The translations under genes were made by a program, and so were the position numbers. Below are positions 1 through 64,000 of a DNA stretch of 64,000 bases, one piece after another. Origin of the DNA: Methanolinea sp. (GTDB taxonomy: Archaea > Halobacteriota > Methanomicrobia > Methanomicrobiales > Methanospirillaceae). How positions within the stretch are numbered: position 1 is the stretch's first letter; every line of letters begins with the position of its first letter. The stretch covers positions 1 through 64,000 of the forward strand of contig JASEES010000007.1 of NCBI GenBank assembly GCA_030019395.1. Reading direction: 5' to 3'. Below the pieces are notes generated by a model that saw nothing but the letters and a program-made list of their open reading frames with translations, had not been told where the DNA came from and ran no database searches.

Positions 1-542
1 ATTAAATCAATATTAATTCGATTCGGTTCTATACCACACCATTCTTTCTTAAAAAGGCCAAATTTTGTCAGGTATTTTGTTAAAGAACAATTCATAATAT
101 CGATAAAAATTATTTCATGAGAGATTCGAATAATCTCATTTATCGCTTTATCATGGTCAGGAAAATGGTGAAGAGCCATAAAAACTAGTCCTATGTCAAA
201 TGACTTGGTTTTTATAGGTAAATGTTCTGCATCACTACAAATCAAATCGAGATTGGAAATACTTTTTTGAATAATTCTTAATTTTGCACTCAATAATTGC
301 CCTTTGGCAATATCAATTAATACAACACTGGATGCCCCTTTATCGAGAAAAGACTCGGCTTCTTTTCCATGTCCCCCCCCGACATTAACAATCCTTTTCC
401 CTTTAATCATCCCTTGAACAACAGAATTATTACACAAATAGTCTTCCCAGATTGTTGAATACGTATAAAATTTCGTAATATGATCCTGGGGACCTTTCCA
501 TGACTTTGCTTCAATCTCTTTAATTCGTGATCCCTCATCCAT
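1..542 (-). CDS. SAM-dependent methyltransferase, class I (3' end cut off by the window)
   Basis: Reading the minus strand from an ATG at 542 gives an open frame of about 180 codons that runs off the window edge. The glycine-rich SAM-binding motif VNVGGGHG lies near residue 55, followed by an acidic residue in VLID, a DAEHLP segment and a post-motif SFDIGLVFMALHHFPDHD typical of Methyltransf_11-type enzymes. The start lies 2 bases after the stop of the upstream epimerase gene, so the two are probably co-translated. The DNA is visibly richer in A+T than everything downstream, with many AAA, ATT and AAT codons, which suggests recent transfer. Substrate unknown; the context suggests modification of a surface sugar. 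Confidence 0.85.
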   Translation of the reverse strand, partial: MDEGSRIKEIEAKSWKGPQDHITKFYTYSTIWEDYLCNNSVVQGMIKGKRIVNVGGGHGKEAESFLDKGASSVVLIDIAKGQLLSAKLRIIQKSISNLDLICSDAEHLPIKTKSFDIGLVFMALHHFPDHDKAINEIIRISHEIIFIDIMNCSLTKYLTKFGLFKKEWCGIEPNRINIDL

Positions 543-544
543 CG

Positions 545-1543
545 TCAGAATTCCGCACTCTTCGCGATGTTCTCCCAGTTCTCGACAAACCACCGGTGCG
601 TCTCCAGAAGACCTTCCTCAAACGTCGTCCTCGGGTTATACCCGATGACTCTCTGCCCCTTCGCGATGCAGGAGAGCAGGTGCGTCTTCTTGTCCCAGTC
701 ACGCCTTTCCCTGTAGACGATCCCGGCCCTGCTCCCCGTGAGTCGCAGCACGGAATTTGCCATGTCGATGACGCGGGTCTCGATGCCGGAACCAAGGTTG
801 ATGGCCTCGCCGACGGCCTCTTCCCGGACACCCATGGCAAGCAGGCCCTGGACGATGTCCCCCACGTAGGTCCAGTCACGGGTCTCGGTCCCATCACCGG
901 TAATCGGCAGGGGTTCGCCTTTCATGGCCCAGTAGAAGAAGTTGGGGATGACATTGCGGTACCTGCCCGGCACTTCACCGGGACCAAAGGAGTTGAAAAA
1001 CCGGGCGTTGACGATCGGGAGGTTGTAGAGGTTGTAGAAGTAGTTGGTGTAGAGCTCGCCGAGCAGCTTCGTGACCTGGTAGGGGGTGTGGAGCCGGATG
1101 GAAACGTCGTGCTCTTCGAACGGCATCTTCGAATCGAGACCGTAGACGCCGCACCCGGAAGAAGAGTACACGAACCGTTTCACCCCGACCATGTGGGCAT
1201 ACTGGAGAACCTTGAGGATCCCCATGCCGTTGACCATCAGGTCGGTCTCGGGGTTGTCGACAGAGTTCTGGTTTGCAAAGTGGGCAGCGAGGTGGAAGAC
1301 GTAGGCGGGCTTCTCCCGGAAGACCCGCTTGAGGGCTTCGTCGTCCAGGACGTCCCCCTTCACGAACGAGATGTTGGGGGCCTTCGGGATATTCCATTCG
1401 TATGACGAGCTGAGGTTATCGAGGATGATGACCTTCCTCGCACCGAGGGAGGAGAGGGCACGGCACAGGTTGCCCCCGATTGCCCCCGCCCCTCCTGTCA
1501 CCAGGATAGTGGCATCCCGGTAGAATTCTTCGAAAGATTCCAT
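545..1543 (-). CDS. NAD-dependent epimerase/dehydratase (extended SDR)
   Basis: A 332-residue extended short-chain dehydrogenase of the UDP-glucose 4-epimerase / dTDP-glucose 4,6-dehydratase superfamily. The Rossmann motif TGGAGAIGG is at about residues 16-24. Catalytic Ser residues sit in VYSSSG (about 125-130) and the Tyr/Lys pair in YQVTK (155-159). Such enzymes oxidise and re-reduce a nucleotide sugar during its interconversion. It is followed immediately by the methyltransferase at 542 and sits in a minus-strand run with a second SDR and a GT2 enzyme, which fits synthesis of an S-layer or N-glycan sugar. The exact substrate cannot be read from the sequence. Confidence 0.9.
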   Translation of the reverse strand: MESFEEFYRDATILVTGGAGAIGGNLCRALSSLGARKVIILDNLSSSYEWNIPKAPNISFVKGDVLDDEALKRVFREKPAYVFHLAAHFANQNSVDNPETDLMVNGMGILKVLQYAHMVGVKRFVYSSSGCGVYGLDSKMPFEEHDVSIRLHTPYQVTKLLGELYTNYFYNLYNLPIVNARFFNSFGPGEVPGRYRNVIPNFFYWAMKGEPLPITGDGTETRDWTYVGDIVQGLLAMGVREEAVGEAINLGSGIETRVIDMANSVLRLTGSRAGIVYRERRDWDKKTHLLSCIAKGQRVIGYNPRTTFEEGLLETHRWFVENWENIAKSAEF

Positions 1544-1942
1544 GGTTCTCTCACTCTTTCCCGTGATCCCTGCGACCGTGGGCAGGGCATTTTGCGTCGC
1601 ATCGCGTGGGGCCGTGGGAGATCCCCCTGCCGACTCCCCGGCACTGACTCATGCCCGTGGAGATAAGGGCGGGCAGTTCCCGTACCGCAGTAGCCCTGGA
1701 GACTCCCAGGACACCAACGCAGGTGGTTCTCGTGATGGTCCCGTGTTCTTTTAAAAGACATCATGGTTGCGCGTTGCCCCTGTCCGTGACACCGGTCAGG
1801 ATAGTCACCCGCGGGTACCGGAAAAAGCAGACACGCTCTCCATTGTCTGGTCCTCCTGCGAAAACGAAGGTTTGAACTCTGCCTGTCCAGTCTTCCCGCC
1901 CGGGATCACCTTGTCTGTGGCCGTGGCGATGGTCATCTCCTT
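1544..1942. other. Intergenic, no supported gene
   Basis: A 399-base gap between two same-strand SDR genes. Short frames exist on both strands, but none has a recognisable domain, a good ribosome binding site or convincing codon use. A TTTTAAAAG stretch near 1750-1758 could be a TATA-like element for the downstream gene, though it lies about 210 bases from that start codon. The gap may be the remnant of a lost gene. Confidence 0.5.
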
Positions 1943-2881
1943 TCAGTTCAGCCTGTAATACTCCTTCATCCACGCAACGGTCCTCCTGATCCCTTCTTCA
2001 GGGGGTACTTTCGGGTCATGCCCGAGGTCCCGGATGGCCCGTGAACAATCGATGGTCTTGACCTTCGTCGTGAAAGGCTCGGCCTCCTCGTAGGTGACGA
2101 GTGAATCGTCCCTCCCGGTTGCCGCGAGGATGAGGTCGGAATATTCCCTGATGTCCCTTTCCCACTCCGGCCGTCCCGCGACGTTGTAGACAGCTCCCGG
2201 GATGAAGTTGTCCACGATATTAGCCCACGTCCTGCAGGAATCCTCCACGTAATCGATAATCCGCCTGTGCCCCCGGAAAACGGTATAGGGTTTCCTGAAG
2301 AGAGCGTGGTAGATGAATTTTGGAATGAACCCCCGGTACGGGGTATAGTGCTCGTGGGGGCCGTAGCAGTTGACCGGGCGGACGCGGACGGTCTCGGTCC
2401 CAAACATCTTTGCCGAGTTCAGGCACATCAGTTCACCGGCCCATTTCGTAATGGCATAGTCGTTCATCTGGTAGGTATCCCCGATGGGATTTTTCTCCAT
2501 GACGTCCTCGGTCATGACCCCCTCGTAATCGCCGTACACCTCGGCACTGGAGAAAAAGATCATCCGGAACCTGAGTTTCTCCTGGAGCCGGATCATGTGT
2601 TTCGTGCCGATCACGTTGGTCTGCCAGAGGTTCTCGTAGTAGTCCTCGCCGTTCCAGCGTCCGTATTCGGCGGCGAGATGGTAGACGTAATCAAAAGAGT
2701 GTCTCTCGAAAATGCGTTCGACCTGGCGATAGCTCCTCACGTCGGCGCGGGCATAATTCTCGCGTTCGGTGTTGAAAAGGTCGATTGCGAAGACCTCGTG
2801 CCCCCGTGATTCAAGTTCGCGGACCAGGTTCGTCCCGATAAACCCTGCTCCGCCGGTAACGAGAATCCGTTTCGAACCCAT
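1943..2881 (-). CDS. NAD-dependent epimerase/dehydratase (extended SDR), second copy
   Basis: A 312-residue nucleotide-sugar SDR. The NAD-binding TGGAGFIG is at residues 9-16, the active-site Ser pair is in FFSSAEVYG (about 109-117) and the catalytic YAITK is at 142-146. The C-terminal half carries a substrate-binding pattern typical of the GDP-mannose dehydratase/epimerase group. It is only distantly similar to the SDR at 545-1543, so this is not a recent duplication. Its start lies 10 bases after the stop of the upstream GT2 gene, implying one transcript. Role inferred: making or epimerising a sugar for surface glycans. Confidence 0.9.
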   Translation of the reverse strand: MGSKRILVTGGAGFIGTNLVRELESRGHEVFAIDLFNTERENYARADVRSYRQVERIFERHSFDYVYHLAAEYGRWNGEDYYENLWQTNVIGTKHMIRLQEKLRFRMIFFSSAEVYGDYEGVMTEDVMEKNPIGDTYQMNDYAITKWAGELMCLNSAKMFGTETVRVRPVNCYGPHEHYTPYRGFIPKFIYHALFRKPYTVFRGHRRIIDYVEDSCRTWANIVDNFIPGAVYNVAGRPEWERDIREYSDLILAATGRDDSLVTYEEAEPFTTKVKTIDCSRAIRDLGHDPKVPPEEGIRRTVAWMKEYYRLN

Positions 2882-2891
2882 GGGTCCCCTG

Positions 2892-4034
2892 TCACGCCTT
2901 CCCCATCTTCACGACCTGCACCAGGCTGTTCAGTATCAGGCTCGTCGTCACCAGCAGCAGTCCCAGTATCAGCAGGGTAATCCCCCCCACAAAAATGATC
3001 GAATGAAATGCACCACCGGTGTACAGTTCCGTGACAGTATAGACCGACATTCCCGCCCCGATGAGCGTCATGATCGCCCCCGGTACCCCGAACGTGATCA
3101 GGGGTCTCCGGTATCCGACGATCCCGATGATGTGGCTGAGCACGTCCAGGCCATGGGCGAGGGGGTGCTTCTTGTGGCCGTTCGTGACGTCGTACGTGAT
3201 CCCGATGGGGACCTCCGAGATGGTCAGTCCCCTCCCGGCGAAGTGGGCGAGCATGTCGGACTCGATGTTGTAGCCCTCGGAGGAGAAATCGAGGTTGGCG
3301 AGGGCACGGCGGCCGAGCACGCGGAACCCCGACTGGGAGTCCGTGCAGGAGATGCCGGAGCCGACCTTCGTGGCGAGGTCGAGGGTCTTCTGGCCGAGGA
3401 CGCGGTATTTCGGGATCCGGTTCGTGCCGTTGAGGAAGCGTGAGCCGACGACCATGTCCGCTTTTCCGGCAAGGACGGGCCTTGCGAGTTCGGGGATCTC
3501 GGCAGGGTTGTGCTGGCCGTCGGCATCGAGCATGACGACAGCGAGGGGGCCGTAGTGCCTGGCACGGGCAAATCCCTTCATGAGGGCCTGGGCCTTGCCG
3601 AGGTTGAGGGGGTGCCGGAGGACTTCGGCTCCTGCGAGGGTGGCAACCCGAGCCGTCTTATCCGTGGAACCGTCGTCGACGACGATGACATGGTCGACGT
3701 ACTGGCGGGTCGCCAGCACGATGGTCCCGATGGTGAGCTCTTCGTTGTAGGCAGGGATGACAGCGATGATCCTTTTTGGCCGTTCTTCCGGTGCAGAAAG
3801 GTCTTCGGGTTCGGTATCCTCTCCATAGTCCGTCCCGGGATTGACCTTGAAGAGAAGCTGGTGAGGGGTTGGGCGGGGGGACTGCACGGATCGGGCCGCC
3901 CCCCTCGCCGTGTTCATGCCAAGCGTCTCCTCGAACTGGAAATAGTGGGCAAGCAGCGAGGAAATGGCGCTTTCTCCAAGGCGTATTTCGGGGTCTCCGG
4001 CGGTGGTATCGGGTCTCTCGTCGGGGTGCATCAT
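2892..4034 (-). CDS. Family 2 glycosyltransferase with C-terminal membrane anchor (dolichyl-phosphate sugar synthase type)
   Basis: A 380-residue GT-A enzyme. A poorly conserved, probably disordered N-terminus of about 85 residues precedes the catalytic domain, which contains VIPAYNEE, VVDDGSTDKT and MLDADGQHN (the DXD metal site). Two hydrophobic helices follow near the C-terminus (about 315-335 and 345-370), as in archaeal AglJ-like dolichol-phosphate glycosyltransferases that load a sugar onto the lipid carrier on the cytoplasmic face. The first ATG is kept because a GAGG-like site precedes it; an internal Met near residue 40 is an alternative. First recognised gene of the minus-strand glycan block. 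Confidence 0.88.
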   Translation of the reverse strand: MMHPDERPDTTAGDPEIRLGESAISSLLAHYFQFEETLGMNTARGAARSVQSPRPTPHQLLFKVNPGTDYGEDTEPEDLSAPEERPKRIIAVIPAYNEELTIGTIVLATRQYVDHVIVVDDGSTDKTARVATLAGAEVLRHPLNLGKAQALMKGFARARHYGPLAVVMLDADGQHNPAEIPELARPVLAGKADMVVGSRFLNGTNRIPKYRVLGQKTLDLATKVGSGISCTDSQSGFRVLGRRALANLDFSSEGYNIESDMLAHFAGRGLTISEVPIGITYDVTNGHKKHPLAHGLDVLSHIIGIVGYRRPLITFGVPGAIMTLIGAGMSVYTVTELYTGGAFHSIIFVGGITLLILGLLLVTTSLILNSLVQVVKMGKA

Positions 4035-4560
4035 CTCGTCCTCGGGGGCGGATTTCCGTGATCAGGATGATCAGGGTACCCGGATTTCCGATCCGCCCGA
4101 GTATATCCGGTATTCCGGACGATACGTATTTCAGTTATGAAATAAAAACCTTTCGGCGATTTTTGCGCAAAAATGGGGCTTTAGTGGTCAGGCACGGGGA
4201 TTGGGGGGAGATTCTCGGGGTTTTTGGGAGTGGATCTCCCGGGGGATCTCTTGTCCCACCACCCACCACAACCATGGCGACGGGTGAGCGTGTGCATCTC
4301 CCTGTCATGCAGGTACCGGCGGGGAATGCATGTATCCCGGATTGCCAGCCCGGAGTGATGGAGCACGGGGCCGGATAGCCGGGATTTCCCGCCATCTTGG
4401 CAGGGCAGGTGTCCCGGCCGACTGCTTCCCCGTTTTGCCAAAAAGTGCGGGGAATCCCGTGGGAGCCCGCGGGTCCCCCAAAAAAAGCAGCATCGCATTT
4501 TTCGCGGGTTCCCGGTTCAGGAAGCATGATGACGTGCTCACCTCCATAATTCTGCATTCC

Positions 4561-4800
4561 ATGGTCCGGGCAGAAGAATTCCTGGAGAAACATCCCGCAG
4601 GGGCCGGGGTTATCAGGGATATGCAGGACAGGGTATGCCATGCGATGCTCCCTGCCATCCGGTCGTCAATCGACATTGCGAGGGAAATCGCGGTCCTGAA
4701 GACGCCGCGACGGCCGGATACCTGCCGGGAGATTTTCCACATCCGGAAACCTGAAGGCAGGTACGTCCTTTTCTGGATCACCTGCGGTTCGGGGGGATAA
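4561..4800 (+). CDS. Hypothetical small protein, possibly a gene remnant
   Basis: A 79-codon frame from ATG 4561 to a TAA at 4798. The product is predicted largely helical in its first two thirds (start MVRAEEFLEKHP) and ends in a short hydrophobic segment, YVLFWITCG. The frame stays open upstream to about 4330, but that part looks random. I recognise no family. Third-position G+C is lower than in neighbouring genes. Its position just before the MntA/HepT module and repeat copy 1 would fit a decayed accessory gene. Evidence is weak. Confidence 0.25.
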   Translation: MVRAEEFLEKHPAGAGVIRDMQDRVCHAMLPAIRSSIDIAREIAVLKTPRRPDTCREIFHIRKPEGRYVLFWITCGSGG

Positions 4801-4918
4801 GAACCCGCTGACATTCCTGTCCTGCCTTCCATCCCCACCGGGATAGACCGATCGCTTCGCAAAGCCCGTGCACCGGTGGCGGTTTTTGGGAAAAATTTCG
4901 TACTAATGCCCGCATGGG

Positions 4919-4968
4919 GGATCAACCAGACCGGAACGGAAAAAAGGCCGGACAGCCTCACCCGCCCC
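4919..4968 (+). repeat. Direct repeat, copy 1 (upstream of MntA/HepT)
   Basis: A 50-base stretch beginning GGATCAACCAG and ending CCTCACCCGCCCC. It recurs at 6063-6113 in the same orientation with about three substitutions and one single-base gap. The two copies bracket the nucleotidyltransferase/HEPN gene pair. Confidence 0.85.
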
Positions 4969-5042
4969 ATCAAAAAAGCCGAAGAGGGAAAAGAGATAAC
5001 TATTGTCCGATAAAAACAAGAGGCTGAGAGGGGACGGACACG

Positions 5043-5429
5043 ATGGACCTGCAGGGGGAGGAGATCATTGCACGACTATCCGAAGTTCCGGGTTTCTCCA
5101 ACGTCCGGTTTATCCTCCTCTTCGGGTCGGTGGCAGAAGGAAGGGCCGGGCCGGGGTCTGATGTCGATATTGCCATTTTCTACGACGGGGACCAGGAGGA
5201 GGCATCCCTCTTTCGCTACAAGTGCCTGATCGCCCTCGGCAGCTCGCGGTATGACGTGACCATTTTTCAGCAACTGCCCCTGTACATCCGCATCCGTGCT
5301 CTCAGGGGGAAGATCCTCTATTGCCCGGACCTCTCCTTCCTCTATGACGTTGCGTATGAGACGATCCGGGACTACGATGCGTTCAAGCACCGGCTGGATG
5401 ACTACACCGGGGAGAAAGCAATCTCATGA
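5043..5429 (+). CDS. mntA: MntA-type nucleotidyltransferase antitoxin
   Basis: A 128-residue minimal nucleotidyltransferase. The diagnostic GS-X10-DXD signature is present as FGSVAEG...GSDVDIAIF (about residues 28-45), with a third acidic residue expected near YDVTIF. In characterised MntA-HepT pairs this enzyme silences the HEPN toxin by adding AMP to a tyrosine in its active-site motif. The HepT gene follows at once; the MntA stop overlaps an ATG (ATGA at 5426-5429). An A+T-rich stretch ending 'aagaggctgag' near 5010-5035 is the only promoter-like sequence before it. Functional pairing with HepT is inferred from order and family. Confidence 0.88.
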   Translation: MDLQGEEIIARLSEVPGFSNVRFILLFGSVAEGRAGPGSDVDIAIFYDGDQEEASLFRYKCLIALGSSRYDVTIFQQLPLYIRIRALRGKILYCPDLSFLYDVAYETIRDYDAFKHRLDDYTGEKAIS

Positions 5430-5507
5430 CGCCACGACCGCGACCATCCGTCCGCAAAGACCCGAATCCGCATTAAACTCGCAGAAATCAGGGACAGTAT
5501 CACGGTC

Positions 5508-5876
5508 GTGATGCGCCACATGCCCGCAACAGTGGACGAGTTCCTCGGGCTGGGCCTCGTGAAAGATGGGATTTATAAGAAGATCGAATATGCCATCGAA
5601 AATGTCCTTGATATCTGTGCAGTCGTGAATGCGGACCTGGTGCTCGGGGTGCCGGGCAACGACGAGGACATCCTGGACCACCTCGTGTCCCACCACGTCA
5701 TCTCGGCGGGTGTCGCAGAGAAAGTCAGGGGCATGAAAGCGTTCCGGAACATCATGGTCCACCGCTACGGGGCAATCAACGACCGGACTGCATACCGGCT
5801 CCTGGTGGATCACCTGGGGGATTTCGAGGCGTTCCAGGCAGAAATGGAGCTGTTTCTCCGTCGGGCTGAACCCTGA
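5508..5876 (+). CDS. hepT: HepT-like HEPN toxin (DUF86), apparent 5' frameshift
   Basis: A HEPN-family RNase toxin. The active motif R-X4-H-X-Y is intact as RNIMVHRY (about residues 80-87 counted from this GTG), preceded by the family hallmark GLVKDGIYKKIEYA. The annotated start is the first start codon in frame (GTG 5508, then ATG 5511). In the same frame upstream, 5463-5507 encodes RIRIKLAEIRDSITV, which matches the normal HepT N-terminus, yet this stretch has no start codon. The coupled ATG at 5426 lies in another frame and stops at 5474. A single-base indel around 5455-5466 would join the two. The protein is therefore either frameshifted, started internally, or affected by a sequencing error. 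Confidence 0.8.
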   Translation: MMRHMPATVDEFLGLGLVKDGIYKKIEYAIENVLDICAVVNADLVLGVPGNDEDILDHLVSHHVISAGVAEKVRGMKAFRNIMVHRYGAINDRTAYRLLVDHLGDFEAFQAEMELFLRRAEP

Positions 5877-5893
5877 AGGAGAGGGTTCCACGC

Positions 5894-5900
5894 TTTTTTT
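5894..5900 (+). terminator. Poly-T terminator after hepT
   Basis: Seven consecutive T residues about 18 bases after the hepT stop codon, the usual form of an archaeal intrinsic terminator. Confidence 0.5.
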
Positions 5901-6062
5901 CGCGGGAGAAAAAGGGGAGATCCTCGCGATCGCAGGAGGATTGGAGAACATGCGGGGACCTGTCCCCCCTCTCCCGGACGAGGATCACACTACCTCCCCC
6001 AAAGGGCGTGCCGGAGAAGGTTTCTCGCCGATCAATCGTGTATAAGCCGCTCTTTTGGTGTT

Positions 6063-6113
6063 GGATCAACCAGCCCGGGACGGGAAAAAAGGCCGGACAG
6101 CCTCACCCGCCCC
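6063..6113 (+). repeat. Direct repeat, copy 2 (downstream of MntA/HepT)
   Basis: A 51-base near copy of 4919-4968 in the same orientation, with the shared core AAAAAAGGCCGGACAGCC. The copies are about 1.14 kb apart and have no coding explanation. Confidence 0.85.
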
Positions 6114-6192
6114 GTTCTCGCGCGATAACGACGAAGGGACTATAACGCAAACGCACACGGCCCGCGGGAAAAAAAACCGGAGAGAAAAATTC

Positions 6193-7029
6193 TCATCCCC
6201 GCCGGCGGGAGGCGAGAACGGCAGGAACGAGGAAGGCGAGGGCAAGAGAGGCGGTGGCGAGCGGGCTTTTTGGGGCCTGCTCACCGGTGCCTGCGGGCGT
6301 CGCGTTCGCGGGAACGGGGGTCCCGGGCAGCCCGGCCGGCGTCTCTTCCGGTGCAGGTGTCTCACCGGGGGTAGGTGAGGATGCGGAGAGTCCGAGGTTC
6401 TCTGCCCGTACCTTTCCGTCCAGCGCAGCGGCAAGACCGGGGTGGATGACGAGCGCCCGATCGAAGGCGGCAGTTGCAGCAGCAGGGTCTCCGGCAGCAA
6501 GCAGGACTTCACCGCGGCTCACCCACGGGTCCGGGTCATCCGGCTTGATCTTTGCTGCCCGTTCAAACGACGAGAGGGCTTGTCCGAACATGCCGAGGGC
6601 CGTCTCGGTGCTCCCCTTCCCCATCCAGGCTGCAAAGGAGGCAGGATCGGCCGCGACCGTCCGGTTGTAGGCTGCAAGCGACTCGTTGTACATGCCCTTC
6701 TGGAAGAGGGACCGGGCCTCCAGGAGGAAAGATTCTGCAGACGCCCCCGACGACCCGGAGGGCTGGCTGTCGGACCCGCCGGAGCCGGAGCCACCGGACC
6801 CCGATCCTGCAGACGGGCCATCCGATGATCCTCCGCCGGAAGAAGGCCCGGTGTTCCCGCCCGGCGAACCTCCGCCGTCTGACGGACCCGTGGCAGGGCC
6901 CGTGTCGGGGGTGAAGGGATCGTAGAAGTCCGGGAGACCGCAGCCACAGTCATCGGCCGACACGATTATGCCCAAAAGAAGGAAAAGCGCAAGGGATACA
7001 ACCGCAAAGCAGGTGGATAACTGGTGCAT
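6193..7029 (-). CDS. Secreted or surface TPR-repeat protein with C-terminal membrane anchor
   Basis: Starting at ATG 7029 gives 278 residues. An N-terminal signal peptide (hydrophobic core FAVVSLALFLLLGIIVSA) is followed by a low-complexity Gly/Ser/Pro linker (about 45-85), then about three TPR units (about 95-195) with canonical features such as YNESLAAYNRTVAADP and ALSSFERAAKIKPDD. A Thr/Pro/Glu-rich stalk leads to a final hydrophobic helix ending in RRRG. This layout is that of a cell-surface protein held by a C-terminal helix, possibly processed by an archaeosortase, though no canonical sorting tripeptide is clear. The frame is open upstream to 7455, but the signal peptide fixes the start at 7029. 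Confidence 0.75.
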   Translation of the reverse strand: MHQLSTCFAVVSLALFLLLGIIVSADDCGCGLPDFYDPFTPDTGPATGPSDGGGSPGGNTGPSSGGGSSDGPSAGSGSGGSGSGGSDSQPSGSSGASAESFLLEARSLFQKGMYNESLAAYNRTVAADPASFAAWMGKGSTETALGMFGQALSSFERAAKIKPDDPDPWVSRGEVLLAAGDPAAATAAFDRALVIHPGLAAALDGKVRAENLGLSASSPTPGETPAPEETPAGLPGTPVPANATPAGTGEQAPKSPLATASLALAFLVPAVLASRRRG

Positions 7030-7435
7030 GGGAGAGTATGGAAGGGGAAAGGTAAAAAAAGCCTCCCCGTGAATCCCGGGGGGATGGTCTCCCCGGCGAA
7101 AAAAAGATCTGCACCGGAACCGTGTTTCATGCCCATCGGGCAGGAGAACAGCGGAAGGGGGAACGGGTGCCCCCGACAGGGTCCTTTCTGAGATTTTCGC
7201 CATGCGGGCAGGTGGAAAGAGAGGGACGGGTGCTTGTCCCGGCAGGAATCCTTTCTTCAGCGATGAGAGAGGGAAGCGGGTGACAAGAGGGGAAGGGGGA
7301 GCTGCCCCCGGGCCGCATGCACCGCCGGAATCCGGGCTCGCCCCGGTCCACGGGAAAAGACACACTCTCCTCTGGGACGAAACAGTCCGGAAAAAAAGCA
7401 GGGGAAGAAATCCCCCTTCACCGGGGGGGGAGCCG
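7030..7435. other. Intergenic, nothing recognised
   Basis: A 406-base gap between same-strand genes. Overlapping frames on both strands are G+C-driven and lack domains. No clear TATA box, repeat or RNA gene was found. Confidence 0.5.
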
Positions 7436-7834
7436 TCACGGGGTGTCGGGCGCAAACTTCGTCCCGTAGTGGATGACGCCGGACTCCCCGTCGGCAGAGA
7501 TCCGGCGGAATACCGGCCGGACCCGCATCCCGATCCGAACCTCGTCCGGGCTGCAGACGAGCTGGGCCGTCAGGCGGGGACCCTCGTCGAGCTCCACGAT
7601 GGCGAGTACGTAGGGAGTCATCTGCTCGAACTGCTCGCTCGCCGACCGGATGACCGTGTAGGTCACGACTTTTCCGAGGCCCGAGAACCTGTGCTGGCGG
7701 ATCTTCCCTGCCCTGCGGCAGTCGGGGCAGAGGTACCGGGGCGGGAAGAAGTACCGCCCGCACGTGGTACACTGCGTCCCGGCCAGGTTGTACCGCTGGG
7801 GAATCTTTCGCCAGAACCGTGCAACGGAGGACAT
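7436..7834 (-). CDS. DUF35 OB-fold/zinc-ribbon protein, scaffold of the thiolase/HMG-CoA synthase complex
   Basis: A 132-residue DUF35 protein. A rubredoxin-like zinc ribbon (CTTCGRYFFPPRYLCPDC, about residues 22-39) precedes an OB-fold with GKVVTYTVIR and LVELDEGPRL-type strands. In methanogenic archaea this protein bridges acetoacetyl-CoA thiolase and HMG-CoA synthase and shares their CoA site, so the endergonic thiolase reaction is pulled forward. It is the last gene of the operon, 3 bases after the thiolase stop, as expected for that complex. Confidence 0.9.
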   Translation of the reverse strand: MSSVARFWRKIPQRYNLAGTQCTTCGRYFFPPRYLCPDCRRAGKIRQHRFSGLGKVVTYTVIRSASEQFEQMTPYVLAIVELDEGPRLTAQLVCSPDEVRIGMRVRPVFRRISADGESGVIHYGTKFAPDTP

Positions 7835-7837
7835 GGC

Positions 7838-9001
7838 TCACACCCCCAGGATGTGGACGGCGACCGTTGCCCCCGTCCCGCCGACGTTGTGGGTCATCCC
7901 GACGCGGGCCCCGTCCACCTGGCGCCTGCCTGCCTCGCCCCGGAGCTGCTGCACGACCTCGCACACCTGCTTGATCCCGGTCGCACCCACGGGGTGGCCG
8001 CACGCCTTGAGCCCGCCGGACGTGTTCACCGGCAGGTCTCCGCCAAGGGCCGTCACACCCTCCGCGGTCAGCCTGCCCGCCTCGCCCTTCCTGCAGAACC
8101 CGAGGTCCTCGATGGCGCAGATCTCGGCGATGGTGAAGCAGTCGTGCACCTCGACGAGGTCGATGTCCCCGGGCGAGAGCCCTGCCATCGCATATGCCCT
8201 CTTCCCGGCAGCGACCGTGGCATCGAGCGTGCTGATGTCCCTGCGGTCATGGAGCGCGATGGTATCGCTCGCCTGGGCACTCGCAAGGACGCGGACGGGC
8301 GTGTCCGTGTACTCCCTCGCCCGTTCGAGCGGGGCGAGCACGACGGCCGCTGCCCCGTCGGTGATGGGCGAGCAGTCGAAGAGGCGGAGCGGGTCGGCAA
8401 CGAGCGAGGAGGAGAGAACCGTCTCGATCGTGATCTCCTGGGAGAACTGGGCGATCGGGTTCCTCGCACCGTTGTAGTGGTTCTTCACGGCGACCTCCGC
8501 GAGCTGCTCCCTCGTTAAGGGGTACCGGTTCATGTAGTCGGTTGCGATCATCGCGTAGAGGCCGGGGAAGGTGGCCCCGACGAACCCCTCCCATTCCCGG
8601 TCGGCAGCGCCGGCGAGGGCGTCCACGCTCGCACCCGTCCCGACATCCGTCATCTTCTCGACGCCGGCCGCGACAACGATGTCTTCGATGCCCGAGGCGA
8701 CGGCGATGAAGGCCTGGCGGAAGGAGAGACCGCCTGAAGCACACGCGGCCTCGACCCGCGTCGAGGCGATGTGGTCCGAGGCAAGCCCCGCATAATCTGC
8801 AATCAGTGCCCCGACGTGCTCCTGCTCGATGAACCTGCCGGCACTCATGTTCCCGACGTACATGGCCCCGATCTCCTCGCCGGCGACACCGGCGTCCTCT
8901 AAAGCCATCGTCCCTGCCTGGACGAAGAGGTCGCGGAACGAAGAGCCCCACTTCTCGCCGAACGGTGTGCACCCGATCCCGATAACTGCAACGTCCCTCA
9001 T
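7838..9001 (-). CDS. Acetyl-CoA C-acetyltransferase (thiolase) of the mevalonate pathway
   Basis: Joins two acetyl-CoA to acetoacetyl-CoA for isoprenoid lipid synthesis. Starting at ATG 9001 gives 387 residues beginning [10 protein letters not shown]; the frame extends farther upstream but overlaps the next gene. The nucleophilic Cys lies in EAACASGGL (about residue 86) and the second active-site region is [15 protein letters not shown] (about 335-349). The start overlaps the HMG-CoA synthase stop by 4 bases (ATGA), and the DUF35 partner follows directly. Archaeal SCP2-type thiolase. Confidence 0.92.
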
Positions 9002-10050
9002 TTCTGCATCACGATCTTTCCCTTGTGCCGCGCATACTGCGCGTAGTCGACATAGACGGGGTTTGCGAGGAGCGCTGCAACCGAGGGGGCAGCCTCCCGG
9101 CAGAAATCCCCGGACACGATGGCATCGGTCACCTCGATGTCGAACGCATCGCTCCCTGCCCCGGACCCAAACGACGCCATGAAGATGGTGTCGCCCGGTT
9201 TTGCCTGGTCGAGCGTTGCGGCAAGCCCAATCATCGAGGACCCGCTGTAGGTATTGCCGAGGGCGGGCACGACGAGGCCCGGCCGGATCTGGTCGGGGGA
9301 GAACCCGAGCGTCTTTGCGACCCGCTGGGGGAACTTCGCGTTCGGCTGGTGGAAGACCGCGTACGTGTAGTCTTTCGGGCCCTTCCCGGTCTGCTCCATC
9401 AGGAGCCGGCTTGCACCCTCGATGTGGCGGAAGTAGCCGGGCTCTCCCGTGAACCGCCCGCCGTGGCGGGGGTAGTCCTGCCCCTCCCGCCGCCAGAAGT
9501 CCGGTGTATCGGTCGTAAACGAGCACGTCCGGTGGATGATGGCAATCGGGTCACTTTTCCCGATGAGAAACGCCGCACCCCCGGCGGCAGCGGTGTACTC
9601 CAGTGCGTCGGAGGGAGCTCCCTGGGCGACATCGGACCCGATCGCGAGCCCGTAGTGGACCATGCCGCTCGCGACAAGGCCCATGCACGTCTGGATGGCA
9701 GCAGTGCCGGCCTTGCAGGCGAACTCGTAGTCGGCTGCCGTCATGACGGGTGTCGCCCCGATCGCCTCCCCGACCGTGCAGGCCGTGGGCTTGACGGCGT
9801 AGGGGTGCGACTCGCTCCCCACGTACACGGCACCGATCGCGCCGGGGTCGATATCCCTCCTCCGGAGGGCGTTTCGCGCGGCCTCGACCGCGATCGTGGC
9901 CGTATCCTCGTCAAGGTCGGGAACGGACTTCGAATAAACGCCGAGTCCTCCCCGTATGTCATCGGCGTTTGCACCCCAGACCCGGGCGATCTCCTCGACC
10001 CTGATCCGGAACCGGGGGATGTACACGCCATACGTGATGATTCCTACCAT
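8998..10050 (-). CDS. Hydroxymethylglutaryl-CoA synthase
   Basis: A 350-residue archaeal HMG-CoA synthase, condensing acetyl-CoA with acetoacetyl-CoA. The catalytic Cys is in [10 protein letters not shown] (about residue 111), the general-base Glu is expected near [10 protein letters not shown] (about 80), and the active-site His is in [10 protein letters not shown] (about 234). The N-terminus [16 protein letters not shown] is typical. It overlaps the upstream HTH regulator by 7 bases and the thiolase by 4, making a tightly coupled regulator-HMGS-thiolase-DUF35 operon. Confidence 0.95.
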
Positions 10051-10754
10051 TGTTCCTCCCTCAGTACATGCACGATCTGCTCGACGTCCATCCCGGTGCA
10101 GAGCACCGTGATCCTGTCCTTCTCCGCCATCTTCGGGACGAGCGGGTGGACGAGGGCCGGCTCGATCCCCTGGAGGACGACGGCCCGGGGCTTGAACGGC
10201 GTGACCCGGATCGCGACCATCGGCGACTTGCCGGACGTCACGTCCGTGAATATCAGGGCCCTCTCCGTGCTCCAGCCATAGATCCTGTTGAACTCGTTCG
10301 AGGAGAGCTGGGTGATCGCGTTGAGGCTGTTAATCACGGTGTACCCGTAAATCGCCTGGGAAAGCGACCCGCAGACCGGCTGGCAGGCGATCAGTCCGGC
10401 AAACCGCGTCAGCGGGACGGGCGACGGGTAGTCATGGATGTCGTAGATGACATCGTCGTCAACGTCAGAATAGAGGATCTTGCCAAACTTCTTGATGTAC
10501 TTCCCGCCGTTTGCCTCGTCGATGGAGAGGATCGTGTCCACGATCTTGCCCACGACAGCCGTTCCGGGGCTCTTTCGCCTTCCGCTCTCGTAGTCGGAAA
10601 TCACGGAAGGGGAGACGTCGAGGTGCTCGGAAAGGACCGCCTGGGGGATGTTGAAGCTCATCCTCCACTTCTTCAGTGCCTTTCCGGGCGAGTCTGAAAG
10701 CGTGATCTCGCCGGCCATCTTCTCGGCCAGGCGGTTCCGCAAATCAGATTTCAT
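10044..10754 (-). CDS. XRE-type HTH transcriptional regulator heading the mevalonate operon
   Basis: A 236-residue protein with a Cro/CI-like helix-turn-helix at about residues 30-62 ([20 protein letters not shown] then ESGRRKSPG) and a larger C-terminal domain of unknown fold, a layout found in conserved archaeal regulators. It overlaps HMG-CoA synthase by 7 bases, so it is likely co-translated and may control isoprenoid synthesis; the C-terminal domain could sense a metabolite. Both statements are inferred from context. A TATA-like TTAATTATAATAC (minus strand, about 10779-10791) lies roughly 30 bases upstream of the start. Confidence 0.82.
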
Positions 10755-10789
10755 GGCTCATTATGCGGGCCCGGGGGTATTATAATTAA

Positions 10790-10803
10790 CGAATGGGAAT
10801 TCG
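10790..10803. promoter_or_regulatory. Short inverted repeat in the divergent hth/ribK promoter
   Basis: CGAAT-GGGA-ATTCG, perfect 5-base arms with a 4-base spacer, abutting the minus-strand TATA element in the 113-base gap between the HTH regulator and ribK. Both flanking genes encode HTH proteins, so either could bind here. The arms are short and chance cannot be excluded. Confidence 0.35.
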
Positions 10804-10867
10804 ACATTTCACGAAAAGAAAACGCCCCGGGATATCCATAAATAGTATGCATCTCAATTCTGTTATC

Positions 10868-11533
10868 ATGGTTATGCCCGGGGACCTCCAGTGCCTCAAG
10901 GTCATCGCGCGCATGGGTGGCTGCCAGGGGCCGGTCCGCATCTCCTCGCAGTCTCTCGGAGCGTTCCTCGGGATCAGTCCCCAGACCGCCTCGCGCCGTC
11001 TCCAGTCGCTGGAGCGGCAGAAGATGGTGGAACGGTCCCTCACACCCGAGGGCCAGGACGTCATGGTCACGCCGGCAGGAGAAAGCGTCCTTCGCCGGGA
11101 GTACGAGGATTACTGCCGCATTTTCGGGGAGGATCACCACAGGTACACCCTCCGGGGCCAGGTGATCACGGGACTCGGCGAGGGGAGGTACTACATGAGC
11201 CTCGAACCGTACAGGGTCCAGTTCTCGCGGCGCCTCGGGTTCGTCCCCTACCCCGGCACCCTGAACATCCGGCTCGACCCCCGGAGCCTCCCGGTCAGGA
11301 AGAGGCTCGAGGCCCTCGAGTGGATCACCATCGAGGGGTTCGTGGCAGACGAAAGGACGTTTGGGTCCGTGCGCTGCCTCCCCTGCCGGGTGGGGGAGAC
11401 GCCGTGCGGCATCGTTGTCCCGGGCAGGACCCACTACCCCGAGGACATCGTGGAGATCGTGGCCCCCGTGGGCCTGCGGGAGAAACTGGGCATAAAGGAC
11501 GGGGACGAAGTGGACGTGGAGGTAGAAAAATGA
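10868..11533 (+). CDS. ribK: CTP-dependent riboflavin kinase with N-terminal HTH (RbkR type)
   Basis: Makes FMN from riboflavin using CTP. Residues about 20-60 form a winged-helix domain (RISSQSLGAFLGISPQTASR) and about 85-221 the archaeal kinase barrel, with GRYYMSLEPY and the conserved PGTLNIRL. HTH-kinase fusions of this kind are known as RbkR, which also regulates riboflavin genes. ATG 10868 is chosen because TAAATAGTAT (about 10840-10849) sits about 24 bases before it, implying a leaderless or near-leaderless transcript; the frame is open further upstream. Overlaps ribB by 4 bases (ATGA). Confidence 0.93.
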   Translation: MVMPGDLQCLKVIARMGGCQGPVRISSQSLGAFLGISPQTASRRLQSLERQKMVERSLTPEGQDVMVTPAGESVLRREYEDYCRIFGEDHHRYTLRGQVITGLGEGRYYMSLEPYRVQFSRRLGFVPYPGTLNIRLDPRSLPVRKRLEALEWITIEGFVADERTFGSVRCLPCRVGETPCGIVVPGRTHYPEDIVEIVAPVGLREKLGIKDGDEVDVEVEK

Positions 11534-12216
11534 TAGCAGACGCGATCAGGGCGTTGAGGGAAGGGCAGTTCATCCTGCTCTACGACTTCGACGAGAGGGA
11601 AGGGGAGACTGACTTTGCGATCCGGTCCGACGCAGTGACGCCGGCGCACGTCGCGAGGATGCGGCGGGACGGCGGCGGGCTCATCTGCACGGCCATCCAC
11701 CCGGTCGCGGCACGGGTGCTCGGGCTCCCGTTTGCAACCGACCTCCTCTCCCGCGACCCCTCCCTCTCGCGCCTCCAGGGCGAGGTCCCGTACGACCGGA
11801 AGAACCGGTCTTCGTTCTCGCTCTGGGTCAACCACCGGGACACGTACACGGGGATCACCGACAGGGATAGGGCCCTTACCATCAACGCGATCGCGTCCCA
11901 CGTCAAAAAATCGCTCAATGGCGGCGGAGCGGATTTCTTCGCGGAGTTCCGGTCACCCGGCCACGTGGCCGTGCTCCGGGCGGCAGACACCCTCCTCTCC
12001 CAGAGACGGGGCCAGACGGAGCTCTCGATTGCCCTCGCCACGATGGCGGGCGTGCCACCGGCTGTCACCATCTGCGAGATGCTCGATGACACGACGGGCA
12101 ACGCGCTCGACAAGGAATCGGCACGCGCCTACGCCCGGAAACGTGACCTCGTCTTCGTGGAGGGAGAGGAAGTCCTCGCGGCCTGGGAAACATATACAGA
12201 GACCGGGAAGGTCTGA
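11530..12216 (+). CDS. ribB: 3,4-dihydroxy-2-butanone 4-phosphate synthase
   Basis: Converts ribulose 5-phosphate to the four-carbon precursor of riboflavin. The 228-residue product starts at the ATG overlapping the ribK stop. Signature elements are FDEREGETDF (acidic Mg-binding loop, about 17-26), TGITDRDRA (about 110-118), SPGHVAVLRA (about 144-153) and the final TICEMLDD segment (about 181-188). Forms a two-gene riboflavin/FMN operon with ribK, probably autoregulated by RbkR. Confidence 0.95.
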   Translation: MIADAIRALREGQFILLYDFDEREGETDFAIRSDAVTPAHVARMRRDGGGLICTAIHPVAARVLGLPFATDLLSRDPSLSRLQGEVPYDRKNRSSFSLWVNHRDTYTGITDRDRALTINAIASHVKKSLNGGGADFFAEFRSPGHVAVLRAADTLLSQRRGQTELSIALATMAGVPPAVTICEMLDDTTGNALDKESARAYARKRDLVFVEGEEVLAAWETYTETGKV

Positions 12217-12243
12217 AAGGCAGTCGCTTCCCGGGCGCAGGGG

Positions 12244-12405
12244 TTACTTCCCTGCAAGTTTTTTCAGGGTCTCTTCCGGGAGCATCCGGGCGATGGATGC
12301 CTTCGTCGGGCAGCGGCCCGGCTTGATCCCCGCATTTTTGGCTGCTTCCTTGAGGGTTTTGAGGTCGAGGTTCCTGATCAGCTCCTGGAGCTCTTCGTCC
12401 TTCAC
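12244..12405 (-). CDS. Small conserved-looking basic protein (53 aa)
   Basis: A 53-residue frame from GTG 12405, too short for routine calling. The start is supported by a GGTGAT ribosome site 6 bases upstream and a TTTATTATG TATA-like element at about 12443-12452 (minus strand). The product is Leu/Lys-rich and helical ([16 protein letters not shown] then [20 protein letters not shown]), reminiscent of SAP-like or Rho-N-like small helical domains, but I make no functional claim. Convergent with ribB. Confidence 0.6.
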
Positions 12406-12478
12406 GTCGGGATCACCAAAACGATCGTATCCCCCGGTCCGGCATAATAAAGATTGCGGGGGTCCGGGGGATGGGGTA

Positions 12479-13075
12479 TTACAGGCGGAGCTGGGCCAGG
12501 GCCTCGTACGCCATCTTCCGGAAGATGGCCGGGTCCATGCCGTATTCCTTTCGTGCCCTCTCCCCGTCGGGTGTGGACGCCCCCTTTTCCAGCCGGTCGA
12601 GCGTTGCCGCTGCACAGTCGAGCACCCACTGGTCGCGGGTCTCCTTGTCCACGGGCGTGATCGACTCGCACCTGACCGAGATGAGGACGGCCCCGTCGGG
12701 TGTCTGGTACACGTTGGGTTTCCCGACGACGGCAACAAACGACGGCGGCTCGATCCGGGCGATCTGCTGCATGGCATCGGGCTGGTAACTCCCGGCCATC
12801 ACGAAGAACGTGCCGGTGGGATCCACGACCCGGGCCCGGTAGAACAGGTTCTGCTCGCCCTGCTTCTTCTTCTCCGTCAGGGTACCGACGAAGAAGACGC
12901 GGTTGCAGCGTGCACCGGTCGGGAGAAGGACAAAGCTTGGGCTTTTTTCGTCCTGCCCCTCCTTGAAGTGGATCCTGCTCTCGCGCAACTCCCCCGCAAA
13001 GACCCGCCGGGCAGGTTCCCTCTCGAACCCCCCCTCCCTGCGTGGCGCTGGCGATGTCTCCGTTCCGTTCGTCAT
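12479..13075 (-). CDS. RPA-associated protein (Rpa3/RpaX-like, COG3390)
   Basis: A 198-residue OB-fold protein paired with archaeal RPA41. Its central region ([30 protein letters not shown]) is a classical OB-fold, followed by a helical C-terminus ([16 protein letters not shown]). The start overlaps the stop of the RPA gene by 4 bases (ATGA), an arrangement conserved in Euryarchaeota, where the two proteins interact. Function: ssDNA binding in replication and repair as part of the RPA assembly. The disordered, charged first 25 residues are poorly constrained. Confidence 0.85.
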
Positions 13076-14298
13076 GCCGACCCACCCGCCCTGTTGAGGA
13101 GGTCAGCCAGCCGTTCCGGCTGGAAACGGAGCCGCGTGCACCCGGAGACGAGGAGCCGCCCGTCTATCTCGCGGCCCCTGCACGAGAGGTAGCGTCCGAG
13201 GAGGGCATCGCGGAACCGGAGGAATACCTCGTCCATACCAAGCGGCGTGTTCTCGGCAAGTTCCCGTGCCTGCTCGAGCGTCATGCCGACGAGGCTCTCG
13301 GTCTCAGCCCGCGGGATCAGGACTTCCCGCGTCTCTTCGCCGTTGTCCAGCCACCCCTTGATCCGCAGGTCGTACTGGAAGTTGGGCTGGATCTCGTGGA
13401 CAGGACAGTAGTTCTGGCGGGAGAGGACGCGGTTGCACCCCCCGACAGGGCACCTCTTGATGAGTCCCGACCCGGGCGCGAGGTGCACGAATGCGCCCTC
13501 GAAGGATGCATCGCCGCGGCTGACCTCGATATCACCCTCTTCGGGGACGACCGTTGCCGTGTTGAGGGTAAGGGAGAGCCGGCCGTTGAACTCGTCGACC
13601 GTTGCATAGAAGACCGTGTAGACGGTGCCGGGGTTGAGGCGTTCCCGCCCCTCCTCCTTCCACGTGACGAAGCGGACGGACCCCGTTTCGTCCGCGATGA
13701 GCCCGGACTGGAGGATCCGGTCATGCGTGGCCTCCCATTCCTGGATCACCTTGCCCCGGACCGAGGCGATGCCGGGGCGGAGTGCCGCGATCGGGGTGAT
13801 GACCGGCTTGATGGCCCCTCCCCCGGGAACTTCCCTGATCGTCGTTCCGGAATGGACCTTGAGGTTGACCGAGCCCCTGTACTGGTCCACGACTGCCGAC
13901 TCGAACCGGTACCAGTTCCCCTCCTTGAGGACGGGTGCATTGGCCCGTGACCAGACGACGAATCTCACGGCCGCCGTCTGGTCGGCGGCTATCCCGGTCT
14001 GCGAGATGGAGGGGGAGGGGGGAGCTGTCAGGGCGACGACCTTGCATTCCACCGTGACCCATTCCCCGGGGACGAGCGCATCGAGGGTCTTTGCCTCGCC
14101 CGGCCCCCCGGCCTGGAGGCCCGAAATCGAGAATTCGCGTGCCATCTCGTTTGTGACCGTCCGCTCGGCCTCTGCGAGCGGGACACCGAACTCCTCGACG
14201 AGGCGCCGGAGCTTGGTCTCTATCGCGGTCTTTTCCACGGCGTGGCCGTGGGACATCACTTTCTGGGAGATTCTTTCTGCCGTTTCGGAAAAATCCAT
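13072..14298 (-). CDS. Replication protein A, 41-kDa-type single-stranded DNA-binding protein
   Basis: A 408-residue archaeal RPA. An N-terminal helical region (1-65) is followed by two OB-folds (about 70-155 and 170-260; for example VRFVVWSRANAPVL and VRFVTWKEEGRERL) and a C-terminal zinc finger, CPVGGCNRVLSRQNYCPVHE (about 284-303). ATG 14298 is chosen over 14319 because GGAGATG lies 4 bases upstream of it. Binds ssDNA during replication and repair; co-translated with its partner at 12479. Confidence 0.92.
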   Translation of the reverse strand: MDFSETAERISQKVMSHGHAVEKTAIETKLRRLVEEFGVPLAEAERTVTNEMAREFSISGLQAGGPGEAKTLDALVPGEWVTVECKVVALTAPPSPSISQTGIAADQTAAVRFVVWSRANAPVLKEGNWYRFESAVVDQYRGSVNLKVHSGTTIREVPGGGAIKPVITPIAALRPGIASVRGKVIQEWEATHDRILQSGLIADETGSVRFVTWKEEGRERLNPGTVYTVFYATVDEFNGRLSLTLNTATVVPEEGDIEVSRGDASFEGAFVHLAPGSGLIKRCPVGGCNRVLSRQNYCPVHEIQPNFQYDLRIKGWLDNGEETREVLIPRAETESLVGMTLEQARELAENTPLGMDEVFLRFRDALLGRYLSCRGREIDGRLLVSGCTRLRFQPERLADLLNRAGGSA

Positions 14299-14384
14299 CG
14301 TACATCTCCAAGAGATCACTCAGGCCGCCGGGTCACCATAAAGCAATCGGGCGGGGGGTGAAACTGGGATCCCGGTGCTGCACA

Positions 14385-14392
14385 TTTATAAA
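14385..14392 (+). promoter_or_regulatory. TATA box of the DUF1858 gene
   Basis: TTTATAAA with its centre about 27 bases before ATG 14416, the spacing expected for a leaderless archaeal transcript. Confidence 0.7.
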
Positions 14393-14415
14393 CAACTATC
14401 AATAATGTATATGCC

Positions 14416-14610
14416 ATGGGAATTACTGCAGACAGTACAATTTACGACCTTTTGAAGACAAAACCGGAATCTGCAGAGGTTTTGTTCAAGTTCGGCATGG
14501 GGTGCGTCGGGTGTGCGATCGCCCGGGGCGAGACCATCAGGGAAGCGGCAATGGCACACGGGATCCCCCTCGACGAGCTGCTCTCGGCGCTCGGCGTGGA
14601 ACAGGGATAA
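14416..14610 (+). CDS. DUF1858 redox-disulfide domain protein
   Basis: A 64-residue protein consisting only of a DUF1858 domain, a family found attached to or beside hybrid-cluster and redox proteins. The CVGC motif at about residues 31-34 in FGMGCVGCAIARGETI could bind metal or cycle as a disulfide. A TATA box 27 bases upstream and a poly-T 10 bases after the stop show that it is an independent single-gene transcript. Function unknown beyond a likely redox or metal role. Confidence 0.88.
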   Translation: MGITADSTIYDLLKTKPESAEVLFKFGMGCVGCAIARGETIREAAMAHGIPLDELLSALGVEQG

Positions 14611-14616
14611 CCCCGT

Positions 14617-15498
14617 TCACTTTTTTTCCCGGGCCTTCTTTGCCTTGAGCTCCCGGAGCGATGCCTCCGGGTGGGCGAGCAGGTAGTCTGCAATCGCGGG
14701 CTCGTGGAGGAGCGTGCAGGTGCTGCAGTTCCAGACAAGACCGTTCTTTGCGGAACTCTGCACCCACTGGCCGAGGCTTTCATCCCCGCAGGGGTAAAAC
14801 GGGCAGTAACAGAAGTCGCACCTCTGCCCGGGAAAATGGCAGGGATAGTAGGGGCACTCTTCAGGGACCCACTCGGCCCAGTGATCCCCCTGGTACCGGC
14901 TGTAGATGAAAAAGGACGGCCTCTTTTCCGGACCCCTGCTGCCCGCACTCCGCTCCATCACCGTCCGCGTGCCGAACCGGACGGCCTCGCCGATGCGCAA
15001 CCCGATCGCGGACGCGGGCGAGGCATCGGCGTGCACGACCTCCCCCTCGCATGCCACAACGAGGGTATCCTGCGGGCTCTCCAGCCTTCCCGCACCATCC
15101 CTCCCGCACAGGACAGCCATGCGTGCCGCAGTCGCCGTCACGAGTGCCCCGAGGAGTGCCGCGTCGCTCAGGCCTTCCCCGGAATAGACCACGATCGAAA
15201 AGCCGCCGCCCGATCCGTCCCCCGGGCCCGGCGCGATGAAGACCATCAGGGAATCGTACTGGAGGATGCAGAATCGGGAGGGGTGAGCACCTGCAAAGAC
15301 CCCGAAAAAGTCGGGGGGAAGCCCCTCCCTCCGGACGGCCCGCTCGAGGATCCGCAGGGAATCCGCCTCATCCCCGGCAGCCGGCGGACCGTGCACGACG
15401 ATGGTCGGGACGGGGCGGAGACCCCCGGGAGTCCCCGTGCCCGCCGCGCGGAAGTGCCCGCGGAGGAAGAGGGTGTTGTCGCGGATGTAATACCTCAT
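14617..15498 (-). CDS. cbiZ: Adenosylcobinamide amidohydrolase fused to a Cys-rich domain
   Basis: From ATG 15498, 293 residues starting MRYYIRDNTLFLRG. Residues about 60-195 match CbiZ, which removes the aminopropanol side chain in archaeal corrinoid salvage to give adenosylcobyric acid: SGEGLSDAALLGALVTAT, DTLVVACEGEV and SPASAIGLRIGEAVRFGT. The last ~85 residues are a cysteine-rich metal-binding-like domain (CPYYPCHFPGQRCDFCYC, then CGDES and CSTCTLLHEPAI) of a family often found attached to CbiZ. The frame is open upstream, but this part carries no homology. Methanogens need corrinoids for methyl-transfer enzymes. Confidence 0.87.
   Translation of the reverse strand: MRYYIRDNTLFLRGHFRAAGTGTPGGLRPVPTIVVHGPPAAGDEADSLRILERAVRREGLPPDFFGVFAGAHPSRFCILQYDSLMVFIAPGPGDGSGGGFSIVVYSGEGLSDAALLGALVTATAARMAVLCGRDGAGRLESPQDTLVVACEGEVVHADASPASAIGLRIGEAVRFGTRTVMERSAGSRGPEKRPSFFIYSRYQGDHWAEWVPEECPYYPCHFPGQRCDFCYCPFYPCGDESLGQWVQSSAKNGLVWNCSTCTLLHEPAIADYLLAHPEASLRELKAKKAREKK
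14621..14627 (+). terminator. Poly-T terminator after the DUF1858 gene
   Basis: Seven T residues starting 10 bases after the stop codon, inside the tail of the convergent CbiZ gene. Confidence 0.5.
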
Positions 15499-15593
15499 GG
15501 CAGGATGAAAACGGGATGCACGCGACCCTGTTTGCCCGGGCCGGTCAGGGAGGCTCTCATGGTAACCGGCAGGAAAGGGAGGGGGAGGATACC

Positions 15594-15956
15594 CTAGGCG
15601 AGGGTGTACCTGACGCGGTCTTTCAGTTCCTGCTGTTTTCCGGCATTCCAGCCGGACACTTCCTGGAGATAGCCGGTCACCCTGCTGATCTGGACGACGT
15701 CGTGGCTCCCGCACTCGGGGCAGACCGGGGCGCCGCAGAGGGGGCAGTACTCGATGCTGGAGACGATCTCGTGGGAACAGTGGCAATGGTCCAGGGGACA
15801 CATGATCTCGAGGTGCGTATCGCCGCAGACGGGGCAGGGCGTCTCGTCAACGACGAGGTGGCAGGAATGGCACTTGTAACGCCGCTCGGCGGGGGGAATA
15901 TCTTCGAGCCGCCGGAGTGATCGGGCTAAAATAAGCTGTTCTTCGCTCCATTGCAT
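15594..15956 (-). CDS. Stand-alone glycyl-radical C-terminal domain of class III ribonucleotide reductase (NrdD-like)
   Basis: A 120-residue protein made of Cys-rich ribbons followed by an NrdD C-terminus. Residues 71-82 form the CPLC...CPEC zinc site and 91-120 carry RVTGYL and WNAGKQQELKDRVRY, the region that holds the radical glycine (here Gly95) in anaerobic NTP reductases. About 65 N-terminal residues add extra Cys pairs (29/32, 41/44, 53, 58/60). No catalytic 10-stranded barrel is present, so it must act with another protein or have a different role. Start at 15956: TTTAAATGC lies about 26 bases upstream, implying a leaderless mRNA. Confidence 0.85.
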   Translation of the reverse strand: MQWSEEQLILARSLRRLEDIPPAERRYKCHSCHLVVDETPCPVCGDTHLEIMCPLDHCHCSHEIVSSIEYCPLCGAPVCPECGSHDVVQISRVTGYLQEVSGWNAGKQQELKDRVRYTLA

Positions 15957-16066
15957 ACAATACGATGGCCATTTTTGCATTTAAACCCTTTGTTTGGGCC
16001 AGATCCGCCTCAGGGACTCATAGGGGTCATCACGGGGCACATGATCCCGTCAGGTCACGGTTCTCA

Positions 16067-16702
16067 TCATCGGCGGAGGAACCCGAGTGCTGCCGCCTCG
16101 GCAGCGGGGTCGGCAGACTGGTAGACCTGCCTGCCCACGATGATCCCGTCCACGAGAGGGGCAATAACCTTTGGGTCGCCGCCCTGCGCCCCGGCACCCG
16201 GCGACCAGATGAGGCGGTCGCGGACGATGCTGCGCAGGGCCCTGATCCGTTCGGGCCGCGTCGCGGGTGCGATGATCCCGTCTGCCCCGAGGGAGACAGC
16301 CATCCGGGCAATCCTCTCCGGGACACCGGCGGAAAAGAACGTGAGCGCGCCGGGGTGGCTCATCTCGGCGACCACGAAACAGCGGCCTCCCTGCCCGTGC
16401 GCGGTCTCGACGCAGGCGAGGACCGAGTCCTCCCCGCAGAAACCGTGGCAGATGATCCCCTCAAAGCCGGCTGAAAAGACCGCCTCGGCGATGAGCCTGT
16501 TCGTGTTCGGGATGTCGGCGACCTTGAAGTCGGCGACGAGGGGCAGGCCGAGGGAGGACAGGTCGCGGGCAACGGAGAGCCCCGACCGGAGGACGAGGGG
16601 GTATCCCACCTTGATGGCGTCCAGGTGCGGGGCACAGGCCGCTGCAACAGAGACGGCCCGTTGCGGGTCGGTCACGTCGAGGGCAAGGACAAGATCCGTC
16701 AT
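16067..16702 (-). CDS. pyrF: Orotidine 5'-phosphate decarboxylase
   Basis: Final step of UMP synthesis. The 211-residue product starts MTDLVLALDV at ATG 16702, overlapping the upstream deoxyhypusine synthase stop by 4 bases. The catalytic Lys/Asp region is VADFKVADIPNT (about residues 57-68), with the phosphate-binding APATRPERI and IIVGRQVYQS near the C-terminus. Length and motifs match archaeal PyrF. Confidence 0.95.
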   Translation of the reverse strand: MTDLVLALDVTDPQRAVSVAAACAPHLDAIKVGYPLVLRSGLSVARDLSSLGLPLVADFKVADIPNTNRLIAEAVFSAGFEGIICHGFCGEDSVLACVETAHGQGGRCFVVAEMSHPGALTFFSAGVPERIARMAVSLGADGIIAPATRPERIRALRSIVRDRLIWSPGAGAQGGDPKVIAPLVDGIIVGRQVYQSADPAAEAAALGFLRR

Positions 16703-17628
16703 ACCCCGAGCCTCTCCCGCACCGCAGCCACGAGGAGGGGCAGCGTGATCGTTGCGTCGCCATAGACCGTCACTGCCCGGGCGCTTGCCGTGATCTTGCC
16801 CCACGACCGGGCCTCGTCCAGCGTTGCACCCGAGAGACCGCCGAGGTCAGGGCGGTCCCCGGTCAGCTGGACCGCGTAGTCGAATCCTTTCGGGGTCATG
16901 AGCATGCTCTGGAGGATGTAGTTCTTGGGAACACCGCCCCCGACGAGGAGGGCTCCCGCCGATTCTGCCGAAAAACAGAGGGAGAGCAGGTCCTGCATGT
17001 CACCGAACGCGTCCAGGATGGGCCTGTGCGTCTGGGTGTAGAGCCAGTACTGGAGTCCCGCCATGGAGTCGGCCAGTGCCGGGCAGAAGACCGGGACACC
17101 GTTGCGTGCCGCGGACGCGAGGATGCCCGAGGGGAGCGATGCACCGACCTCTGCGAGGAACTTCCGGACGGTGAGGGGGGCCTGCGGGGCAAGGTCCCCG
17201 AAGCGCTCCTGCATGAACTCCTCGAACCGGATGAAGGACTCGTTGGGCAGGAAGACATCGTAGATCCTGTTGATCTCGGCGTCCCGGAGCGCGACGTCCG
17301 AGCAGGAGGCCGTCCCGTGGTAGTGCCGGCACCCGAGGGCCTCGATGATATCGTGGGTGAGGTTTGCACCCGTCGAGACGAGCACGTCCACGAAACCGGC
17401 ATCGATGAGGTCGCTGACGATCCTGCCCATGCCTGCAGGGACCATCGCACCCGCAAGCCCGACGAACCGGGTCACCGCCTTGTCGCGGAGCATCGCCTCG
17501 TAGATGTCGGCCGCCCGCGCCAGTGCGCCCCCGTTGTATGCTCCCGCCCGGCCCATGGCCGCAACGAGTTCCCCGACGGTCATTTTCGGCCGGAGAACGA
17601 TCTGCTCGACTGACTCCCCGCATTCCAT
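16699..17628 (-). CDS. dys: Deoxyhypusine synthase
   Basis: Transfers the aminobutyl group of spermidine to a lysine of aIF5A. ATG 17628 gives 309 residues starting MECGESVEQIVLRPKM. Conserved NAD-binding elements include STGANLTHDIIEALG (about 100-114), and the catalytic Lys lies in GGGVPKNYI near residue 247. The frame is open to 17832, but that part is not conserved. Co-translated with pyrF through an ATGA overlap. Confidence 0.93.
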   Translation of the reverse strand: MECGESVEQIVLRPKMTVGELVAAMGRAGAYNGGALARAADIYEAMLRDKAVTRFVGLAGAMVPAGMGRIVSDLIDAGFVDVLVSTGANLTHDIIEALGCRHYHGTASCSDVALRDAEINRIYDVFLPNESFIRFEEFMQERFGDLAPQAPLTVRKFLAEVGASLPSGILASAARNGVPVFCPALADSMAGLQYWLYTQTHRPILDAFGDMQDLLSLCFSAESAGALLVGGGVPKNYILQSMLMTPKGFDYAVQLTGDRPDLGGLSGATLDEARSWGKITASARAVTVYGDATITLPLLVAAVRERLGV

Positions 17629-17695
17629 GGTAAAGGTGTATCGAGGGGAAAGGAGATATTTTTTGGCTGGAAATGCGTGGAAGACAACCCTTTCG

Positions 17696-18943
17696 TCAGG
17701 GGGGTGGCAGGCGGAGGAAATCTTCCCGGACGCCCCTGCAGAGCGGGCGGGCGAGGTGCCGCCGTGCACTCGGAGGGACCTCGTACCAGCCGGGAGAGAC
17801 CGTGCGGGGCTGTATGACCTCCTCGGGTGCATCCTTCCTCCCCCCGCACCGCCGGCACTTGTACCCCTTCCCCCTCCCGGCGCTGGTCATCCGCTTCCCG
17901 CACCTCTCGCAGATCGGCGGCTGCACGAGGCGGAGGGGCGGTGCAGAGACGACCTCGATCTTCTCGAGGTTGAGGCTCCCCCTCTTGTAACTGCCCGCGG
18001 CTCTCACCCGGTCGCCCGGGCGAAGCGACCGGACGATGTCGCGGAACCCCCGCGTCGGCTCGTAGGCCATGCAGGGGAGAGTCCCGGTCCCGTTGCCGAG
18101 GGTGAGGCAGACGTGACCCCCCCGGGCGGTCCGGGGCAGAGAGAGCACGGTTCCCCCGACGATGTAGGAATGCCCCTCCTCGAGGCAGCCGATCGTTCCC
18201 GGGACGATGTGCGCATCCGTGCCCTGGTTCGTGACAAAGATCTGCTCGCAGGCCGGGTCCTCCGAAATCACCTTCTCCCGGGCAAGGGCGAGCCACCCGG
18301 GGCGCTCGCCCCGTATCCCGAAGAGGACGGGGTCGGGCGTGTGGGGCACGCAGACCACGATGTCGTTCTCCCGGTCAACGGTGTCCCACGTGTGGGGGAA
18401 CGTGAGAGAGTCCGCTGCAAAGAGGCTTTCCCGGTCGACGGACCGGGGTGTCCCGAACCGGGCCCTCCTGCGGTAGGCGAGCAGTTCGCAGGTGGAGTCG
18501 TCGAATTGGCTGCAGACCGCTGCCGTGGCACCGATGAGGCCGCGGCCCGACTTGTAACCCCTGGAGAGCGCCCCCCATTCCGAAAGGAGCGCCCGGGCCT
18601 CGTCGAGCGTGCAGAACCCCCTGACGGCCCGCAGGTAAAAGTCCGGGGGAGGGATCCGTTCGCAGGCGACAACACCGGGATGGGTGCCCTCGTGGGACAT
18701 CTCCGCGAGTTCCCCGACGGTCTCGCAGGCGAGGTGGAAGGCCACCCGGAGGGACCCCTCGGCAACCAGGCATATCGCGGCGTTGCCCCGGGTCTTTTCG
18801 GGGACGTTGGGGTTCAGGCGGACCAGGCGGGCCTCGACAACCCGGATGCCGGCCCGCTTCAGCCGCCGGGAAAGCACGGCCGCAAGGTACGTCGTGCACA
18901 TCCCCGCCGGGGAGTCGGTATCGTCGATCCCGATCCGGAACAT
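17696..18943 (-). CDS. tiaS: tRNA(Ile2) 2-agmatinylcytidine synthetase TiaS
   Basis: Attaches agmatine to C34 of tRNA-Ile2 so that it reads AUA. From ATG 18943, 415 residues: the N-terminal IGIDDTDSPAGMCTTYLA (about 5-22) holds the catalytic Asp residues, a central kinase-like and OB region follows (about 275-345), and the C-terminus has a zinc ribbon CERCGKRM...CRRCGG (about 350-372). The start at 18943 is favoured over upstream GTG/ATG codons because a TATA box is centred 25 bases before it, implying a leaderless mRNA. Confidence 0.93.
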   Translation of the reverse strand: MFRIGIDDTDSPAGMCTTYLAAVLSRRLKRAGIRVVEARLVRLNPNVPEKTRGNAAICLVAEGSLRVAFHLACETVGELAEMSHEGTHPGVVACERIPPPDFYLRAVRGFCTLDEARALLSEWGALSRGYKSGRGLIGATAAVCSQFDDSTCELLAYRRRARFGTPRSVDRESLFAADSLTFPHTWDTVDRENDIVVCVPHTPDPVLFGIRGERPGWLALAREKVISEDPACEQIFVTNQGTDAHIVPGTIGCLEEGHSYIVGGTVLSLPRTARGGHVCLTLGNGTGTLPCMAYEPTRGFRDIVRSLRPGDRVRAAGSYKRGSLNLEKIEVVSAPPLRLVQPPICERCGKRMTSAGRGKGYKCRRCGGRKDAPEEVIQPRTVSPGWYEVPPSARRHLARPLCRGVREDFLRLPPP

Positions 18944-18963
18944 CGGCCCTCCCATCACATCAC

Positions 18964-18972
18964 TATTTATAT
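18964..18972. promoter_or_regulatory. Shared bidirectional TATA box (tiaS / COG1395 regulator)
   Basis: TATTTATAT reads as a TATA element on both strands. It lies about 25 bases before the tiaS ATG (18943) and about 34 before the ATG at 19002. Only 58 bases separate the two start codons and no second TATA-like element is seen. Confidence 0.6.
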
Positions 18973-19001
18973 CAGGTCAGGGAAAACCCATTCGTAGTGG
19001 A

Positions 19002-19913
19002 ATGTCCCAGGAACGCCTTCTCTCGACGGTCACGAGCGTGCTCCTGATGGGTGGGTTCCGGGTCTCGGAGAAGTTCAGCATGAGGCCCCGGAGCTTCGAC
19101 ATGGTCGCGAGGAAAAAGAACGTCATCCTCGTGATCAAGGCAGTCACCCACATCGACAGCGTGGGCGAGGACACGGCAAGGGACCTCGACCACGTTGCCC
19201 GGTACCTGAAGGGTTCTCCCCTCATCATCGGGGAGAGGGCACGCGACGCCGAACTCGAGAGAGGTGCAGTCTACGTCCGGTACGGCATCTTTGCCATCAG
19301 CGTCGCGACACTGTACGATGCCTTCGTCGAAGGGGTTCCCCCGCTCGTGTACGCGTCACCGGGCGGGCTCTACGTCAACATCAACGGCGACGTGCTGCGC
19401 GAGCTCCGCGAGAAGAGGAACCTCTCGCTCGGTGACCTCGGCTCGATGCTCGGGGTCTCGCGGCGGACCATATCCAAGTACGAGAGCGGGATGGGGACGA
19501 CGCTCGACGTCGCCCAGAAGATCGAGGAGATCTTCGATGCACCCCTCGTCCGGGCCATCGACCTGCTCGCGTACAGATCTATCTTTGCGGACGAGGGAGA
19601 AGCGCCGGAGGAGTCGCCCATGGGGTTCCTGGAGAGGATAGGCGTCAAGCTCCACGCCATGCACAGGGCGCCTTTCCAGGCCCTCATCGAGATATCGGAC
19701 GAGTCCATCCTCACGGGGTACGGCTCTTCCCAGAAGGTTGTCAAGCGCGCTGCACTGATAGGAAATATCTCCCAGGTGACGGGAATGCACGCCATGTGCG
19801 TGCTGACCGACTACCACAAGCAGAAGAGGATCGGAAAGACCCTTGTCATCGGCGAACAGCGCCTCCAGACGCTCCAGGACGGGGAAGAACTGATCGAGCT
19901 CGTCAGTAAATAA
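19002..19913 (+). CDS. HTH transcriptional regulator, COG1395 family
   Basis: A 303-residue archaeal protein. An N-terminal ~110-residue domain (starting MSQERLLSTVTSVLL, with KKNVILVIKAVTHID) resembles a restriction-endonuclease-like fold, followed by a Cro-type HTH at about 128-162 (REKRNLSLGDLGSMLGVSRR, TISKYESGMG) and a C-terminal domain of unknown role. Highly conserved in Euryarchaeota, but its regulon is not established to my knowledge. It lies directly upstream of the thermosome gene in the same direction, with an independent TATA box between them. Confidence 0.88.
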   Translation: MSQERLLSTVTSVLLMGGFRVSEKFSMRPRSFDMVARKKNVILVIKAVTHIDSVGEDTARDLDHVARYLKGSPLIIGERARDAELERGAVYVRYGIFAISVATLYDAFVEGVPPLVYASPGGLYVNINGDVLRELREKRNLSLGDLGSMLGVSRRTISKYESGMGTTLDVAQKIEEIFDAPLVRAIDLLAYRSIFADEGEAPEESPMGFLERIGVKLHAMHRAPFQALIEISDESILTGYGSSQKVVKRAALIGNISQVTGMHAMCVLTDYHKQKRIGKTLVIGEQRLQTLQDGEELIELVSK

Positions 19914-19916
19914 CAA

Positions 19917-19926
19917 TTTTTATATA
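19917..19926 (+). promoter_or_regulatory. TATA box and ribosome site of the thermosome gene
   Basis: TTTTTATATA ends about 41 bases before ATG 19968. A GGTGA ribosome binding site at 19957-19961 gives a leadered mRNA, unlike several neighbours. Confidence 0.65.
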
Positions 19927-19967
19927 GAACCACAAACCAATTTTATCGCTACACGTGGTGAATAGCA

Positions 19968-21629
19968 ATGTCACAGCAACTCGGAGGACAACCGATTCTC
20001 ATCCTGAAAGAAGGAAGTTCACGCACCCGTGGACGTGATGCACAGGGCATGAACATCACTGCCGCAAAGGCAGTGGCGAGCGCAGTCCGCACGACTCTTG
20101 GCCCGAAGGGCATGGACAAGATGCTCGTTGACACCATCGGCGACGTGGTGATCACGAACGACGGTGTCACCATCCTCAAGGAGATGGACATCGAGCACCC
20201 GGCAGCCAAGATGATGGTCGAGATCGCAAAGACCCAGGACGACGAGGTTGGCGACGGGACCACGACAGCCGTGGTGATCGCAGGCGAGCTCCTCAAGAGG
20301 GCCGAGGACCTCCTCGAGCAGGACGTCCACCCCACCGTGATCGCCCACGGTTACAGGCAGGCAGCCGAGAAGGCCCAGGAGATCCTGCAGAACATCGCGG
20401 TCACCATAAAGCCGAAGGACACCGCGATGCTGAAGAAGATCGCGGAGACCGCGATGACCGGCAAGGGTGCCGAGGGCTCCCGCGACAAGATCTGCGACCT
20501 CGTGGTCAAGGCCGTCACCATGGTTGCCGACGAGGACGGGACCGTGGACAAGGACTACATCAAGGTCGAGAAGAAAGTGGGCGGCTCGATCGATGACTGC
20601 GAGATCATCGAGGGAGTCGTCATCGACAAGGAGCGGGTCCACCCCGGCATGCCCAAGAAGGTGACGAACGCGAAGATCCTCCTCCTGAACGCACCCGTCG
20701 AGTTCAAGAAGACCGAGGTCGACGCCGAGATCAACATCACGAGCCCCGACCAGCTCCAGGCGTTCCTCGACGAAGAGGAGCGGATGATCAAGAGCATCGT
20801 TGACAAGATCGTCGCGTCCGGTGCAAACGTCCTCTTCTGCCAGAAGGGTATCGATGACATCGCCCAGCACTACCTTGCCAAGGCAGGCATCCTCGCGATC
20901 CGCCGGGTCAAGAAGAGCGACATGGAGAAGCTCGTCCGTGCGACCGGCGGGAGCATGGTCTCGAGCATCGATGCCATTGCCAGGGAGGAACTCGGGAAGG
21001 CAGGCCTCGTCGAGGAACGCAAGGTCTCCGGCGAGGAGATGATCTTTGTCGAGGAGTGCAAGAACCCCAAAGCCGTCACCATCATGGTCCGCGGCGGGAC
21101 CGAGCACGTCGTCGACGAGCTCGAGCGTGCCATCGAGGACGCACTGAGGGTCGTCTCGGTCGTGTATGAGGACAAGAAACTCGTTGCCGGTGGCGGTGCT
21201 CCCGAGATCGAGCTCTCGCTGCGCCTGCGTGAGTATGCCGCAACAGTCGGCGGCCGTGCCCAGCTCGCCATCGAGGCCTTCGCAAACGCCCTCGAGATCA
21301 TCCCCCGGACTCTTGCCGAGAACGCAGGGCTCGACCCGATCGACATGCTCGTCGAGCTCCGGGCAGCCCACGAGAAGGGCAAGAAGACGTATGGCTTAAA
21401 CGTCTTCGAGGGCAAGGCCGAGGACATGCTCAAGTCGGGTGTCATCGAGCCCCTGAGAGTCAAGACCCAGGCGATCGCGAGTGCCGCCGAGGCAGCAACG
21501 ATGATCCTCCGCATCGACGACGTGATCGCCGCATCCAAGAGTGCACCACCCGCAGGCGGGCCGCAGGGAGGCCCCGGTGGCATGGGTGGCATGGGTGGAA
21601 TGGGCGGCGGCGACATGGGCGACTTCTGA
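19968..21629 (+). CDS. thsA: Thermosome subunit (group II chaperonin)
   Basis: A 553-residue ATP-dependent chaperonin of the CCT/TCP-1 family that folds proteins in double-ring cages. Motifs: [14 protein letters not shown] (about 36-49), the ATPase [15 protein letters not shown] (about 89-103) and [12 protein letters not shown] (about 401-412), which holds the second nucleotide-binding glycines. The tail is the usual Gly/Met-rich [17 protein letters not shown]. Codon use is strongly biased to C/G endings, as expected for an abundant protein. It has its own promoter and a T-rich terminator. Confidence 0.97.
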
Positions 21630-21656
21630 GAACCGGAAAGTCCCCCCACCCCCCCA

Positions 21657-21677
21657 TTTTTCCAACGACTCTTTTTT
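21657..21677 (+). terminator. Double T-tract terminator of the thermosome gene
   Basis: Two T runs (21657-21661 and 21672-21677) within 50 bases of the stop codon. Confidence 0.55.
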
Positions 21678-21813
21678 CCCCGGAATTGGCAGTGCCCATT
21701 TTTTTGATTGCTTTTGCCCGTATCCCGCTTCAAATACCGTAAACTTTCCCGGAATGTCCCGGCAGGACGTGGAGGAGGGGAAACTTATATCTGCGTGGGT
21801 CGATACTGACTCC

Positions 21814-22182
21814 ATGCAGGACCGGTTCATCTTCACGCGCTACAAGACGACGTGCTACCATTGCGGGAAGGAGGCAGACCAGGTCATCAAGGCGGTTCCC
21901 TTCCAGGCCCAGGTCATCTGCAGCAACTGCGGGGCAACCCGCATCTTCGTCCCCCGCATCGAAGACGTGAGTAAACCGGGAAGTTTCACGAGGATCGGGT
22001 GCTACGACCTCTGGACCCTCGTTTCCGATGCACAATGCAGGAACTGCGGGGTGACGGGCCCCCACGACCTTTCCATCGGGTGCAACCACTTCACCGTGCG
22101 CTGCAGGAACTGCGGATTCACGCACTTTTACACGTTCAGTCTCGAATACATCGCCCAGTGCCCCATCGAAGAAGAGACGTGA
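21814..22182 (+). CDS. Multi-zinc-ribbon protein of unknown function
   Basis: A 122-residue protein with four CXXC pairs: CYHCGK (about 11), CSNCGA (about 32), CRNCGV (about 70) and CRNCGF (about 92), enough for two zinc ribbons, with hydrophobic YTFSLEYI near the end. ATG 21814 lies about 26 bases after an AAACTTATAT element (21781-21790), fitting a leaderless mRNA; an earlier ATG at 21754 would fall before that promoter. No family recognised; nucleic-acid or protein-protein binding is the usual role of such ribbons. Confidence 0.72.
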   Translation: MQDRFIFTRYKTTCYHCGKEADQVIKAVPFQAQVICSNCGATRIFVPRIEDVSKPGSFTRIGCYDLWTLVSDAQCRNCGVTGPHDLSIGCNHFTVRCRNCGFTHFYTFSLEYIAQCPIEEET

Positions 22183-22287
22183 GGAAACGAGAGGGTGGGG
22201 GTGGCTGCCGGAGCACACTCTCCCGGGAGAGGGGGAATTTTGGCCCCGGTACCGTGACGCCCGGGGACCCCGGCAGGGAGGGAGGGG

Positions 22288-22539
22288 TTATTTTTCCTCC
22301 CTCTCCATGGTGATTGCCGATTTCGGGCACTCGTTTGCGCAGATGCCACAGCCCTTGCAGAAGTCGTAATCGATCTCAAGGTCCTCGCTGATCGCTGCAT
22401 CGGGACAGTACATTGCACACATGCCGCAGGCGTTGCACTTCTCCCGGTCGATCCGCGGGCGGAACACGCGCCAGGACCCGGTCTTGCCGCAGGCGCCGGT
22501 TGTCGGGCGGCTGATGGCGAGGCGGCGGCGCAGTTTCAT
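22288..22539 (-). CDS. porD: Pyruvate:ferredoxin oxidoreductase, delta subunit
   Basis: An 83-residue ferredoxin-like subunit with two [4Fe-4S] motifs, CNACGMCAMYCP (about 36-47) and CKGCGICANECP (about 61-72), which relay electrons from the thiamine centre to ferredoxin. Last gene of the operon; overlaps porC by 4 bases. Confidence 0.95.
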   Translation of the reverse strand: MKLRRRLAISRPTTGACGKTGSWRVFRPRIDREKCNACGMCAMYCPDAAISEDLEIDYDFCKGCGICANECPKSAITMEREEK

Positions 22540-23063
22540 GCGACCAGCTCCCTGTATGCTGCCTCTGCGGCAGACACGTTCCGGGGGTCGGAGAACATCT
22601 CGGTGATGGCGGACTTAGCTGATTCCATGGTCACGATTCCCATTTTTGCGAGGGCACCGAGCACCGGGGTGTTGAGGATCGGGCTCCCGGCAACCTCGAG
22701 TTTTTCCCGGAGTGCGATGCCCGTCAAATCGACGGTAAACGTCGGGTAACCCTTCATGTCCCGGCGTTCCCGTGCGTTGAGGAGGACGCGGCCGCCGGGC
22801 TTGAGCCCCTGCAGCACGTCGACGACGTCCATCACGCTCGGGTCGAGCACGATGACGAGGTCGGGCTTTTTGATTTGGCTCGAGATCCGGATGGGGGCAT
22901 CGTCGATCCGCACGAACGAGACGACCGGTGCACCGCGGCGCTCGGCACCGTAAAACGGGAACGCGGTGGCATACTTCCCGTCCCGGACAGCCGCGAGCGC
23001 GAGCAGGCGGGCAGCGGTCACACCGCCCTGGCCGCCGCGGGAGTGAATCCTGACTTCAAACAT
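22536..23063 (-). CDS. porC: Pyruvate:ferredoxin oxidoreductase, gamma subunit
   Basis: A 175-residue gamma subunit. The N-terminal VRIHSRGGQGGVTAARLLA and the AFPFYGAERRGAPVVSFVR segment (about 34-52) are diagnostic. It forms the CoA-binding part of the four-subunit POR. Overlaps porA by 8 bases and porD by 4. Confidence 0.95.
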   Translation of the reverse strand: MFEVRIHSRGGQGGVTAARLLALAAVRDGKYATAFPFYGAERRGAPVVSFVRIDDAPIRISSQIKKPDLVIVLDPSVMDVVDVLQGLKPGGRVLLNARERRDMKGYPTFTVDLTGIALREKLEVAGSPILNTPVLGALAKMGIVTMESAKSAITEMFSDPRNVSAAEAAYRELVA

Positions 23064-24168
23064 CGCCGTTCACCCCGAACCAGAGTTCCCTGCCGGGCTG
23101 CCTGTTCCGGACAAACCCTGCTATGTCCTCGTAGGTGACCTCCTGGCCCCCGAGGCCGGCAATCACGGAAAAAGGCCGGGCACCTTCCGTTGCGGCTATG
23201 CTTTTTGCCAGGACACCCCCGAACCCGAACGAGTAGTCGCGGTCAATCACAACGACGTCGCGCCCGGAGAGGTCGAGCCGCGGGAACGGCCGGAACCACC
23301 GGATCCGCATGCTCCCTGCCCGGGTACCTTCGTCCCGGAGGAGGTCGACGGCGACTTCTGCCTCCCGCCCGAGCGTTCCTGCGGCCACGATGACGACCTC
23401 GGCGTCATCGCACCTGTACTCATCGACCATGCCGTATTTTCTCCCGAACCTGCGTGCGAAACGCTCCTGCGTCCCGCGGATCACGTCCACGGCGTCCCGC
23501 ATGGACCGCTCGATATCCCAGCGGAGCCGGAAGTAATCATCCGGTCCCGTGAGCGTCCCGTACCCGCAGGGATTTTGCGGGTCGATGGCATGCGGGAGGT
23601 GGAGCGGCGGGATGAAGTCCCCGGCTTTCTCGATCTCCAGCGGCTGCATCGTGTGGGAGAGGAGGAACCCGTCGAGGTTCACCATGACGGGGAGCAGGAC
23701 ACGCTCGTCCTCGGCGATGCAGAATGCCATCAGGACGGCATCGAACGCCTCCTGGACCGATCCCACGTAGACCTGGAGCCACCCGGAATCCCTCTCCTGG
23801 AACGCATCGGTATGCTCGGCCCAGATGTTCCACCCGGGCCCGAGTGCACGGTTCACGTTGGCCATGACGATCGGCAGACGCGCCCCTGCAGCCCAGTTGA
23901 CCATCTCGTGCATGTAGTGCAGCCCGTGGGAACTCGTTGCCGTGAAGGTCCGGGCCCCGGTCACGCTCGCCCCGATGCAGGCTGCCATTGCCGAGTGTTC
24001 GCTCTCCACCGGGATGTACTGGCTTTTGAGTTCCCCGGAAGAGACGTATTCTGCTATCTGCTCCACGATCTCTGTCTGGGGCGTTATCGGGTATGCCGCA
24101 ACGACCGCGGGCGCTGCCTCCTTCACGGCGGCGGCAACAGCCTTGTTCCCGGTTGCAACCGTCAGCAT
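23056..24168 (-). CDS. porA: Pyruvate:ferredoxin oxidoreductase, alpha subunit
   Basis: A 370-residue alpha subunit. YPITPQTEIVEQIAEY (about 27-42) is the conserved motif contacting pyruvate and thiamine diphosphate, followed by PVESEHSAMAACIGASVTGA and a TSSHGLHYMHE loop. In hydrogenotrophic methanogens POR normally runs toward pyruvate synthesis from acetyl-CoA and CO2. Overlaps porB by 7 bases. Confidence 0.96.
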   Translation of the reverse strand: MLTVATGNKAVAAAVKEAAPAVVAAYPITPQTEIVEQIAEYVSSGELKSQYIPVESEHSAMAACIGASVTGARTFTATSSHGLHYMHEMVNWAAGARLPIVMANVNRALGPGWNIWAEHTDAFQERDSGWLQVYVGSVQEAFDAVLMAFCIAEDERVLLPVMVNLDGFLLSHTMQPLEIEKAGDFIPPLHLPHAIDPQNPCGYGTLTGPDDYFRLRWDIERSMRDAVDVIRGTQERFARRFGRKYGMVDEYRCDDAEVVIVAAGTLGREAEVAVDLLRDEGTRAGSMRIRWFRPFPRLDLSGRDVVVIDRDYSFGFGGVLAKSIAATEGARPFSVIAGLGGQEVTYEDIAGFVRNRQPGRELWFGVNGDV

Positions 24169-25043
24169 ATGCCCTCCTCCTCCTTTTGCAGGCGCCGGGC
24201 GAGGGCCGCGGCATCGTCAACCATCCGGGCAACCGTCTCAGCGCTGATACCCTTGAACCTGCCCTGGGCGCGGATGTATTCCCCGACAGGGAGTGGTTTT
24301 ACCATCGCCGCTTTCGAGGGTCCGTTGATCGTGACCTTTCCCTGCTCCCGCTCGTACAGGATCCACATCCCGGTGCGGACAGCGAGTTTCCCCATCTCCA
24401 CGGTCTTTTCGGTGGAGAACCGCCACCCCGGCGGGCACGGGGAGAGGATGTGGATGAACGTGGGGCCGCGGTAGGAGAGGGCTTTTTTGACCTTCTGGAA
24501 CAGGTCCTTTGGATACGCCGGGCAGGCCGTTGCCATGTAGGGAGGCCTGTGGGCAGCAACGATCGCGTCGAGATCCTTCTTGGGCTGCATTTTCCCCGCG
24601 GGCGTGGTCGTCGTGCGTGCACCGAGCGGTGTCGCCCCGGAGCGCTGCATCCCCGTGTTCCCGTATGCCTCGTTGTCGTAGCAGATGTAGAGGAAGTCGG
24701 CACCCCTCTCGAACGCACCCGAGAGGGCCTGTATCCCGATGTCAACGGTGCCCCCGTCACCTGCATAGGCAATGACGTTCGTCTTCTTTCCGGCGGCACG
24801 CAGTGCAGCACTCATCCCGGAGGCACAGGCAGCGGCCGCGGCGAACGCCACGTTGTACACAGGGACGTTGAAGGCAGTGTTCGGGTAAATGCCCTGTATC
24901 ACGCTCGTGCAGCAGGCAGGCACGACGAGGACCGTATCGGGTCCTGCTGCCTTGAGGACGTAGCGGAGGGAAAGGGAGTCGCCGCACCCGGCGCACGCGG
25001 AGGTGCACTTGAGGATGTATTCTTCCCGGGGAATCTCCGTCAT
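24162..25043 (-). CDS. porB: Pyruvate:ferredoxin oxidoreductase, beta subunit
   Basis: A 293-residue TPP-binding subunit. The Cys-rich N-terminus CTSACAGCGDSLSLRY (about 13-28) ligates an Fe-S cluster, and AYAGDGGTVDIGIQAL (about 91-106) is the TPP/Mg motif. It is the first gene transcribed, so the order is porB-porA-porC-porD, opposite to the C-D-A-B order familiar from many archaea. A CTTATGAAT element (minus strand, about 25070-25080) is a possible TATA box. Confidence 0.95.
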   Translation of the reverse strand: MTEIPREEYILKCTSACAGCGDSLSLRYVLKAAGPDTVLVVPACCTSVIQGIYPNTAFNVPVYNVAFAAAAACASGMSAALRAAGKKTNVIAYAGDGGTVDIGIQALSGAFERGADFLYICYDNEAYGNTGMQRSGATPLGARTTTTPAGKMQPKKDLDAIVAAHRPPYMATACPAYPKDLFQKVKKALSYRGPTFIHILSPCPPGWRFSTEKTVEMGKLAVRTGMWILYEREQGKVTINGPSKAAMVKPLPVGEYIRAQGRFKGISAETVARMVDDAAALARRLQKEEEGIC

Positions 25044-25095
25044 GGAACTTCAGCCACTCAGGTTAGAGGCCATCATTCATAAGGGTATTTTCCCG

Positions 25096-25102
25096 AAAAA
25101 AA
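25096..25102 (-). terminator. Poly-T terminator (minus strand) after atwA
   Basis: Seven A residues on the plus strand, about 75 bases past the atwA stop, upstream of the por operon. Confidence 0.4.
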
Positions 25103-25175
25103 GGCAGAAAGAAATGGAGCTGGCTGAAAAAGCCGATGATTGGCATGATTTCAGCCGGTCCCGGGAATGGAGGTG

Positions 25176-26801
25176 TCAGGTTACCTGGCCGGGGGCCTCG
25201 CCCGCGGAGGAGATCCCGCCTTCCTCGGGTGGCATGGCACGCAGCACCTCGGGAACTGTCCCGATGGCCACGATCTTTCCCCCCCGCATCCAGGCGACGC
25301 GGTCACAGAGTTCCCGGACGAAGTCCATGTCATGGGAGACCACGATGAAGGTCTGGTCCATCTCCTGGCGGGCATGGAGGATGGAGTGCTTGACGTCCCT
25401 CTTGGTGAGAGGGTCCATCGTGCCGGTCGGCTCGTCCAGTATCACCATGCGGGGTTCGCGGATCAGGACCTGTGCCAGCGCCACCCTGTGCCTCTCTCCC
25501 TCGGAGAGCTGGTCTGGGTACTTGGAGAGGATATCCCCGCTCACCTTGTCCGAAAACCCGGCCATCGCGAGGGTGATCTTTGCCTTCCTGACAGCGAGTT
25601 CCTTCGGGAACTCGAGCCCTATTGCGTCGGTGAGGTTGTCAAGCACGGTGCGGTGGGGATAGAGGTCGTACTCCTGGTGGAGGAGGCCGATGTATCCCCT
25701 GGCCCGTCCGCGGTTCTCGATCCCGGGCTTTGTCATGTCGATCCACTCGTCCCCGACGAGGAAATTCATCTCGCCTGCCGTCGGCTCGATGATCCCGGCA
25801 ATGATCCGCGAGAGCGTGGTCTTTCCCGCACCGCTCTTCCCGATTATGCCGAAGATCTCTCCCCTCCTGACCCCGAACGAGACACCGTTGACAGCCCGGA
25901 TCAAACCCCTGTCGGCAGACATGTAGCGCTTGGCAACGTCCCGCGCCACGAGGATCTCCTCGCCGAAGGTGACGGGAGATTCATCTTCCTCGCGCGCATA
26001 GTCCCTCAGAAAATGGGATATGACATCCCCCGGAGCCCCTATCTTCTCGATCCGGCCCTCGTCGAGGAGGATTGCACGGGCAGCCGTGTCCTCGATGACC
26101 CTGGAGAAGTGCGAGGTGATCACAATTCCCATCCCGGAGTCCTTCGATGCCGCACGGAGCATCTGGTGCACGATGGCTGCGGTCTGCGGGTCGAGCGTGC
26201 CCGTCGGTTCGTCGGCAAAGAGGAGAAGGGGATCGCGTGCGAGCTGGCGGGCGAGCACCACCCGCTGTTTCTCACCACCCGAGAGGTCGCGGGCGATATG
26301 CATCATCCGGTGCGAGAGGCGGACCTGGTCCAGGAGATCCGCTGCCCGGTTGATCGCACCCTCCCCGTAGTCGACATCGTCGAGGGCGCGCAGGACGTTT
26401 TCGATGACGCGATCATCCCCGTAAAGGGCAAACGTTCTCTGGAACATGATGGCGGTGCGTCGCATGATCTGTTTTTTCAGGGCCTCGTTTTCCGGTTTCC
26501 AGAAGTCCACGTCTGCCTTTGCAAGGGTAGCGCCGCACCGCGGACAGGGTTTGCCTGCATCGCTCTGCAGCCCGACGGTTGCACAATGCGGGCACATGCT
26601 CACGTGGTAAACGATCGCTCCCGCTGTCGGGGGATCTTCCACCCCGCGGAGGAGGTGGATCAGCACGCTCTTTCCTGCGCCGCTGCGCCCGATGATCCCC
26701 ATGGTCTCGCCCTCGTATATCTCGAAAGAGAGGTTATCGAGGACTTTTTTCCCGGAGTATTCCATGGAGAGGTTCCGGACCGAAATAAACGGGGGGTTCA
26801 T
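25176..26801 (-). CDS. atwA: Methyl-coenzyme M reductase activation ATPase, component A2
   Basis: A 541-residue protein with two ABC ATPase domains. NBD1 has Walker A GRSGAGKS (about 35-42) and signature LSGGEKQR; NBD2 has GKSGAGKT and LSEGERHR, each with its Walker B (LFADEPTGTLD and VILDEPTGTMD). A zinc-ribbon insert CPHC...CPRC lies in NBD1 (about 70-92), a hallmark of AtwA. It uses ATP in reductive activation of the nickel cofactor F430 of MCR. ATG 26801 is chosen because GTGAGG precedes it; a GTG at 26816 is possible. No membrane partner is nearby, as expected. Confidence 0.92.
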   Translation of the reverse strand: MNPPFISVRNLSMEYSGKKVLDNLSFEIYEGETMGIIGRSGAGKSVLIHLLRGVEDPPTAGAIVYHVSMCPHCATVGLQSDAGKPCPRCGATLAKADVDFWKPENEALKKQIMRRTAIMFQRTFALYGDDRVIENVLRALDDVDYGEGAINRAADLLDQVRLSHRMMHIARDLSGGEKQRVVLARQLARDPLLLFADEPTGTLDPQTAAIVHQMLRAASKDSGMGIVITSHFSRVIEDTAARAILLDEGRIEKIGAPGDVISHFLRDYAREEDESPVTFGEEILVARDVAKRYMSADRGLIRAVNGVSFGVRRGEIFGIIGKSGAGKTTLSRIIAGIIEPTAGEMNFLVGDEWIDMTKPGIENRGRARGYIGLLHQEYDLYPHRTVLDNLTDAIGLEFPKELAVRKAKITLAMAGFSDKVSGDILSKYPDQLSEGERHRVALAQVLIREPRMVILDEPTGTMDPLTKRDVKHSILHARQEMDQTFIVVSHDMDFVRELCDRVAWMRGGKIVAIGTVPEVLRAMPPEEGGISSAGEAPGQVT

Positions 26802-26900
26802 GACAGCCTCACGCACATCCTGACAGGCGAAAGGTCCCGGGAGAGTTCCGGGAAAAATATCCCGGTATCCTGACAGGTCCTGCCTGCCCCTCTATTATTT

Positions 26901-26910
26901 CTCATATGAG
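26901..26910. promoter_or_regulatory. Perfect palindrome CTCATATGAG
   Basis: A 10-base perfect palindrome upstream of atwA and downstream of the DUF134 gene. Related half-sites occur at 27412-27420 (CGATATGAG) and around 28054-28078 (in the DUF5320 promoter). Possible operator for the nearby DUF134 HTH protein; inference only. Confidence 0.35.
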
Positions 26911-27008
26911 TAGAATGGCATAAACCTGTTGCATTTGTCCGGCAAGACCACCATGTCCCGGTTATTCGGCAAAAAAGGAGAGAAATGGTTTGAAGGACCC
27001 CGGGATGT

Positions 27009-27383
27009 TCAGGTCTCCTGCATGCCCCTGCGGCACTTCCGCGGGCACTTCCCCTCGTCCACGCGGGGGCACCTGTCCATCCGGAGGCACTTGCCGGTCG
27101 TCAGGGCCTCGGCAACCTTCCTCCGTGCAGTATGCAGGTCCCTCCAGACGGTCCGGCGGGAGACGCCGAGGACTGCCGCGGCCTCTTCCTGTTCGAGCCC
27201 CTCGAGGTCGACGAGCCGCAGGAGTTCCACTTCCTCGGGAAGGAGCGTGATGGCGAGGCCCTCCTCGTCCGGTGCGCACTCGGGTGCAAAGCACCGGGAC
27301 GACAGGGGCTCTCCGAGTGCCCTGGGCATCCTCGGTCTCCCCCGCCTCCGGTTGGGTCCCCGTGCCACAACATCCGTTGCCAT
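27009..27383 (-). CDS. DUF134 (UPF0251) DNA-binding protein
   Basis: A 124-residue protein. The N-terminus is basic (GPNRRRGRPRMPR); a sigma-70 region-4-like HTH spans about residues 49-92 (LLRLVDLEGLEQEEAAAVLG, VSRRTVWRDLHTARRKVAEAL); the Cys-rich tail (CLRMDRCPRVDEGKCPRKC) may bind metal. Members usually sit near small Gly/Met-rich DUF5320 proteins and nitrogenase-cofactor-like (NifX/NifB) genes. Here a DUF5320 gene is 0.4 kb away on the same strand. Likely a local regulator. Confidence 0.85.
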   Translation of the reverse strand: MATDVVARGPNRRRGRPRMPRALGEPLSSRCFAPECAPDEEGLAITLLPEEVELLRLVDLEGLEQEEAAAVLGVSRRTVWRDLHTARRKVAEALTTGKCLRMDRCPRVDEGKCPRKCRRGMQET

Positions 27384-27483
27384 GATCCCGTGCTCTTTCT
27401 TTGATTTCAGCCGATATGAGGTTAATCTTTGGGTGGGTAATCAGGGATCCGTGGTATACCCTGCCCCGGGGGCGGGATCTTCT

Positions 27484-27702
27484 TTAGATCCCGCCGGACT
27501 CCTTCATCAGCCGGACAATGTCGAGGTACCGGTCGGGATCCTCGCGGAATATCTTTCGCCGCGAGGACCGTGATCTCTGCCTCTCCCGCGCTATCCGGAG
27601 GGCTGTCCGGAGGGGAATGGACTTTGCCCGGGGCCCGGCGACAGAGTGGTGAGGAGAAGGCGAGGGAGACATGTCGTTCTTCATCCGCGTTTTGTCAGCC
27701 AT
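27484..27702 (-). CDS. Hypothetical small basic protein (72 aa)
   Basis: From ATG 27702, 72 residues starting MADKTRMKNDMS, with GGTGAT 4 bases upstream as a ribosome site. The C-terminal half is very basic and helical (RIARERQRSRSSRRK, then DPDRYLDIVRLMKESGGI). It ends 101 bases before the DUF134 gene and begins 50 bases after the DUF5320 gene, all on the minus strand, so it may belong to the same operon. No family recognised. Confidence 0.45.
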   Translation of the reverse strand: MADKTRMKNDMSPSPSPHHSVAGPRAKSIPLRTALRIARERQRSRSSRRKIFREDPDRYLDIVRLMKESGGI

Positions 27703-27751
27703 ACCATCACCCGTTTTTTTTTCTGCTGGTTCCGGAGGAGGATTCGCGCAT

Positions 27752-28033
27752 TCACCGGAAGAAGCGCCAAAAGCGCCCTCTCCCAAAACCCCTGCCGCAG
27801 CCCCATGGTATCCCGCCGCGGCCACGGCCATACACGACAGGGTAACCCCGGGGAGCCGCGATACCTGCAGGACCCTGCCCGGTTGGCTCCTGCGTGCCCT
27901 GTCCTCCAGCCGGGGCGGCCTGCTGCTGTGCCTGCGGGGGGACAGGGGCAACACCGGAAGGCCTGCAGCGCCCCATTCCCCATCCTGTCATGGGTCCCCT
28001 CCCGAGGGGACCGGTTCCGTCACGTCCTGGCAT
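27752..28033 (-). CDS. DUF5320-like Gly/Pro-rich small protein
   Basis: A 93-residue protein starting MPGRDGTGPLGRGPMTGWG, the hallmark of DUF5320, followed by a Gln/Ala/Pro-rich linker and a Gly/Arg-rich end (YGRGRGGIPWGCGRGFGRGR). A GGAGGC ribosome site sits 8 bases upstream and an AAATATATG TATA-like element about 35 bases upstream, inside an imperfect inverted repeat (28054-28078). Such proteins accompany DUF134 regulators and Fe/Mo-cofactor-like proteins; no molecular function is known to me. Confidence 0.75.
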   Translation of the reverse strand: MPGRDGTGPLGRGPMTGWGMGRCRPSGVAPVPPQAQQQAAPAGGQGTQEPTGQGPAGIAAPRGYPVVYGRGRGGIPWGCGRGFGRGRFWRFFR

Positions 28034-28053
28034 ACTTCGTGCCTCCTGTGCTC

Positions 28054-28078
28054 GCGCACATATATTTCTCATATGCGC
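28054..28078. promoter_or_regulatory. Imperfect inverted repeat and TATA box of the DUF5320 gene
   Basis: Arms GCGCACATAT and ATATGCGC flank TTTCTC; the minus-strand TATA-like AAATATATG lies inside. It contains a TCATATG half-site resembling the palindrome at 26901-26910. Confidence 0.4.
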
Positions 28079-28147
28079 AAAAATACATCAACCTGACGGA
28101 AGAGGCAGGCAGACGTTTCACCCGGATGGCGGACTGAACCCTGCCTC

Positions 28148-28639
28148 TCATTCGTCGAACATGTCCACTTCGAAGCCGTGGGACGCGAGGATCTCGCGGC
28201 ACCGGGAGACAAACTCCTTTTGCGGGAGACCTGCGAGGGGTGCAACGGCATCATCCCAGAGCTCCACGAGACGCGGGTCATCGGAGACGAGCGATGAGCG
28301 TCCCTTCACCCGGCCGGCTTCATGGCCCGACCGATCGAGGATGCGCATCGTCATGCACCGGAACCCGCGGCAGATGCGCGGGCGGAACGGGTAAATGGTG
28401 CACGAAAAGAGACCGCCGGCCTCGCGCCGGAGGAACGGGCACCACCCGGTTTCCCATGCGGGAGGTTCCTTTTGGGAATAGAGGGAGACAAGGGACGGGA
28501 CGAGCTGCACGGGGAGCGTCTCGCGGGTGACGCCGACGCTGATGAGAAAGGAACGGGGAGACGTGGTTTTGATAACCCGGATATGCCTCCCGAGGCTCAT
28601 GCAGCATTTCCCGCAGCGCGAGCAGGGAAACGCGGTCAC
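28148..28639 (-). CDS. YkgJ-type cysteine-cluster protein
   Basis: A 163-residue protein of the YkgJ (CxxCGxCC) family, presumed to bind zinc or an Fe-S cluster. The N-terminal FPCSRCGKCCMSLGRH and later GGLFSCTIYPFRPRICRGF carry the conserved Cys residues. The GTG at 28639 is chosen: GGGAGGAG lies 5 bases upstream and the GTG overlaps the truA stop (GTGA), so translation is coupled. Biochemical role unknown. Confidence 0.82.
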   Translation of the reverse strand: MTAFPCSRCGKCCMSLGRHIRVIKTTSPRSFLISVGVTRETLPVQLVPSLVSLYSQKEPPAWETGWCPFLRREAGGLFSCTIYPFRPRICRGFRCMTMRILDRSGHEAGRVKGRSSLVSDDPRLVELWDDAVAPLAGLPQKEFVSRCREILASHGFEVDMFDE

Positions 28640-29505
28640 GGGATCTCCTCCCGGGGAGGGGCAAGGCTGCCACACGGGCAGGCATCGTCCGCGAGGTGTC
28701 CTGCCACGCAGGCCCGCACCCGCGAAGAGACGTATTCCCTTTCCAGGTACGTGCGTGCCTTTTTCCCGGCGTCGAGGGGGTCGAAGGGGAACCCGTAGGA
28801 TACGTCCCAGAGGACAAGGCCACCGGGAGGTGCGGGCGAAAGCCTGCCCCGGGGGTCACCGGAAAGGCGCGAGGAGACGAGTTTTTCATCGGCCTCCCCC
28901 GTTCCAACGAGGCGGAGAGCGGATGCCATGTACCGGACCATGTGCCAGAGGAAGCTTTCGGCACGGACCTCGAACACAACGATCCCGGACTCCTCAAACA
29001 CCCGGGCCGAGAGGACGGTCCGCACCGGGTCCCTCCCGTCCGGGCGGGCAAAGAGCGAGAAATCGAAAGTCCCCTCGAATGCCCGGGCTGCCCTGTCCAT
29101 CGGTTGCACGTCGAGGTCTCTCTCGCCAAAAAAGTAGCGGTAGGTCCGGTGAATCGCCCCGTGCCGGGGATGGAAACCGGGAGCGACCCGGGCAACCCCG
29201 GTCACCCAGAGGTCGGCGGGCAGGTGGTACCGGAGCAGGTTTATCGCGCGGTCCGGGAAGGGCGTCGAGATGCAGAAGACCTGCCCCCTCGCGTGGACAC
29301 CCCGGTCGGTCCTCCCTGCGGCCTGGAAGCGGCCTGCCCGGGGGTCCGGGAAGAGCGAGAGCCGCAGGCAGGCAGCGATGAACTCCCCCTCGACGGTCCG
29401 CGCACCGGACTGGACCTGCGACCCGGAAAACCTGTCACCTATATACCCGCACCGGAACGCAAGTCGCGTTACCTCTGGGTGATCCTGTGCGAGATCCTCT
29501 TCCAT
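28636..29505 (-). CDS. truA: tRNA pseudouridine(38-40) synthase TruA
   Basis: Isomerises uridines in the anticodon arm. The 289-residue product starts MEEDLAQDHPE at ATG 29505. The catalytic Asp is in AAGRTDRGVHARGQV (about 61-75), with TYRYFF and FLWHMVRYMASAL as further family motifs. The C-terminus has extra Cys (CVAGH...CPCG). The start overlaps the end of the PHP gene by 37 bases; later starts would cut into the conserved FRCGYIGDRFSGSQ. Confidence 0.92.
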   Translation of the reverse strand: MEEDLAQDHPEVTRLAFRCGYIGDRFSGSQVQSGARTVEGEFIAACLRLSLFPDPRAGRFQAAGRTDRGVHARGQVFCISTPFPDRAINLLRYHLPADLWVTGVARVAPGFHPRHGAIHRTYRYFFGERDLDVQPMDRAARAFEGTFDFSLFARPDGRDPVRTVLSARVFEESGIVVFEVRAESFLWHMVRYMASALRLVGTGEADEKLVSSRLSGDPRGRLSPAPPGGLVLWDVSYGFPFDPLDAGKKARTYLEREYVSSRVRACVAGHLADDACPCGSLAPPREEIP

Positions 29506-30137
29506 GTGTTTCTCAGTGACTGGCGGGTGTAGGTCCGGAGGGGAGTCATCCTCCCGTAGGCAAGGGTCCTTCCCGCCCTGATGGCATCGAGGACGGCCGG
29601 AAGGCTGCGCTCGCTCTCGACGAGGGTCCTGCCGTATCCCACGAACCGGGCATTGTGGGCATCCGATCCCCCCACGCAGGGCTTGCCGAGCCGCCCGGCA
29701 ACCCTCTCGGCCTTCCGGTTCGCCGAGCCCACGATGTAGCGGCTGTTGAAGACCTCGATCGCATCGAGGTCGCGGACCCACGCGTCTATCTTCCTCCCTG
29801 CACCGTGGCGCCAGATGTGGAAGGGGTGGGGGAGGATGACCAGGCCCCCCATCTCCTTTGCAATCCGGATGGACTCCCCCATGTCGAGGCCGCGGGGTAC
29901 GGGTGCGTTTATGCCGAGGACGAGCAGGTGTCCCTGCCGGGTGGAAACCTCGGTGCCGGGTATGACGATGAGCCGGGTCGGGATGGAGAGCGCATGCAAA
30001 GCGCCGCTCACGGTATCGTGGTCCGTGATGGCAATGGCATCGAGTCCGGCAGCTTCTGCCCGGCGGATGACCTCTTCCACGCTGCTCTCCCCGTCACGGG
30101 AATGGTCGGTATGGATGTGGAGGTCGCACGCGAGCAT
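29469..30137 (-). CDS. PHP-domain metal-dependent phosphoesterase
   Basis: A 222-residue PHP protein. Metal ligands are visible in CDLHIHTDHS (about 4-13), AITDHDT (about 36-42), the Glu in IPGTEVS, PHPFHIW (about 102-108) and GGSDAHN (about 156-162). Proteins of this size hydrolyse small phosphate esters or nucleotides; the substrate is not known here. Upstream of truA on the same strand, divergent from the DHPS-like gene with a 42-base gap. Confidence 0.88.
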   Translation of the reverse strand: MLACDLHIHTDHSRDGESSVEEVIRRAEAAGLDAIAITDHDTVSGALHALSIPTRLIVIPGTEVSTRQGHLLVLGINAPVPRGLDMGESIRIAKEMGGLVILPHPFHIWRHGAGRKIDAWVRDLDAIEVFNSRYIVGSANRKAERVAGRLGKPCVGGSDAHNARFVGYGRTLVESERSLPAVLDAIRAGRTLAYGRMTPLRTYTRQSLRNTWKRISHRITQR

Positions 30138-30179
30138 CTGATCATACCCTTTTTGACCTGCGTGATATTAAGAAGATTT

Positions 30180-31592
30180 ATGCGCATCCTCCTGCCCACG
30201 GGCAGGGCAACCCGGGCAGTGGTGGAAGACGCTGCACGGGGCCTTGACGCCCGCGTGGTCGTGACCGGGGAGATCGCCTCGTTCCTGACACCGGACCAGC
30301 TGCAGGGACTCATCATGGAGGACCACTACGACATGGTGATCGTCTCCGGCATGTGCGTTGCGTCCTTCCGGGGTGTGGAGGAGGCAACCGGTGTTCCCGT
30401 CTACCTCGGTCCCCGTCACGCGGCAGACCTCCCTTTCGTCCTCTCCCTCCTGCCGGAGATCACCCTCTCGCGGACGATTCCCGCTGATGATTTCCTCGTG
30501 GAAAAGAGAAGGAAAGAGGCCGAATCCCGCATCGCGGCGGCAGAGGCTGCATCGGACTGTGCGTTTGTCATCAGGGGTGTCCGAATCGGCGGGACATCGC
30601 GGATGAAGGTCCTTGCCGAGATCATGGACGCTCACCGGGTGCCTGACATCCGGAAGAGGGTTGAGGACTTTTTTGCCCGTGGAGCAGACATCGTGGACCT
30701 CGGGTTCTCCTTTGACGCGACACCACGGGATGTCGGGGCAGTCTTCTCGCAGCTGGAAGATATCGATGGCCCCCTCTCCGTTGACTCCCAGGACCCTGCC
30801 CTGATCGAGGCAGCCCTCGGGAGGGCGGACCTCGTTTTGAGCCTGCAGGAAGATAACATCCCGCTCGCGGGAAAGGCAATCGCGGATGCCGGTATCGCGG
30901 CCGTGGTCGTTCCGGGAGAACGGGGGCTTTCCGCGAACCTCGAAGCAGCACGGAGTGCAGGTATCGAGTGCCTGCTCGCCGACCCGATCCTTCCCCCTGC
31001 AGGGTCGGGCCTTGTCGGGGCCCTCGGGCGGTTCTCCGGATATGACACTCCCCTCTTTTTCGGGGCAGGAAACGTGGTCGAGCTCCTGGACGCAGACTCC
31101 ATCGGCCAGAACGCGCTCCTTGCGGCCATGGCAGCTGAACTCGGGGCTGCTGTCATCTTCACGAGCGAGCATTCCGACAAGACCCGCGGATCGGTCCGCG
31201 AGATGCGCAGGGCGACGGAGATGATGGTCCTTTCCCGGGACCGTCCCTACCCAAAGGACCTGGGAATCGACCTCCTGGTCATCAAGGAGAAGAGGAGGAG
31301 GCGGGAACCTCCCCTCGAGTACAGCAGGAGCATCCGGGCGGGGCCGGCTCCGGGGGAGATCCAGTATGACCCCCGCGGGAACTTCCGGATCGGGATAGAG
31401 GGCGACGAGATCGTTGCCGTCATCCACGGCACTGCATACCGGGGAACGTCGTGGAACAGCGTCTTTTCTGCCATCCTTGCGGGGGGTGACGTCTCCCTCC
31501 TCGACCATGCTGCCTACCTCGGAGCCGAGCTCTTCAAGGCGGAACTTGCCATCCGGTACGGCAGGAGCTTCGAACAGGACGGACCGTTCTGA
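30180..31592 (+). CDS. Dihydropteroate synthase-like protein (TIGR00284 type)
   Basis: A 470-residue archaeal protein. The N-terminal ~130 residues (MRILLPTGRATRAVVEDAAR, DMVIVSGMC) form one domain; residues about 150-350 resemble the pterin-binding TIM barrel (ADIVDLGFSFDA, PLSVDSQDPALIEAAL); a C-terminal domain follows. Families of this type are widespread in methanogens and are suspected to act in tetrahydromethanopterin synthesis, but this is not established for this group. The long frame upstream of 30180 is antisense to the PHP gene and is rejected. Confidence 0.82.
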   Translation: MRILLPTGRATRAVVEDAARGLDARVVVTGEIASFLTPDQLQGLIMEDHYDMVIVSGMCVASFRGVEEATGVPVYLGPRHAADLPFVLSLLPEITLSRTIPADDFLVEKRRKEAESRIAAAEAASDCAFVIRGVRIGGTSRMKVLAEIMDAHRVPDIRKRVEDFFARGADIVDLGFSFDATPRDVGAVFSQLEDIDGPLSVDSQDPALIEAALGRADLVLSLQEDNIPLAGKAIADAGIAAVVVPGERGLSANLEAARSAGIECLLADPILPPAGSGLVGALGRFSGYDTPLFFGAGNVVELLDADSIGQNALLAAMAAELGAAVIFTSEHSDKTRGSVREMRRATEMMVLSRDRPYPKDLGIDLLVIKEKRRRREPPLEYSRSIRAGPAPGEIQYDPRGNFRIGIEGDEIVAVIHGTAYRGTSWNSVFSAILAGGDVSLLDHAAYLGAELFKAELAIRYGRSFEQDGPF

Positions 31593-31650
31593 ACGGGAAC
31601 GTCACGGGCCAATCGTTTTTTGCACTTGACCGTCCAAACAGGTAAGGTAC

Positions 31651-32022
31651 ATGACCATCCGGGGGATTCGCCGTGCGCTGCTTGACCTCCTGCTGGAGAT
31701 AGGGAGGGAGAGCCATCCCCGTGAATTCGCGGGGGTGCTGCGCGAGGAGGAGGGGATCATCTCCGAGTTTTCCCTTCTCCCCGGGACGGTGACGGGGGGC
31801 GAGAGTGCAACCCTCTTCCTCGACATGATGCCCCTGGACACGCACCTTGCCGGGAGTGCGCACAGCCACCCCAACGGAGTGCTCTCTCCCTCGCAGGCGG
31901 ACCTCTCCTTCTTCCCGCGGACGGGACGGTACCACCTCATCGTGGGGTATCCCTACGACAGGGAGAGCTGGCGGTGTTTCTACGCGGACGGCAGACCTGC
32001 GGAACTGGAGGTTGTGGCATGA
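31651..32022 (+). CDS. JAMM/MPN-domain metalloprotease-like protein
   Basis: A 123-residue stand-alone MPN domain. The zinc motif is intact: GSAHSHPNGVLSPSQAD (about 67-83, H-X-H-X10-D) with an upstream Glu in HPREFAGVLREEEG (about 22-35). Archaeal homologues can remove SAMP or ubiquitin-like modifiers or act in sulfur-transfer chemistry; which applies is unknown. Overlaps ribL by 4 bases (ATGA). Confidence 0.9.
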   Translation: MTIRGIRRALLDLLLEIGRESHPREFAGVLREEEGIISEFSLLPGTVTGGESATLFLDMMPLDTHLAGSAHSHPNGVLSPSQADLSFFPRTGRYHLIVGYPYDRESWRCFYADGRPAELEVVA

Positions 32023-32462
32023 GGCGTGTCGTTGCAACCGGAACGTTCGACATCCTCCACCCCGGCCACCTCTACTACCTCGAGGAGTCCCGGCGCCTCG
32101 GTGACGAGCTCTATGTCATCGTTGCCAGGGACCGCAACGTGAAGCACAAGCCAAAACCCGTGATCCCCGAGGGCCAGCGCGTAAAAATGGTCGCAGCCCT
32201 CCGTGTCGTCGACCATGCAGTCCTCGGTGATCCCCATGACATGTTCCGGCCCATCGAGGAGATCCGGCCGGATATCATCACGTTCGGGTACGACCAGCAC
32301 TTCGACGAGGAGAAGATCAGGGGGGAACTGGAAAAGAGGGGGCTATCTCCCCGGCTGGTCAGGATCGGGCAGTACAGGGGTGACCCTGTCTGCAGTTCCC
32401 GGGAGATCGTGCGATCGGTCCGGGAGAGGGAAGGGGACAATCCCGGCACTTCCCGAAACTAA
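32019..32462 (+). CDS. ribL: FAD synthetase, archaeal nucleotidyltransferase type
   Basis: A 147-residue cytidylyltransferase-like enzyme that adenylates FMN to FAD. The ATP-binding TGTFDILHPGHLYYLEESRR (about 7-26) contains the HXGH motif. Further motifs are VARDRNVKHKPKPVIPE and TFGYDQHF. It completes FAD synthesis after RibK (10868). Its start overlaps the JAMM gene stop. Confidence 0.92.
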   Translation: MRRVVATGTFDILHPGHLYYLEESRRLGDELYVIVARDRNVKHKPKPVIPEGQRVKMVAALRVVDHAVLGDPHDMFRPIEEIRPDIITFGYDQHFDEEKIRGELEKRGLSPRLVRIGQYRGDPVCSSREIVRSVREREGDNPGTSRN

Positions 32463-32646
32463 AAAAAACACGTGCAAAACGGGCGAATCCAGAACCGGGC
32501 CCTCCTCCCTCCTGCGGGCACGGTCCCGGTTCACACGATGGTCCGGCAATGGCGTCCCCGGGATCTTTTTCCAGCACTTTAAAATAAAATGAAGAAGGAT
32601 GGCGATACTGAGGGTTTTGCCCCAGATATTTTATGGAGTGATGTGA

Positions 32647-33018
32647 TTGCCGGAATTCAGTACACCGTTCTCTGTCATGAAGAGTGACCGGAAGCTCACG
32701 CAAGCCGAGCTTGTAAGGGCGATCCGGCTCATGGTTGCAGCCGAGTACGAGGCAGTGCAGATGTACATCCAGCTCGCCGAGTCGATCGACAACGAACTCG
32801 CAAGGGAAGTGCTCATCGACATCGCCAACGAGGAACGCGTGCATGCCGGGGAATTTCTCAGGCTGCTGCAGGAACTTGCGCCCGACGAACCGGAGTTCTA
32901 TGCCCGGGGGGCAGCAGAAGTCGAGGCCGGGATTGCAAAACGCGCAAAGCCGGAGGGAGCCGGCATGGCAGAAGAGAAGAATGACAATTCCCTGACGATT
33001 GGGTCGCTGAAGGGGTGA
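32647..33018 (+). CDS. Encapsulated ferritin-like cargo protein
   Basis: A 123-residue half-ferritin. Two helices (about 17-45 and 48-82) carry the iron ligands in VAAEYEAVQMYI and ANEERVHAGEFLRLL (E...ExxH). The linker is followed by the C-terminal tail NDNSLTIGSLKG (112-123), which fits the encapsulin-docking consensus. A TTG start at 32647 is chosen because GGAGTGAT lies just upstream; ATG 32677 would remove ten residues. Inside the shell such proteins oxidise Fe(II) and store iron. The shell gene follows 9 bases later. TTTAAAATA at about 32578-32586 is a plausible TATA box. Confidence 0.9.
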   Translation: MPEFSTPFSVMKSDRKLTQAELVRAIRLMVAAEYEAVQMYIQLAESIDNELAREVLIDIANEERVHAGEFLRLLQELAPDEPEFYARGAAEVEAGIAKRAKPEGAGMAEEKNDNSLTIGSLKG

Positions 33019-33027
33019 TAAAAAGAC

Positions 33028-33825
33028 ATGTCCAGCCACTACCTGGGGCGCAGCGATGCCCCTATCAGTGCGGAGACCTGGGCCCTGCTTGACCGGGCAA
33101 TGGTCGATTCCGCGAAGAGTGTCCTTGCAGGACGGAGACTTCTCGAGATCGAGGGACCGTACGGCCTTGGTCTCAAGGCAGTCCCGCTCGAGGACTGCCG
33201 CGTGAGCGAGTGCCTTGCCGTGAGCCAGTTCGTTCCCGTCCACATGGTCTCTACCCGCTTCTCGCTCGGGTTGCGGGATATCGTGTCCTATGAACAGAAC
33301 GGGCTTCCCTTCTCGGCGGCCCCTGCTGCCCAGGCCGCGATCGAGTGTGCCCGGCAGGAAGACGCCCTCATCTTTGAGGGTGCGGCCGGGATTGCAGGTC
33401 TGACGACCCACGAGGCAACAGGGTCATATGCCCTCTCTTCGTGGAACACGGTGGGCAAAGCTGCGGATGACATCATCCAGGCAATGATTACCCTCGACGA
33501 GGCCGGGTACCACGGCCCCTATGCCCTTGCGCTGGCCCCGGCGCGGTACAACCTTCTGTTCCGGAGATACCTCCAGGGCCAGAGCACCGAACTGGAGCAC
33601 ATCCGGACCATCGTGACGGACGGCATCTTCAAGGCTCCTGTCCTCAAGAGCGGGGGTGTGCTGCTCGCAACCGGGAAACGGTACGCATCAATCGTGCTTG
33701 GCCAGGATATGATGGTGGGGTACGTCGGACCCGCGGGGGACAGTCTCGAGTTCTCGATCACGGAGAGCCTCGCACTCCTGATACGGGAACCTGCGTCCAT
33801 CTGCGTGCTCAGGGACAGGAAGTAG
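33028..33825 (+). CDS. Encapsulin shell protein (HK97-fold, linocin_M18 family)
   Basis: A 265-residue family-1 encapsulin that assembles a hollow protein nanocompartment. Diagnostic segments: N-terminal APISAETWALLDRAMVDSAK, LAGRRLLEIEGPYGLGLKAV (about 32-51), an elongated E-loop region around FSLGLRDI, the P-domain DALIFEGAAGIAGL (about 112-125) and the C-terminal GYVGPAGDSLEFSITESLAL. Length is normal for the family (about 265-290). A GGGGTGAT ribosome site overlaps the cargo stop. A poly-T terminator follows. Confidence 0.95.
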   Translation: MSSHYLGRSDAPISAETWALLDRAMVDSAKSVLAGRRLLEIEGPYGLGLKAVPLEDCRVSECLAVSQFVPVHMVSTRFSLGLRDIVSYEQNGLPFSAAPAAQAAIECARQEDALIFEGAAGIAGLTTHEATGSYALSSWNTVGKAADDIIQAMITLDEAGYHGPYALALAPARYNLLFRRYLQGQSTELEHIRTIVTDGIFKAPVLKSGGVLLATGKRYASIVLGQDMMVGYVGPAGDSLEFSITESLALLIREPASICVLRDRK

Positions 33826-33840
33826 GGTCCCGCATCTCTC

Positions 33841-33847
33841 TTTTTTT
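33841..33847 (+). terminator. Poly-T terminator of the encapsulin operon
   Basis: Seven T residues 16 bases after the encapsulin stop, touching the stop of the convergent helicase gene. Confidence 0.55.
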
Positions 33848-36110
33848 ACCCGGCAGTCAGGACAAGGGAAAGGAGCAGGCGCGCTGCCTTCTTGTCGAGG
33901 GGCTGGTTGTCACTCCCGCACTTGGGCGAGAGGATGCAGGACGGGCACCCGTCCGTGCACGGGCAGTCCGCCACGAGGGAACCGGCAGTTGCAACAATAT
34001 CCTCGCAGATCTCGTATCCCTTCTCGGCAAGGCCGATGCCACCCTCGTACCCGTCGTAAATATAGACCGCAGGGTACCCCGACTCCCCGCCGCAGGGAAC
34101 CGAGAGTCCCCCGATGTCCCAGCGGTCGCACAGGACAAAGAAGGGCATGACGGCAATGAGGGCATGTTCCATCCCGTGGAGCCCGCCGGCGAGGTCACCA
34201 CCGGCCCGGGTGACCGCATCGCAGGTACCGGGGGCAAGCTCGAACCAGAGACCCCGCGTCGCGAACCGGGAGGGGGGAAGGTCGAGGGGTTCGACACCGA
34301 TGACAGTCTCCCTCTCGATCATCCTGTACGCGGTATACTGTTCGGTCACCTCCACGTCCCCGAAGAAGAGGCGGGCGCCGGAAAGATCCCTGCATGCCTT
34401 CACTTCCAGCACCCGGACAGCAGCCGACTTCTGGGGCCGCGTATAGTAATCGACGGTTACGGGGGTCACGCGGACGGTCCGCGCATCGAGGTCGAGGTCA
34501 TCGACCCGGTACTGCTCGCCCTGGTGGAGGAGGATTGCACCCTTGTGGGCTTCCCGGTATGCCTGTGCCCGGTCGAGGGTCTCCAGCACGTGACCGTTGC
34601 ACATGACCGTAAAGGTCTCGCGGGAACCCCCCTCGAGCGAGACAAGGTCTGCGGCCCGCCTGCTCCCCGCGTAGATCCATCCCCGGCGCGTCCGGCCGAG
34701 GAGGTGCTGCCCGGCGAGCGAGGAAACGATTTCCGGGAGGGCCGGGGGGAAGAGGTCGCGATCCGCCTCGCAGTCGAGCGGGAGCTCGGCCGCAGCACAC
34801 AGGACCTGCCCGGAGAGGATGTAGGGGTTTTCGATGTCGATGATCGCGTGCTCCAGCGGGGCGCCGAAGAACGCGGACGGGTGCCGCATGAAGTACTGGT
34901 CGAGGGGATTGGGGGAAGCAACGAGGATTGCAAGTGCATCACGCGCCCCGCGTCCGGCCCGGCCGGCCTGCTGCCATGCTGCCATCATCGTTCCCGGGAA
35001 ACCGGAGAGTACCACGGCATCGAGGGTCCCGACATCGATCCCGAGTTCGAGCGCGTTCGTGGAGACAACGCCCCGGAGTGCACCGGACTTGAGACCTTCC
35101 TCAATCGCCCGCCGCTCTTCCGGGAGGTACCCTGCCCGGTAAGAGGCAATCTTTTCTGCAGGAACGTGCCGGGGAGGCTCCGCTGCGAATTCCCGTGCCC
35201 ACGAAGCGACGAGCTCCGCGGTTCTCCTCGATCCGGAGAAACAGAGGGTCTGCAGTCCGGCCTGCGTGCACAGGGCAAGGATCAGGGCAGAGTCGCGGTG
35301 CATGGACCGGTCGGCGGGCCACTCCCTGCAGGGGTTGTAGAAAGCGATCGTCCGGTGACCGGCAGGTGACCCGTCACGGGTGATCTGCTCGAACGGGACT
35401 CCGCAGAGTTTTTCCGCAAACTGCCCGGCATTGGCAAGCGTGGCCGTGGAGAGGACGAAAAGGGGGTGGGAACCGTGGAACCGGCAGACGCGCCGGAGCC
35501 TCCGCAGGAGGAGGGCAACGTGCGAGCCGAAGACACCGCGGTACCGGTGCGCCTCGTCGATGACAACGGCAGAGAGCCCGGAGAAGAACCGGCTCCACTG
35601 GTGGTGCCAGGAGAGGATGTTGTGGAGTTCGTACGGGTTCGAGAGGACGATGCGGGCTTCCTGCCGGATCCGTGCCCGTGCGGAAGTCGCCGTGTCCCCG
35701 TCGTACACGGCACTGACCGCCCCCGTGCAAAACCCCTCCTCGAGGGCACGAAGCGTCTTGTGCTGGTCACGGGTAAGGGCCTTGGTCGGGTAGAGGAAGA
35801 GGAAAGTCGAGCCCGGTTGCGTGAGAAGGGCCTCGAAGACGGGAAGGGCGAAAGCGAGGGTCTTTCCCGACGCCGTGGGGGTGGTCATCACGACGTTCTT
35901 TTTTTCCCGGAATGCCTGCACCGCTTCGCACTGGTGGGAGTAGAGGCGTATTTTCCGGGAATCGAGGAACCCCTGTATCTGCCCGGGAAAGGGAGGGTCC
36001 GGCGTGCCATAACGAGGTTCCCGCGGGGGTATTTCCTCTGCATGGATCCAGCCGTCCGCGAGGCGGGAATCCCCGCGAAGGGACCGGAGAGCATCTCCCG
36101 GGACTGTCAT
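33846..36110 (-). CDS. MrfA-like DEAD/DEAH helicase with C-terminal zinc domain (DUF1998)
   Basis: A 754-residue SF2 helicase. RecA1 has MTTPTASGKTLAF (motif I, about 75-87), VVIDEAHRYRGV (motif II) and LSTATLANAG (motif III). RecA2 has GVVSTNALELGIDVG and AWQQAGRAGRGARD (motif VI, about 386-399). The C-terminus has the four-Cys site CPCTDGCPSCILSPKC (about 717-732) typical of the YprA/MrfA/Hrq1 group. Its start overlaps the exonuclease gene by 4 bases, the same pairing as bacterial mrfA-mrfB, which removes mitomycin adducts and crosslinks independently of UvrABC. Function in archaea is inferred. Confidence 0.88.
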   Translation of the reverse strand: MTVPGDALRSLRGDSRLADGWIHAEEIPPREPRYGTPDPPFPGQIQGFLDSRKIRLYSHQCEAVQAFREKKNVVMTTPTASGKTLAFALPVFEALLTQPGSTFLFLYPTKALTRDQHKTLRALEEGFCTGAVSAVYDGDTATSARARIRQEARIVLSNPYELHNILSWHHQWSRFFSGLSAVVIDEAHRYRGVFGSHVALLLRRLRRVCRFHGSHPLFVLSTATLANAGQFAEKLCGVPFEQITRDGSPAGHRTIAFYNPCREWPADRSMHRDSALILALCTQAGLQTLCFSGSRRTAELVASWAREFAAEPPRHVPAEKIASYRAGYLPEERRAIEEGLKSGALRGVVSTNALELGIDVGTLDAVVLSGFPGTMMAAWQQAGRAGRGARDALAILVASPNPLDQYFMRHPSAFFGAPLEHAIIDIENPYILSGQVLCAAAELPLDCEADRDLFPPALPEIVSSLAGQHLLGRTRRGWIYAGSRRAADLVSLEGGSRETFTVMCNGHVLETLDRAQAYREAHKGAILLHQGEQYRVDDLDLDARTVRVTPVTVDYYTRPQKSAAVRVLEVKACRDLSGARLFFGDVEVTEQYTAYRMIERETVIGVEPLDLPPSRFATRGLWFELAPGTCDAVTRAGGDLAGGLHGMEHALIAVMPFFVLCDRWDIGGLSVPCGGESGYPAVYIYDGYEGGIGLAEKGYEICEDIVATAGSLVADCPCTDGCPSCILSPKCGSDNQPLDKKAARLLLSLVLTAG

Positions 36111-37177
36111 GCGGCCTCCACGAGGTGAAAAAAGAGGCGGGCGAGGGAGACGAGATCCTGGCAGTTGTGCTCCACGATGGGGACAAGCGGACCGGGGTTG
36201 TCATGGATCGCGTAGGCCTCGTAGAATTCCGGGACCATCATGGAGGGGACGTCCTGGTCCCTCGTGATCCCAAAGAGCCCCCGTTCGAGGGTGCAGAGCC
36301 GGCAGTCTGGATATTTCTGCCCGAAAAGTCTCCTTGCAGGATGCAGGACATCGAAGTGGGTCACGGCAGCCGGGAACATCCCGCCGTAGAGTGCGCACCT
36401 CTCCCGCAGGTAGGGGACGTCAAAGGCCCTGCCGTTGAACGTGACGATGACACCCCTCTTCCGGACGGCTTCCCCTGCCGCGAGGAGAGCGGGCAGTTCT
36501 TCCTCCATGGACCGCACGAGGAACTGGTCTGTTGCGAGCCGTCCGCCCTCCACGAACGCGACGCCGACGAGGATGATGGGCCTTTGGAATATCCCGAGGG
36601 TCTCGATATCGAGGAAGAGGAAGTCGGAGAGGTCAAAGAGCCGGGCAGACGCGAGGTGCCGGGAATGGGACGGCGGGTACCAGCGGGAGACGAGGGAAAG
36701 CACGTCGCAGGGCGAACCCTCCTCCAGGACCCGGAGGCATTCCCGGGCGGGAGCGGAGAACCGGCGGTGCTGGAGGAGGTCGGGGATGGTCCGGTAGCCC
36801 CGGCCTTTCAGGTACCTCTTCGTCTGCTTCCCTATCCCGTAGACGAGCGAGAGGTCGGCAAGGAGTGCACGGCGGGTCGAATCCCCGTCCCACGGGGGGA
36901 GGGGGAGGGGATGCCTGCGGGATATGCAGTAGGTGTCTCCCTCCGGTGTCGCGACAAACCGTCCCGGGAACACGTCTTCGAGGGTCCTGTCCTGGAACAT
37001 CCGCAGGAGCGCTGTCCTGTACGAGACGGCGGCGCGGTACTCGGACTCGGGCACAGGGGAGCGGGAGAGGAATGCCCGGTGGAGCCTGTCGTTTTTGATG
37101 ACCGAGTATTCCTGCGACCCGGTCACGCGATCCCGCCAGAGCCTGCTGGCAGTCTCGAAGACAAGCGGCATTGTCAT
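36107..37177 (-). CDS. MrfB-like DnaQ-type 3'-5' exonuclease (YprB RNase H-like domain)
   Basis: A 356-residue protein. Residues about 110-150 include a helix-hairpin-helix-like segment (LVYGIGKQTKRYLKGRG). The C-terminal half is a DEDD exonuclease: FLFLDIETLGIF (about 187-198, first Asp-Glu), VIVTFNGRAFDVPYL (second Asp, about 243-257) and VEHNCQDLVSLARL (third Asp, about 335-348). Transcribed first, then the helicase, overlapping by 4 bases (ATGA). The pair is expected to unwind and degrade DNA carrying a lesion. The start is not supported by a strong ribosome site. Confidence 0.87.
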   Translation of the reverse strand: MTMPLVFETASRLWRDRVTGSQEYSVIKNDRLHRAFLSRSPVPESEYRAAVSYRTALLRMFQDRTLEDVFPGRFVATPEGDTYCISRRHPLPLPPWDGDSTRRALLADLSLVYGIGKQTKRYLKGRGYRTIPDLLQHRRFSAPARECLRVLEEGSPCDVLSLVSRWYPPSHSRHLASARLFDLSDFLFLDIETLGIFQRPIILVGVAFVEGGRLATDQFLVRSMEEELPALLAAGEAVRKRGVIVTFNGRAFDVPYLRERCALYGGMFPAAVTHFDVLHPARRLFGQKYPDCRLCTLERGLFGITRDQDVPSMMVPEFYEAYAIHDNPGPLVPIVEHNCQDLVSLARLFFHLVEAA

Positions 37178-37369
37178 GGGATGGACAGGGAAGGATTCTG
37201 GAGAGGATACACTTGAGACCTCACCGTGCAGGGTGAAAGTGAGAATACCGGGATGGGGAAGCAGGCCTGTGCCGGAACCATCATGGGTGCCGCGGATGAG
37301 AAATGTACAGTCACCGGTTGCCCGGTAAAAACCCGCGAGGATTGGGCAGGAATAGGGAAAGGGTGTGGT

Positions 37370-38158
37370 ATGGCAGGTATCCGCGGTTTTCTCATCGACA
37401 TTGACGGTGTCATCTCCACCGGCAGCGATCCCGTGCCGGGCGCGGCAGGCACGATCGCGTGGCTGCAGGAGGCAGGGTATCCCTTCCGGTTCCTCTCGAA
37501 CAGCACGAGGAGGTCTGTTCAGGGCATCTCGCGGAGACTCACGGGCATGGGAATTCCCGCCGGGCCGGACAGCATCTTGACGCCGGCAGTCGCGGCAGCA
37601 TCCCTCGCCCGGCAGAGGGGCTGGTCACGCGCGTTCCTGGTCACGACGGAGGATGTGAAGGAAGACTTTTTGCGCGCAGGCATTGTGCCCTGCGGGGAGG
37701 CCTGCGACTGCATCGTTGTCGGGGACTGCGGGAAGAGCTTCTCGTACGACACCCTGAACGCGGCTTTCCGGCTTGCCATCGCCGGCACCCCCGTGCTCGC
37801 CCTCGAAAAGGACCGCTATTTCCGTGACGACGACGGGCTTTCCCTCTCGGCAGGCCCGTTCGTCGCAGCGCTCGAGTACGCAGCGGGACGGCAGGCAGAA
37901 CTCGTCGGGAAGCCTGCACAATCCTATTTCCTCGCAGCCCTTGCGTCCCTCGGCCTTGCCCCCGGCGAGGTGGCGATGATCGGGGACGACGCCATCTCGG
38001 ACGTGCAGGGGGCAATGGACGCCGGGATGGCGGGCATCCTCGTCCGGACCGGGAAATACTCGCCGGATGCCCTTGCGGCGTGCAGGAGACCGCCGACGGC
38101 AGTCCTCCCCTCCATAGCAGCCCTTCGGGAATACATGGAAGGCAGGGGAACGGGGTGA
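37370..38158 (+). CDS. HAD-superfamily phosphatase, subclass IIA (NagD/LHPP-like)
   Basis: A 262-residue HAD hydrolase. Motif I is FLIDIDGVIS (about 7-16; the nucleophile Asp is first), motif II Ser/Asn in RFLSNSTRRSV (about 42-52), the conserved Lys in VGKPAQSYF, and motif III MIGDDAISDVQGAMDAGM (about 203-220). The IIA cap lies between motifs II and III. Likely a phosphatase for a small sugar phosphate or phospho-amino acid; substrate unknown. ATG 37370 is chosen as the start of homology; the upstream extension is not conserved. Overlaps the next gene by 4 bases (GTGA). Confidence 0.87.
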   Translation: MAGIRGFLIDIDGVISTGSDPVPGAAGTIAWLQEAGYPFRFLSNSTRRSVQGISRRLTGMGIPAGPDSILTPAVAAASLARQRGWSRAFLVTTEDVKEDFLRAGIVPCGEACDCIVVGDCGKSFSYDTLNAAFRLAIAGTPVLALEKDRYFRDDDGLSLSAGPFVAALEYAAGRQAELVGKPAQSYFLAALASLGLAPGEVAMIGDDAISDVQGAMDAGMAGILVRTGKYSPDALAACRRPPTAVLPSIAALREYMEGRGTG

Positions 38159-39306
38159 CCGGGGTGGGTACGCGCACCCTGCTCTCCGTTGTCCTTGCAA
38201 TTGCACTTTTCATGACTGGTGCCGGCTGCCTCGACCTGCTCCCCTGGACACACCCGCCTGCCATCTACCCCTCCATCGTTCCGGTGCAGGGAGGAGCCAT
38301 GCCCCGCCCCCCGGTCTACAGGTTTCCCTTCCAGGACTATTCCGTGACCATCGACGTGCCGGTGGACGCGGCGGTGTATGCAGGCGCCAGGAACGCGGAC
38401 AAGGGCGCCCGGATCTTTGACCAGGACATCACGGAGGACGAATGGAGGGCAGGAATTTACCGTGCCCTCATGGAGGACCCGGAGCAGGAAGGGTTCTTTG
38501 CGGGTCTCCTCTCTGCACTCCGGAGCGTCCGCGACACCCGGGCCCTCGACAGCGACGAGTATGCCGAGCTCCTCGCGGTCTTCGTCCAGTCCATCCCGTA
38601 CGAGACCCGGAAGTCCTCTGATCCCCGGTTCCCGGTCGAGGTCTACGTGGACGGTGCAGGTGACTGCGATGACAAGAGCCTCCTCCTTGCGTCCCTGCTC
38701 GCCCGCGAGGGTTACCGGGCAGCACTCCTCTATTTCGGGCCGGAAGCCCACATGGCCGTCGGGGTGGGGTGCAGCGGTCCGGGCTACAGGCACACGGGGT
38801 ATGCGTATATCGAGACAACGAACGTCACATTCGTCGGCGTGCCTCCCCGGGAACTTGCCGATGGTGTACGCCTCGAATCGTTCCCGACCATCATCCCGGT
38901 GGGCTCGGGGACACTCAATTACACCCGCTGTCCGGAGACGGGGGCTCTTTCCCGTGCCATGGAGAAGACGGGGGATGAAGCGGACTCGCTCCGGGTGCGC
39001 ATCCGTGATCTCGAAGAGGACCTTTTGCAGAAGAAATCGGAGCTGGAAGCCCTGAGGGTGGAGATGGAGGGGATGAAGAGGCATGGCAACGTGGCCGGGT
39101 ATAATTCCCGCGTTGCACGGTACAATGCAGGGGTAACGGAGTACAACACCATGCGGGCCCGGCTCTCTGACCTTGTCACCCGCTACAACCGGCTCGTCGA
39201 TACCTATAATACCCTTTCCTCGCACCAGTTCGACCGGAAAGGCATGTATGCAGGGCTTGCATCGGTGGGGGATCCATCGGACCCCCGGGGAAGCGTGCCG
39301 GCATGA
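38155..39306 (+). CDS. Lipoprotein with transglutaminase-like domain and coiled coil
   Basis: Starting at GTG 38155 gives 383 residues. The signal peptide (LLSVVLAIALFMTGAGC) ends in a lipobox-like TGAGC, so lipid anchoring outside the membrane is likely. Residues about 140-230 look like a transglutaminase-like fold: GDCDDKSLLLASLLAREGY (Cys-Asp), then HMAVGVG and a later Asp/His. The last 120 residues form a long coiled coil (EADSLRVRIRDLEEDLLQKK) with YN repeats. Possibly a cell-envelope peptidase or scaffold. Coupled to the HAD gene by a GTGA overlap. Confidence 0.78.
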   Translation: MTGVGTRTLLSVVLAIALFMTGAGCLDLLPWTHPPAIYPSIVPVQGGAMPRPPVYRFPFQDYSVTIDVPVDAAVYAGARNADKGARIFDQDITEDEWRAGIYRALMEDPEQEGFFAGLLSALRSVRDTRALDSDEYAELLAVFVQSIPYETRKSSDPRFPVEVYVDGAGDCDDKSLLLASLLAREGYRAALLYFGPEAHMAVGVGCSGPGYRHTGYAYIETTNVTFVGVPPRELADGVRLESFPTIIPVGSGTLNYTRCPETGALSRAMEKTGDEADSLRVRIRDLEEDLLQKKSELEALRVEMEGMKRHGNVAGYNSRVARYNAGVTEYNTMRARLSDLVTRYNRLVDTYNTLSSHQFDRKGMYAGLASVGDPSDPRGSVPA

Positions 39307-39382
39307 GGAGATGGGAACGTTCACAACCGTTTAATCCTATCCCCTCGAGATGTATCAGCAAGGGAATGCCAGGAGGAAAGAG

Positions 39383-40117
39383 ATGCTCGAGATAGAAGAC
39401 CTGCATGTGAAGATCGGGGACAGGGAAGTCCTCCATGACATCAACCTGACCATCAGGGAAGGTGAGACGCACGTGCTCATGGGCCCGAACGGGTCGGGGA
39501 AGACGACGCTGCTGCGTGCCATCATGGGATTTTCCGGTCTCGACGTCACGAAGGGAACGATACGGTTCAAGGGAAAGGACATCACAAACCTCCCCATCCA
39601 CGAGCGGGCGAAGATGGGTATCGGGATGCTCTTCCAGCGCCCCCCGACCATCTCGGGCCTCAAGCTCGGCAAGCTCCTTGCAGTCACGTCCGGTGACCGG
39701 ACCGCGATGGTCAGCGAGTACGCGCGGTTCCTCCACATGGATGCATTCATGGACCGTGCGATCAACCTCGGTTTCTCCGGCGGCGAGATCAAGAGGAGCG
39801 AAGTCCTCCAGCTCATGGTCCAGCAGCCCGATTTCGTGATGCTTGACGAGCCGGAGAGCGGGGTCGACCTCGAGAACATCACCCTGATTGGAAACGCGAT
39901 TGCACGCCTGCTCGAAAAGGACGTCCACATCGTGAACAGGAAGAAGAGCGGCCTTGTCATCACGCACACGGGCTACATCCTCGATTACCTGGATGCAGAC
40001 TTCGGGCACGTGATGTGCGACGGCGCCTTCCGGTGCCACGGGAACCCCCGCGAGATCCTCAAGGTGATCAAGACATCCGGGTACAAGGAGTGCCTTGCAT
40101 GCCAGAAGATCCAGTAA
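39383..40117 (+). CDS. sufC: Fe-S cluster assembly ATPase SufC
   Basis: A 244-residue soluble ABC ATPase. Walker A GPNGSGKTTLL (about 35-45), signature LGFSGGEIKRSEVLQ (about 131-145), Walker B FVMLDEPESGVDLENI. ATG 39383 follows AGGAGG by 6 bases. With SufB alone it forms the two-component (SmsCB-type) Fe-S assembly machinery typical of methanogens, which lack SufS/SufD/SufE. Confidence 0.95.
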   Translation: MLEIEDLHVKIGDREVLHDINLTIREGETHVLMGPNGSGKTTLLRAIMGFSGLDVTKGTIRFKGKDITNLPIHERAKMGIGMLFQRPPTISGLKLGKLLAVTSGDRTAMVSEYARFLHMDAFMDRAINLGFSGGEIKRSEVLQLMVQQPDFVMLDEPESGVDLENITLIGNAIARLLEKDVHIVNRKKSGLVITHTGYILDYLDADFGHVMCDGAFRCHGNPREILKVIKTSGYKECLACQKIQ

Positions 40118-41214
40118 AGATGAGCGAACTTTCGCCCGAAGACAGGGAGAGGCTGACCCTGACGGGCCTCGAAGTGGAGATGAAGAACAGGGAGGGCAGC
40201 TTCTTCCAGGTCGACCAGGAGATCAGGCAGTGGACCTCCCTCAACGAGAGAATCGAGATCCTGCCCATCCACGAGGCGCTCCGGAAGTACGAATGGCTCT
40301 CCGGTTATTCATGGAACCTCGTCAAAAAGGACAAGGACCAGTACACGAAGTACGTCGCGGACCAGCCCGAACCGCGGGGGTTCGTGATCATCGCCCGCAG
40401 GGGGAGCAAGACGATATACCCCCTCCAGGCATGCCTTTTCCTTGCCCGGAGCCCCGTCCAGCACGTGCATAACATCATCATCGCGGAGGAGGGTGCCGAG
40501 CTGCACATCATATCGGGCTGTGCCAGTGCCTCCTACACGAAGACCGGGTCGCACATCGGGGTGAGCGAGTTCTACGTGGGCAGGGGCGCCCGCATCACCT
40601 CGACGATGATCCACAACTGGGGCGAGGAGATCAGCGTCTTTCCGCGGAGCGCCGCCCGCGTGGAGGAGGATGGCGTGTTCATCTCGAACTACGTCTGCAT
40701 GCAGCCGGTCAGGAAGGTCCAGATGGCGCCCTTTGTCGATCTTGCAGGAAGGAACGCGATTGCCCGGTTCAGCAGCATCGTCGTGTGCACCCAGGGGTCG
40801 TACATGGATCTCGGGTCCGTTGCACGTCTGGCGGCAGAGGGGTCGGGCGCCGAGCTGGTCACGCGGGCGATCACCACGGGCGGGACGATCATCTCCCGCG
40901 GCATGATCGAGGGTGCGGCGCGGCACACGAAAGGGCACATCGAGTGCAGGGGGCTCATCCTCCGTGACGGGGTCATCCATGCCATCCCGGAGATCAAGGG
41001 CGATGTCGTGGACACCGAGCTCTCGCACGAGGCTGCCGTCGGAAAGATCGCCCGTGACGAGATCGAGTACCTGATGTCACGGGGCCTTGACGAGGACGTC
41101 GCGACCGCGACCATCATCAGGGGTTTCCTCGACGTGAGGATAGCAGGTCTCCCCGACGCCCTCCAGGCCCAGATCGATGCAGCCATCGACTCCGCCGAGA
41201 AGAGCGGGTTCTAG
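40099..41214 (+). CDS. sufB: Fe-S cluster scaffold protein SufB (SufBD family)
   Basis: A 371-residue SufBD core protein without the long N-terminal extension of bacterial SufB. The right-handed beta-helix region includes VHNIIIAEEGAELHIISGC and MIEGAARHTKGHIECRGLIL (about 280-299), ending with EIEYLMSRGLDEDVATATII. The start at 40099 has AAGGAG 8 bases upstream and overlaps sufC by 19 bases; ATG 40120 is an alternative 3 bases after the sufC stop. Scaffold for building Fe-S clusters with SufC. Confidence 0.94.
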   Translation: MPEDPVKMSELSPEDRERLTLTGLEVEMKNREGSFFQVDQEIRQWTSLNERIEILPIHEALRKYEWLSGYSWNLVKKDKDQYTKYVADQPEPRGFVIIARRGSKTIYPLQACLFLARSPVQHVHNIIIAEEGAELHIISGCASASYTKTGSHIGVSEFYVGRGARITSTMIHNWGEEISVFPRSAARVEEDGVFISNYVCMQPVRKVQMAPFVDLAGRNAIARFSSIVVCTQGSYMDLGSVARLAAEGSGAELVTRAITTGGTIISRGMIEGAARHTKGHIECRGLILRDGVIHAIPEIKGDVVDTELSHEAAVGKIARDEIEYLMSRGLDEDVATATIIRGFLDVRIAGLPDALQAQIDAAIDSAEKSGF

Positions 41215-41315
41215 GCAGGGTTCCGTTCCGTCTCCCGGCCCGGGATGGATACTTTGAAGAGGAAGGGGACATTCCTTAGGGGAAAGGAAGAGAGATCGGG
41301 GAGGAGGTGGTTGCC

Positions 41316-41966
41316 GTGGCAGAGGATCCCTACGCAGGAGAGAGGGAGGCGATGGTCGCAACCCAGATAGAGGCCCGGGGGATAAGCGACAGGAGGGTCC
41401 TCGAGGCGATGCGCAAGGTCCCCCGCCACCTCTTCGTGCCGCCGGGGTACGCAAGTGCGGCGTACAGGGATCATCCCCTCCCCATCGGTCACGGGCAGAC
41501 CATCTCCCAGCCTTACATCGTCGCACTGATGACCGAACTCCTCGCTGTCTCCCCGGGGGACCGCGTCCTCGAGGTGGGTGCAGGGAGCGGGTACCAGGCC
41601 GCGATCCTCGCAACCCTCGGTGCCGTTGTCTATTCCATCGAGCGGATACCGGAGGTCGCAAAGAGTGCAGAGGAGAACCTCAAAAGGGCCGGCATCCCGA
41701 ATGTCCATGTCATCGTGGGCGACGGGACACGCGGCCACCCGCCGGCTGCACCGTACCAGGGAATCATCGTCACCGCGGCGGCACCGGCGATCCCCCGGCC
41801 CCTCGTGGAGCAGCTCGCCGAGGGCGGGCGCCTTGTCGCACCGGTCGGAAGCCGCGACCTCCAGGAACTCGTGAAACTCGAAAAGAGGGAGGGCAGGGTC
41901 ACGAAGACGTCCTACGGCGGGGTCGTGTTCGTCCCCCTCGTCGGCGAGCACGGGTGGGAGGGCTAG
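41316..41966 (+). CDS. pcm: Protein-L-isoaspartate O-methyltransferase
   Basis: A 216-residue repair enzyme methylating isoaspartyl residues. The SAM-binding motif VLEVGAGSGYQAAILATLG (about 75-93), the family motif PLPIGHGQTISQPYIVALM (about 49-67) and the post-I motif VYSIERIPEVA are clear. The GTG at 41316 sits 6 bases after GAGGAGGTGG; the upstream GTG 41307 lies inside that ribosome site and is less likely. Followed 7 bases later by the cyclase-family gene. Confidence 0.94.
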   Translation: MAEDPYAGEREAMVATQIEARGISDRRVLEAMRKVPRHLFVPPGYASAAYRDHPLPIGHGQTISQPYIVALMTELLAVSPGDRVLEVGAGSGYQAAILATLGAVVYSIERIPEVAKSAEENLKRAGIPNVHVIVGDGTRGHPPAAPYQGIIVTAAAPAIPRPLVEQLAEGGRLVAPVGSRDLQELVKLEKREGRVTKTSYGGVVFVPLVGEHGWEG

Positions 41967-41973
41967 GCGAAAA

Positions 41974-42570
41974 ATGGTTTACCATGACGTGACGCGGCCC
42001 CTGAAGGAGGGTATCGCTGTCTATCCCGGGGACATCGTGCCCTCGTTCCGGCAGGAGGACAGGGGAAGGTACCTCCTCTCGGACCTCCGCCTGTCCACGC
42101 ACAGCGGCACCCACATCGATGCCCCTTCGCACTACATCCGGGGTGCCATGACCATCGACATGATACCGATCGAAAACCTCGTGGGGGAGTGCACCGTCGT
42201 CAGCGTTCCGGGAAAGGAGAGCGTGATCGGGACGTGCGATCTCCGTCCCGGGACAGAGAGGGTCCTCTTCAGGACGTGGTACTCGGGCGAAGACACATTC
42301 CGGGATGACTACCCCGGGCTCTCCCGGCAGTGCGCTGCAACCCTTGCAGGTCTCGGCATCAGGTGCGTGGGAATCGATTCACCTTCCATCGAGCCGTATG
42401 ACGGGGACGGCACCGTCCACCGCACGCTCCTTGGGCATGGCATTACGGTGATCGAGTTCCTCGACCTCTCGGCAGTCGAACCGGGAAAATACTGGATGGT
42501 GGCGCTCCCCCTCCGGCTGGAGGGGCTTGACGGGTCGCCGTGCAGGGTCTTCCTCGGTGACACCCGGTGA
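41974..42570 (+). CDS. Cyclase-family metal-dependent hydrolase (KynB-like)
   Basis: A 198-residue cyclase-family protein. The metal site STHSGTHIDAPSHYI (about 41-55) is intact, as is the N-terminal DVTRPLKEGIAVYPGD. Relatives include arylformamidase and isatin hydrolase; the real substrate here is unknown. Translationally coupled to the next gene by a GTGA overlap (42567-42570). Confidence 0.9.
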   Translation: MVYHDVTRPLKEGIAVYPGDIVPSFRQEDRGRYLLSDLRLSTHSGTHIDAPSHYIRGAMTIDMIPIENLVGECTVVSVPGKESVIGTCDLRPGTERVLFRTWYSGEDTFRDDYPGLSRQCAATLAGLGIRCVGIDSPSIEPYDGDGTVHRTLLGHGITVIEFLDLSAVEPGKYWMVALPLRLEGLDGSPCRVFLGDTR

Positions 42571-43184
42571 AGCGTGATAGGATGGATATCGTGAAGGACG
42601 CAGTCAGAAAACTGGAGGAACTGACCCGCGGATGCGGGTGCGAGGACGGAAACATCGTCCTCTCGGTCAACCCCGAAAGAACCGTGTGCCAGTTCGAAAA
42701 AGGTGCCTGCATGGAGGCATCGTTTGGTGGAAGAACAGCTGAATTCGTCACGTTCGAGCCTACGAGGGCGACCACGCGTCTCCCGTTTCTCTTCAGGGCA
42801 ACACTCGATAAAACGGTGCACAGGGTCGCTGCATGTGCCATCCTCAACGTCATGACCGGGTTTTTGTGCATCTCCCGGGCACGCCTGTCCTGTGAACCGG
42901 AATGCCATGCTGCATGCAGGGCAGACCTCATCGAGAAGGTCGGGGAAAGAGTGGTCGGGGGACTGCACATCCCGCCCCACGTGCTCGGGCAGTTCCCGCG
43001 GCACACCGATGTCCCCGGCGGGGGAGAAGTCGTCCTCGTCGGGGGCGAAGGGCTCATCTCGCCGGAGGCCTGCGACCTTTTCGGGGGAGAACGGGCAGGC
43101 AGCGTCCTCCTCGTCGGACCGTCCACGGCCGGCGTTGCAACGCTCGAAAACCTGCCCCACTGGTGCCCCTACGGGAAAGGATAA
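42567..43184 (+). CDS. Cys-rich protein of unknown function (possible metalloprotein)
   Basis: A 205-residue protein with 11 cysteines, including CGC near residue 24 and a CEPECHAAC cluster (about 109-117), plus C-terminal segments VVLVGGEGLISPEA and SVLLVGPSTAGVATLENL. The latter pattern faintly recalls DUF364-type chelation domains. No confident family. Coupled to the cyclase-family hydrolase by GTGA and followed after about 30 bases by glmM. The Cys spacing suggests binding of a metal or Fe-S cluster, but this is inference. Confidence 0.7.
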   Translation: MKRDRMDIVKDAVRKLEELTRGCGCEDGNIVLSVNPERTVCQFEKGACMEASFGGRTAEFVTFEPTRATTRLPFLFRATLDKTVHRVAACAILNVMTGFLCISRARLSCEPECHAACRADLIEKVGERVVGGLHIPPHVLGQFPRHTDVPGGGEVVLVGGEGLISPEACDLFGGERAGSVLLVGPSTAGVATLENLPHWCPYGKG

Positions 43185-43215
43185 CTCTATTTTTCCGCCC
43201 TGCGACTGATTACCG

Positions 43216-44490
43216 ATGCATTTCGGCTCGTCAGGTATCCGGGCGGTTTTTGGCAGGGACTTAATCGACTGTGCCATTGCGCTCGGCAGCGTCCTCGGAG
43301 AGAGGACGGGAAAGGTTCTCCTCGGTCACGATACCCGGACCAGCTCTCCCGTCATTTCAAACGCGCTGGCAGCGGGGGTCCTCTCCCGCGGTGCGGATAT
43401 CCTCTCTGCGGGGCTCGTCCCGACTCCGGCTGTGGCCCGTGCAGTCCCGGAGGCAGGCCTGGGCTGCATGGTGACCGCGTCCCACAATCCCCCGGAATAC
43501 AACGGGATGAAGGTCTTTTCCCCGGGCGGAGCGTCGCTGACACGGGCCCGGGAGGCAGAGATAGAGGCAGGGCTCCGTGAGAGCGGCAGGGCTGCCGGTA
43601 CAGCCGTTGTCCCGCGGTTTGGGAAAACCAGCGAGACTGATATCCTCACCCCCTACATTGCGGGCATCGTCGACCGGATCAGCTGCAGGAGGAAGGTCAG
43701 GATGATACTGGACTGCGGGGGGGGCGCCGGTTCCGTCGTGAGCCCGCACGTCCTGAAGGGGATCGGCGTTGATGTGACGGCCGTCAACTGCAGCCCGACG
43801 GGGCATTTCCCGCGCCCGTCAGAGCCTTCCCAGGACGCTCTCCCGTACATCGGCGGGCTCGTCCGCCAGTGGGACATGGATGGGGCCGTAGTCCACGACG
43901 GGGACGCTGACCGCATGATGGCATTTGACAGCAGGGGCAGGTTCATCCCGGGCGATACCCTGCTCGTCCTCTTTGCCCGGTTCCTCGGGGCACGGAAGGT
44001 CGTCACCACGACGGACGCGAGCATGGCAATCGGGGAATGGGCGGCTGTCACGCGGACACCCGTCGGAGACAGTTACGTTTCCGAGGCCCTCCTGTCCGGC
44101 GGAGACTTCGGCGGCGAACCATCGGGAGCGTGGATCTTTCCGGGTCAGTCGCTGTGTCCCGACGGTCCGTATGCAGCAGCCCTCTTCTGCCGGATGGCGT
44201 CAGAGTGGGACATTGCAGCAGAGATCGATGCATTGCCGCGCTATACCGTCTTCCGCGAATCCATCCCCTGCCCCCGGTCCGCAGAAGTCCTGCATGCGCT
44301 CGGGGCCCCCGTCCCGACGGATGGCATCAGGGAGGAAAGGGACGGGGGCTGGTTCCTCATCAGGGCGTCGGGCACGGAACCCAGAATAAGGGTCACGGCG
44401 GAGGGGAAAACCCCGGCTGCCGCGAAGGCACTTCTCGACGAGGGGCTCGACCGGGTCAGAAAATGGAAAAAAGAGATATCGCGTGAGTGA
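43216..44490 (+). CDS. glmM: Phosphoglucosamine/phosphomanno-mutase (GlmM type)
   Basis: A 424-residue alpha-D-phosphohexomutase. The catalytic Ser is in CMVTASHNPPEYNGMKV (Ser89), the Mg loop is VVHDGDADRMMAFD (about 224-237), the sugar-binding loop is SGGDFGGEPSGAWI (about 294-307) and the phosphate loop is IRASGTEPRIRVTAEG (about 384-399). The context, directly before a GlmU-like enzyme and GlmS, supports glucosamine-6-P to glucosamine-1-P conversion, though phosphomannomutase activity is possible. Confidence 0.9.
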   Translation: MHFGSSGIRAVFGRDLIDCAIALGSVLGERTGKVLLGHDTRTSSPVISNALAAGVLSRGADILSAGLVPTPAVARAVPEAGLGCMVTASHNPPEYNGMKVFSPGGASLTRAREAEIEAGLRESGRAAGTAVVPRFGKTSETDILTPYIAGIVDRISCRRKVRMILDCGGGAGSVVSPHVLKGIGVDVTAVNCSPTGHFPRPSEPSQDALPYIGGLVRQWDMDGAVVHDGDADRMMAFDSRGRFIPGDTLLVLFARFLGARKVVTTTDASMAIGEWAAVTRTPVGDSYVSEALLSGGDFGGEPSGAWIFPGQSLCPDGPYAAALFCRMASEWDIAAEIDALPRYTVFRESIPCPRSAEVLHALGAPVPTDGIREERDGGWFLIRASGTEPRIRVTAEGKTPAAAKALLDEGLDRVRKWKKEISRE

Positions 44491-45703
44491 GAGGGTACCT
44501 GGTATGCAGTGTGTCATCCTGGCGGCAGGAGAGGGCAAAAGGATGCGGCCGCTCACGTCCACCCGCCCCAAGGTCATGCTCCCCCTCGGAAACAGGCCCA
44601 TGCTCGAGCACCTCGTTGCTGCAGCGCGGGATGCGGGAATAACCGACATCCTCCTCGTCGTCGGGTACAGGGAGGAAGAAGTCCGCCGGTTTTTCGGAGA
44701 TGGCAGCAGTTTCGGCGTGAAAATCGAATACGCGGTCCAGAGGCAGCAGAAGGGGACTGCCGATGCGCTCGCGACCGCGGAGGAATGGGTCCGGGGAGAC
44801 TTCATCCTGATGAACGGGGACATGGTCCTCTCCCCCGGGGACATCCGCAGCATCGTTGATGCCGGCCCGGCCTGCATGGGCGTTGCCCCTTCCGACCATC
44901 CCGAGGACTACGGCGTCGTGCAGCTCGAGGGCGACACCGTCTCCGTCCTCCGGGAGAAGTCCCGGGAACCTGCCGGCAACCTCGTGAATGCCGGGATATA
45001 CCATTTCGGGGAGGATATATTCCCCATCATCGGGGAGGTCGGGCTCTCCCCGCGGGGTGAGCGGGAACTGACCGACGCCCTCTCCGTCCTGATTGCCAAT
45101 AAAGCCCTGCGGGCGGTACGCGTCAGTTCGTGGCTCGACGTGGGCTTCCCCTGGGACCTCCTCTCCGCAAACGAGAAGATGATGGAGAATATCCCGCCTG
45201 CAATCGCGGGTACTGTCGAAGACGGTGCAGTCCTGAAGGGTGCGGTGCAGGTGGGGCAGGGATCAGTGGTCAGGGCGGGAAGTTACATCGAGGGTCCCTG
45301 CATCATCGGGAAAGACTGCCGGATAGGTCCCCATGCCTACATCAGGGGCGCCACGACTGTCGGTGACGGGTGCCACATCGGGCACGCGACAGAGGTCAAG
45401 AACTCGATCATCCTCCCCGGCACGAACCTTCCCCACTTCAATTACCTCGGCGACTCGGTGGTCGGCAGCGGCTGCAACTTCGGGGCAGGGACGAAGGTTG
45501 CGAACCTGCGGCACGACCGTGCAGTGGTCCACGTCGGGGGGCACCCGACGATGAGAAAGAAGTTCGGGGCGATCATCGGCGACGGTGCCATGTTCGGGAT
45601 CAACTGCTCGGTCAATGTCGGCTCGGTCATCGGCGGTGGCGCAGCCATCGGACCCCACTGCCTGGTAGAGGGTTATATCGCTCCCGGGACAAAGGTCAGG
45701 TAG
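44483..45703 (+). CDS. glmU: Bifunctional sugar-1-phosphate nucleotidylyl-/acetyltransferase (archaeal GlmU-like)
   Basis: About 406 residues (GTG 44483) or 399 from ATG 44504, where MQCVILAAGEGKRMRPLT begins. The N-terminal Rossmann nucleotidyltransferase has that G-rich loop plus LMNGDMVLS (metal Asp). The C-terminal ~170 residues form a left-handed beta-helix with LGDSVVGSGCNFGAGTKVAN, the acetyl-CoA-binding pattern. Between GlmM and GlmS it most likely makes UDP-GlcNAc from glucosamine-1-P. Overlaps glmM by 8 bases if the GTG is used. Confidence 0.88.
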   Translation: MSERVPGMQCVILAAGEGKRMRPLTSTRPKVMLPLGNRPMLEHLVAAARDAGITDILLVVGYREEEVRRFFGDGSSFGVKIEYAVQRQQKGTADALATAEEWVRGDFILMNGDMVLSPGDIRSIVDAGPACMGVAPSDHPEDYGVVQLEGDTVSVLREKSREPAGNLVNAGIYHFGEDIFPIIGEVGLSPRGERELTDALSVLIANKALRAVRVSSWLDVGFPWDLLSANEKMMENIPPAIAGTVEDGAVLKGAVQVGQGSVVRAGSYIEGPCIIGKDCRIGPHAYIRGATTVGDGCHIGHATEVKNSIILPGTNLPHFNYLGDSVVGSGCNFGAGTKVANLRHDRAVVHVGGHPTMRKKFGAIIGDGAMFGINCSVNVGSVIGGGAAIGPHCLVEGYIAPGTKVR

Positions 45704-45710
45704 GTGCAGG

Positions 45711-46868
45711 ATGCAGGCAGTCATACTCGCAGGAGGTGAGGGAAAAAGGCTCCGGCCTCTCACGCGGAGCCGCCCCAAGGCCCTCATCCCCGTCGGAAAC
45801 GTCCCCATCATCGATTACGTCATCGAGTCCCTCCTTGCGTGCGGAATCCGCGACATCATCGTCGTGGTCGGGTACCGCAGGGAGCAGGTCATCAGCCACC
45901 TCAACGACAGGGGTCACCCCGTGCGCGTGGTCGTCCAGGACAAGCCGCTCGGGACAGCCCATGCCCTCGTGCAGGCAAAAGAACACATCTCGGGGCGGTT
46001 CCTCGTTCTCCCCGGCGACAACTACATCGACAGTGCGTCCATTGCCCGTATCATGGACAAGCCGGACGCAGTCCTCGTCAGGGACCACCCCTATCCCTCC
46101 AACTTCGGCGTGGTGGAGATCCGCAGGGGATACGTGACCCGCATCGTCGAAAAACCGGAGCAGGCTCCTGGTTTTACCATATCGACCGGCATATTCTCTC
46201 TCGACCTCGACTTCTTCGATTACATCCGGCAACCTGACCTCACCGATGCGGTTGGTGCATTCCTCGAATCCGGCAGGAAGATCAGGGCAGTCCGGGCGCT
46301 CGACTGGCAGGACGCCATCTATCCCTGGGACCTCATTTCGATGAACCGGCTCCTCATCAGGAAAGGCCGGGCTGAAAAGGCAGGGGAGATCGCGGCAGGG
46401 ACGGTCCTCCAGGGGCATGTCCGGGTGGGAGAGGGTGCACGTATCCACCCGGGGTGCACGATACTTGGTCCTGCGGTCATCGGGCCGGGGTGCGAGATCG
46501 GCCCGCATGCCTGCATCATGCCCCATTCGAGCATCGGGAGCAGGGTACGGGTCGGACCCTTTTGTCTGGTCGAAAACAGCATCATCCTCGATGACGCCGT
46601 AATCGGACCACACTCCCTTGTCAGGGATGCTGTTATCGCGGAGGGGTCACAGCTCGAAGACCACGTCAGTACCGTCACGGCAGCCCCCCTCCTCGAGATC
46701 GGAGAGGAACAGGTGAAGGGCCTCTTCGGAGCAATTGTCGGCGAAAAGGTCAGGATCGGGCCTTTTTCGACACTAAGGGCAGCGATCGTGGGCAACGGCG
46801 TGGTCATCCGCGGGGGGAGGGACATTTCCTCCACCGTAGCCATGGGGGACGGCGGCCTGGTGGTATAA
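45711..46868 (+). CDS. NDP-sugar pyrophosphorylase with beta-helix domain
   Basis: A 385-residue paralogue of the preceding gene. MQAVILAGGEGKRLRPLTRS and VLPGDNYIDS mark the nucleotidyltransferase domain (1-230); a hexapeptide-repeat domain follows (about 250-370). Unlike the upstream protein, the acetyltransferase-type region is shorter and lacks the same acetyl-CoA loop, so it may only transfer nucleotides (UDP- or dTDP-sugar). Starts 7 bases after the glmU-like gene; 2 bases before glmS. Confidence 0.87.
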   Translation: MQAVILAGGEGKRLRPLTRSRPKALIPVGNVPIIDYVIESLLACGIRDIIVVVGYRREQVISHLNDRGHPVRVVVQDKPLGTAHALVQAKEHISGRFLVLPGDNYIDSASIARIMDKPDAVLVRDHPYPSNFGVVEIRRGYVTRIVEKPEQAPGFTISTGIFSLDLDFFDYIRQPDLTDAVGAFLESGRKIRAVRALDWQDAIYPWDLISMNRLLIRKGRAEKAGEIAAGTVLQGHVRVGEGARIHPGCTILGPAVIGPGCEIGPHACIMPHSSIGSRVRVGPFCLVENSIILDDAVIGPHSLVRDAVIAEGSQLEDHVSTVTAAPLLEIGEEQVKGLFGAIVGEKVRIGPFSTLRAAIVGNGVVIRGGRDISSTVAMGDGGLVV

Positions 46869-46870
46869 AA

Positions 46871-48610
46871 GTGTGCGGGATATTCGGGTATACGGGGGAG
46901 AAAAAAGCAGCCCCCCTCGTCATCGACGGACTGAAGCGCCTCGAATACCGGGGCTACGACTCGTTCGGACTCGCCGTCCTTGACAGTGACCTCTGGGTAT
47001 GGAAGAAGAAGGGTAAGATTTCCCGGGAAAAACCCCCTGTTTCGCGGCGGAAGGGCAGGACCGCGATAGGGCACACCCGGTGGGCCACCCACGGTGAACC
47101 GAGCGATACAAATGCCCACCCCCACACCGATTGCCGTGGCTCCGTTGCAATCGTGCACAACGGCATCATCGAGAACTATGCCTCCCTGCGGCAGGAGCTT
47201 CTGGGTCGCGGCCATACCTTCCGATCCGAGACGGACACGGAGGTTATTGCACACCTCATCGAGGAACATTCCGGGGGTGATCTCCTCACCGCCGTGAGAG
47301 CCATCCTCCCCCGCCTCGAGGGGAGCTATGCCATCCTTGCCGTTGCGGAAGGTTACGAAGGGATCGTTGCGGCACGGCAGGGGAGCCCGCTGGTTCTCGG
47401 AATCGCGGACCGCGCCTGTGTCGCCGCATCGGACGTCACCGCGCTGCTGGATCACACGGACCGCGTCATTTACCTCGAGGACGGGGATGTTGCCCTCCTT
47501 CTCCCCCCGGGGCCGACCATATGGCACGGAGGAAAACGGGCCGACCGGCCCGTCCGGAAAGTGGACTGGGAAGTGGAGGAGGTACGCCTCGGTGGCTTTG
47601 CCCACTACATGCTCAAGGAGATATACGAGCAGCAATCGGTCTTTTCGACCACGGTAAGGGCACTGTATGCAGAACCCGTGCCCGACGTGCTGAAGGACAT
47701 CTCCGGCATCACGCTCGTTGCATGCGGGACGTCTTACAACGCGTCACTCCTCTGCCAGTACCTCGTCGAGGAATACTGCGGGATTCCGGTGCGTGCCGAG
47801 ATTGCATCTGAATTCAGGTACCGCACTCCCCCGGGAGACGACCTCGTCGTGGGGGTGACCCAGTCGGGAGAGACCGCCGATACGCTCTCTGCGCTCAAGA
47901 AAGCACGCATGCACAACCATGCAACACTCGTCATCACGAACGTCCTCGGCAGTACTGCAACCCGCGTTGCGGACCATACCCTCTACATGCGGGCAGGCCC
48001 GGAGATCAGCGTTGCCGCGACGAAGTCGTTTGTCGCCGAGCTTGCCGTCTTCTTCTACATCGCGGATGTGGCGAGCGGGGGCCGGCTTAGGCAGTCAATC
48101 CTTTCAGGTCACGAGGCGATAGGGGAGGCACTGCTGGAAGACCTTTCACCTGCCGTCGATATTTGCAAAGATGCCGGATCCATCTTCTTCGTCGGACGGG
48201 GCCCGTTCTTTCCCCTTGCACTGGAAGGGGCGCTGAAGATGAAGGAGATCACGTATATCCATGCCGAGGGATACGCTGCCGGGGAGATCAAGCACGGGCC
48301 CTTTGCCCTCCTCTCCCCGATGACCCCTGTGGTTGCACTCTGTCCGCAGGCAGAGTCTTACCCGGCGATGGTATCCAATATCAGGGAGATGAAGGCAAGA
48401 GGAGTGCCCCTCATCGTCATCGGGGACGGAAAGTCCCAGGAACTGCGGGACATCGCGGACGTCCTCGTACCCCTCCCGGGTGAGGATATCGTCTCGGCGG
48501 TCCTTGGTTCGACGGTCCTCCTGCAGCTCCTCGCCTACAGGACGGCAGAGGCACTGGGGCGGGAGATCGACCAGCCCCGGAACCTTGCAAAGAGCGTGAC
48601 GGTGGAGTGA
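46871..48610 (+). CDS. glmS: Glutamine:fructose-6-phosphate aminotransferase (isomerizing)
   Basis: A 579-residue enzyme making glucosamine-6-P. The N-terminal nucleophile Cys follows the GTG-encoded Met (MCGIFGYTG); the glutaminase domain shows GHTRWATHGEPSDTNAHPH and NGIIENY. Two SIS domains follow (VACGTSYNASLLCQYLVEE, TQSGETADTLSALK, FVGRGPFFPLALEGALKMKE). The C-terminal NLAKSVTVE is characteristic. Completes the glmM-glmU-glmS set for UDP-GlcNAc. Confidence 0.96.
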   Translation: MCGIFGYTGEKKAAPLVIDGLKRLEYRGYDSFGLAVLDSDLWVWKKKGKISREKPPVSRRKGRTAIGHTRWATHGEPSDTNAHPHTDCRGSVAIVHNGIIENYASLRQELLGRGHTFRSETDTEVIAHLIEEHSGGDLLTAVRAILPRLEGSYAILAVAEGYEGIVAARQGSPLVLGIADRACVAASDVTALLDHTDRVIYLEDGDVALLLPPGPTIWHGGKRADRPVRKVDWEVEEVRLGGFAHYMLKEIYEQQSVFSTTVRALYAEPVPDVLKDISGITLVACGTSYNASLLCQYLVEEYCGIPVRAEIASEFRYRTPPGDDLVVGVTQSGETADTLSALKKARMHNHATLVITNVLGSTATRVADHTLYMRAGPEISVAATKSFVAELAVFFYIADVASGGRLRQSILSGHEAIGEALLEDLSPAVDICKDAGSIFFVGRGPFFPLALEGALKMKEITYIHAEGYAAGEIKHGPFALLSPMTPVVALCPQAESYPAMVSNIREMKARGVPLIVIGDGKSQELRDIADVLVPLPGEDIVSAVLGSTVLLQLLAYRTAEALGREIDQPRNLAKSVTVE

Positions 48611-48616
48611 AGAGAC

Positions 48617-48685
48617 ATGGTCACCACGAACCCGGACCGGATCGTTGAAATGACAAGCCGGGTTCATGGCAGGGGGAGCCGATGA
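48617..48685 (+). CDS. 22-codon leader-like ORF before the GT4 gene
   Basis: A short frame, MVTTNPDRIVEMTSRVHGRG plus two residues, between glmS and the glycosyltransferase. Its TGA overlaps the downstream ATG (ATGA at 48682-48685) and AGGGGGAG precedes that start. It could be a coupling leader or chance; no homology is recognised. Confidence 0.22.
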   Translation: MVTTNPDRIVEMTSRVHGRGSR

Positions 48686-49833
48686 AAAGACCCCTGCGTA
48701 TCGTCCTCATCGGTCCGTCATTCCGGTTCCTCTCCGGTATCAGTTACTACACGGTTCGACTGGCCAACGCGCTGTCCCGGGAAGCATCCGTGAGGGCAGT
48801 GCTTTTCCGCCACATGCTGCCCAGGAAATTATTCCCGGGCTGGAAACGCGTGGGACAAAACCTGACCGCCGTAAAGTTCGTGGAAGGTGTGGATGCTGGA
48901 GAGCTTCTTGACTGGTATAACCCGTTCACGTGGTTAAAAGCTGCACGGATTTCCCGTTGTGCTGATATCGTGGTCCTGGAATGGTGGACGTCCAGTGTCG
49001 CCCACATGTACCTCGCAATCCAGATTCTCCTTTCCCGGAAGACACCGGTCATCATCGAGTACCATGAAGTTGTTGACTCTCTCGAACAGTCGATTCTTCC
49101 GGTCAGGGTATATTCCCGCGTCATCGGAAGGATTATCCGAAGGCTTGCCACCCGCTTTGTCGTCCATTCAGGCGCAGACAGGGACCTCGTGATGGATACT
49201 TACCATATACCGCAGGAGAAAATCACAGTCATCCCTCATGCCTTGTATGACCAGTATCCAGCCCTCGAGAAAAAGCTGGCCAGAAAGGAGCTGGGTATCA
49301 CTGAGGAGAATGTCATTCTCTTTTTCGGGCTCCTGCGACCTTACAAGGGGGTGAAATACCTCATCCGTGCTTTCGAAAGCCTTCCGCCGGCCGTGGTTCA
49401 GTCAACGCGGCTCCTCATCGTCGGGGAAGCCTGGGAAGACAGGGAATCCCTTTCGCTTGCGGAGGAGTCACCCCTCAGGGACAAAATAACACTTGTAAAC
49501 AGGTATGTGCCCGACAGCGAGGTCCCTGTTTTTTTCTCGGCAGCAGACATCCTTGTCCTGCCCTACACGAGGGCATCACAGAGTGGTGTTGCACACATCG
49601 CGATGGCATACGGACTGCCAATCATTGCAACGAGAGTCGGAGGGCTGGTCGAGGGAATGAGTTCCTATGCAGGTGCCTTTTTTATTAACCCTGGTTCCGT
49701 CGAGGAATTGAAAAGCGAGATCCTGCTGCGCATGGAGGGAAAGGCTACCTACCCCATCCCCGGAAACCTCACGTGGGAGTCAGTCGGGGAAGAATGGATG
49801 GCCCTCTGCAGTTCCCTCGGGGGAAAGGAATGA
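48682..49833 (+). CDS. GT4 family glycosyltransferase
   Basis: A 383-residue GT-B enzyme. Starts MKRPLRIVLIGPSFRFLSGI; the C-terminal donor domain contains LFFGLLRPYKGVKYLI (about 211-226), LPYTRASQSGVAHIAMAYGLPIIAT (the EX7E-type region, degenerate) and a final helical tail. Likely adds a sugar to a lipid-linked oligosaccharide for N-glycosylation. Its stop overlaps the next GT4 start by 4 bases. Confidence 0.9.
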   Translation: MKRPLRIVLIGPSFRFLSGISYYTVRLANALSREASVRAVLFRHMLPRKLFPGWKRVGQNLTAVKFVEGVDAGELLDWYNPFTWLKAARISRCADIVVLEWWTSSVAHMYLAIQILLSRKTPVIIEYHEVVDSLEQSILPVRVYSRVIGRIIRRLATRFVVHSGADRDLVMDTYHIPQEKITVIPHALYDQYPALEKKLARKELGITEENVILFFGLLRPYKGVKYLIRAFESLPPAVVQSTRLLIVGEAWEDRESLSLAEESPLRDKITLVNRYVPDSEVPVFFSAADILVLPYTRASQSGVAHIAMAYGLPIIATRVGGLVEGMSSYAGAFFINPGSVEELKSEILLRMEGKATYPIPGNLTWESVGEEWMALCSSLGGKE

Positions 49834-50900
49834 AGGCAGGCATTCTCTCCGGGAGTGACTTCTCTGTCACGGGTGGTGCAGAAAGGCTGATCGTGGATCT
49901 TGCCCGGGCGCTCGGGGCCGAAGTCGTTGTACCCTCGTTTTCGGAGGATATCGTCTCCCGCTATGACCCCGGACGCACCGTCCCGTTTCGCTCCCTCGAC
50001 TGCACACTGCCGGCAGAACCACTCCGGCAGGTCATTGGCATGCGCCTTTTCCGGAAAATATCTCTCGACTATGACTTCGTGATCTGCATCGACGACATGG
50101 CAGTCCGGTACCTCGCCAGGCATGTTCCCCACCTCTACTACATGCTGACACCCAGGCGGGCGCTCTATGACATGTACTACTATTTCCTGGCAGAAAGGAG
50201 CCTGCCGGAAAAGGCAGTGTATGTGCCCGGGCTCGCGCTGGCCCGGTACATGGACAGGCGCTTTGTCAGAAAGCACGTCAGAAACATTGCCTGCATATCC
50301 CATACTGTCCGGAACCGGATCCAGAAGGTCTACCAGAGGGATGCACGGGTCCTCTACCCCCCGGTCCACGCGGACCGGTTTTCCTGGGAGCCCCCGGAAG
50401 GGTACTGGCTCTCGCTTGGCAGGGTAGATAAATGGAAACGCGTGGAACTCCAGGTCGAAGCGTTCCGCATGATGCCGGAAAAGAGGCTGGTTGTTGTGGG
50501 GAGGGTATACCCCGGTTACGAGCAGCTTGTAAGGAACGCGCCGGAAAACGTGGAGTTTAAGCATGTGCAGGGAGAGGAGGAGATGAGAACGCTCTACTCC
50601 CGCTGCGAGGGGTTCATCACCACAGCGATTGACGAGGACTTCGGGATTACGCCCGTTGAGGCCATGGCCAGCGGCAAACCCGTCGTTGCGGTTCGCGAGG
50701 GCGGGTACCAGGAGACAGTCCTCGACGGCCCGTGCGGGAGGCTCGTTGCACCCGTGCCACGCGAGATATGCACTGCCGTGCGCGAAGTCGGAGAGCGTTC
50801 CTGCGATTTCCGGGACGCATGCCAGCGGAGGGCAGCCCTCTTTGATTATCCTGTTTTTGCCGCTCGTGCACGGGAACTTATCAGGGAATGCATCGAGTAG
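49830..50900 (+). CDS. GT4 family glycosyltransferase, second
   Basis: A 356-residue GT-B enzyme starting MKAGILSGSDFSVTGGAERL at the ATG overlapping the previous stop. The donor domain carries LSLGRVDKWKRVELQVEAF (about 201-219) and the EX7E region DEDFGITPVEAMASGKPVVA (about 268-287), which holds the nucleotide-sugar ribose- and phosphate-binding Glu residues. Part of the glycan assembly run upstream of aglB. Confidence 0.92.
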   Translation: MKAGILSGSDFSVTGGAERLIVDLARALGAEVVVPSFSEDIVSRYDPGRTVPFRSLDCTLPAEPLRQVIGMRLFRKISLDYDFVICIDDMAVRYLARHVPHLYYMLTPRRALYDMYYYFLAERSLPEKAVYVPGLALARYMDRRFVRKHVRNIACISHTVRNRIQKVYQRDARVLYPPVHADRFSWEPPEGYWLSLGRVDKWKRVELQVEAFRMMPEKRLVVVGRVYPGYEQLVRNAPENVEFKHVQGEEEMRTLYSRCEGFITTAIDEDFGITPVEAMASGKPVVAVREGGYQETVLDGPCGRLVAPVPREICTAVREVGERSCDFRDACQRRAALFDYPVFAARARELIRECIE

Positions 50901-51194
50901 CGCATGACGGGGGGACAGCAGAACCTCTCCAAGAGCCCTTTCCCGCCGGGGGCGGTTTTTTTGGGAACCGGTTTGCTATCGAGACGACACCTCAATTCTT
51001 GATTGATCAGGACAACCCTGCGGGACGCCGTGAACCAGCAGACGGGACTCAATCCCCCTGCAATGGCAACAGGGATCAAATACCTCTTTCCTGTCACGGT
51101 TTTTCCCGAAATCGTTCTATTTTTCTGGGTAATGCCAAAGGATTAAAATGAACGGGTACAAACATCTCCTCAAAGGAAAACGGGACAGGATACA
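50901..51194. other. Intergenic before aglB
   Basis: A 294-base gap. I see no gene or repeat. A moderately A+T-rich stretch (about 51115-51185, including ATTAAAATG) probably holds the aglB promoter. Confidence 0.45.
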
Positions 51195-53792
51195 ATGGAC
51201 TCCCCTGATTTTATGCGATACAGGAAGTACCTGATTGTCATTTTGCTGGCCGCAATGGCCCTCTTCATGATATGGATACGGATGCTCCCCTCGGCAGCCG
51301 CTGGCACGACCGACATTCTCAACCTCGTTGGAAGCGACGACCCGATGTACAACCTCCGGCAGGTCGAGCAGACGATCCAGAATTTCCCAGCCTACAGCTG
51401 GTTCGAGGCCATGACACTCTACCCGTACGGGCAGGTCATCCACTGGGGGCCGCTTTTCATCTGGATTATTTCAGCCCTGTGCCTTGCGCTCGGTGCAACG
51501 ACCCGGCCCGGGATCATATCCGTTGCCCTCGTCGTGCCACCCGTCATGGCAGGACTCATGGTCCCCGTCATGTTCCTCCTCGGGAAGAAGGTCTCAGGGA
51601 CCATGGCAGGTCTCTTTTCGGCACTTGTCATCGCCGTCGTGAGCGGCCAGTTCTTCTTCCGCTCCCTGTACGGATACCTCGACCATCATATCGCCGAGGT
51701 ACTCTTCAGCACAATCTTCATCCTCTGTTATACATGGACCCTGTCCTACGTCCGGGAACACCCCGTGGACTTTTCCAGCCGAAAAACACTGCGTATACCC
51801 CTTGTCCTGTCCGTTTCCTGTGGTGTTGCATATGTCCTTGGACTCCTCGTGATGCCGACGATGGTCCTTTTTGCATTTATCGTGGCTATAACCACGTTCC
51901 TTCTCTTTGTATGGGGCTTTTTCCGGGGGGTCAGGGGAGATTCGCTCCTCCTGCTCAATTCCGTGACGTTTGGCATCGCTGCTGCGAGTTTCCTCATCTT
52001 CGGGGTACACAAGGAAGGATTCCAGTTCGATTACTACACCCTTGGTCATCCCCTGGCCTACCTTCTCATCATCCTCGGGACGGCAGTCCTCTATATCCTC
52101 GGGAGGTTCTTCCGGGAAAGGGGGCAGGTGCAGTACCTCGGTGGATTAGCCGGCCTGTTTGTGGTCGTGTTCGGGTTCTTTGCAGTCGCTCTCCCCGGCC
52201 TCTTTTCCACCTTTGTCGCGAGTATTATCCAGTTCTTCGGACAGAACCAGCTTTACCTCACCATCCAGGAGGCACGGTCATGGACAATCGCGGATGCGTG
52301 GGATAACTTTGGACTAGGTCTGATCCTTCTGGCCGCGGGCCTCGTCCTCCTCTGCATCCTTCTCTGGAAGGAGAAGAGGGATGAACACCTCGTCGTCCTC
52401 GTCTGGTCCCTTGTCATCATCATCGCGACGTGGCAGCATATCAGGTATGAATACTATTTTGCAGCCCCTCTCGCCCTCCTGTCAGGACTTTTCGTGGGAT
52501 GGATCGTCGGATGGGGCTGGAAAGACATCTCCCTGCTCCTGACCGCGGAAAAGGGGGAGAACAGGGAAGGGCCGGTCACGGACAGGCCTGATGCAAAACA
52601 GAAAGGGAAGAAGAAGGCAAAGCAGGAACGGGCGGCAAGCAGGAGAGACCCCCTGAAGATAGGAGCAGTCGCAGTGGTACTTCTCATTCTCTGCGTATTT
52701 GCTTATTTCCAGGTCTCCTACGAGCTCCGGGTGGCCGGTTCCGGAGCGCTCCGCATGAACCCCGACTGGCGCGAGTCGCTTGAGTGGATGGAGAAGAACA
52801 CGCCGGACCCGGGTGTCGACTACTACCGCATCTACCAGAAGGAGACGTTCCGGTACCCGCCGGAGTCGTACGGTGTCATGTCGTGGTGGGACTACGGGCA
52901 CCTGATCACGTACATCGCAAAACGTATCCCGAATGCAAACCCCTTCCAGTCGGGAGTGGCAGGAGAAAACGGTGCAGCCGCGTTCTTCATGACAGCGGAC
53001 GAAGAGAGGAACAGTGCAATTGCAAAAGCCCTCGGTGTCCGGTACGTCATGACAGATGTCGAGATGGACATCGGCAAGTTCTGGGCGATGGCAACGTGGT
53101 TCAATACGAGTGCAGGCATATCGCCTTACACAGAGGTCATCCTTGTGCCGGGCCAGGGGGGCACGGAAACGTATTCACCGGTCGAGATGTACGAGGCACC
53201 GTATTTCGTAACCATGATCTCGCGACTCCACAACTTCGATGGTTCCATGGCGGACGCAAAACAGGTCTACTACGTCGAGGTTGACGAGAGCCGGACAACA
53301 TATCCGGTTGCAACAAAGGCACTTGCCATGGACCCGCAGGCCGCTTTGGAAGCCGCAGACGCCTATAACAGGGATGCAGCACCCGGCAAACGGGCCCTCG
53401 TCATCTCTCCCGACATCCGGATACCGGTCGGGAAGGTGCCGGCATTGAGACACTACCGGCTCGTCCACGAGTCCCCCACGAATATCCTTGCAAAGGCACC
53501 AGCCAACGCGTCGCCGGACCTGATCACCGACATGAGGTACGTCAAGGTCTTTGAGTATGTCCCCGGTGCCCGCATCGCAGGCGAGGGGACAATCGAGGTT
53601 GATGTCGTGACGAACACCGGCAGGGAGTTTACCTACAGGCAGGAGAGCCGGGACGGCACGTTCATCGTCCCGTATGCGACAACGGGATCGCCCTACGAGG
53701 TAAGGACGAAGGGGAAATACCGCATTGTCGGGACAGGGAGGGAGTTCGAGGTCCCCGAGGAGGCAGTCCTGCAGGGGCTCCCGGTTGGGTGA
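51195..53792 (+). CDS. aglB: Oligosaccharyltransferase AglB (STT3 family)
   Basis: An 865-residue membrane enzyme moving glycans from dolichol-phosphate onto Asn-X-Ser/Thr. About 11-13 transmembrane helices occupy residues 10-520; the first external loop carries SDDPMYNLRQVEQTIQNFP (acidic metal ligands, about 47-65) and a later loop YGYLDHHIAE. The soluble C-terminal domain starts near 520 and has the sequon-binding WWDYG at about 564-568. A Lys-rich cytoplasmic loop (about 455-485) precedes the last helix. Directly downstream of two GT4 enzymes. Confidence 0.96.
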   Translation: MDSPDFMRYRKYLIVILLAAMALFMIWIRMLPSAAAGTTDILNLVGSDDPMYNLRQVEQTIQNFPAYSWFEAMTLYPYGQVIHWGPLFIWIISALCLALGATTRPGIISVALVVPPVMAGLMVPVMFLLGKKVSGTMAGLFSALVIAVVSGQFFFRSLYGYLDHHIAEVLFSTIFILCYTWTLSYVREHPVDFSSRKTLRIPLVLSVSCGVAYVLGLLVMPTMVLFAFIVAITTFLLFVWGFFRGVRGDSLLLLNSVTFGIAAASFLIFGVHKEGFQFDYYTLGHPLAYLLIILGTAVLYILGRFFRERGQVQYLGGLAGLFVVVFGFFAVALPGLFSTFVASIIQFFGQNQLYLTIQEARSWTIADAWDNFGLGLILLAAGLVLLCILLWKEKRDEHLVVLVWSLVIIIATWQHIRYEYYFAAPLALLSGLFVGWIVGWGWKDISLLLTAEKGENREGPVTDRPDAKQKGKKKAKQERAASRRDPLKIGAVAVVLLILCVFAYFQVSYELRVAGSGALRMNPDWRESLEWMEKNTPDPGVDYYRIYQKETFRYPPESYGVMSWWDYGHLITYIAKRIPNANPFQSGVAGENGAAAFFMTADEERNSAIAKALGVRYVMTDVEMDIGKFWAMATWFNTSAGISPYTEVILVPGQGGTETYSPVEMYEAPYFVTMISRLHNFDGSMADAKQVYYVEVDESRTTYPVATKALAMDPQAALEAADAYNRDAAPGKRALVISPDIRIPVGKVPALRHYRLVHESPTNILAKAPANASPDLITDMRYVKVFEYVPGARIAGEGTIEVDVVTNTGREFTYRQESRDGTFIVPYATTGSPYEVRTKGKYRIVGTGREFEVPEEAVLQGLPVG

Positions 53793-54776
53793 ATGGCAGC
53801 CCGGTGCTCGGTTATCACAGGGGAGGAGTTCACGCACCATGACCTGGGCTGGCACGAGGAGAACAGCCGGCGGCTGCTGGATGCAATTGCGTACATCCCG
53901 TCCTCACTAAGGAGGCATCACCCGGAGCAGGCATCGTTCGAAGACCTCGCCCGGGTGCACGAGCCACGGCATATCCGGACTATCGAGGAACTCTGCTCGT
54001 ACGGCGGCAGGAGGTACCTCGATATGGACACGTACGTGACCGAAGAGTCGTTCCGGGTTGCGACACTGGCTGCCGGGTCGTCCATTGCGGCGGTAAGGCG
54101 TGCCCTCGCGGGAGAGTCCTGTTTTGCCCTTGTCCGCCCTCCCGGCCACCACGCGGAACCCGGGAGGGCCATGGGGTTCTGCCTCTTCAATAATGCCGCG
54201 GTCGCTGCAGCATGGGCGCTTGAACGGGTGGACCGCGTCGCAATCATCGACTGGGACCTCCACCACGGGAACGGGACACAGAAGATCTTCTACGGGAGCG
54301 ACCGCGTCCTCTTCTGTTCCATCCACCAGGCCAACGTTTTCCCGTGGTCCGGCTGGATCGATGAAGTGGGAGAAGGCAGGGGAATGGGTTTTACCTTAAA
54401 CGCTCCCCTTGCTGCGGGGGGAGGGATCGGTGACTACTATTGCATCTTCTCGAGCGTGTTCTGCGAGGCCCTCGTCCATTTCGACCCGGACGCGGTGATC
54501 ATCTCGGCCGGGCAGGACCCTCTGTTTGATGACCCGAAGGGAGGGATGCGTCTTGCTCCCGGGGATTTCGGGCTCCTCTGTTCCATGGTCCGGGAAGCCG
54601 CGGGATGCCCGCCCGCACTCGTCCTGGAAGGAGGGTATGGTCCGTCCCTGGGAAAGGCAGTTTTTTCCATCCTCGATGCCCTGCAGCGGGACGAGCCTTA
54701 TCCGGTTCCCGCGGGGCCCCCCCCGAGGGCGAGCACGAGGAGGATCGCAAGGCTCCTTCGGAAAGTCATGGTCTGA
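53793..54776 (+). CDS. Histone-deacetylase-family amidohydrolase
   Basis: A 327-residue class II HDAC-like enzyme. Zinc and catalytic motifs: LVRPPGHHAEPGRAMGFCLF (His-His, about 111-130), AIIDWDLHHGNGTQKIF (Asp-X-His, about 150-166) and IISAGQDPLFDDPKGG, where the common GFDAH is GQDPL but the second zinc Asp remains. ATG 53793 immediately follows the aglB stop codon. Archaeal members may deacetylate proteins, polyamines or sugars; the coupling to aglB makes a glycan substrate worth testing. Confidence 0.9.
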   Translation: MAARCSVITGEEFTHHDLGWHEENSRRLLDAIAYIPSSLRRHHPEQASFEDLARVHEPRHIRTIEELCSYGGRRYLDMDTYVTEESFRVATLAAGSSIAAVRRALAGESCFALVRPPGHHAEPGRAMGFCLFNNAAVAAAWALERVDRVAIIDWDLHHGNGTQKIFYGSDRVLFCSIHQANVFPWSGWIDEVGEGRGMGFTLNAPLAAGGGIGDYYCIFSSVFCEALVHFDPDAVIISAGQDPLFDDPKGGMRLAPGDFGLLCSMVREAAGCPPALVLEGGYGPSLGKAVFSILDALQRDEPYPVPAGPPPRASTRRIARLLRKVMV

Positions 54777-54783
54777 AAAAAAA
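54776..54783 (-). terminator. Poly-T terminator (minus strand) after ycaO
   Basis: Eight A residues on the plus strand, 58-65 bases past the ycaO stop, at the very end of the convergent HDAC-like gene. Confidence 0.5.
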
Positions 54784-54840
54784 CCCGCCCGCTGGCAGGA
54801 TGCAGACGCCCGGGGCAGGTGATGGAGAAGGAAATCCCGG

Positions 54841-56013
54841 TCAGCTGCTCACCCGGCGGTCCTTGTGGAGGTGCGAAACCTCGAGTCCGGGAACGACCAC
54901 CCTGACGACCGGGAGGGGGGCGGATTTGAGGTCAACAATGCAGACATGGTCTGCGATAGCCTGCAGGTCATCGAGGATGAGCGCGATATCCTCGTCGAAC
55001 CACCGGGTGCTGCAACCGGGAATTGAGGAGAGAGCAACCTCCGGGGCGGGCGCAAACCACTCGTGGTTGATCCTTTTCATGCGCTCGTACCCGGCACGGG
55101 CAAGGAGCATGTCACGCCGAGGTGACGAGAGCACGCCCGCGAGGTATGACGCCCGGGAGAAGGCAACGTCGAGAAGTGCCCTTTCAACTGCGATCGCGGG
55201 ATCGGGATGGCAGGCCGAGCCCATGATGAGGAGGCCCGGGTCCCTTGCCCCCGGGTCGTCTGCAGCAGCTGCAACAACAGGGACCCGCGTCCGTCCCCCG
55301 ATGAGCCAGAGGTGGATCTCCACACCTGCTTTCCCGAACTTATCGAGGAGGTCCTGCACAGGTCCGGGTGTATCGACCGCGATCCTCCTGCCCATGTCTC
55401 TCCTGCGTTCTGCACGGCTCAGGGAGTCCAGTTCGAGGAGCTCGAGGAGCCCGTGCAGTATTGCCTCTTCCCGTGCGTTGCCACTGGCAAGGCCGACCGG
55501 GTCGCCTGGGAAGAGCTGCATGGCGAGTCCGCGCGATTCATAGGGAAAAAAGACGGCGTTGCTCGGGACGAGGACATCTTCGCCGGTGAGGAGATCCTTT
55601 CCGGAAGACCAGTGGATCTGCTCTCCGGGGGCAGGCGGCCGGGGAAGGATGAGGGACCGCGGATCGATCGCACCGCGAATCGTGGCCTCTTCGTAACTGG
55701 CGCATTCCAGGGGTTCACCCCTGTATTCACCGAAATGCCGTTCTATTGCCGCCATCATTGCCGATACGCGGGCCAGGAGGCGGGTCCGTCCCATGCCCGG
55801 CAGGAGGGGACTGCCCCCGCGGGGAGCCCGGCGTCGCCGGGCGGCAAAACAGGGGATGCCGAGACGGTCCTTCCGCGTGAGATCCTGTATCTTCTCCACG
55901 CCGGCTGATTCCATCAGGGACCGTGCAGCTTTTTCCGTCTCCCCCGGTACCTCTGCCCTGTGGGTCCCCTCGCAGAATACCTTCCGCACATGGGCAAGTT
56001 CGACCTCCATCAT
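54841..56013 (-). CDS. ycaO: YcaO-domain protein (candidate MCR thioglycine factor)
   Basis: A 390-residue YcaO protein. ATP-dependent cyclodehydratase/thioamidation features include the central HWSSGKDLLTGEDVLVPSNA region (about 180-199) and GLASGNAREEAILHGLLELL (about 221-240), which holds the Mg/ATP-binding Glu. In methanogens YcaO, usually with TfuA, installs thioglycine in the McrA active site. No TfuA gene is adjacent. ATG 56013 is chosen because a TATA box is centred 26 bases upstream, implying a leaderless mRNA; the longer frame from 56049 would start before the promoter. Confidence 0.88.
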   Translation of the reverse strand: MMEVELAHVRKVFCEGTHRAEVPGETEKAARSLMESAGVEKIQDLTRKDRLGIPCFAARRRRAPRGGSPLLPGMGRTRLLARVSAMMAAIERHFGEYRGEPLECASYEEATIRGAIDPRSLILPRPPAPGEQIHWSSGKDLLTGEDVLVPSNAVFFPYESRGLAMQLFPGDPVGLASGNAREEAILHGLLELLELDSLSRAERRRDMGRRIAVDTPGPVQDLLDKFGKAGVEIHLWLIGGRTRVPVVAAAADDPGARDPGLLIMGSACHPDPAIAVERALLDVAFSRASYLAGVLSSPRRDMLLARAGYERMKRINHEWFAPAPEVALSSIPGCSTRWFDEDIALILDDLQAIADHVCIVDLKSAPLPVVRVVVPGLEVSHLHKDRRVSS

Positions 56014-56034
56014 ATCCCGTGGGGGCGGGAAGAG

Positions 56035-56045
56035 TTTTATATTTT
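56035..56045. promoter_or_regulatory. Shared bidirectional TATA box (ycaO / DUF2098)
   Basis: TTTTATATTTT in the 53-base gap between divergent starts. Its centre (56039) is 26 bases from the ycaO ATG and 28 bases from ATG 56067, so one element could drive both leaderless genes. Confidence 0.6.
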
Positions 56046-56066
56046 CCACGCACCCGTCACATGTGT

Positions 56067-56360
56067 ATGGAGACTGGTGAGGCAGCAGTGGGAATGCGGG
56101 TGCGATACCCGCGGACGGGGACGACCGGCACCATCGTTTCGCTCACTGTCGAGGGCGGGGAGACATTTGCCGAACTCGACACCACCCGGCTCCTCTACCG
56201 GGTCGACCAGCTCGTCCCTGCGGTGAACGTGGGTGAAAGGAAAGAGGGAGCCCTCGAGGACACGGTTGAGAAGATAAAGAAAGAGAGAGAGTTCTACTCG
56301 GGAACCGGGTTCCAGGAGGCCATCAGCCACACGGACCAGAGTTGTGAGGGTGGTGGTTAG
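56067..56360 (+). CDS. DUF2098 family protein
   Basis: A 97-residue protein from ATG 56067 (ATG 56061 two codons earlier is possible). The N-terminal ~50 residues form a small beta-barrel pattern (GMRVRYPRTGTTGTIVSL, AELDTTRLLYRVDQL) found almost only in methanogens; the rest is charged and helical. Function unknown. Divergent from ycaO, sharing its TATA region. Its stop TAG overlaps the stop of nikR on the other strand (56357-56360). Confidence 0.8.
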   Translation: METGEAAVGMRVRYPRTGTTGTIVSLTVEGGETFAELDTTRLLYRVDQLVPAVNVGERKEGALEDTVEKIKKEREFYSGTGFQEAISHTDQSCEGGG

Positions 56361-56779
56361 TCGTTTAGGGGTATCGTCGTCAGTTTGACGGATTCAACTC
56401 CTTTTTGTGACATCAGGCGCTCGGCGAGGGCCTTCAGCTGCGAACCATCCCCCCTGACGAGCACGACCTCAAGGCACCTGTCATGGGTTACGTGGGAGTG
56501 GAGCGATGCCTGGATGATGCCCATGAACTCGTGCTGGATGTCCGTGAGGGTGGTCAGGAGGTTTCGCTGACCGTGATCGTAGATCATGGTGATGACACCC
56601 TGGCGTTCCCCCTTCACGTCCGACATCCACTTGTAGTAGGTGATATAGTTCCGGATTGCGTCCCTGATACCCTCGGACCGCGAGGAATATCCCCTGTAAT
56701 TGATGATCTCGTCGAACTTGTCCAGCAGATTTTTCGGGAGCGAAATGCCGATCCGGGAGAGTTCAGTATCAACAGTCAT
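56357..56779 (-). CDS. nikR: Nickel-responsive regulator NikR
   Basis: A 140-residue ribbon-helix-helix/ACT protein. The DNA-binding part is LSRIGISLPKNLLDKFDEII plus SSRSEGIRDAIRNYI (about 7-46). The nickel-site residues lie in ASLHSHVTHDRCLEVVLV (about 91-108: His, His, His, Cys). Controls nickel uptake, relevant for F430 and hydrogenases. TATAATATA (minus strand, about 56810-56819) lies upstream and GAGGC may serve as ribosome site. Tail-to-tail overlap of 4 bases with the DUF2098 gene. Confidence 0.92.
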   Translation of the reverse strand: MTVDTELSRIGISLPKNLLDKFDEIINYRGYSSRSEGIRDAIRNYITYYKWMSDVKGERQGVITMIYDHGQRNLLTTLTDIQHEFMGIIQASLHSHVTHDRCLEVVLVRGDGSQLKALAERLMSQKGVESVKLTTIPLND

Positions 56780-56938
56780 GGTTCATTGCCTCTTCTCAAA
56801 GACTGTCTTCTTATATTATAACTTAAAACTTCGTAAAACAGGATCTCCAAAATGGCAATTTGTGGTACTGGCCAGGCAGGAGGAGCCGTTTATACATGTT
56901 TAATAGGCTCGGGGAACACACGCATGGAGGGAGAACAG

Positions 56939-57598
56939 ATGCGTCACCTTGAGTTCTTCGGCTTCTCCGAGAAGGGCCTGAGGGAGAGAAATGAAGACGC
57001 ATTCCTTGCAGCGGATCTCGGCGAAATGTACGTCTTTGCTGTCGCTGAAGGGATGGGCGGACCAAAGGAAGGTCCGACTGCAGCCCAGATCGCGGTGGAC
57101 GCGCTCGGCGCGGGAGGGGCCGCGCGGGAAAAGACACTGGCCGGGACGCTCGAACAACTCCTTGGACGGGCCGAAAGGGCCCTCTACAACCTCGAAGCAG
57201 AGAACCCGGGAATCGAGCCTTCCGGTGTGGCGCTGGGGGTTGCCATTCTCAGCCCCGGTGGCGAGTGCGTTGTCAGCAGTCCCGGTTCCCGCAAGGTCTT
57301 CTTCCTCGCGGAAGAAGAGAAGGGGACCGCTCCTGACGCCGCCAGTGCCGGACACGGGCAGCTTACCCTCCATGATCCCGGGCCGGGCATGCACGAGGCG
57401 ACTCTTCCTCCCGGATACCTTGTCCTCTGCTCTGACGGGATTTCGGATTTTATCCCGGATTCCCGCATCGTGGAGATAGTCGCAGAGAGGGGTGACGACC
57501 TTGAAGACGCCTGCAGGAAGCTTGTCTATGAAGCATTCCAGAACGGAAGCGACGATAACCTCACGGCTGTCCTGGTCCGGCGCAGGGCCTCGTCCTGA
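56939..57598 (+). CDS. PP2C-like phosphatase with altered motifs
   Basis: A 219-residue PPM/PP2C-fold protein. RNEDAF (about 17-22), LCSDGISDFI and GSDDNLTAVLV are normal, but the metal-binding DGMGG is EGMGG (37-41) and the usual GDSR is PGSR (114-117). Activity may be reduced or metal preference changed. ATG 56939 is preferred since GGAGGGAG precedes it by 5 bases; TTTATACAT at 56889-56897 is the likely TATA box. Divergent from nikR; followed by the DUF457 gene. Confidence 0.85.
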   Translation: MRHLEFFGFSEKGLRERNEDAFLAADLGEMYVFAVAEGMGGPKEGPTAAQIAVDALGAGGAAREKTLAGTLEQLLGRAERALYNLEAENPGIEPSGVALGVAILSPGGECVVSSPGSRKVFFLAEEEKGTAPDAASAGHGQLTLHDPGPGMHEATLPPGYLVLCSDGISDFIPDSRIVEIVAERGDDLEDACRKLVYEAFQNGSDDNLTAVLVRRRASS

Positions 57599-57638
57599 TG
57601 GAGTGTGTTCCGGCTGACAACCGGAAGGGAAAGGTTCC

Positions 57639-58547
57639 GTGGACAGCATCACACATGCCCTGGTCGCAATCCTGGTTTTTTCCGGCCCCCTCCAGGGAGC
57701 GGCTCTCCTCTCAGCGGTTCTGGGAGCAGTCCTTCCCGATTGCGATGTTCTCCTTCATGCCCTGTCTGATCGCGATCCAAGGCTCTTTATTTTCACACAC
57801 GGGGGTTTTACCCACAGCCTCGGGGGCATTCCCTTCATAGCAGCAGGAATCACAGCCGGTTTCCTTGCATGGGCAGGTGCGACCGGGCAGGACCCCCCGC
57901 TCCCGGCAATCATGGGAACGATCTTTTTTCCCGCACTGGGCGGAGCATTGACCCACGTGACCCTTGACCTCCTCGCTTTCCCCGGCATCCCCCTCCTGTA
58001 CCCTCTGCGGGAAAGGAAAATGACGGTTGGGATATTCCCCGGACCGAGCATTCTCCTCCTCCTGACAAGCAGCGGTTTCCTCTGCCTTTTTCTCTTCGGG
58101 CTGGCAACGATGCAGTGGCTGCAGGGTTACGGGGTGTTCATCGCGGGTATCGTGGTTGCCCGTGCGGGACTGAGGGGCATTGCTGAAACCCGGTTCGGGA
58201 GAAGAACAGTCCCGACATTCAACCCCCTGAAATGGCTGGTGATCAGGGATTGCGGGGATGCCTACCGCGTATTCTTCACGTACCTGTTCTCCAGTCCCAA
58301 AGAGGAACGGGTGTATCCCAAAGGCAGTGCGGGCTTCCCGGGGAACCTTTCCGGACACGTACGGGATCCGGAGGTACGACGGGATCCGGAGGTACGGCGG
58401 CTCCTCTACAATTCGTATATTCTGGTCGCAAGGAGGGAGGAAGGGGGAACGCTCCTTTATGATCCCGTCCGGGAAGACGGGTTCATCTTCTACCCGCCCC
58501 GGCATACCCGGGTCTTTCTCCGTGACGAAGAGGCCCGGGAAGGGTGA
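57639..58547 (+). CDS. DUF457/YdjM-type membrane-bound metal-dependent hydrolase
   Basis: A 302-residue protein with about five hydrophobic helices (for example GAALLSAVLGAVLPDCDVLL, SILLLLTSSGFLCLFLFGLA). The family's His/Asp motifs are present: MDSITHALVA, LPDCDVL, THGGFTHSLGG (about 53-63) and GALTHVTLDLL (about 107-117). Homologues include LexA-regulated or phospholipase-like membrane enzymes; substrate unknown. The C-terminal soluble part contains a tandem RDPEVR RDPEVR duplication (58366-58398). Confidence 0.83.
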   Translation: MDSITHALVAILVFSGPLQGAALLSAVLGAVLPDCDVLLHALSDRDPRLFIFTHGGFTHSLGGIPFIAAGITAGFLAWAGATGQDPPLPAIMGTIFFPALGGALTHVTLDLLAFPGIPLLYPLRERKMTVGIFPGPSILLLLTSSGFLCLFLFGLATMQWLQGYGVFIAGIVVARAGLRGIAETRFGRRTVPTFNPLKWLVIRDCGDAYRVFFTYLFSSPKEERVYPKGSAGFPGNLSGHVRDPEVRRDPEVRRLLYNSYILVARREEGGTLLYDPVREDGFIFYPPRHTRVFLRDEEAREG

Positions 58548-58696
58548 ACCTTTCGCCCATGGAAAGAGAGCAATCCCCATGCAAAGCGCCGGGGATCGTC
58601 ATGTGTCCCATGGCCGAAAAGGACGTGCGAGGGGCAGAAATCCCCGTTCAATGAGTATTAAGTAGGTGTGTTTTTATATTGAATAGGGAGGTTCGA

Positions 58697-59938
58697 TTGG
58701 CATTGCATGACGTGACAATTCCCAGCGTAAACATCGGCGTGGTGGGGCATGTGGACCATGGAAAGACGACACTGGTCTATGGCCTGACAGGGATGTGGAC
58801 AGACCGCCACAGCGAGGAGATAAAGAGAGGTATTTCGATACGCCTGGGATACGCAGATGCCACGTTCTACCGGTGCGAACGGTGCGAGGGTCCGGACTCT
58901 TTCGGGACACAGCCGGAATGCCCGGTCTGCGGCGGAAAAGCCGTTGCCTTCCGTTCGGTGTCCTTCGTGGACGCACCCGGCCACGAGACGCTCATGGCGA
59001 CGATGCTCTCGGGGTCTGCCCTGATGGACGGGGCAATGCTCGTCATTGCTGCAAACGAGACGTGTCCCCAGCCCCAGACGAAAGAACACCTGATGGCGCT
59101 CCAGCTCGTCGGTATCCGCAACATTGTCATTGTCCAGAACAAGATCGATGTCGTCTCCCAGAAGGAGGCACTCAGGCACTACGAGCAGATCCGGGCTTTC
59201 GTCAAGGGGACAATTGCCGAGAACGCACCGATCATACCTGTCTCTGCCCAGAAGGCCATCAACATGGGGGCTCTCGTCGAGGCACTCGACCAGACAATTC
59301 CCGTTCCCGAACGCGATCCGAATGCAGAACCACTGATGCTGCTGGCGCGGTCTTTCGATGTCAATAAGCCCGGTTCGAACTGGCGCGACCTCAAGGGCGG
59401 GGTCATCGGAGGGTCACTGATCAGGGGCATTCTCCGGGAGTCCGATGACATCGAGATCCGGCCCGGCCTGCAGGTTCAGGCAGAGAACAGGGTCCGGTGG
59501 GAGCCGATAGAGACTAAGATCACGACCATCAATGCAGGGTCACGGAAGGTAACCGAGGCAACGCCGGGCGGGCTCCTCGGGATAGGAACGAAACTGGACC
59601 CTGCACTGACCAAGAGCGATGCCCTTGCAGGCCAGGTGGCCGGCCACCCCGGAAAACTCCCGCCGGTGTGGGACAGGATCAGGTTCCGCGTCACCCTCAT
59701 GGAACGCGTGGTCGGGGCCAGCAGCGAGACACAGATAGAACCCCTCAAGCACAACGAACCGTTGATGCTCTCTGTCGGGACGGCGGTGACGGTGGGGATC
59801 GTGGTCAACACGCGGAAGGATATTGTCGAGACCACTCTCAAGAGACCGGTATGCGCAGAGACCGGGGCCCGCATTGCCATCAGCCGCCAGGTGGGAGGGA
59901 GATGGCGGCTGATCGGGATGGGCGTCCTGACCGAGTGA
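58697..59938 (+). CDS. eif2g: Translation initiation factor aIF2, gamma subunit
   Basis: A 413-residue GTPase that delivers Met-tRNAi. G1 GVVGHVDHGKTTLVY (about 15-29), zinc knuckle CERCEG...CPVCGG (about 57-79), G3 DAPGHETLMATML, G4 VQNKIDVV. The start is a TTG at 58697: GGGAGG lies 5 bases upstream and no ATG or GTG fits the conserved LHDVTIPSVNIG N-terminus. The frame is also open from TTG 58679, which overlaps the TATA-like TTTTTATATT (58670-58679). Confidence 0.95.
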   Translation: MALHDVTIPSVNIGVVGHVDHGKTTLVYGLTGMWTDRHSEEIKRGISIRLGYADATFYRCERCEGPDSFGTQPECPVCGGKAVAFRSVSFVDAPGHETLMATMLSGSALMDGAMLVIAANETCPQPQTKEHLMALQLVGIRNIVIVQNKIDVVSQKEALRHYEQIRAFVKGTIAENAPIIPVSAQKAINMGALVEALDQTIPVPERDPNAEPLMLLARSFDVNKPGSNWRDLKGGVIGGSLIRGILRESDDIEIRPGLQVQAENRVRWEPIETKITTINAGSRKVTEATPGGLLGIGTKLDPALTKSDALAGQVAGHPGKLPPVWDRIRFRVTLMERVVGASSETQIEPLKHNEPLMLSVGTAVTVGIVVNTRKDIVETTLKRPVCAETGARIAISRQVGGRWRLIGMGVLTE

Positions 59939-60315
59939 AGGTCCTCTTTGATTCCAATGCCCTGATGATACCCTCGCAGTTCCGGGTGGACGTCTTTGAG
60001 GAGCTCGGAAACATTATTGGGGCATATGAACCATTGATACTGACAGAAGCTCTCCGCGAGCTCGCGGGGCTCTCCCGGGGCCATGGGAGCGAGGGGAGTG
60101 CTGCGCGGTTCGCGCTGACCCTCGCCGGGAGGTGCCACGAGGTGCCGAGCGGCTATGCCGGCGGGAGCGTGGACGAAAAGATACTGAGGTATGCCCGGGA
60201 GCACGGTTGCATGGTGGTCACGAACGACAGGGGCCTGCGAGACCTCCTGCTCTCTGCGGGAGTTCCTGTGATCACCCTTATGCATAAGAAAAAACTTGGT
60301 TTATTGAAGAGGTAA
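59935..60315 (+). CDS. PIN-domain protein (FCF1-like ribonuclease)
   Basis: A 126-residue PIN domain. Acidic residues for metal binding are visible in VLFDSNALM (about 3-11), LTEALREL, DEKILRYAREHG (about 80-91) and VVTNDRGLRDLLLS (about 95-108). It starts with a GTG overlapping the aIF2-gamma stop (GTGA). Conserved in this position beside aIF2-gamma in many archaea, so a housekeeping role in rRNA processing is more likely than a toxin role. Confidence 0.88.
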   Translation: MKVLFDSNALMIPSQFRVDVFEELGNIIGAYEPLILTEALRELAGLSRGHGSEGSAARFALTLAGRCHEVPSGYAGGSVDEKILRYAREHGCMVVTNDRGLRDLLLSAGVPVITLMHKKKLGLLKR

Positions 60316-60331
60316 CGGGAGAGAGTGGCGC

Positions 60332-60922
60332 ATGTACTACAAGATGGAGATGTCTGACAAGGTGCGGGTTCCACCGCACCGCATGGGCGAGGAGCTGTCC
60401 CGGGTGATACTGGATGTCCTCCAGGAGCACCTCGAAGGGAGTATCGACAAGGAGATTGGGATATTCATTGCCGTGACCCGGGTCATCACAATCGGGGAAG
60501 GCGAAATCGTCCCCGGGGATGGCGCCATCTACTATGACGTTGACTTCGAGGCCGTCGTGCTCAGGCTCTCTCTCCAGGAAGTGATCGAGGGACTCGTGGT
60601 GGAGACCACGAGTTTCGGTGCGTTCGTGAGCCTCGGTCCCATCGATGCCATGCTCCACGTCAGCCAGATATCCGACGAGTACATCAACTACGATGAGAAG
60701 AACGCGCGGCTCATCTGCCAGGACTCAAAGAGGTTCATCGGTGTGGGGGAACCTGTCAGGGTCCGCGTGGTCACCCTCTCCCTGAACGAGAGAGAGCCCC
60801 GGGACAGCAAGATAGGCCTGACCATGCGCCAGGCGGGTCTCGGGACGGCACGCTGGCTCGAGGAGGACATGCTGAAGGAGAAGGAGAAAGCGAAGGGCGG
60901 TGGAGAGCGTGGCAGCCGCTAG
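60332..60922 (+). CDS. rpo7: DNA-directed RNA polymerase subunit Rpo7 (E')
   Basis: A 196-residue stalk subunit. N-terminal RNP-like domain (MYYKMEMSDKVRVPPHRMGE) and C-terminal S1 domain with VVETTSFGAFVSLGPIDAML (about 91-110). Ends in a Lys/Gly-rich tail. Overlaps spt4 by 14 bases. Confidence 0.96.
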   Translation: MYYKMEMSDKVRVPPHRMGEELSRVILDVLQEHLEGSIDKEIGIFIAVTRVITIGEGEIVPGDGAIYYDVDFEAVVLRLSLQEVIEGLVVETTSFGAFVSLGPIDAMLHVSQISDEYINYDEKNARLICQDSKRFIGVGEPVRVRVVTLSLNEREPRDSKIGLTMRQAGLGTARWLEEDMLKEKEKAKGGGERGSR

Positions 60923-61112
60923 GAAGAAGCTCGTTACGGTCTGCAGGGAGTGCCACCGGGTCGTCGAAGGGGAGGCATGCCCCATCTGCGGGACGTCCAA
61001 CCTGTCGACGGACTGGGCAGGGTACCTGGTCATCATCGACCCGAAGAACTCGGAGATCGCCAGGAAGATGAATATCACCCTCCCCGGAAGGTACGCCCTG
61101 AAGGTCCGCTGA
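60909..61112 (+). CDS. spt4: Transcription elongation factor Spt4 (Rpo E'')
   Basis: A 67-residue zinc protein. GTG 60909 follows GGTGGAG. The zinc site is CRECHRVVEGEACPICG (about 12-28), then LSTDWAGYLVIIDPKNSEIA, which matches archaeal Spt4. It pairs with Spt5 to keep polymerase processive. Its stop is one base from the next ATG (TGATG). Confidence 0.94.
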   Translation: MAAARKKLVTVCRECHRVVEGEACPICGTSNLSTDWAGYLVIIDPKNSEIARKMNITLPGRYALKVR

Positions 61113-61618
61113 TGCTCCGACTCCCGGACCGTCACCGTCACCACTTTAAGGCCCCCTTTGGGAGACTCGAACCGGATTTCAGCTGCATAGTCCCGGAAAT
61201 CGGGAATTCTTTTGTCTGTACTGTGGGAGACATCGTCACCCATAATGCCCTGAAACACGGGATCGTCCCCGGTATAGCGGTCGTCGACGGCCACACGATG
61301 CGAAAGCCGTGCAACCGCGTCCCTGCCGTTTTCCCCAGAGTCCTCTCTGCAGTAAACCCCGCAGGCACCATCACGCGGGACCTCGTCGATACGCTGAAGG
61401 CTGCAGTCTCCTCCCCGCCGGCCCTCATCATCGTGGAGGGCGAAGAGGATCTCGCCGTCATCCCCCTTGCGCTCATTCTCGCTCCCGGGAGTATCATCCT
61501 CTACGGCCAGCCCGGGGAAGGGGTTGTTATCAGAAAGATAGACGAGTCCGCAAGAACAGAGGCCCGCAGGCTCCTTGCGTGTTTTGTTCCCGGCGACGAT
61601 GGCGGACTCGAACTATGA
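61112..61618 (+). CDS. GTP-dependent dephospho-CoA kinase (DUF359)
   Basis: A 168-residue archaeal DPCK, catalysing the last step of CoA synthesis with GTP. Motifs include GDIVTHNAL (about 39-47), GIAVVDGHTMR (about 54-64), NPAGTIT and IIVEGEEDLAVIPLALIL (about 104-121). Its position between spt4 and S24e is common in Euryarchaeota. Confidence 0.93.
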   Translation: MLRLPDRHRHHFKAPFGRLEPDFSCIVPEIGNSFVCTVGDIVTHNALKHGIVPGIAVVDGHTMRKPCNRVPAVFPRVLSAVNPAGTITRDLVDTLKAAVSSPPALIIVEGEEDLAVIPLALILAPGSIILYGQPGEGVVIRKIDESARTEARRLLACFVPGDDGGLEL

Positions 61619-61706
61619 CCCGATCCCCCTGCGATCCGGAAAGGAACGTGCCCGGGAAGCCTGCGAAAATGCATCACCGTGGCGTTTCGGGGGCAGCGAG
61701 ATAGGA

Positions 61707-61733
61707 TATAAATAACCCGGGCGCGTATAATAA
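61707..61733 (+). promoter_or_regulatory. Two TATA-like elements before rps24e
   Basis: ATATAAATA (61707-61715) and GTATAATA (61726-61733). The second is about 26 bases before ATG 61755 (leaderless spacing); the first would give a short leader. Confidence 0.55.
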
Positions 61734-61754
61734 GAGGATACCGAGAGGATACCA

Positions 61755-62051
61755 ATGGAGATCGAGGTTACCAGGGATAACCGGAATGAACTGCTCGGGC
61801 GAAGGGAGGTTGACTTTGTCCTTCGCTTCGATGGTCCGACACCATCACGCCTGCAGGTCCTGGGAAAGCTTGCGGCAATGCTGAATGCCAAGGAGAACCA
61901 GGTCGCGCTGGACTCCCTGAAAACGAGTTTCGGGATGACCTCCTGCACAGGAAATGCACGAATTTACGATACCGAGGAGCTGAGGAACAGGACAGAGCGG
62001 GAGTTCCTCCTCAAGCGCGGCGTCCCGAAACCGAAAGAAGAGGGGGCGTAG
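61755..62051 (+). CDS. rps24e: Ribosomal protein S24e
   Basis: A 98-residue protein with [20 protein letters not shown] and the signature [17 protein letters not shown] (about 55-71). Part of the small subunit. Followed 4 bases later by S27ae. Confidence 0.96.
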
Positions 62052-62055
62052 AACC

Positions 62056-62244
62056 ATGGCGGCAAAGAAGAAGGCAAAGGCGAAAAAACCCGGCAGGGGG
62101 ACCTATTACTCTGTCTCCGGTGGCAAAGTCGCGTTCTCCCGGAAGTTCTGCCCCCGCTGCGGCCCGGGGATTATCCTTGCCGAGCACCCTGACCGCGCAG
62201 CCTGCGGGAAGTGCGGGTATACCGAGTTCCGGAAGGCAGCCTGA
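62056..62244 (+). CDS. rps27ae: Ribosomal protein S27ae
   Basis: A 62-residue protein: Lys-rich N-terminus, then zinc ribbon FCPRCGPGI...[12 protein letters not shown] (about 34-58). Confidence 0.96.
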
Positions 62245-62307
62245 AGGGACACCGGCACCTGACACCTGCACGGTTCGGGAGGCAGGACCGTCCCGGGAAC
62301 ACTCATC

Positions 62308-63879
62308 ATGCCAGATATCGGCCCGGTCCTCGGGATCGAGGGAACAGCCTGGAACCTCTCCGCCGCTCTTTTTGATAAAGACCTCGTCTCACTCTACTCT
62401 AAGCCCTATATGCCCCCGCAGGGGGGGATACACCCCCGGGAGGCTGCGCAGCACCATGCAACCTTCATGAAGGAGGTCATTGCCCGCGTTATGCCCCCTT
62501 CGGGGAAGATTGCGGGAGTTGCGTTCTCCATGGGTCCCGGCCTCGGCCCCTGCCTCCGGACCGTTGCAACTGCTGCCCGGGCGCTTGCGCTTGCCCTCGA
62601 CGTCCCGCTCGTGGGAGTGAACCACTGCGTTGCCCACGTGGAGATTGGGCGGTTTGCCACCGGTGCCCGTGACCCGATCGTCCTCTATGCCAGCGGCGCA
62701 AACACGCAGGTGATCGGGTACCTCAACCGGCGTTACAGGATATTCGGGGAGACCCTGGATATCGGCCTTGGAAATGCGCTGGACAAGTTTGCACGGAGCA
62801 GGGGTCTTCCCCATCCCGGCGGTCCCGAGGTCGAACGGCTCGCCCTGAAAGGCGGGTACGTGGAGCTGCCCTACACGGTCAAGGGCATGGATCTTGCCTT
62901 CTCGGGGTTGGTGAGCGCTGCAAAGGACCATCCAGCCCCCCTCGAGGACGTCTGCAACAGCCTCCAGGAGACCGCGTTTGCGATGTGCGTGGAGGTGACC
63001 GAGAGGGCGCTTGCCCATGCAGGCAAGGACGAGGTCCTGCTCGTCGGGGGTGTTGGAGCAAACCGCCGCCTGCAGGAGATGCTTGCCACGATGTGCAGCG
63101 AGAGGGGGGCAGTTCTCCACGTGCCTGACAGGAAGTTCATGGGAGACAACGGGGCGATGATTGCCTATACGGGCAGGCTCATGCTCGGCAGGGGTATAAC
63201 CATGCCTCCCGGGGAGACCCGGGCAAATCCCGTGTTCCGGGCGGACCAGGTCGAGGTCACGTGGTGGGACGGGGGGACGGTACAGGGAGCGCGGAGAGCC
63301 GGGGAACCGGGGGTCGCCCGGGGTGCCGAGGCCATTGTCAGGGTCGGTCCCGACTTTGTTGAAAAGCAGCGCCAGAAAAAGTCCTACCGCCAGCCTTCCC
63401 TCGATGCGCGCCTCATCTCGGAACGGACGAGGGCAGAGGCACGCCTCATCTCCATGGCCAGGAGACACGGTGTCCCGACACCCGTCATCCGTGACATCAC
63501 GGCAGACACGATCGTGATGGAGAGGATTCAAGGCCCCCTTGTCAGGGATCAGCTCTCCGGCGAAAACATGTACCTGGCTGGAAAGACGGTGGGAAGGCTC
63601 CATTCAGCAGGGATCGTCCATGGTGACCTGACGACGAGCAACATGATCTGCAGGGATGGCCAGTGCTTCCTCATCGATTTCGGCCTCGCCCAGGTTTCAG
63701 GGGAGCTCGAAGCACGCGGCGTTGACCTCCATGTCCTCTTCCAGACTCTGGAGAGTACGACGGATAACCACGCTGCATTAAAGGAATCTTTCCTGAAGGG
63801 GTACAGGGCGGAATGTGCATTCGCGGACGAGGTCATCGTGCGGGAACAGGAGATCGAGCGGAGGGGGCGGTACCTGTGA
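62308..63879 (+). CDS. kae1-bud32: Bifunctional tRNA t6A synthase Kae1 fused to Bud32 kinase
   Basis: A 523-residue KEOPS component. Kae1 part (1-325): VLGIEGTAWNLSAAL, the metal motif VNHCVAHVEIGR (H-X3-H, about 106-117), VLYASGANTQVIG, GGVGANRRLQEML and FMGDNGAMIAYTG. Bud32 part (about 345-523): GPDFVEKQRQKKSYR with the ATP Lys, GIVHGDLTTSNMI (about 439-451) and FLIDFGLAQVS. Transfers threonylcarbamoyl to A37 of tRNA. The fusion is typical of many Euryarchaeota. Coupled to the next gene by GTGA. Confidence 0.96.
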   Translation: MPDIGPVLGIEGTAWNLSAALFDKDLVSLYSKPYMPPQGGIHPREAAQHHATFMKEVIARVMPPSGKIAGVAFSMGPGLGPCLRTVATAARALALALDVPLVGVNHCVAHVEIGRFATGARDPIVLYASGANTQVIGYLNRRYRIFGETLDIGLGNALDKFARSRGLPHPGGPEVERLALKGGYVELPYTVKGMDLAFSGLVSAAKDHPAPLEDVCNSLQETAFAMCVEVTERALAHAGKDEVLLVGGVGANRRLQEMLATMCSERGAVLHVPDRKFMGDNGAMIAYTGRLMLGRGITMPPGETRANPVFRADQVEVTWWDGGTVQGARRAGEPGVARGAEAIVRVGPDFVEKQRQKKSYRQPSLDARLISERTRAEARLISMARRHGVPTPVIRDITADTIVMERIQGPLVRDQLSGENMYLAGKTVGRLHSAGIVHGDLTTSNMICRDGQCFLIDFGLAQVSGELEARGVDLHVLFQTLESTTDNHAALKESFLKGYRAECAFADEVIVREQEIERRGRYL

Positions 63880-64000
63880 AGATCACGGTTGTCACGAACA
63901 ACCCCCACAAGGCACGCGAGATAGGCCTTTTCTTCGGGGGGGTGGCAGAGGTGACGCATGTTGCACTCGAGTGCCCGGAGGTCCGGGACAACAGCGTCAA
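63876..64000 (+). CDS. XTP/dITP diphosphatase (3' end beyond the window)
   Basis: The first 41 codons from GTG 63876, overlapping the Kae1-Bud32 stop. VKITVVTNNPHKAREIGLFF matches the substrate-binding N-terminus (TxNxxK) of HAM1/RdgB-type non-canonical purine NTP pyrophosphatases. Confidence 0.85.
   Translation, partial: MKITVVTNNPHKAREIGLFFGGVAEVTHVALECPEVRDNSV

What the first reader, a model, noticed from the sequence alone, without database searches (positions are those of the whole stretch)
15594..15956. Lone glycyl-radical domain with extra zinc ribbons
A 120-residue protein contains the NrdD C-terminal signature (CPLC...CPEC zinc site, RVTGYL, WNAGKQ) but no catalytic barrel. It may be a spare part for radical repair, as YfiD does for pyruvate formate-lyase, the second half of a split NrdD, or a sensor. 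The N-terminus adds several more Cys pairs than NrdD has.
Basis: partly seen in the sequence, partly recalled or inferred. Interest (0 to 1): 0.55.

Follow-up and report, generated by a model that had tools for sequence, protein, structure and literature searches.

The report
Split anaerobic reductase with separate radical
In a whole order of methane-making archaea, the enzyme that makes DNA building blocks without oxygen seems to be built from two separately encoded proteins, and the small one found here carries the reactive radical piece, which viruses of such archaea also appear to carry.

Summary
Window 15956..15594 (minus strand) encodes a 120-aa protein: the C-terminal zinc/glycyl-radical domain (GRD) of class III ribonucleotide reductase NrdD, preceded by an extra zinc ribbon. 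It is no spare part here: the only NrdD found in the genome, on another contig, is a 727-aa protein that stops where its GRD should begin. The same split, with unlinked genes, runs through Methanomicrobiales: 48 of 49 good genomes have both pieces, the other neither. In one genus, 9 of 9 genomes lack large piece, small piece and NrdG activase together. In 9 of 49 good genomes no class I/II reductase was found, so the split enzyme is probably their only one. Radical Gly95 is invariant in 54 of 54 aligned rows. Two extensions were unexpected: (i) stand-alone GRDs in 12 genomes outside the order that also encode full NrdD, candidate NrdD spare parts; (ii) 14 viral records with a stand-alone GRD and no NrdD barrel (records are fragments). 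Ten paper searches found no split class III enzyme in a cell; a 2015 paper calls split class II the only split reductase of a non-viral organism. Complex formation and the radical itself are inferred.

The parts
15594..15956 (-). Gene for the stand-alone NrdD-type glycyl-radical-domain protein, 120 aa: the proposed radical subunit of a split class III ribonucleotide reductase
   Evidence: Translation; Pfam NRDD 504-562; 57 proteins with the same start, own included; 54-row alignment
15825..15872 (-). Extra N-terminal zinc ribbon C29-X2-C32...C41-X2-C44, not part of the NRDD match
   Evidence: Invariant in 54 of 54 rows; NRDD match starts at residue 64; codon positions
15771..15800 (-). Second conserved Cys/His cluster C53, D56, C60, H62
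   Evidence: Invariant in 54 of 54 rows; codon positions
15711..15746 (-). Zinc site of the glycyl-radical domain, C71-X2-C74-X4-C79-X2-C82 (fused NrdDs with an intact site have X10 in the middle)
   Evidence: spacing; positions
15669..15683 (-). Radical loop R92-V-T-G95-Y96; proposed radical glycine Gly95 at 15672-15674
   Evidence: Aligns with the RITGYL loop of P. copri NrdD, whose radical residue is Gly711 (PMC11226230, passages; I infer a numbering offset of 4 between chain and paper); G95 invariant; codon position
15636..15650 (-). W103-N-A-G-K107 motif of the domain's C-terminal tail (W103, N104, K107 invariant)
   Evidence: position computed from the codon numbering
14617..15510 (-). 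Context only: downstream CbiZ / cysteine-rich small-domain protein, conserved neighbour
   Evidence: Pfam PF04071 and PF01955; found in 110 of 115 loci
16070..16723 (-). Context only: upstream orotidine-5'-phosphate decarboxylase (pyrF), conserved neighbour
   Evidence: Pfam PF00215; found in 112 of 115 loci
16699..17634 (-). Context only: deoxyhypusine-synthase family gene, conserved neighbour
   Evidence: Pfam PF01916; found in 110 of 115 loci

Best explanation
The protein is the radical-carrying subunit of a two-gene class III ribonucleotide reductase. The large subunit (727 aa, on another contig) supplies an ATP-cone-like start and the barrel with the active-site cysteines. The 120-aa protein supplies, in trans, the zinc-bound C-terminal domain with Gly95. 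NrdG, a radical-SAM enzyme, abstracts a hydrogen from Gly95. The charged domain docks in the barrel mouth where the tethered domain sits in ordinary NrdD and makes the thiyl radical on an active-site cysteine; nucleotide reduction then runs as usual. The extra N-terminal zinc ribbon probably replaces the lost covalent linker as a docking handle. Shown here: the complementary split, its conservation, the joint absence of the three genes in one genus, and the conserved Gly and Cys residues. Inferred: physical complex, radical on Gly95, activation by this NrdG, and role of the extra ribbon.
For: The genome has two NRDD matches: 1-511 in a 747-aa frame, and 504-562 in this gene. All 50 large ORFs read from the order (37 genomes, some read twice) end 27-41 residues counted from the F of their FT[RK]D motif; none has a CxxC in that tail and none has R[VI]TGY anywhere. 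Fused relatives run on through the zinc site and SR[IV]TGY. 48 of 49 good genomes of the order have both pieces; the 49th (G056) has neither. 9 of 9 genomes of genus g29 lack large, small and NrdG2 at E <= 1e-25, while 5 of 5 genomes of genus g22 in the same family have NrdG2. NrdG2 is over cut-off in 19 of 21 genomes, missing only in two g29 genomes. No class I/II RNR (PF02867) is found in 9 of 49 good genomes; all nine have both NrdD pieces and NrdG2. Five Cys of the large piece, among them C-X2-C-C, are invariant in 22 of 22 split and 8 of 8 fused sequences. The 21 split barrels form one side of a branch with 100/100 support among 17 fused ones. The model of the large subunit has class III RNRs as its best 31 PDB matches. 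Precedent: E. coli PflB-G734A makes formate if GrcA supplies the domain in trans and none without it (PMC12338860, passages).
Against: No direct evidence of interaction, radical or activity. The own genome is 95.8% complete, so an unseen second NrdD is not fully excluded, and it also carries a class II-like RNR, so the enzyme need not be essential there. Three more of the 61 genomes lack the small gene (G003, G014, G029), all only 62-73% complete; in G053 the large piece is cut by a contig edge. G037 carries in addition a complete short NrdD. The model of the large subunit is poor (mean pLDDT 61.5); that of the small one is low in the radical domain itself. That the C-X2-C-C stretch is the finger loop is my reading from recalled structures, not tested.
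Confidence: 0.88

Rival explanations
1. Spare part for repair: the protein replaces the oxygen-cleaved C-terminus of an otherwise intact NrdD, as YfiD/GrcA does for pyruvate formate-lyase.
For: Stand-alone glycyl-radical domain with an added N-terminus, as in YfiD (PMC8683613, passages). Related stand-alone domains coexist with full NrdD in 12 of the 12 genomes outside the order in which one was listed (in G372 NrdD is in two adjacent frames).
Against: In this genome, and in the genomes of the order searched, the NrdD that goes with it ends before the domain; the one extra full NrdD is in G037.
Confidence: 0.03
2. The two pieces are joined after translation (or as RNA) into one conventional NrdD, for example by split-intein trans-splicing.
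For: The break falls in a linker and the pieces are complementary; the large gene has long in-frame insertions at other sites in some relatives (frames of 886-1727 aa), which may be inteins.
Against: The large piece ends in a tail of 27-41 residues from the FT[RK]D motif, the small one starts with a conserved domain with its own zinc ribbon. Judged on length and conservation; no intein profile was run.
Confidence: 0.03
3. The small protein is a sensor or regulator and the truncated NrdD is inactive or does another job; deoxynucleotides come from class II RNR.
For: 46 of 61 genomes also have a class I/II-type RNR.
Against: No class I/II RNR was found in 9 of 49 good genomes; the radical Gly, zinc Cys and barrel Cys are invariant; NrdG2 goes with the pair and is missing where the pair is missing.
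Confidence: 0.05

Closest known systems
Class III (anaerobic) ribonucleotide reductase NrdD, one chain (P. copri, T. maritima, T4)
   Same: Same NRDD barrel family, zinc site and radical loop; NrdG-type activase in the genome
   Different: Here barrel and radical domain are two proteins from unlinked genes; the radical domain has an extra zinc ribbon and shorter zinc-site spacing (X4 against X10 in fused relatives with an intact site)
YfiD/GrcA and T4 Y06I, spare parts of pyruvate formate-lyase
   Same: Small stand-alone glycyl-radical domain acting in trans; a virus (T4) also encodes one
   Different: Domain is of NrdD type, not PFL type; in this order the partner enzyme has no domain of its own, so the protein would be permanent, not a repair piece
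Split class II RNR NrdJa-NrdJb of Pseudomonas aeruginosa (Crona 2015, PMC4520616)
   Same: An RNR split near its C-terminus into a large and a small polypeptide
   Different: Class II, B12-dependent; genes in one operon; NrdJb handles disulfide exchange, not the radical
Split nrdD genes of phages (Dwivedi 2013, PMC3653736)
   Same: nrdD in more than one reading frame
   Different: In the passages seen, genes interrupted by introns or inteins or broken into neighbouring frames; no unlinked gene for the radical domain is described there

Membership tests
Class III ribonucleotide reductase (NrdD) | NRDD barrel with conserved active-site cysteines | tested here: met
   In the partner protein: Pfam NRDD 1-511, five Cys invariant in 22 of 22 and 8 of 8, class III RNR structures as best matches of a low-confidence model
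Class III ribonucleotide reductase (NrdD) | Glycyl-radical loop with zinc ribbon | tested here: met
   In the window protein: NRDD 504-562, invariant G95 and four Cys
Class III ribonucleotide reductase (NrdD) | Both parts in one polypeptide | tested here: not met
   Two unlinked genes
Class III ribonucleotide reductase (NrdD) | NrdG-type radical-SAM activase in the same genome | tested here: met
   TIGR02495 over cut-off, G000:C48:37363-37944
Class III ribonucleotide reductase (NrdD) | Glycyl radical and ribonucleotide reduction | not testable with these tools
   Needs EPR and enzyme assay
YfiD/GrcA autonomous glycyl radical cofactor | Stand-alone glycyl-radical domain | tested here: met
   120 aa, no barrel
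YfiD/GrcA autonomous glycyl radical cofactor | Domain of the PFL type | tested here: not met
   The Pfam scan up to E 1 listed NRDD and mostly zinc-ribbon families, no PFL-type radical domain
YfiD/GrcA autonomous glycyl radical cofactor | Target enzyme keeps its own domain | tested here: not met
   Large NrdD ends before it in this order; met in 12 genomes outside the order
Split-intein trans-spliced protein | Intein fragments at the break | tested here: inconclusive
   Tails are short; no intein profile search was run

The most novel reading that the evidence does not exclude
The radical domain of NrdD is an exchangeable part. An NrdD-type spare part arose in an ancestor of the order whose NrdD still had its own domain, as some genomes outside the order (Methanosarcinales, I presume; no call names them) still show. 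In Methanomicrobiales the spare part made the built-in domain dispensable, it was lost, and the spare became an obligatory subunit. Viruses of both groups carry their own copies to keep or seize the host's DNA-precursor synthesis, much as T4 carries a PFL spare part. This would be the first trans-acting radical domain for a ribonucleotide reductase and a traceable case of a repair part turning into a subunit.
Probability: 0.4. Interest if true: 0.9.

Novelty: new variant of a known kind. Interest (0 to 1): 0.78.

Why it matters
Class III RNR is described as one chain with a tethered radical domain. A whole order of methanogens separating the two means that the radical-bearing, oxygen-fragile piece can be made, charged, replaced and perhaps counted independently of the barrel. 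It allows activation and docking to be studied with separate proteins, lets one ask whether oxygen-damaged enzyme is rescued simply by swapping the small subunit, and would give viruses a 120-residue lever on host dNTP supply. The stand-alone domains beside full NrdD in other genomes are, as far as my searches show, the first concrete candidates for a spare part of NrdD, which the YfiD paper only speculates about for other glycyl-radical enzymes.

Tried and rejected
Spare part in this organism: rejected, no intact NrdD found. Pseudogene or chance ORF: rejected by conservation and dN/dS. Contig-edge artefact: rejected; in 10 of 10 one-contig genomes checked the two genes lie 19 kb to 1.3 Mb apart. 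Trans-splicing: not favoured (see rivals).

Led nowhere or stayed open: the tree of the approx. 50-residue radical domain alone is unresolved, so common descent of the stand-alone domains rests on the shared X4 zinc spacing and the profile match (99.9%), which includes the radical domain. The N-terminal parts alone match only weakly between the order and the outside family f8 (14%, E 0.002; 5% with all outside rows; 0.4% against f24), better between f8 and f24 (83%, E 9e-6). Fold search with the small model gave no match at E <= 0.001. The viral scan with the outside-order alignment A2 found nothing, although three viral proteins found with A3 are of that type. Phage collection: six records, five of them annotated as anaerobic RNR large subunit, one without annotation. 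The G056 hit (E 1.2e-5, 34%, inside a 1147-aa frame) was not counted as a homologue. The G025:C73 second copy (43%; DNA read) is divergent, with AGY in place of TGY. G229 (85 aa) is a contig-cut fused NrdD and was dropped from the stand-alone count. From 57 small proteins three near-duplicates (L033, L041, L049) were left out of A1. My first neighbour count for pyrF (20 of 115) used an out-of-frame query; with the right frame it is 112 of 115. Papers: ten searches; the M. barkeri class III paper that I recalled is not held.

Full report
WHAT IS THERE. The finding lies on the minus strand. Window 15956..15594 encodes 120 residues; residues 64-117 match the end of Pfam NRDD, positions 504-562 of 562. 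The loop RVTGYL aligns with RITGYL of the solved P. copri NrdD; that enzyme's radical residue is Gly711 (PMC11226230, passages), which I take to be the same Gly with a numbering offset of 4. So Gly95 (codon 15672-15674) is the expected radical site. In front of the domain's own zinc site lie an extra ribbon (C29, C32, C41, C44) and a cluster C53, D56, C60, H62. In 54 aligned rows (own included, 120 columns, no gaps needed) these and Gly95 are invariant; mean column identity is 82%. Six genes (five of the genus, one of the family) give dN/dS 0.03-0.18 in 14 of 15 pairs, the 15th giving no value, several dS being above 1.

THE OTHER HALF. The window's genome (1.8 Mb, 95.8% complete) has two NRDD matches: this gene, and a 747-aa frame on another contig that matches only 1-511. 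That ORF (L001 1117-3300, 727 aa from its ATG) has the NRDD barrel and a weak ATP-cone match below cut-off (20.6 against 25.8 bits). It ends ...GYFAFTRDLTVSLHQF plus a short variable tail. Fused relatives read ...GYFAFTRDMTVCLSC...CPRC...SRITGYLQAVSGWN. The break therefore falls between barrel and zinc ribbon. In 50 large ORFs from 37 genomes of the order (some genomes read twice) the tail is 27-41 residues from the F of FT[RK]D, never with CxxC, and R[VI]TGY occurs in none of them. Five cysteines of the large protein, among them C-X2-C-C, are invariant in 22 of 22 split and 8 of 8 fused sequences; that this is the finger loop is my reading, recalled and not tested. A model of the large subunit is of low confidence (mean pLDDT 61.5), yet its 31 best PDB matches are all class III RNRs.

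CONSERVATION. In 61 related genomes, 48 of the 49 that are at least 90% complete and at most 5% contaminated have a large piece and a separate small gene; the 49th, G056, has no NrdD and only a spurious hit of the small one. Of the twelve less complete ones, G003 and G014 show a large piece but no small gene, and G029 shows neither. Inside the order the listed large rows that reach the end stop at profile position 510-516; the exceptions are pieces cut by contig edges or insertions and one extra full NrdD in G037. Among the rows listed outside the order (list truncated), all but two (G116, G186) reach 560-562. In ten one-contig genomes the two genes are 19 kb to 1.3 Mb apart. The small gene keeps its neighbours: pyrF in 112, a CbiZ-type gene in 110 and deoxyhypusine synthase in 110 of 115 loci (some genomes are represented by two loci). 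A scan of named genome contigs found 251 relatives, of which the best 80 were listed; their titles name Methanomicrobiales taxa or only 'Euryarchaeota archaeon', the closest being a Methanolinea. In a tree of the barrel the 21 split sequences are one side of a branch (100/100), with fused NrdDs of families f8 (86/79), f24 (90/100) and f22 next to them (midpoint root), so the split looks derived and single in origin.

FUNCTION. NrdG2 (TIGR02495) is over its cut-off in 19 of 21 genomes examined, including the window's own (G000:C48:37363-37944); the two without are of genus g29. All nine g29 genomes seen lack NrdD, the small gene (two show only E about 1e-4 hits) and NrdG2 at E <= 1e-25 (weaker radical-SAM hits exist in the two checked), while five of five genomes of genus g22 in the same family have NrdG2. 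Three unlinked genes missing together point to one machine. Conversely, 9 of 49 good genomes show no class I/II RNR by PF02867 (G018, G020, G023, G027, G030, G031, G034, G036, G051) but have both NrdD pieces and NrdG2, so the split enzyme is probably their only source of deoxynucleotides. The window's genome itself also has a class II-like RNR. That a glycyl-radical enzyme without its own radical glycine can work with a domain in trans is known from E. coli: PflB-G734A makes formate when GrcA is present and none without it (PMC12338860, passages).

OUTSIDE THE ORDER. In a search of 392 genomes of the phylum, 74 of the 83 genomes of the order shown in its rows have the 120-aa protein and the nine without are all g29 (counted from its rows; 120 matchless genomes are not listed, the list running by kinship). 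At least twelve genomes outside the order have their own stand-alone domain in frames of 88-194 aa (G089, G097, G109, G114, G146, G160, G184, G231, G240, G324, G358, G372; the list of matches is truncated). All twelve also encode an NrdD reaching position 562: four, eight, G372 in two adjacent frames. The copy in G114 has a degenerate end. These proteins share the C-X2-C-X4-C-X2-C zinc spacing with the window protein. Of 30 fused NrdD loci, 16 have an intact site of this pattern and all 16 have X10; 14 did not fit the pattern, five of these keeping only the first Cys of the first pair, nine (L062-L070) not examined further. Profile comparison of the two stand-alone sets gives 99.9%, but N-termini alone are weak evidence and a tree of the domain is unresolved. 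I take common ancestry of the stand-alone domains as likely, not shown. No call names these genomes; from contig lengths I recall that G240 fits Methanococcoides burtonii, which would make family f8 Methanosarcinaceae, and that G034 fits Methanospirillum hungatei.

VIRUSES. Two scans of IMG/VR gave 21 distinct loci (a third, with A2, gave none). Fourteen carry a stand-alone domain (L264-L270, L274-L280; L269 and L270 identical) and their records show no NrdD barrel (records are fragments). Six are NrdD reaching position 562 (L271-L273, L281-L283) and one (L284) is an NrdD in two frames. All 13 distinct stand-alone proteins keep SR[VI]TGY and the X4 spacing, the last pair being C-X-C in L265 and L275; by score ten are closest to the Methanomicrobiales protein and three to the outside type. 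Of the twenty neighbouring proteins given to PHROGs, terminase matches lie in six loci (L266, L267, L270, L275, L276, L277), portal in two of these (L267, L270), baseplate in L268 and L280, and primase, helicase or Sak4 in L264, L274, L278, L279 and L280; L265 has only a peptidase-like match, and one protein of L277 none. L264's protein is 78.5% identical to that of host genome G037. Hosts were not tested further.

NOVELTY. Ten paper searches found no description of a class III RNR split in a cell or of an NrdD-type spare part. Crona et al. [quoted passage not shown] Andorfer et al. 2021 (PMC8683613, passages) say that only YfiD and Y06I have been validated as spare parts, for PFL, and speculate about other enzymes. 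Two RNR family papers (PMC9669993, PMC9531940, passages), Lundin 2010 (PMC3019208, passages) and a methanogen-virus survey (PMC9723712, passages) mention no such thing in the passages searched. Phage nrdD genes broken by introns, inteins or fragmentation are known (PMC3653736, passages). The library lacks most subscription journals, so prior mention cannot be excluded.

LIMITS. No complex, radical or activity has been shown. The role of the extra ribbon as docking handle is a guess from position and conservation. Whether the large gene's long frames in relatives are inteins was not tested.

Noticed in passing
L264-L270, L274-L280 (IMG/VR loci): Fourteen viral records encode a stand-alone NrdD-type radical domain without a barrel on the record, in most cases with terminase, portal, baseplate or replication genes nearby.
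   Followed up: yes
L250-L260, L262: Stand-alone NrdD-type radical domains in twelve genomes outside the order that also encode full NrdD: candidate NrdD spare parts (the copy in L257 has a degenerate end).
   Followed up: yes
L159, L160, L165, L166 and rows: The large NrdD gene of several relatives has long in-frame insertions (frames of 886-1727 aa) at profile positions around 53-60 and 259-263, possibly inteins; a class I/II RNR gene has similar frames of about 1100 aa in G039, G044, G054.
   Followed up: no
L284 (viral, G426): An NrdD in two frames, positions 1-525 and 534-562, in a viral record; may be a broken gene or another split.
   Followed up: no
L127 about 1141-1467, minus strand (G025:C73): A divergent second copy of the small protein with AGY instead of TGY at the radical loop; may be decaying or viral.
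   Followed up: partly
L128 (G037 C1:590703-592373): A complete short NrdD next to a weak NrdG2-like match in a genome that also has the split enzyme.
   Followed up: partly
fused NrdDs L081, L082, L089, L090, L091: The zinc site of the built-in radical domain keeps only the first Cys of its first pair in five fused NrdDs of families f8 and f24; two of them (L081, L091) are from genomes that also have a stand-alone domain.
   Followed up: no
G171 C1:285076 and C1:300796: Two large NrdD copies about 16 kb apart in one genome, both without the radical domain (L168, L169).
   Followed up: no
window 15980-15985, minus strand: A TTTAAA stretch about 29 bases upstream of the 120-aa start, at the distance I recall for an archaeal TATA box before a leaderless start (read by eye).
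   Followed up: no
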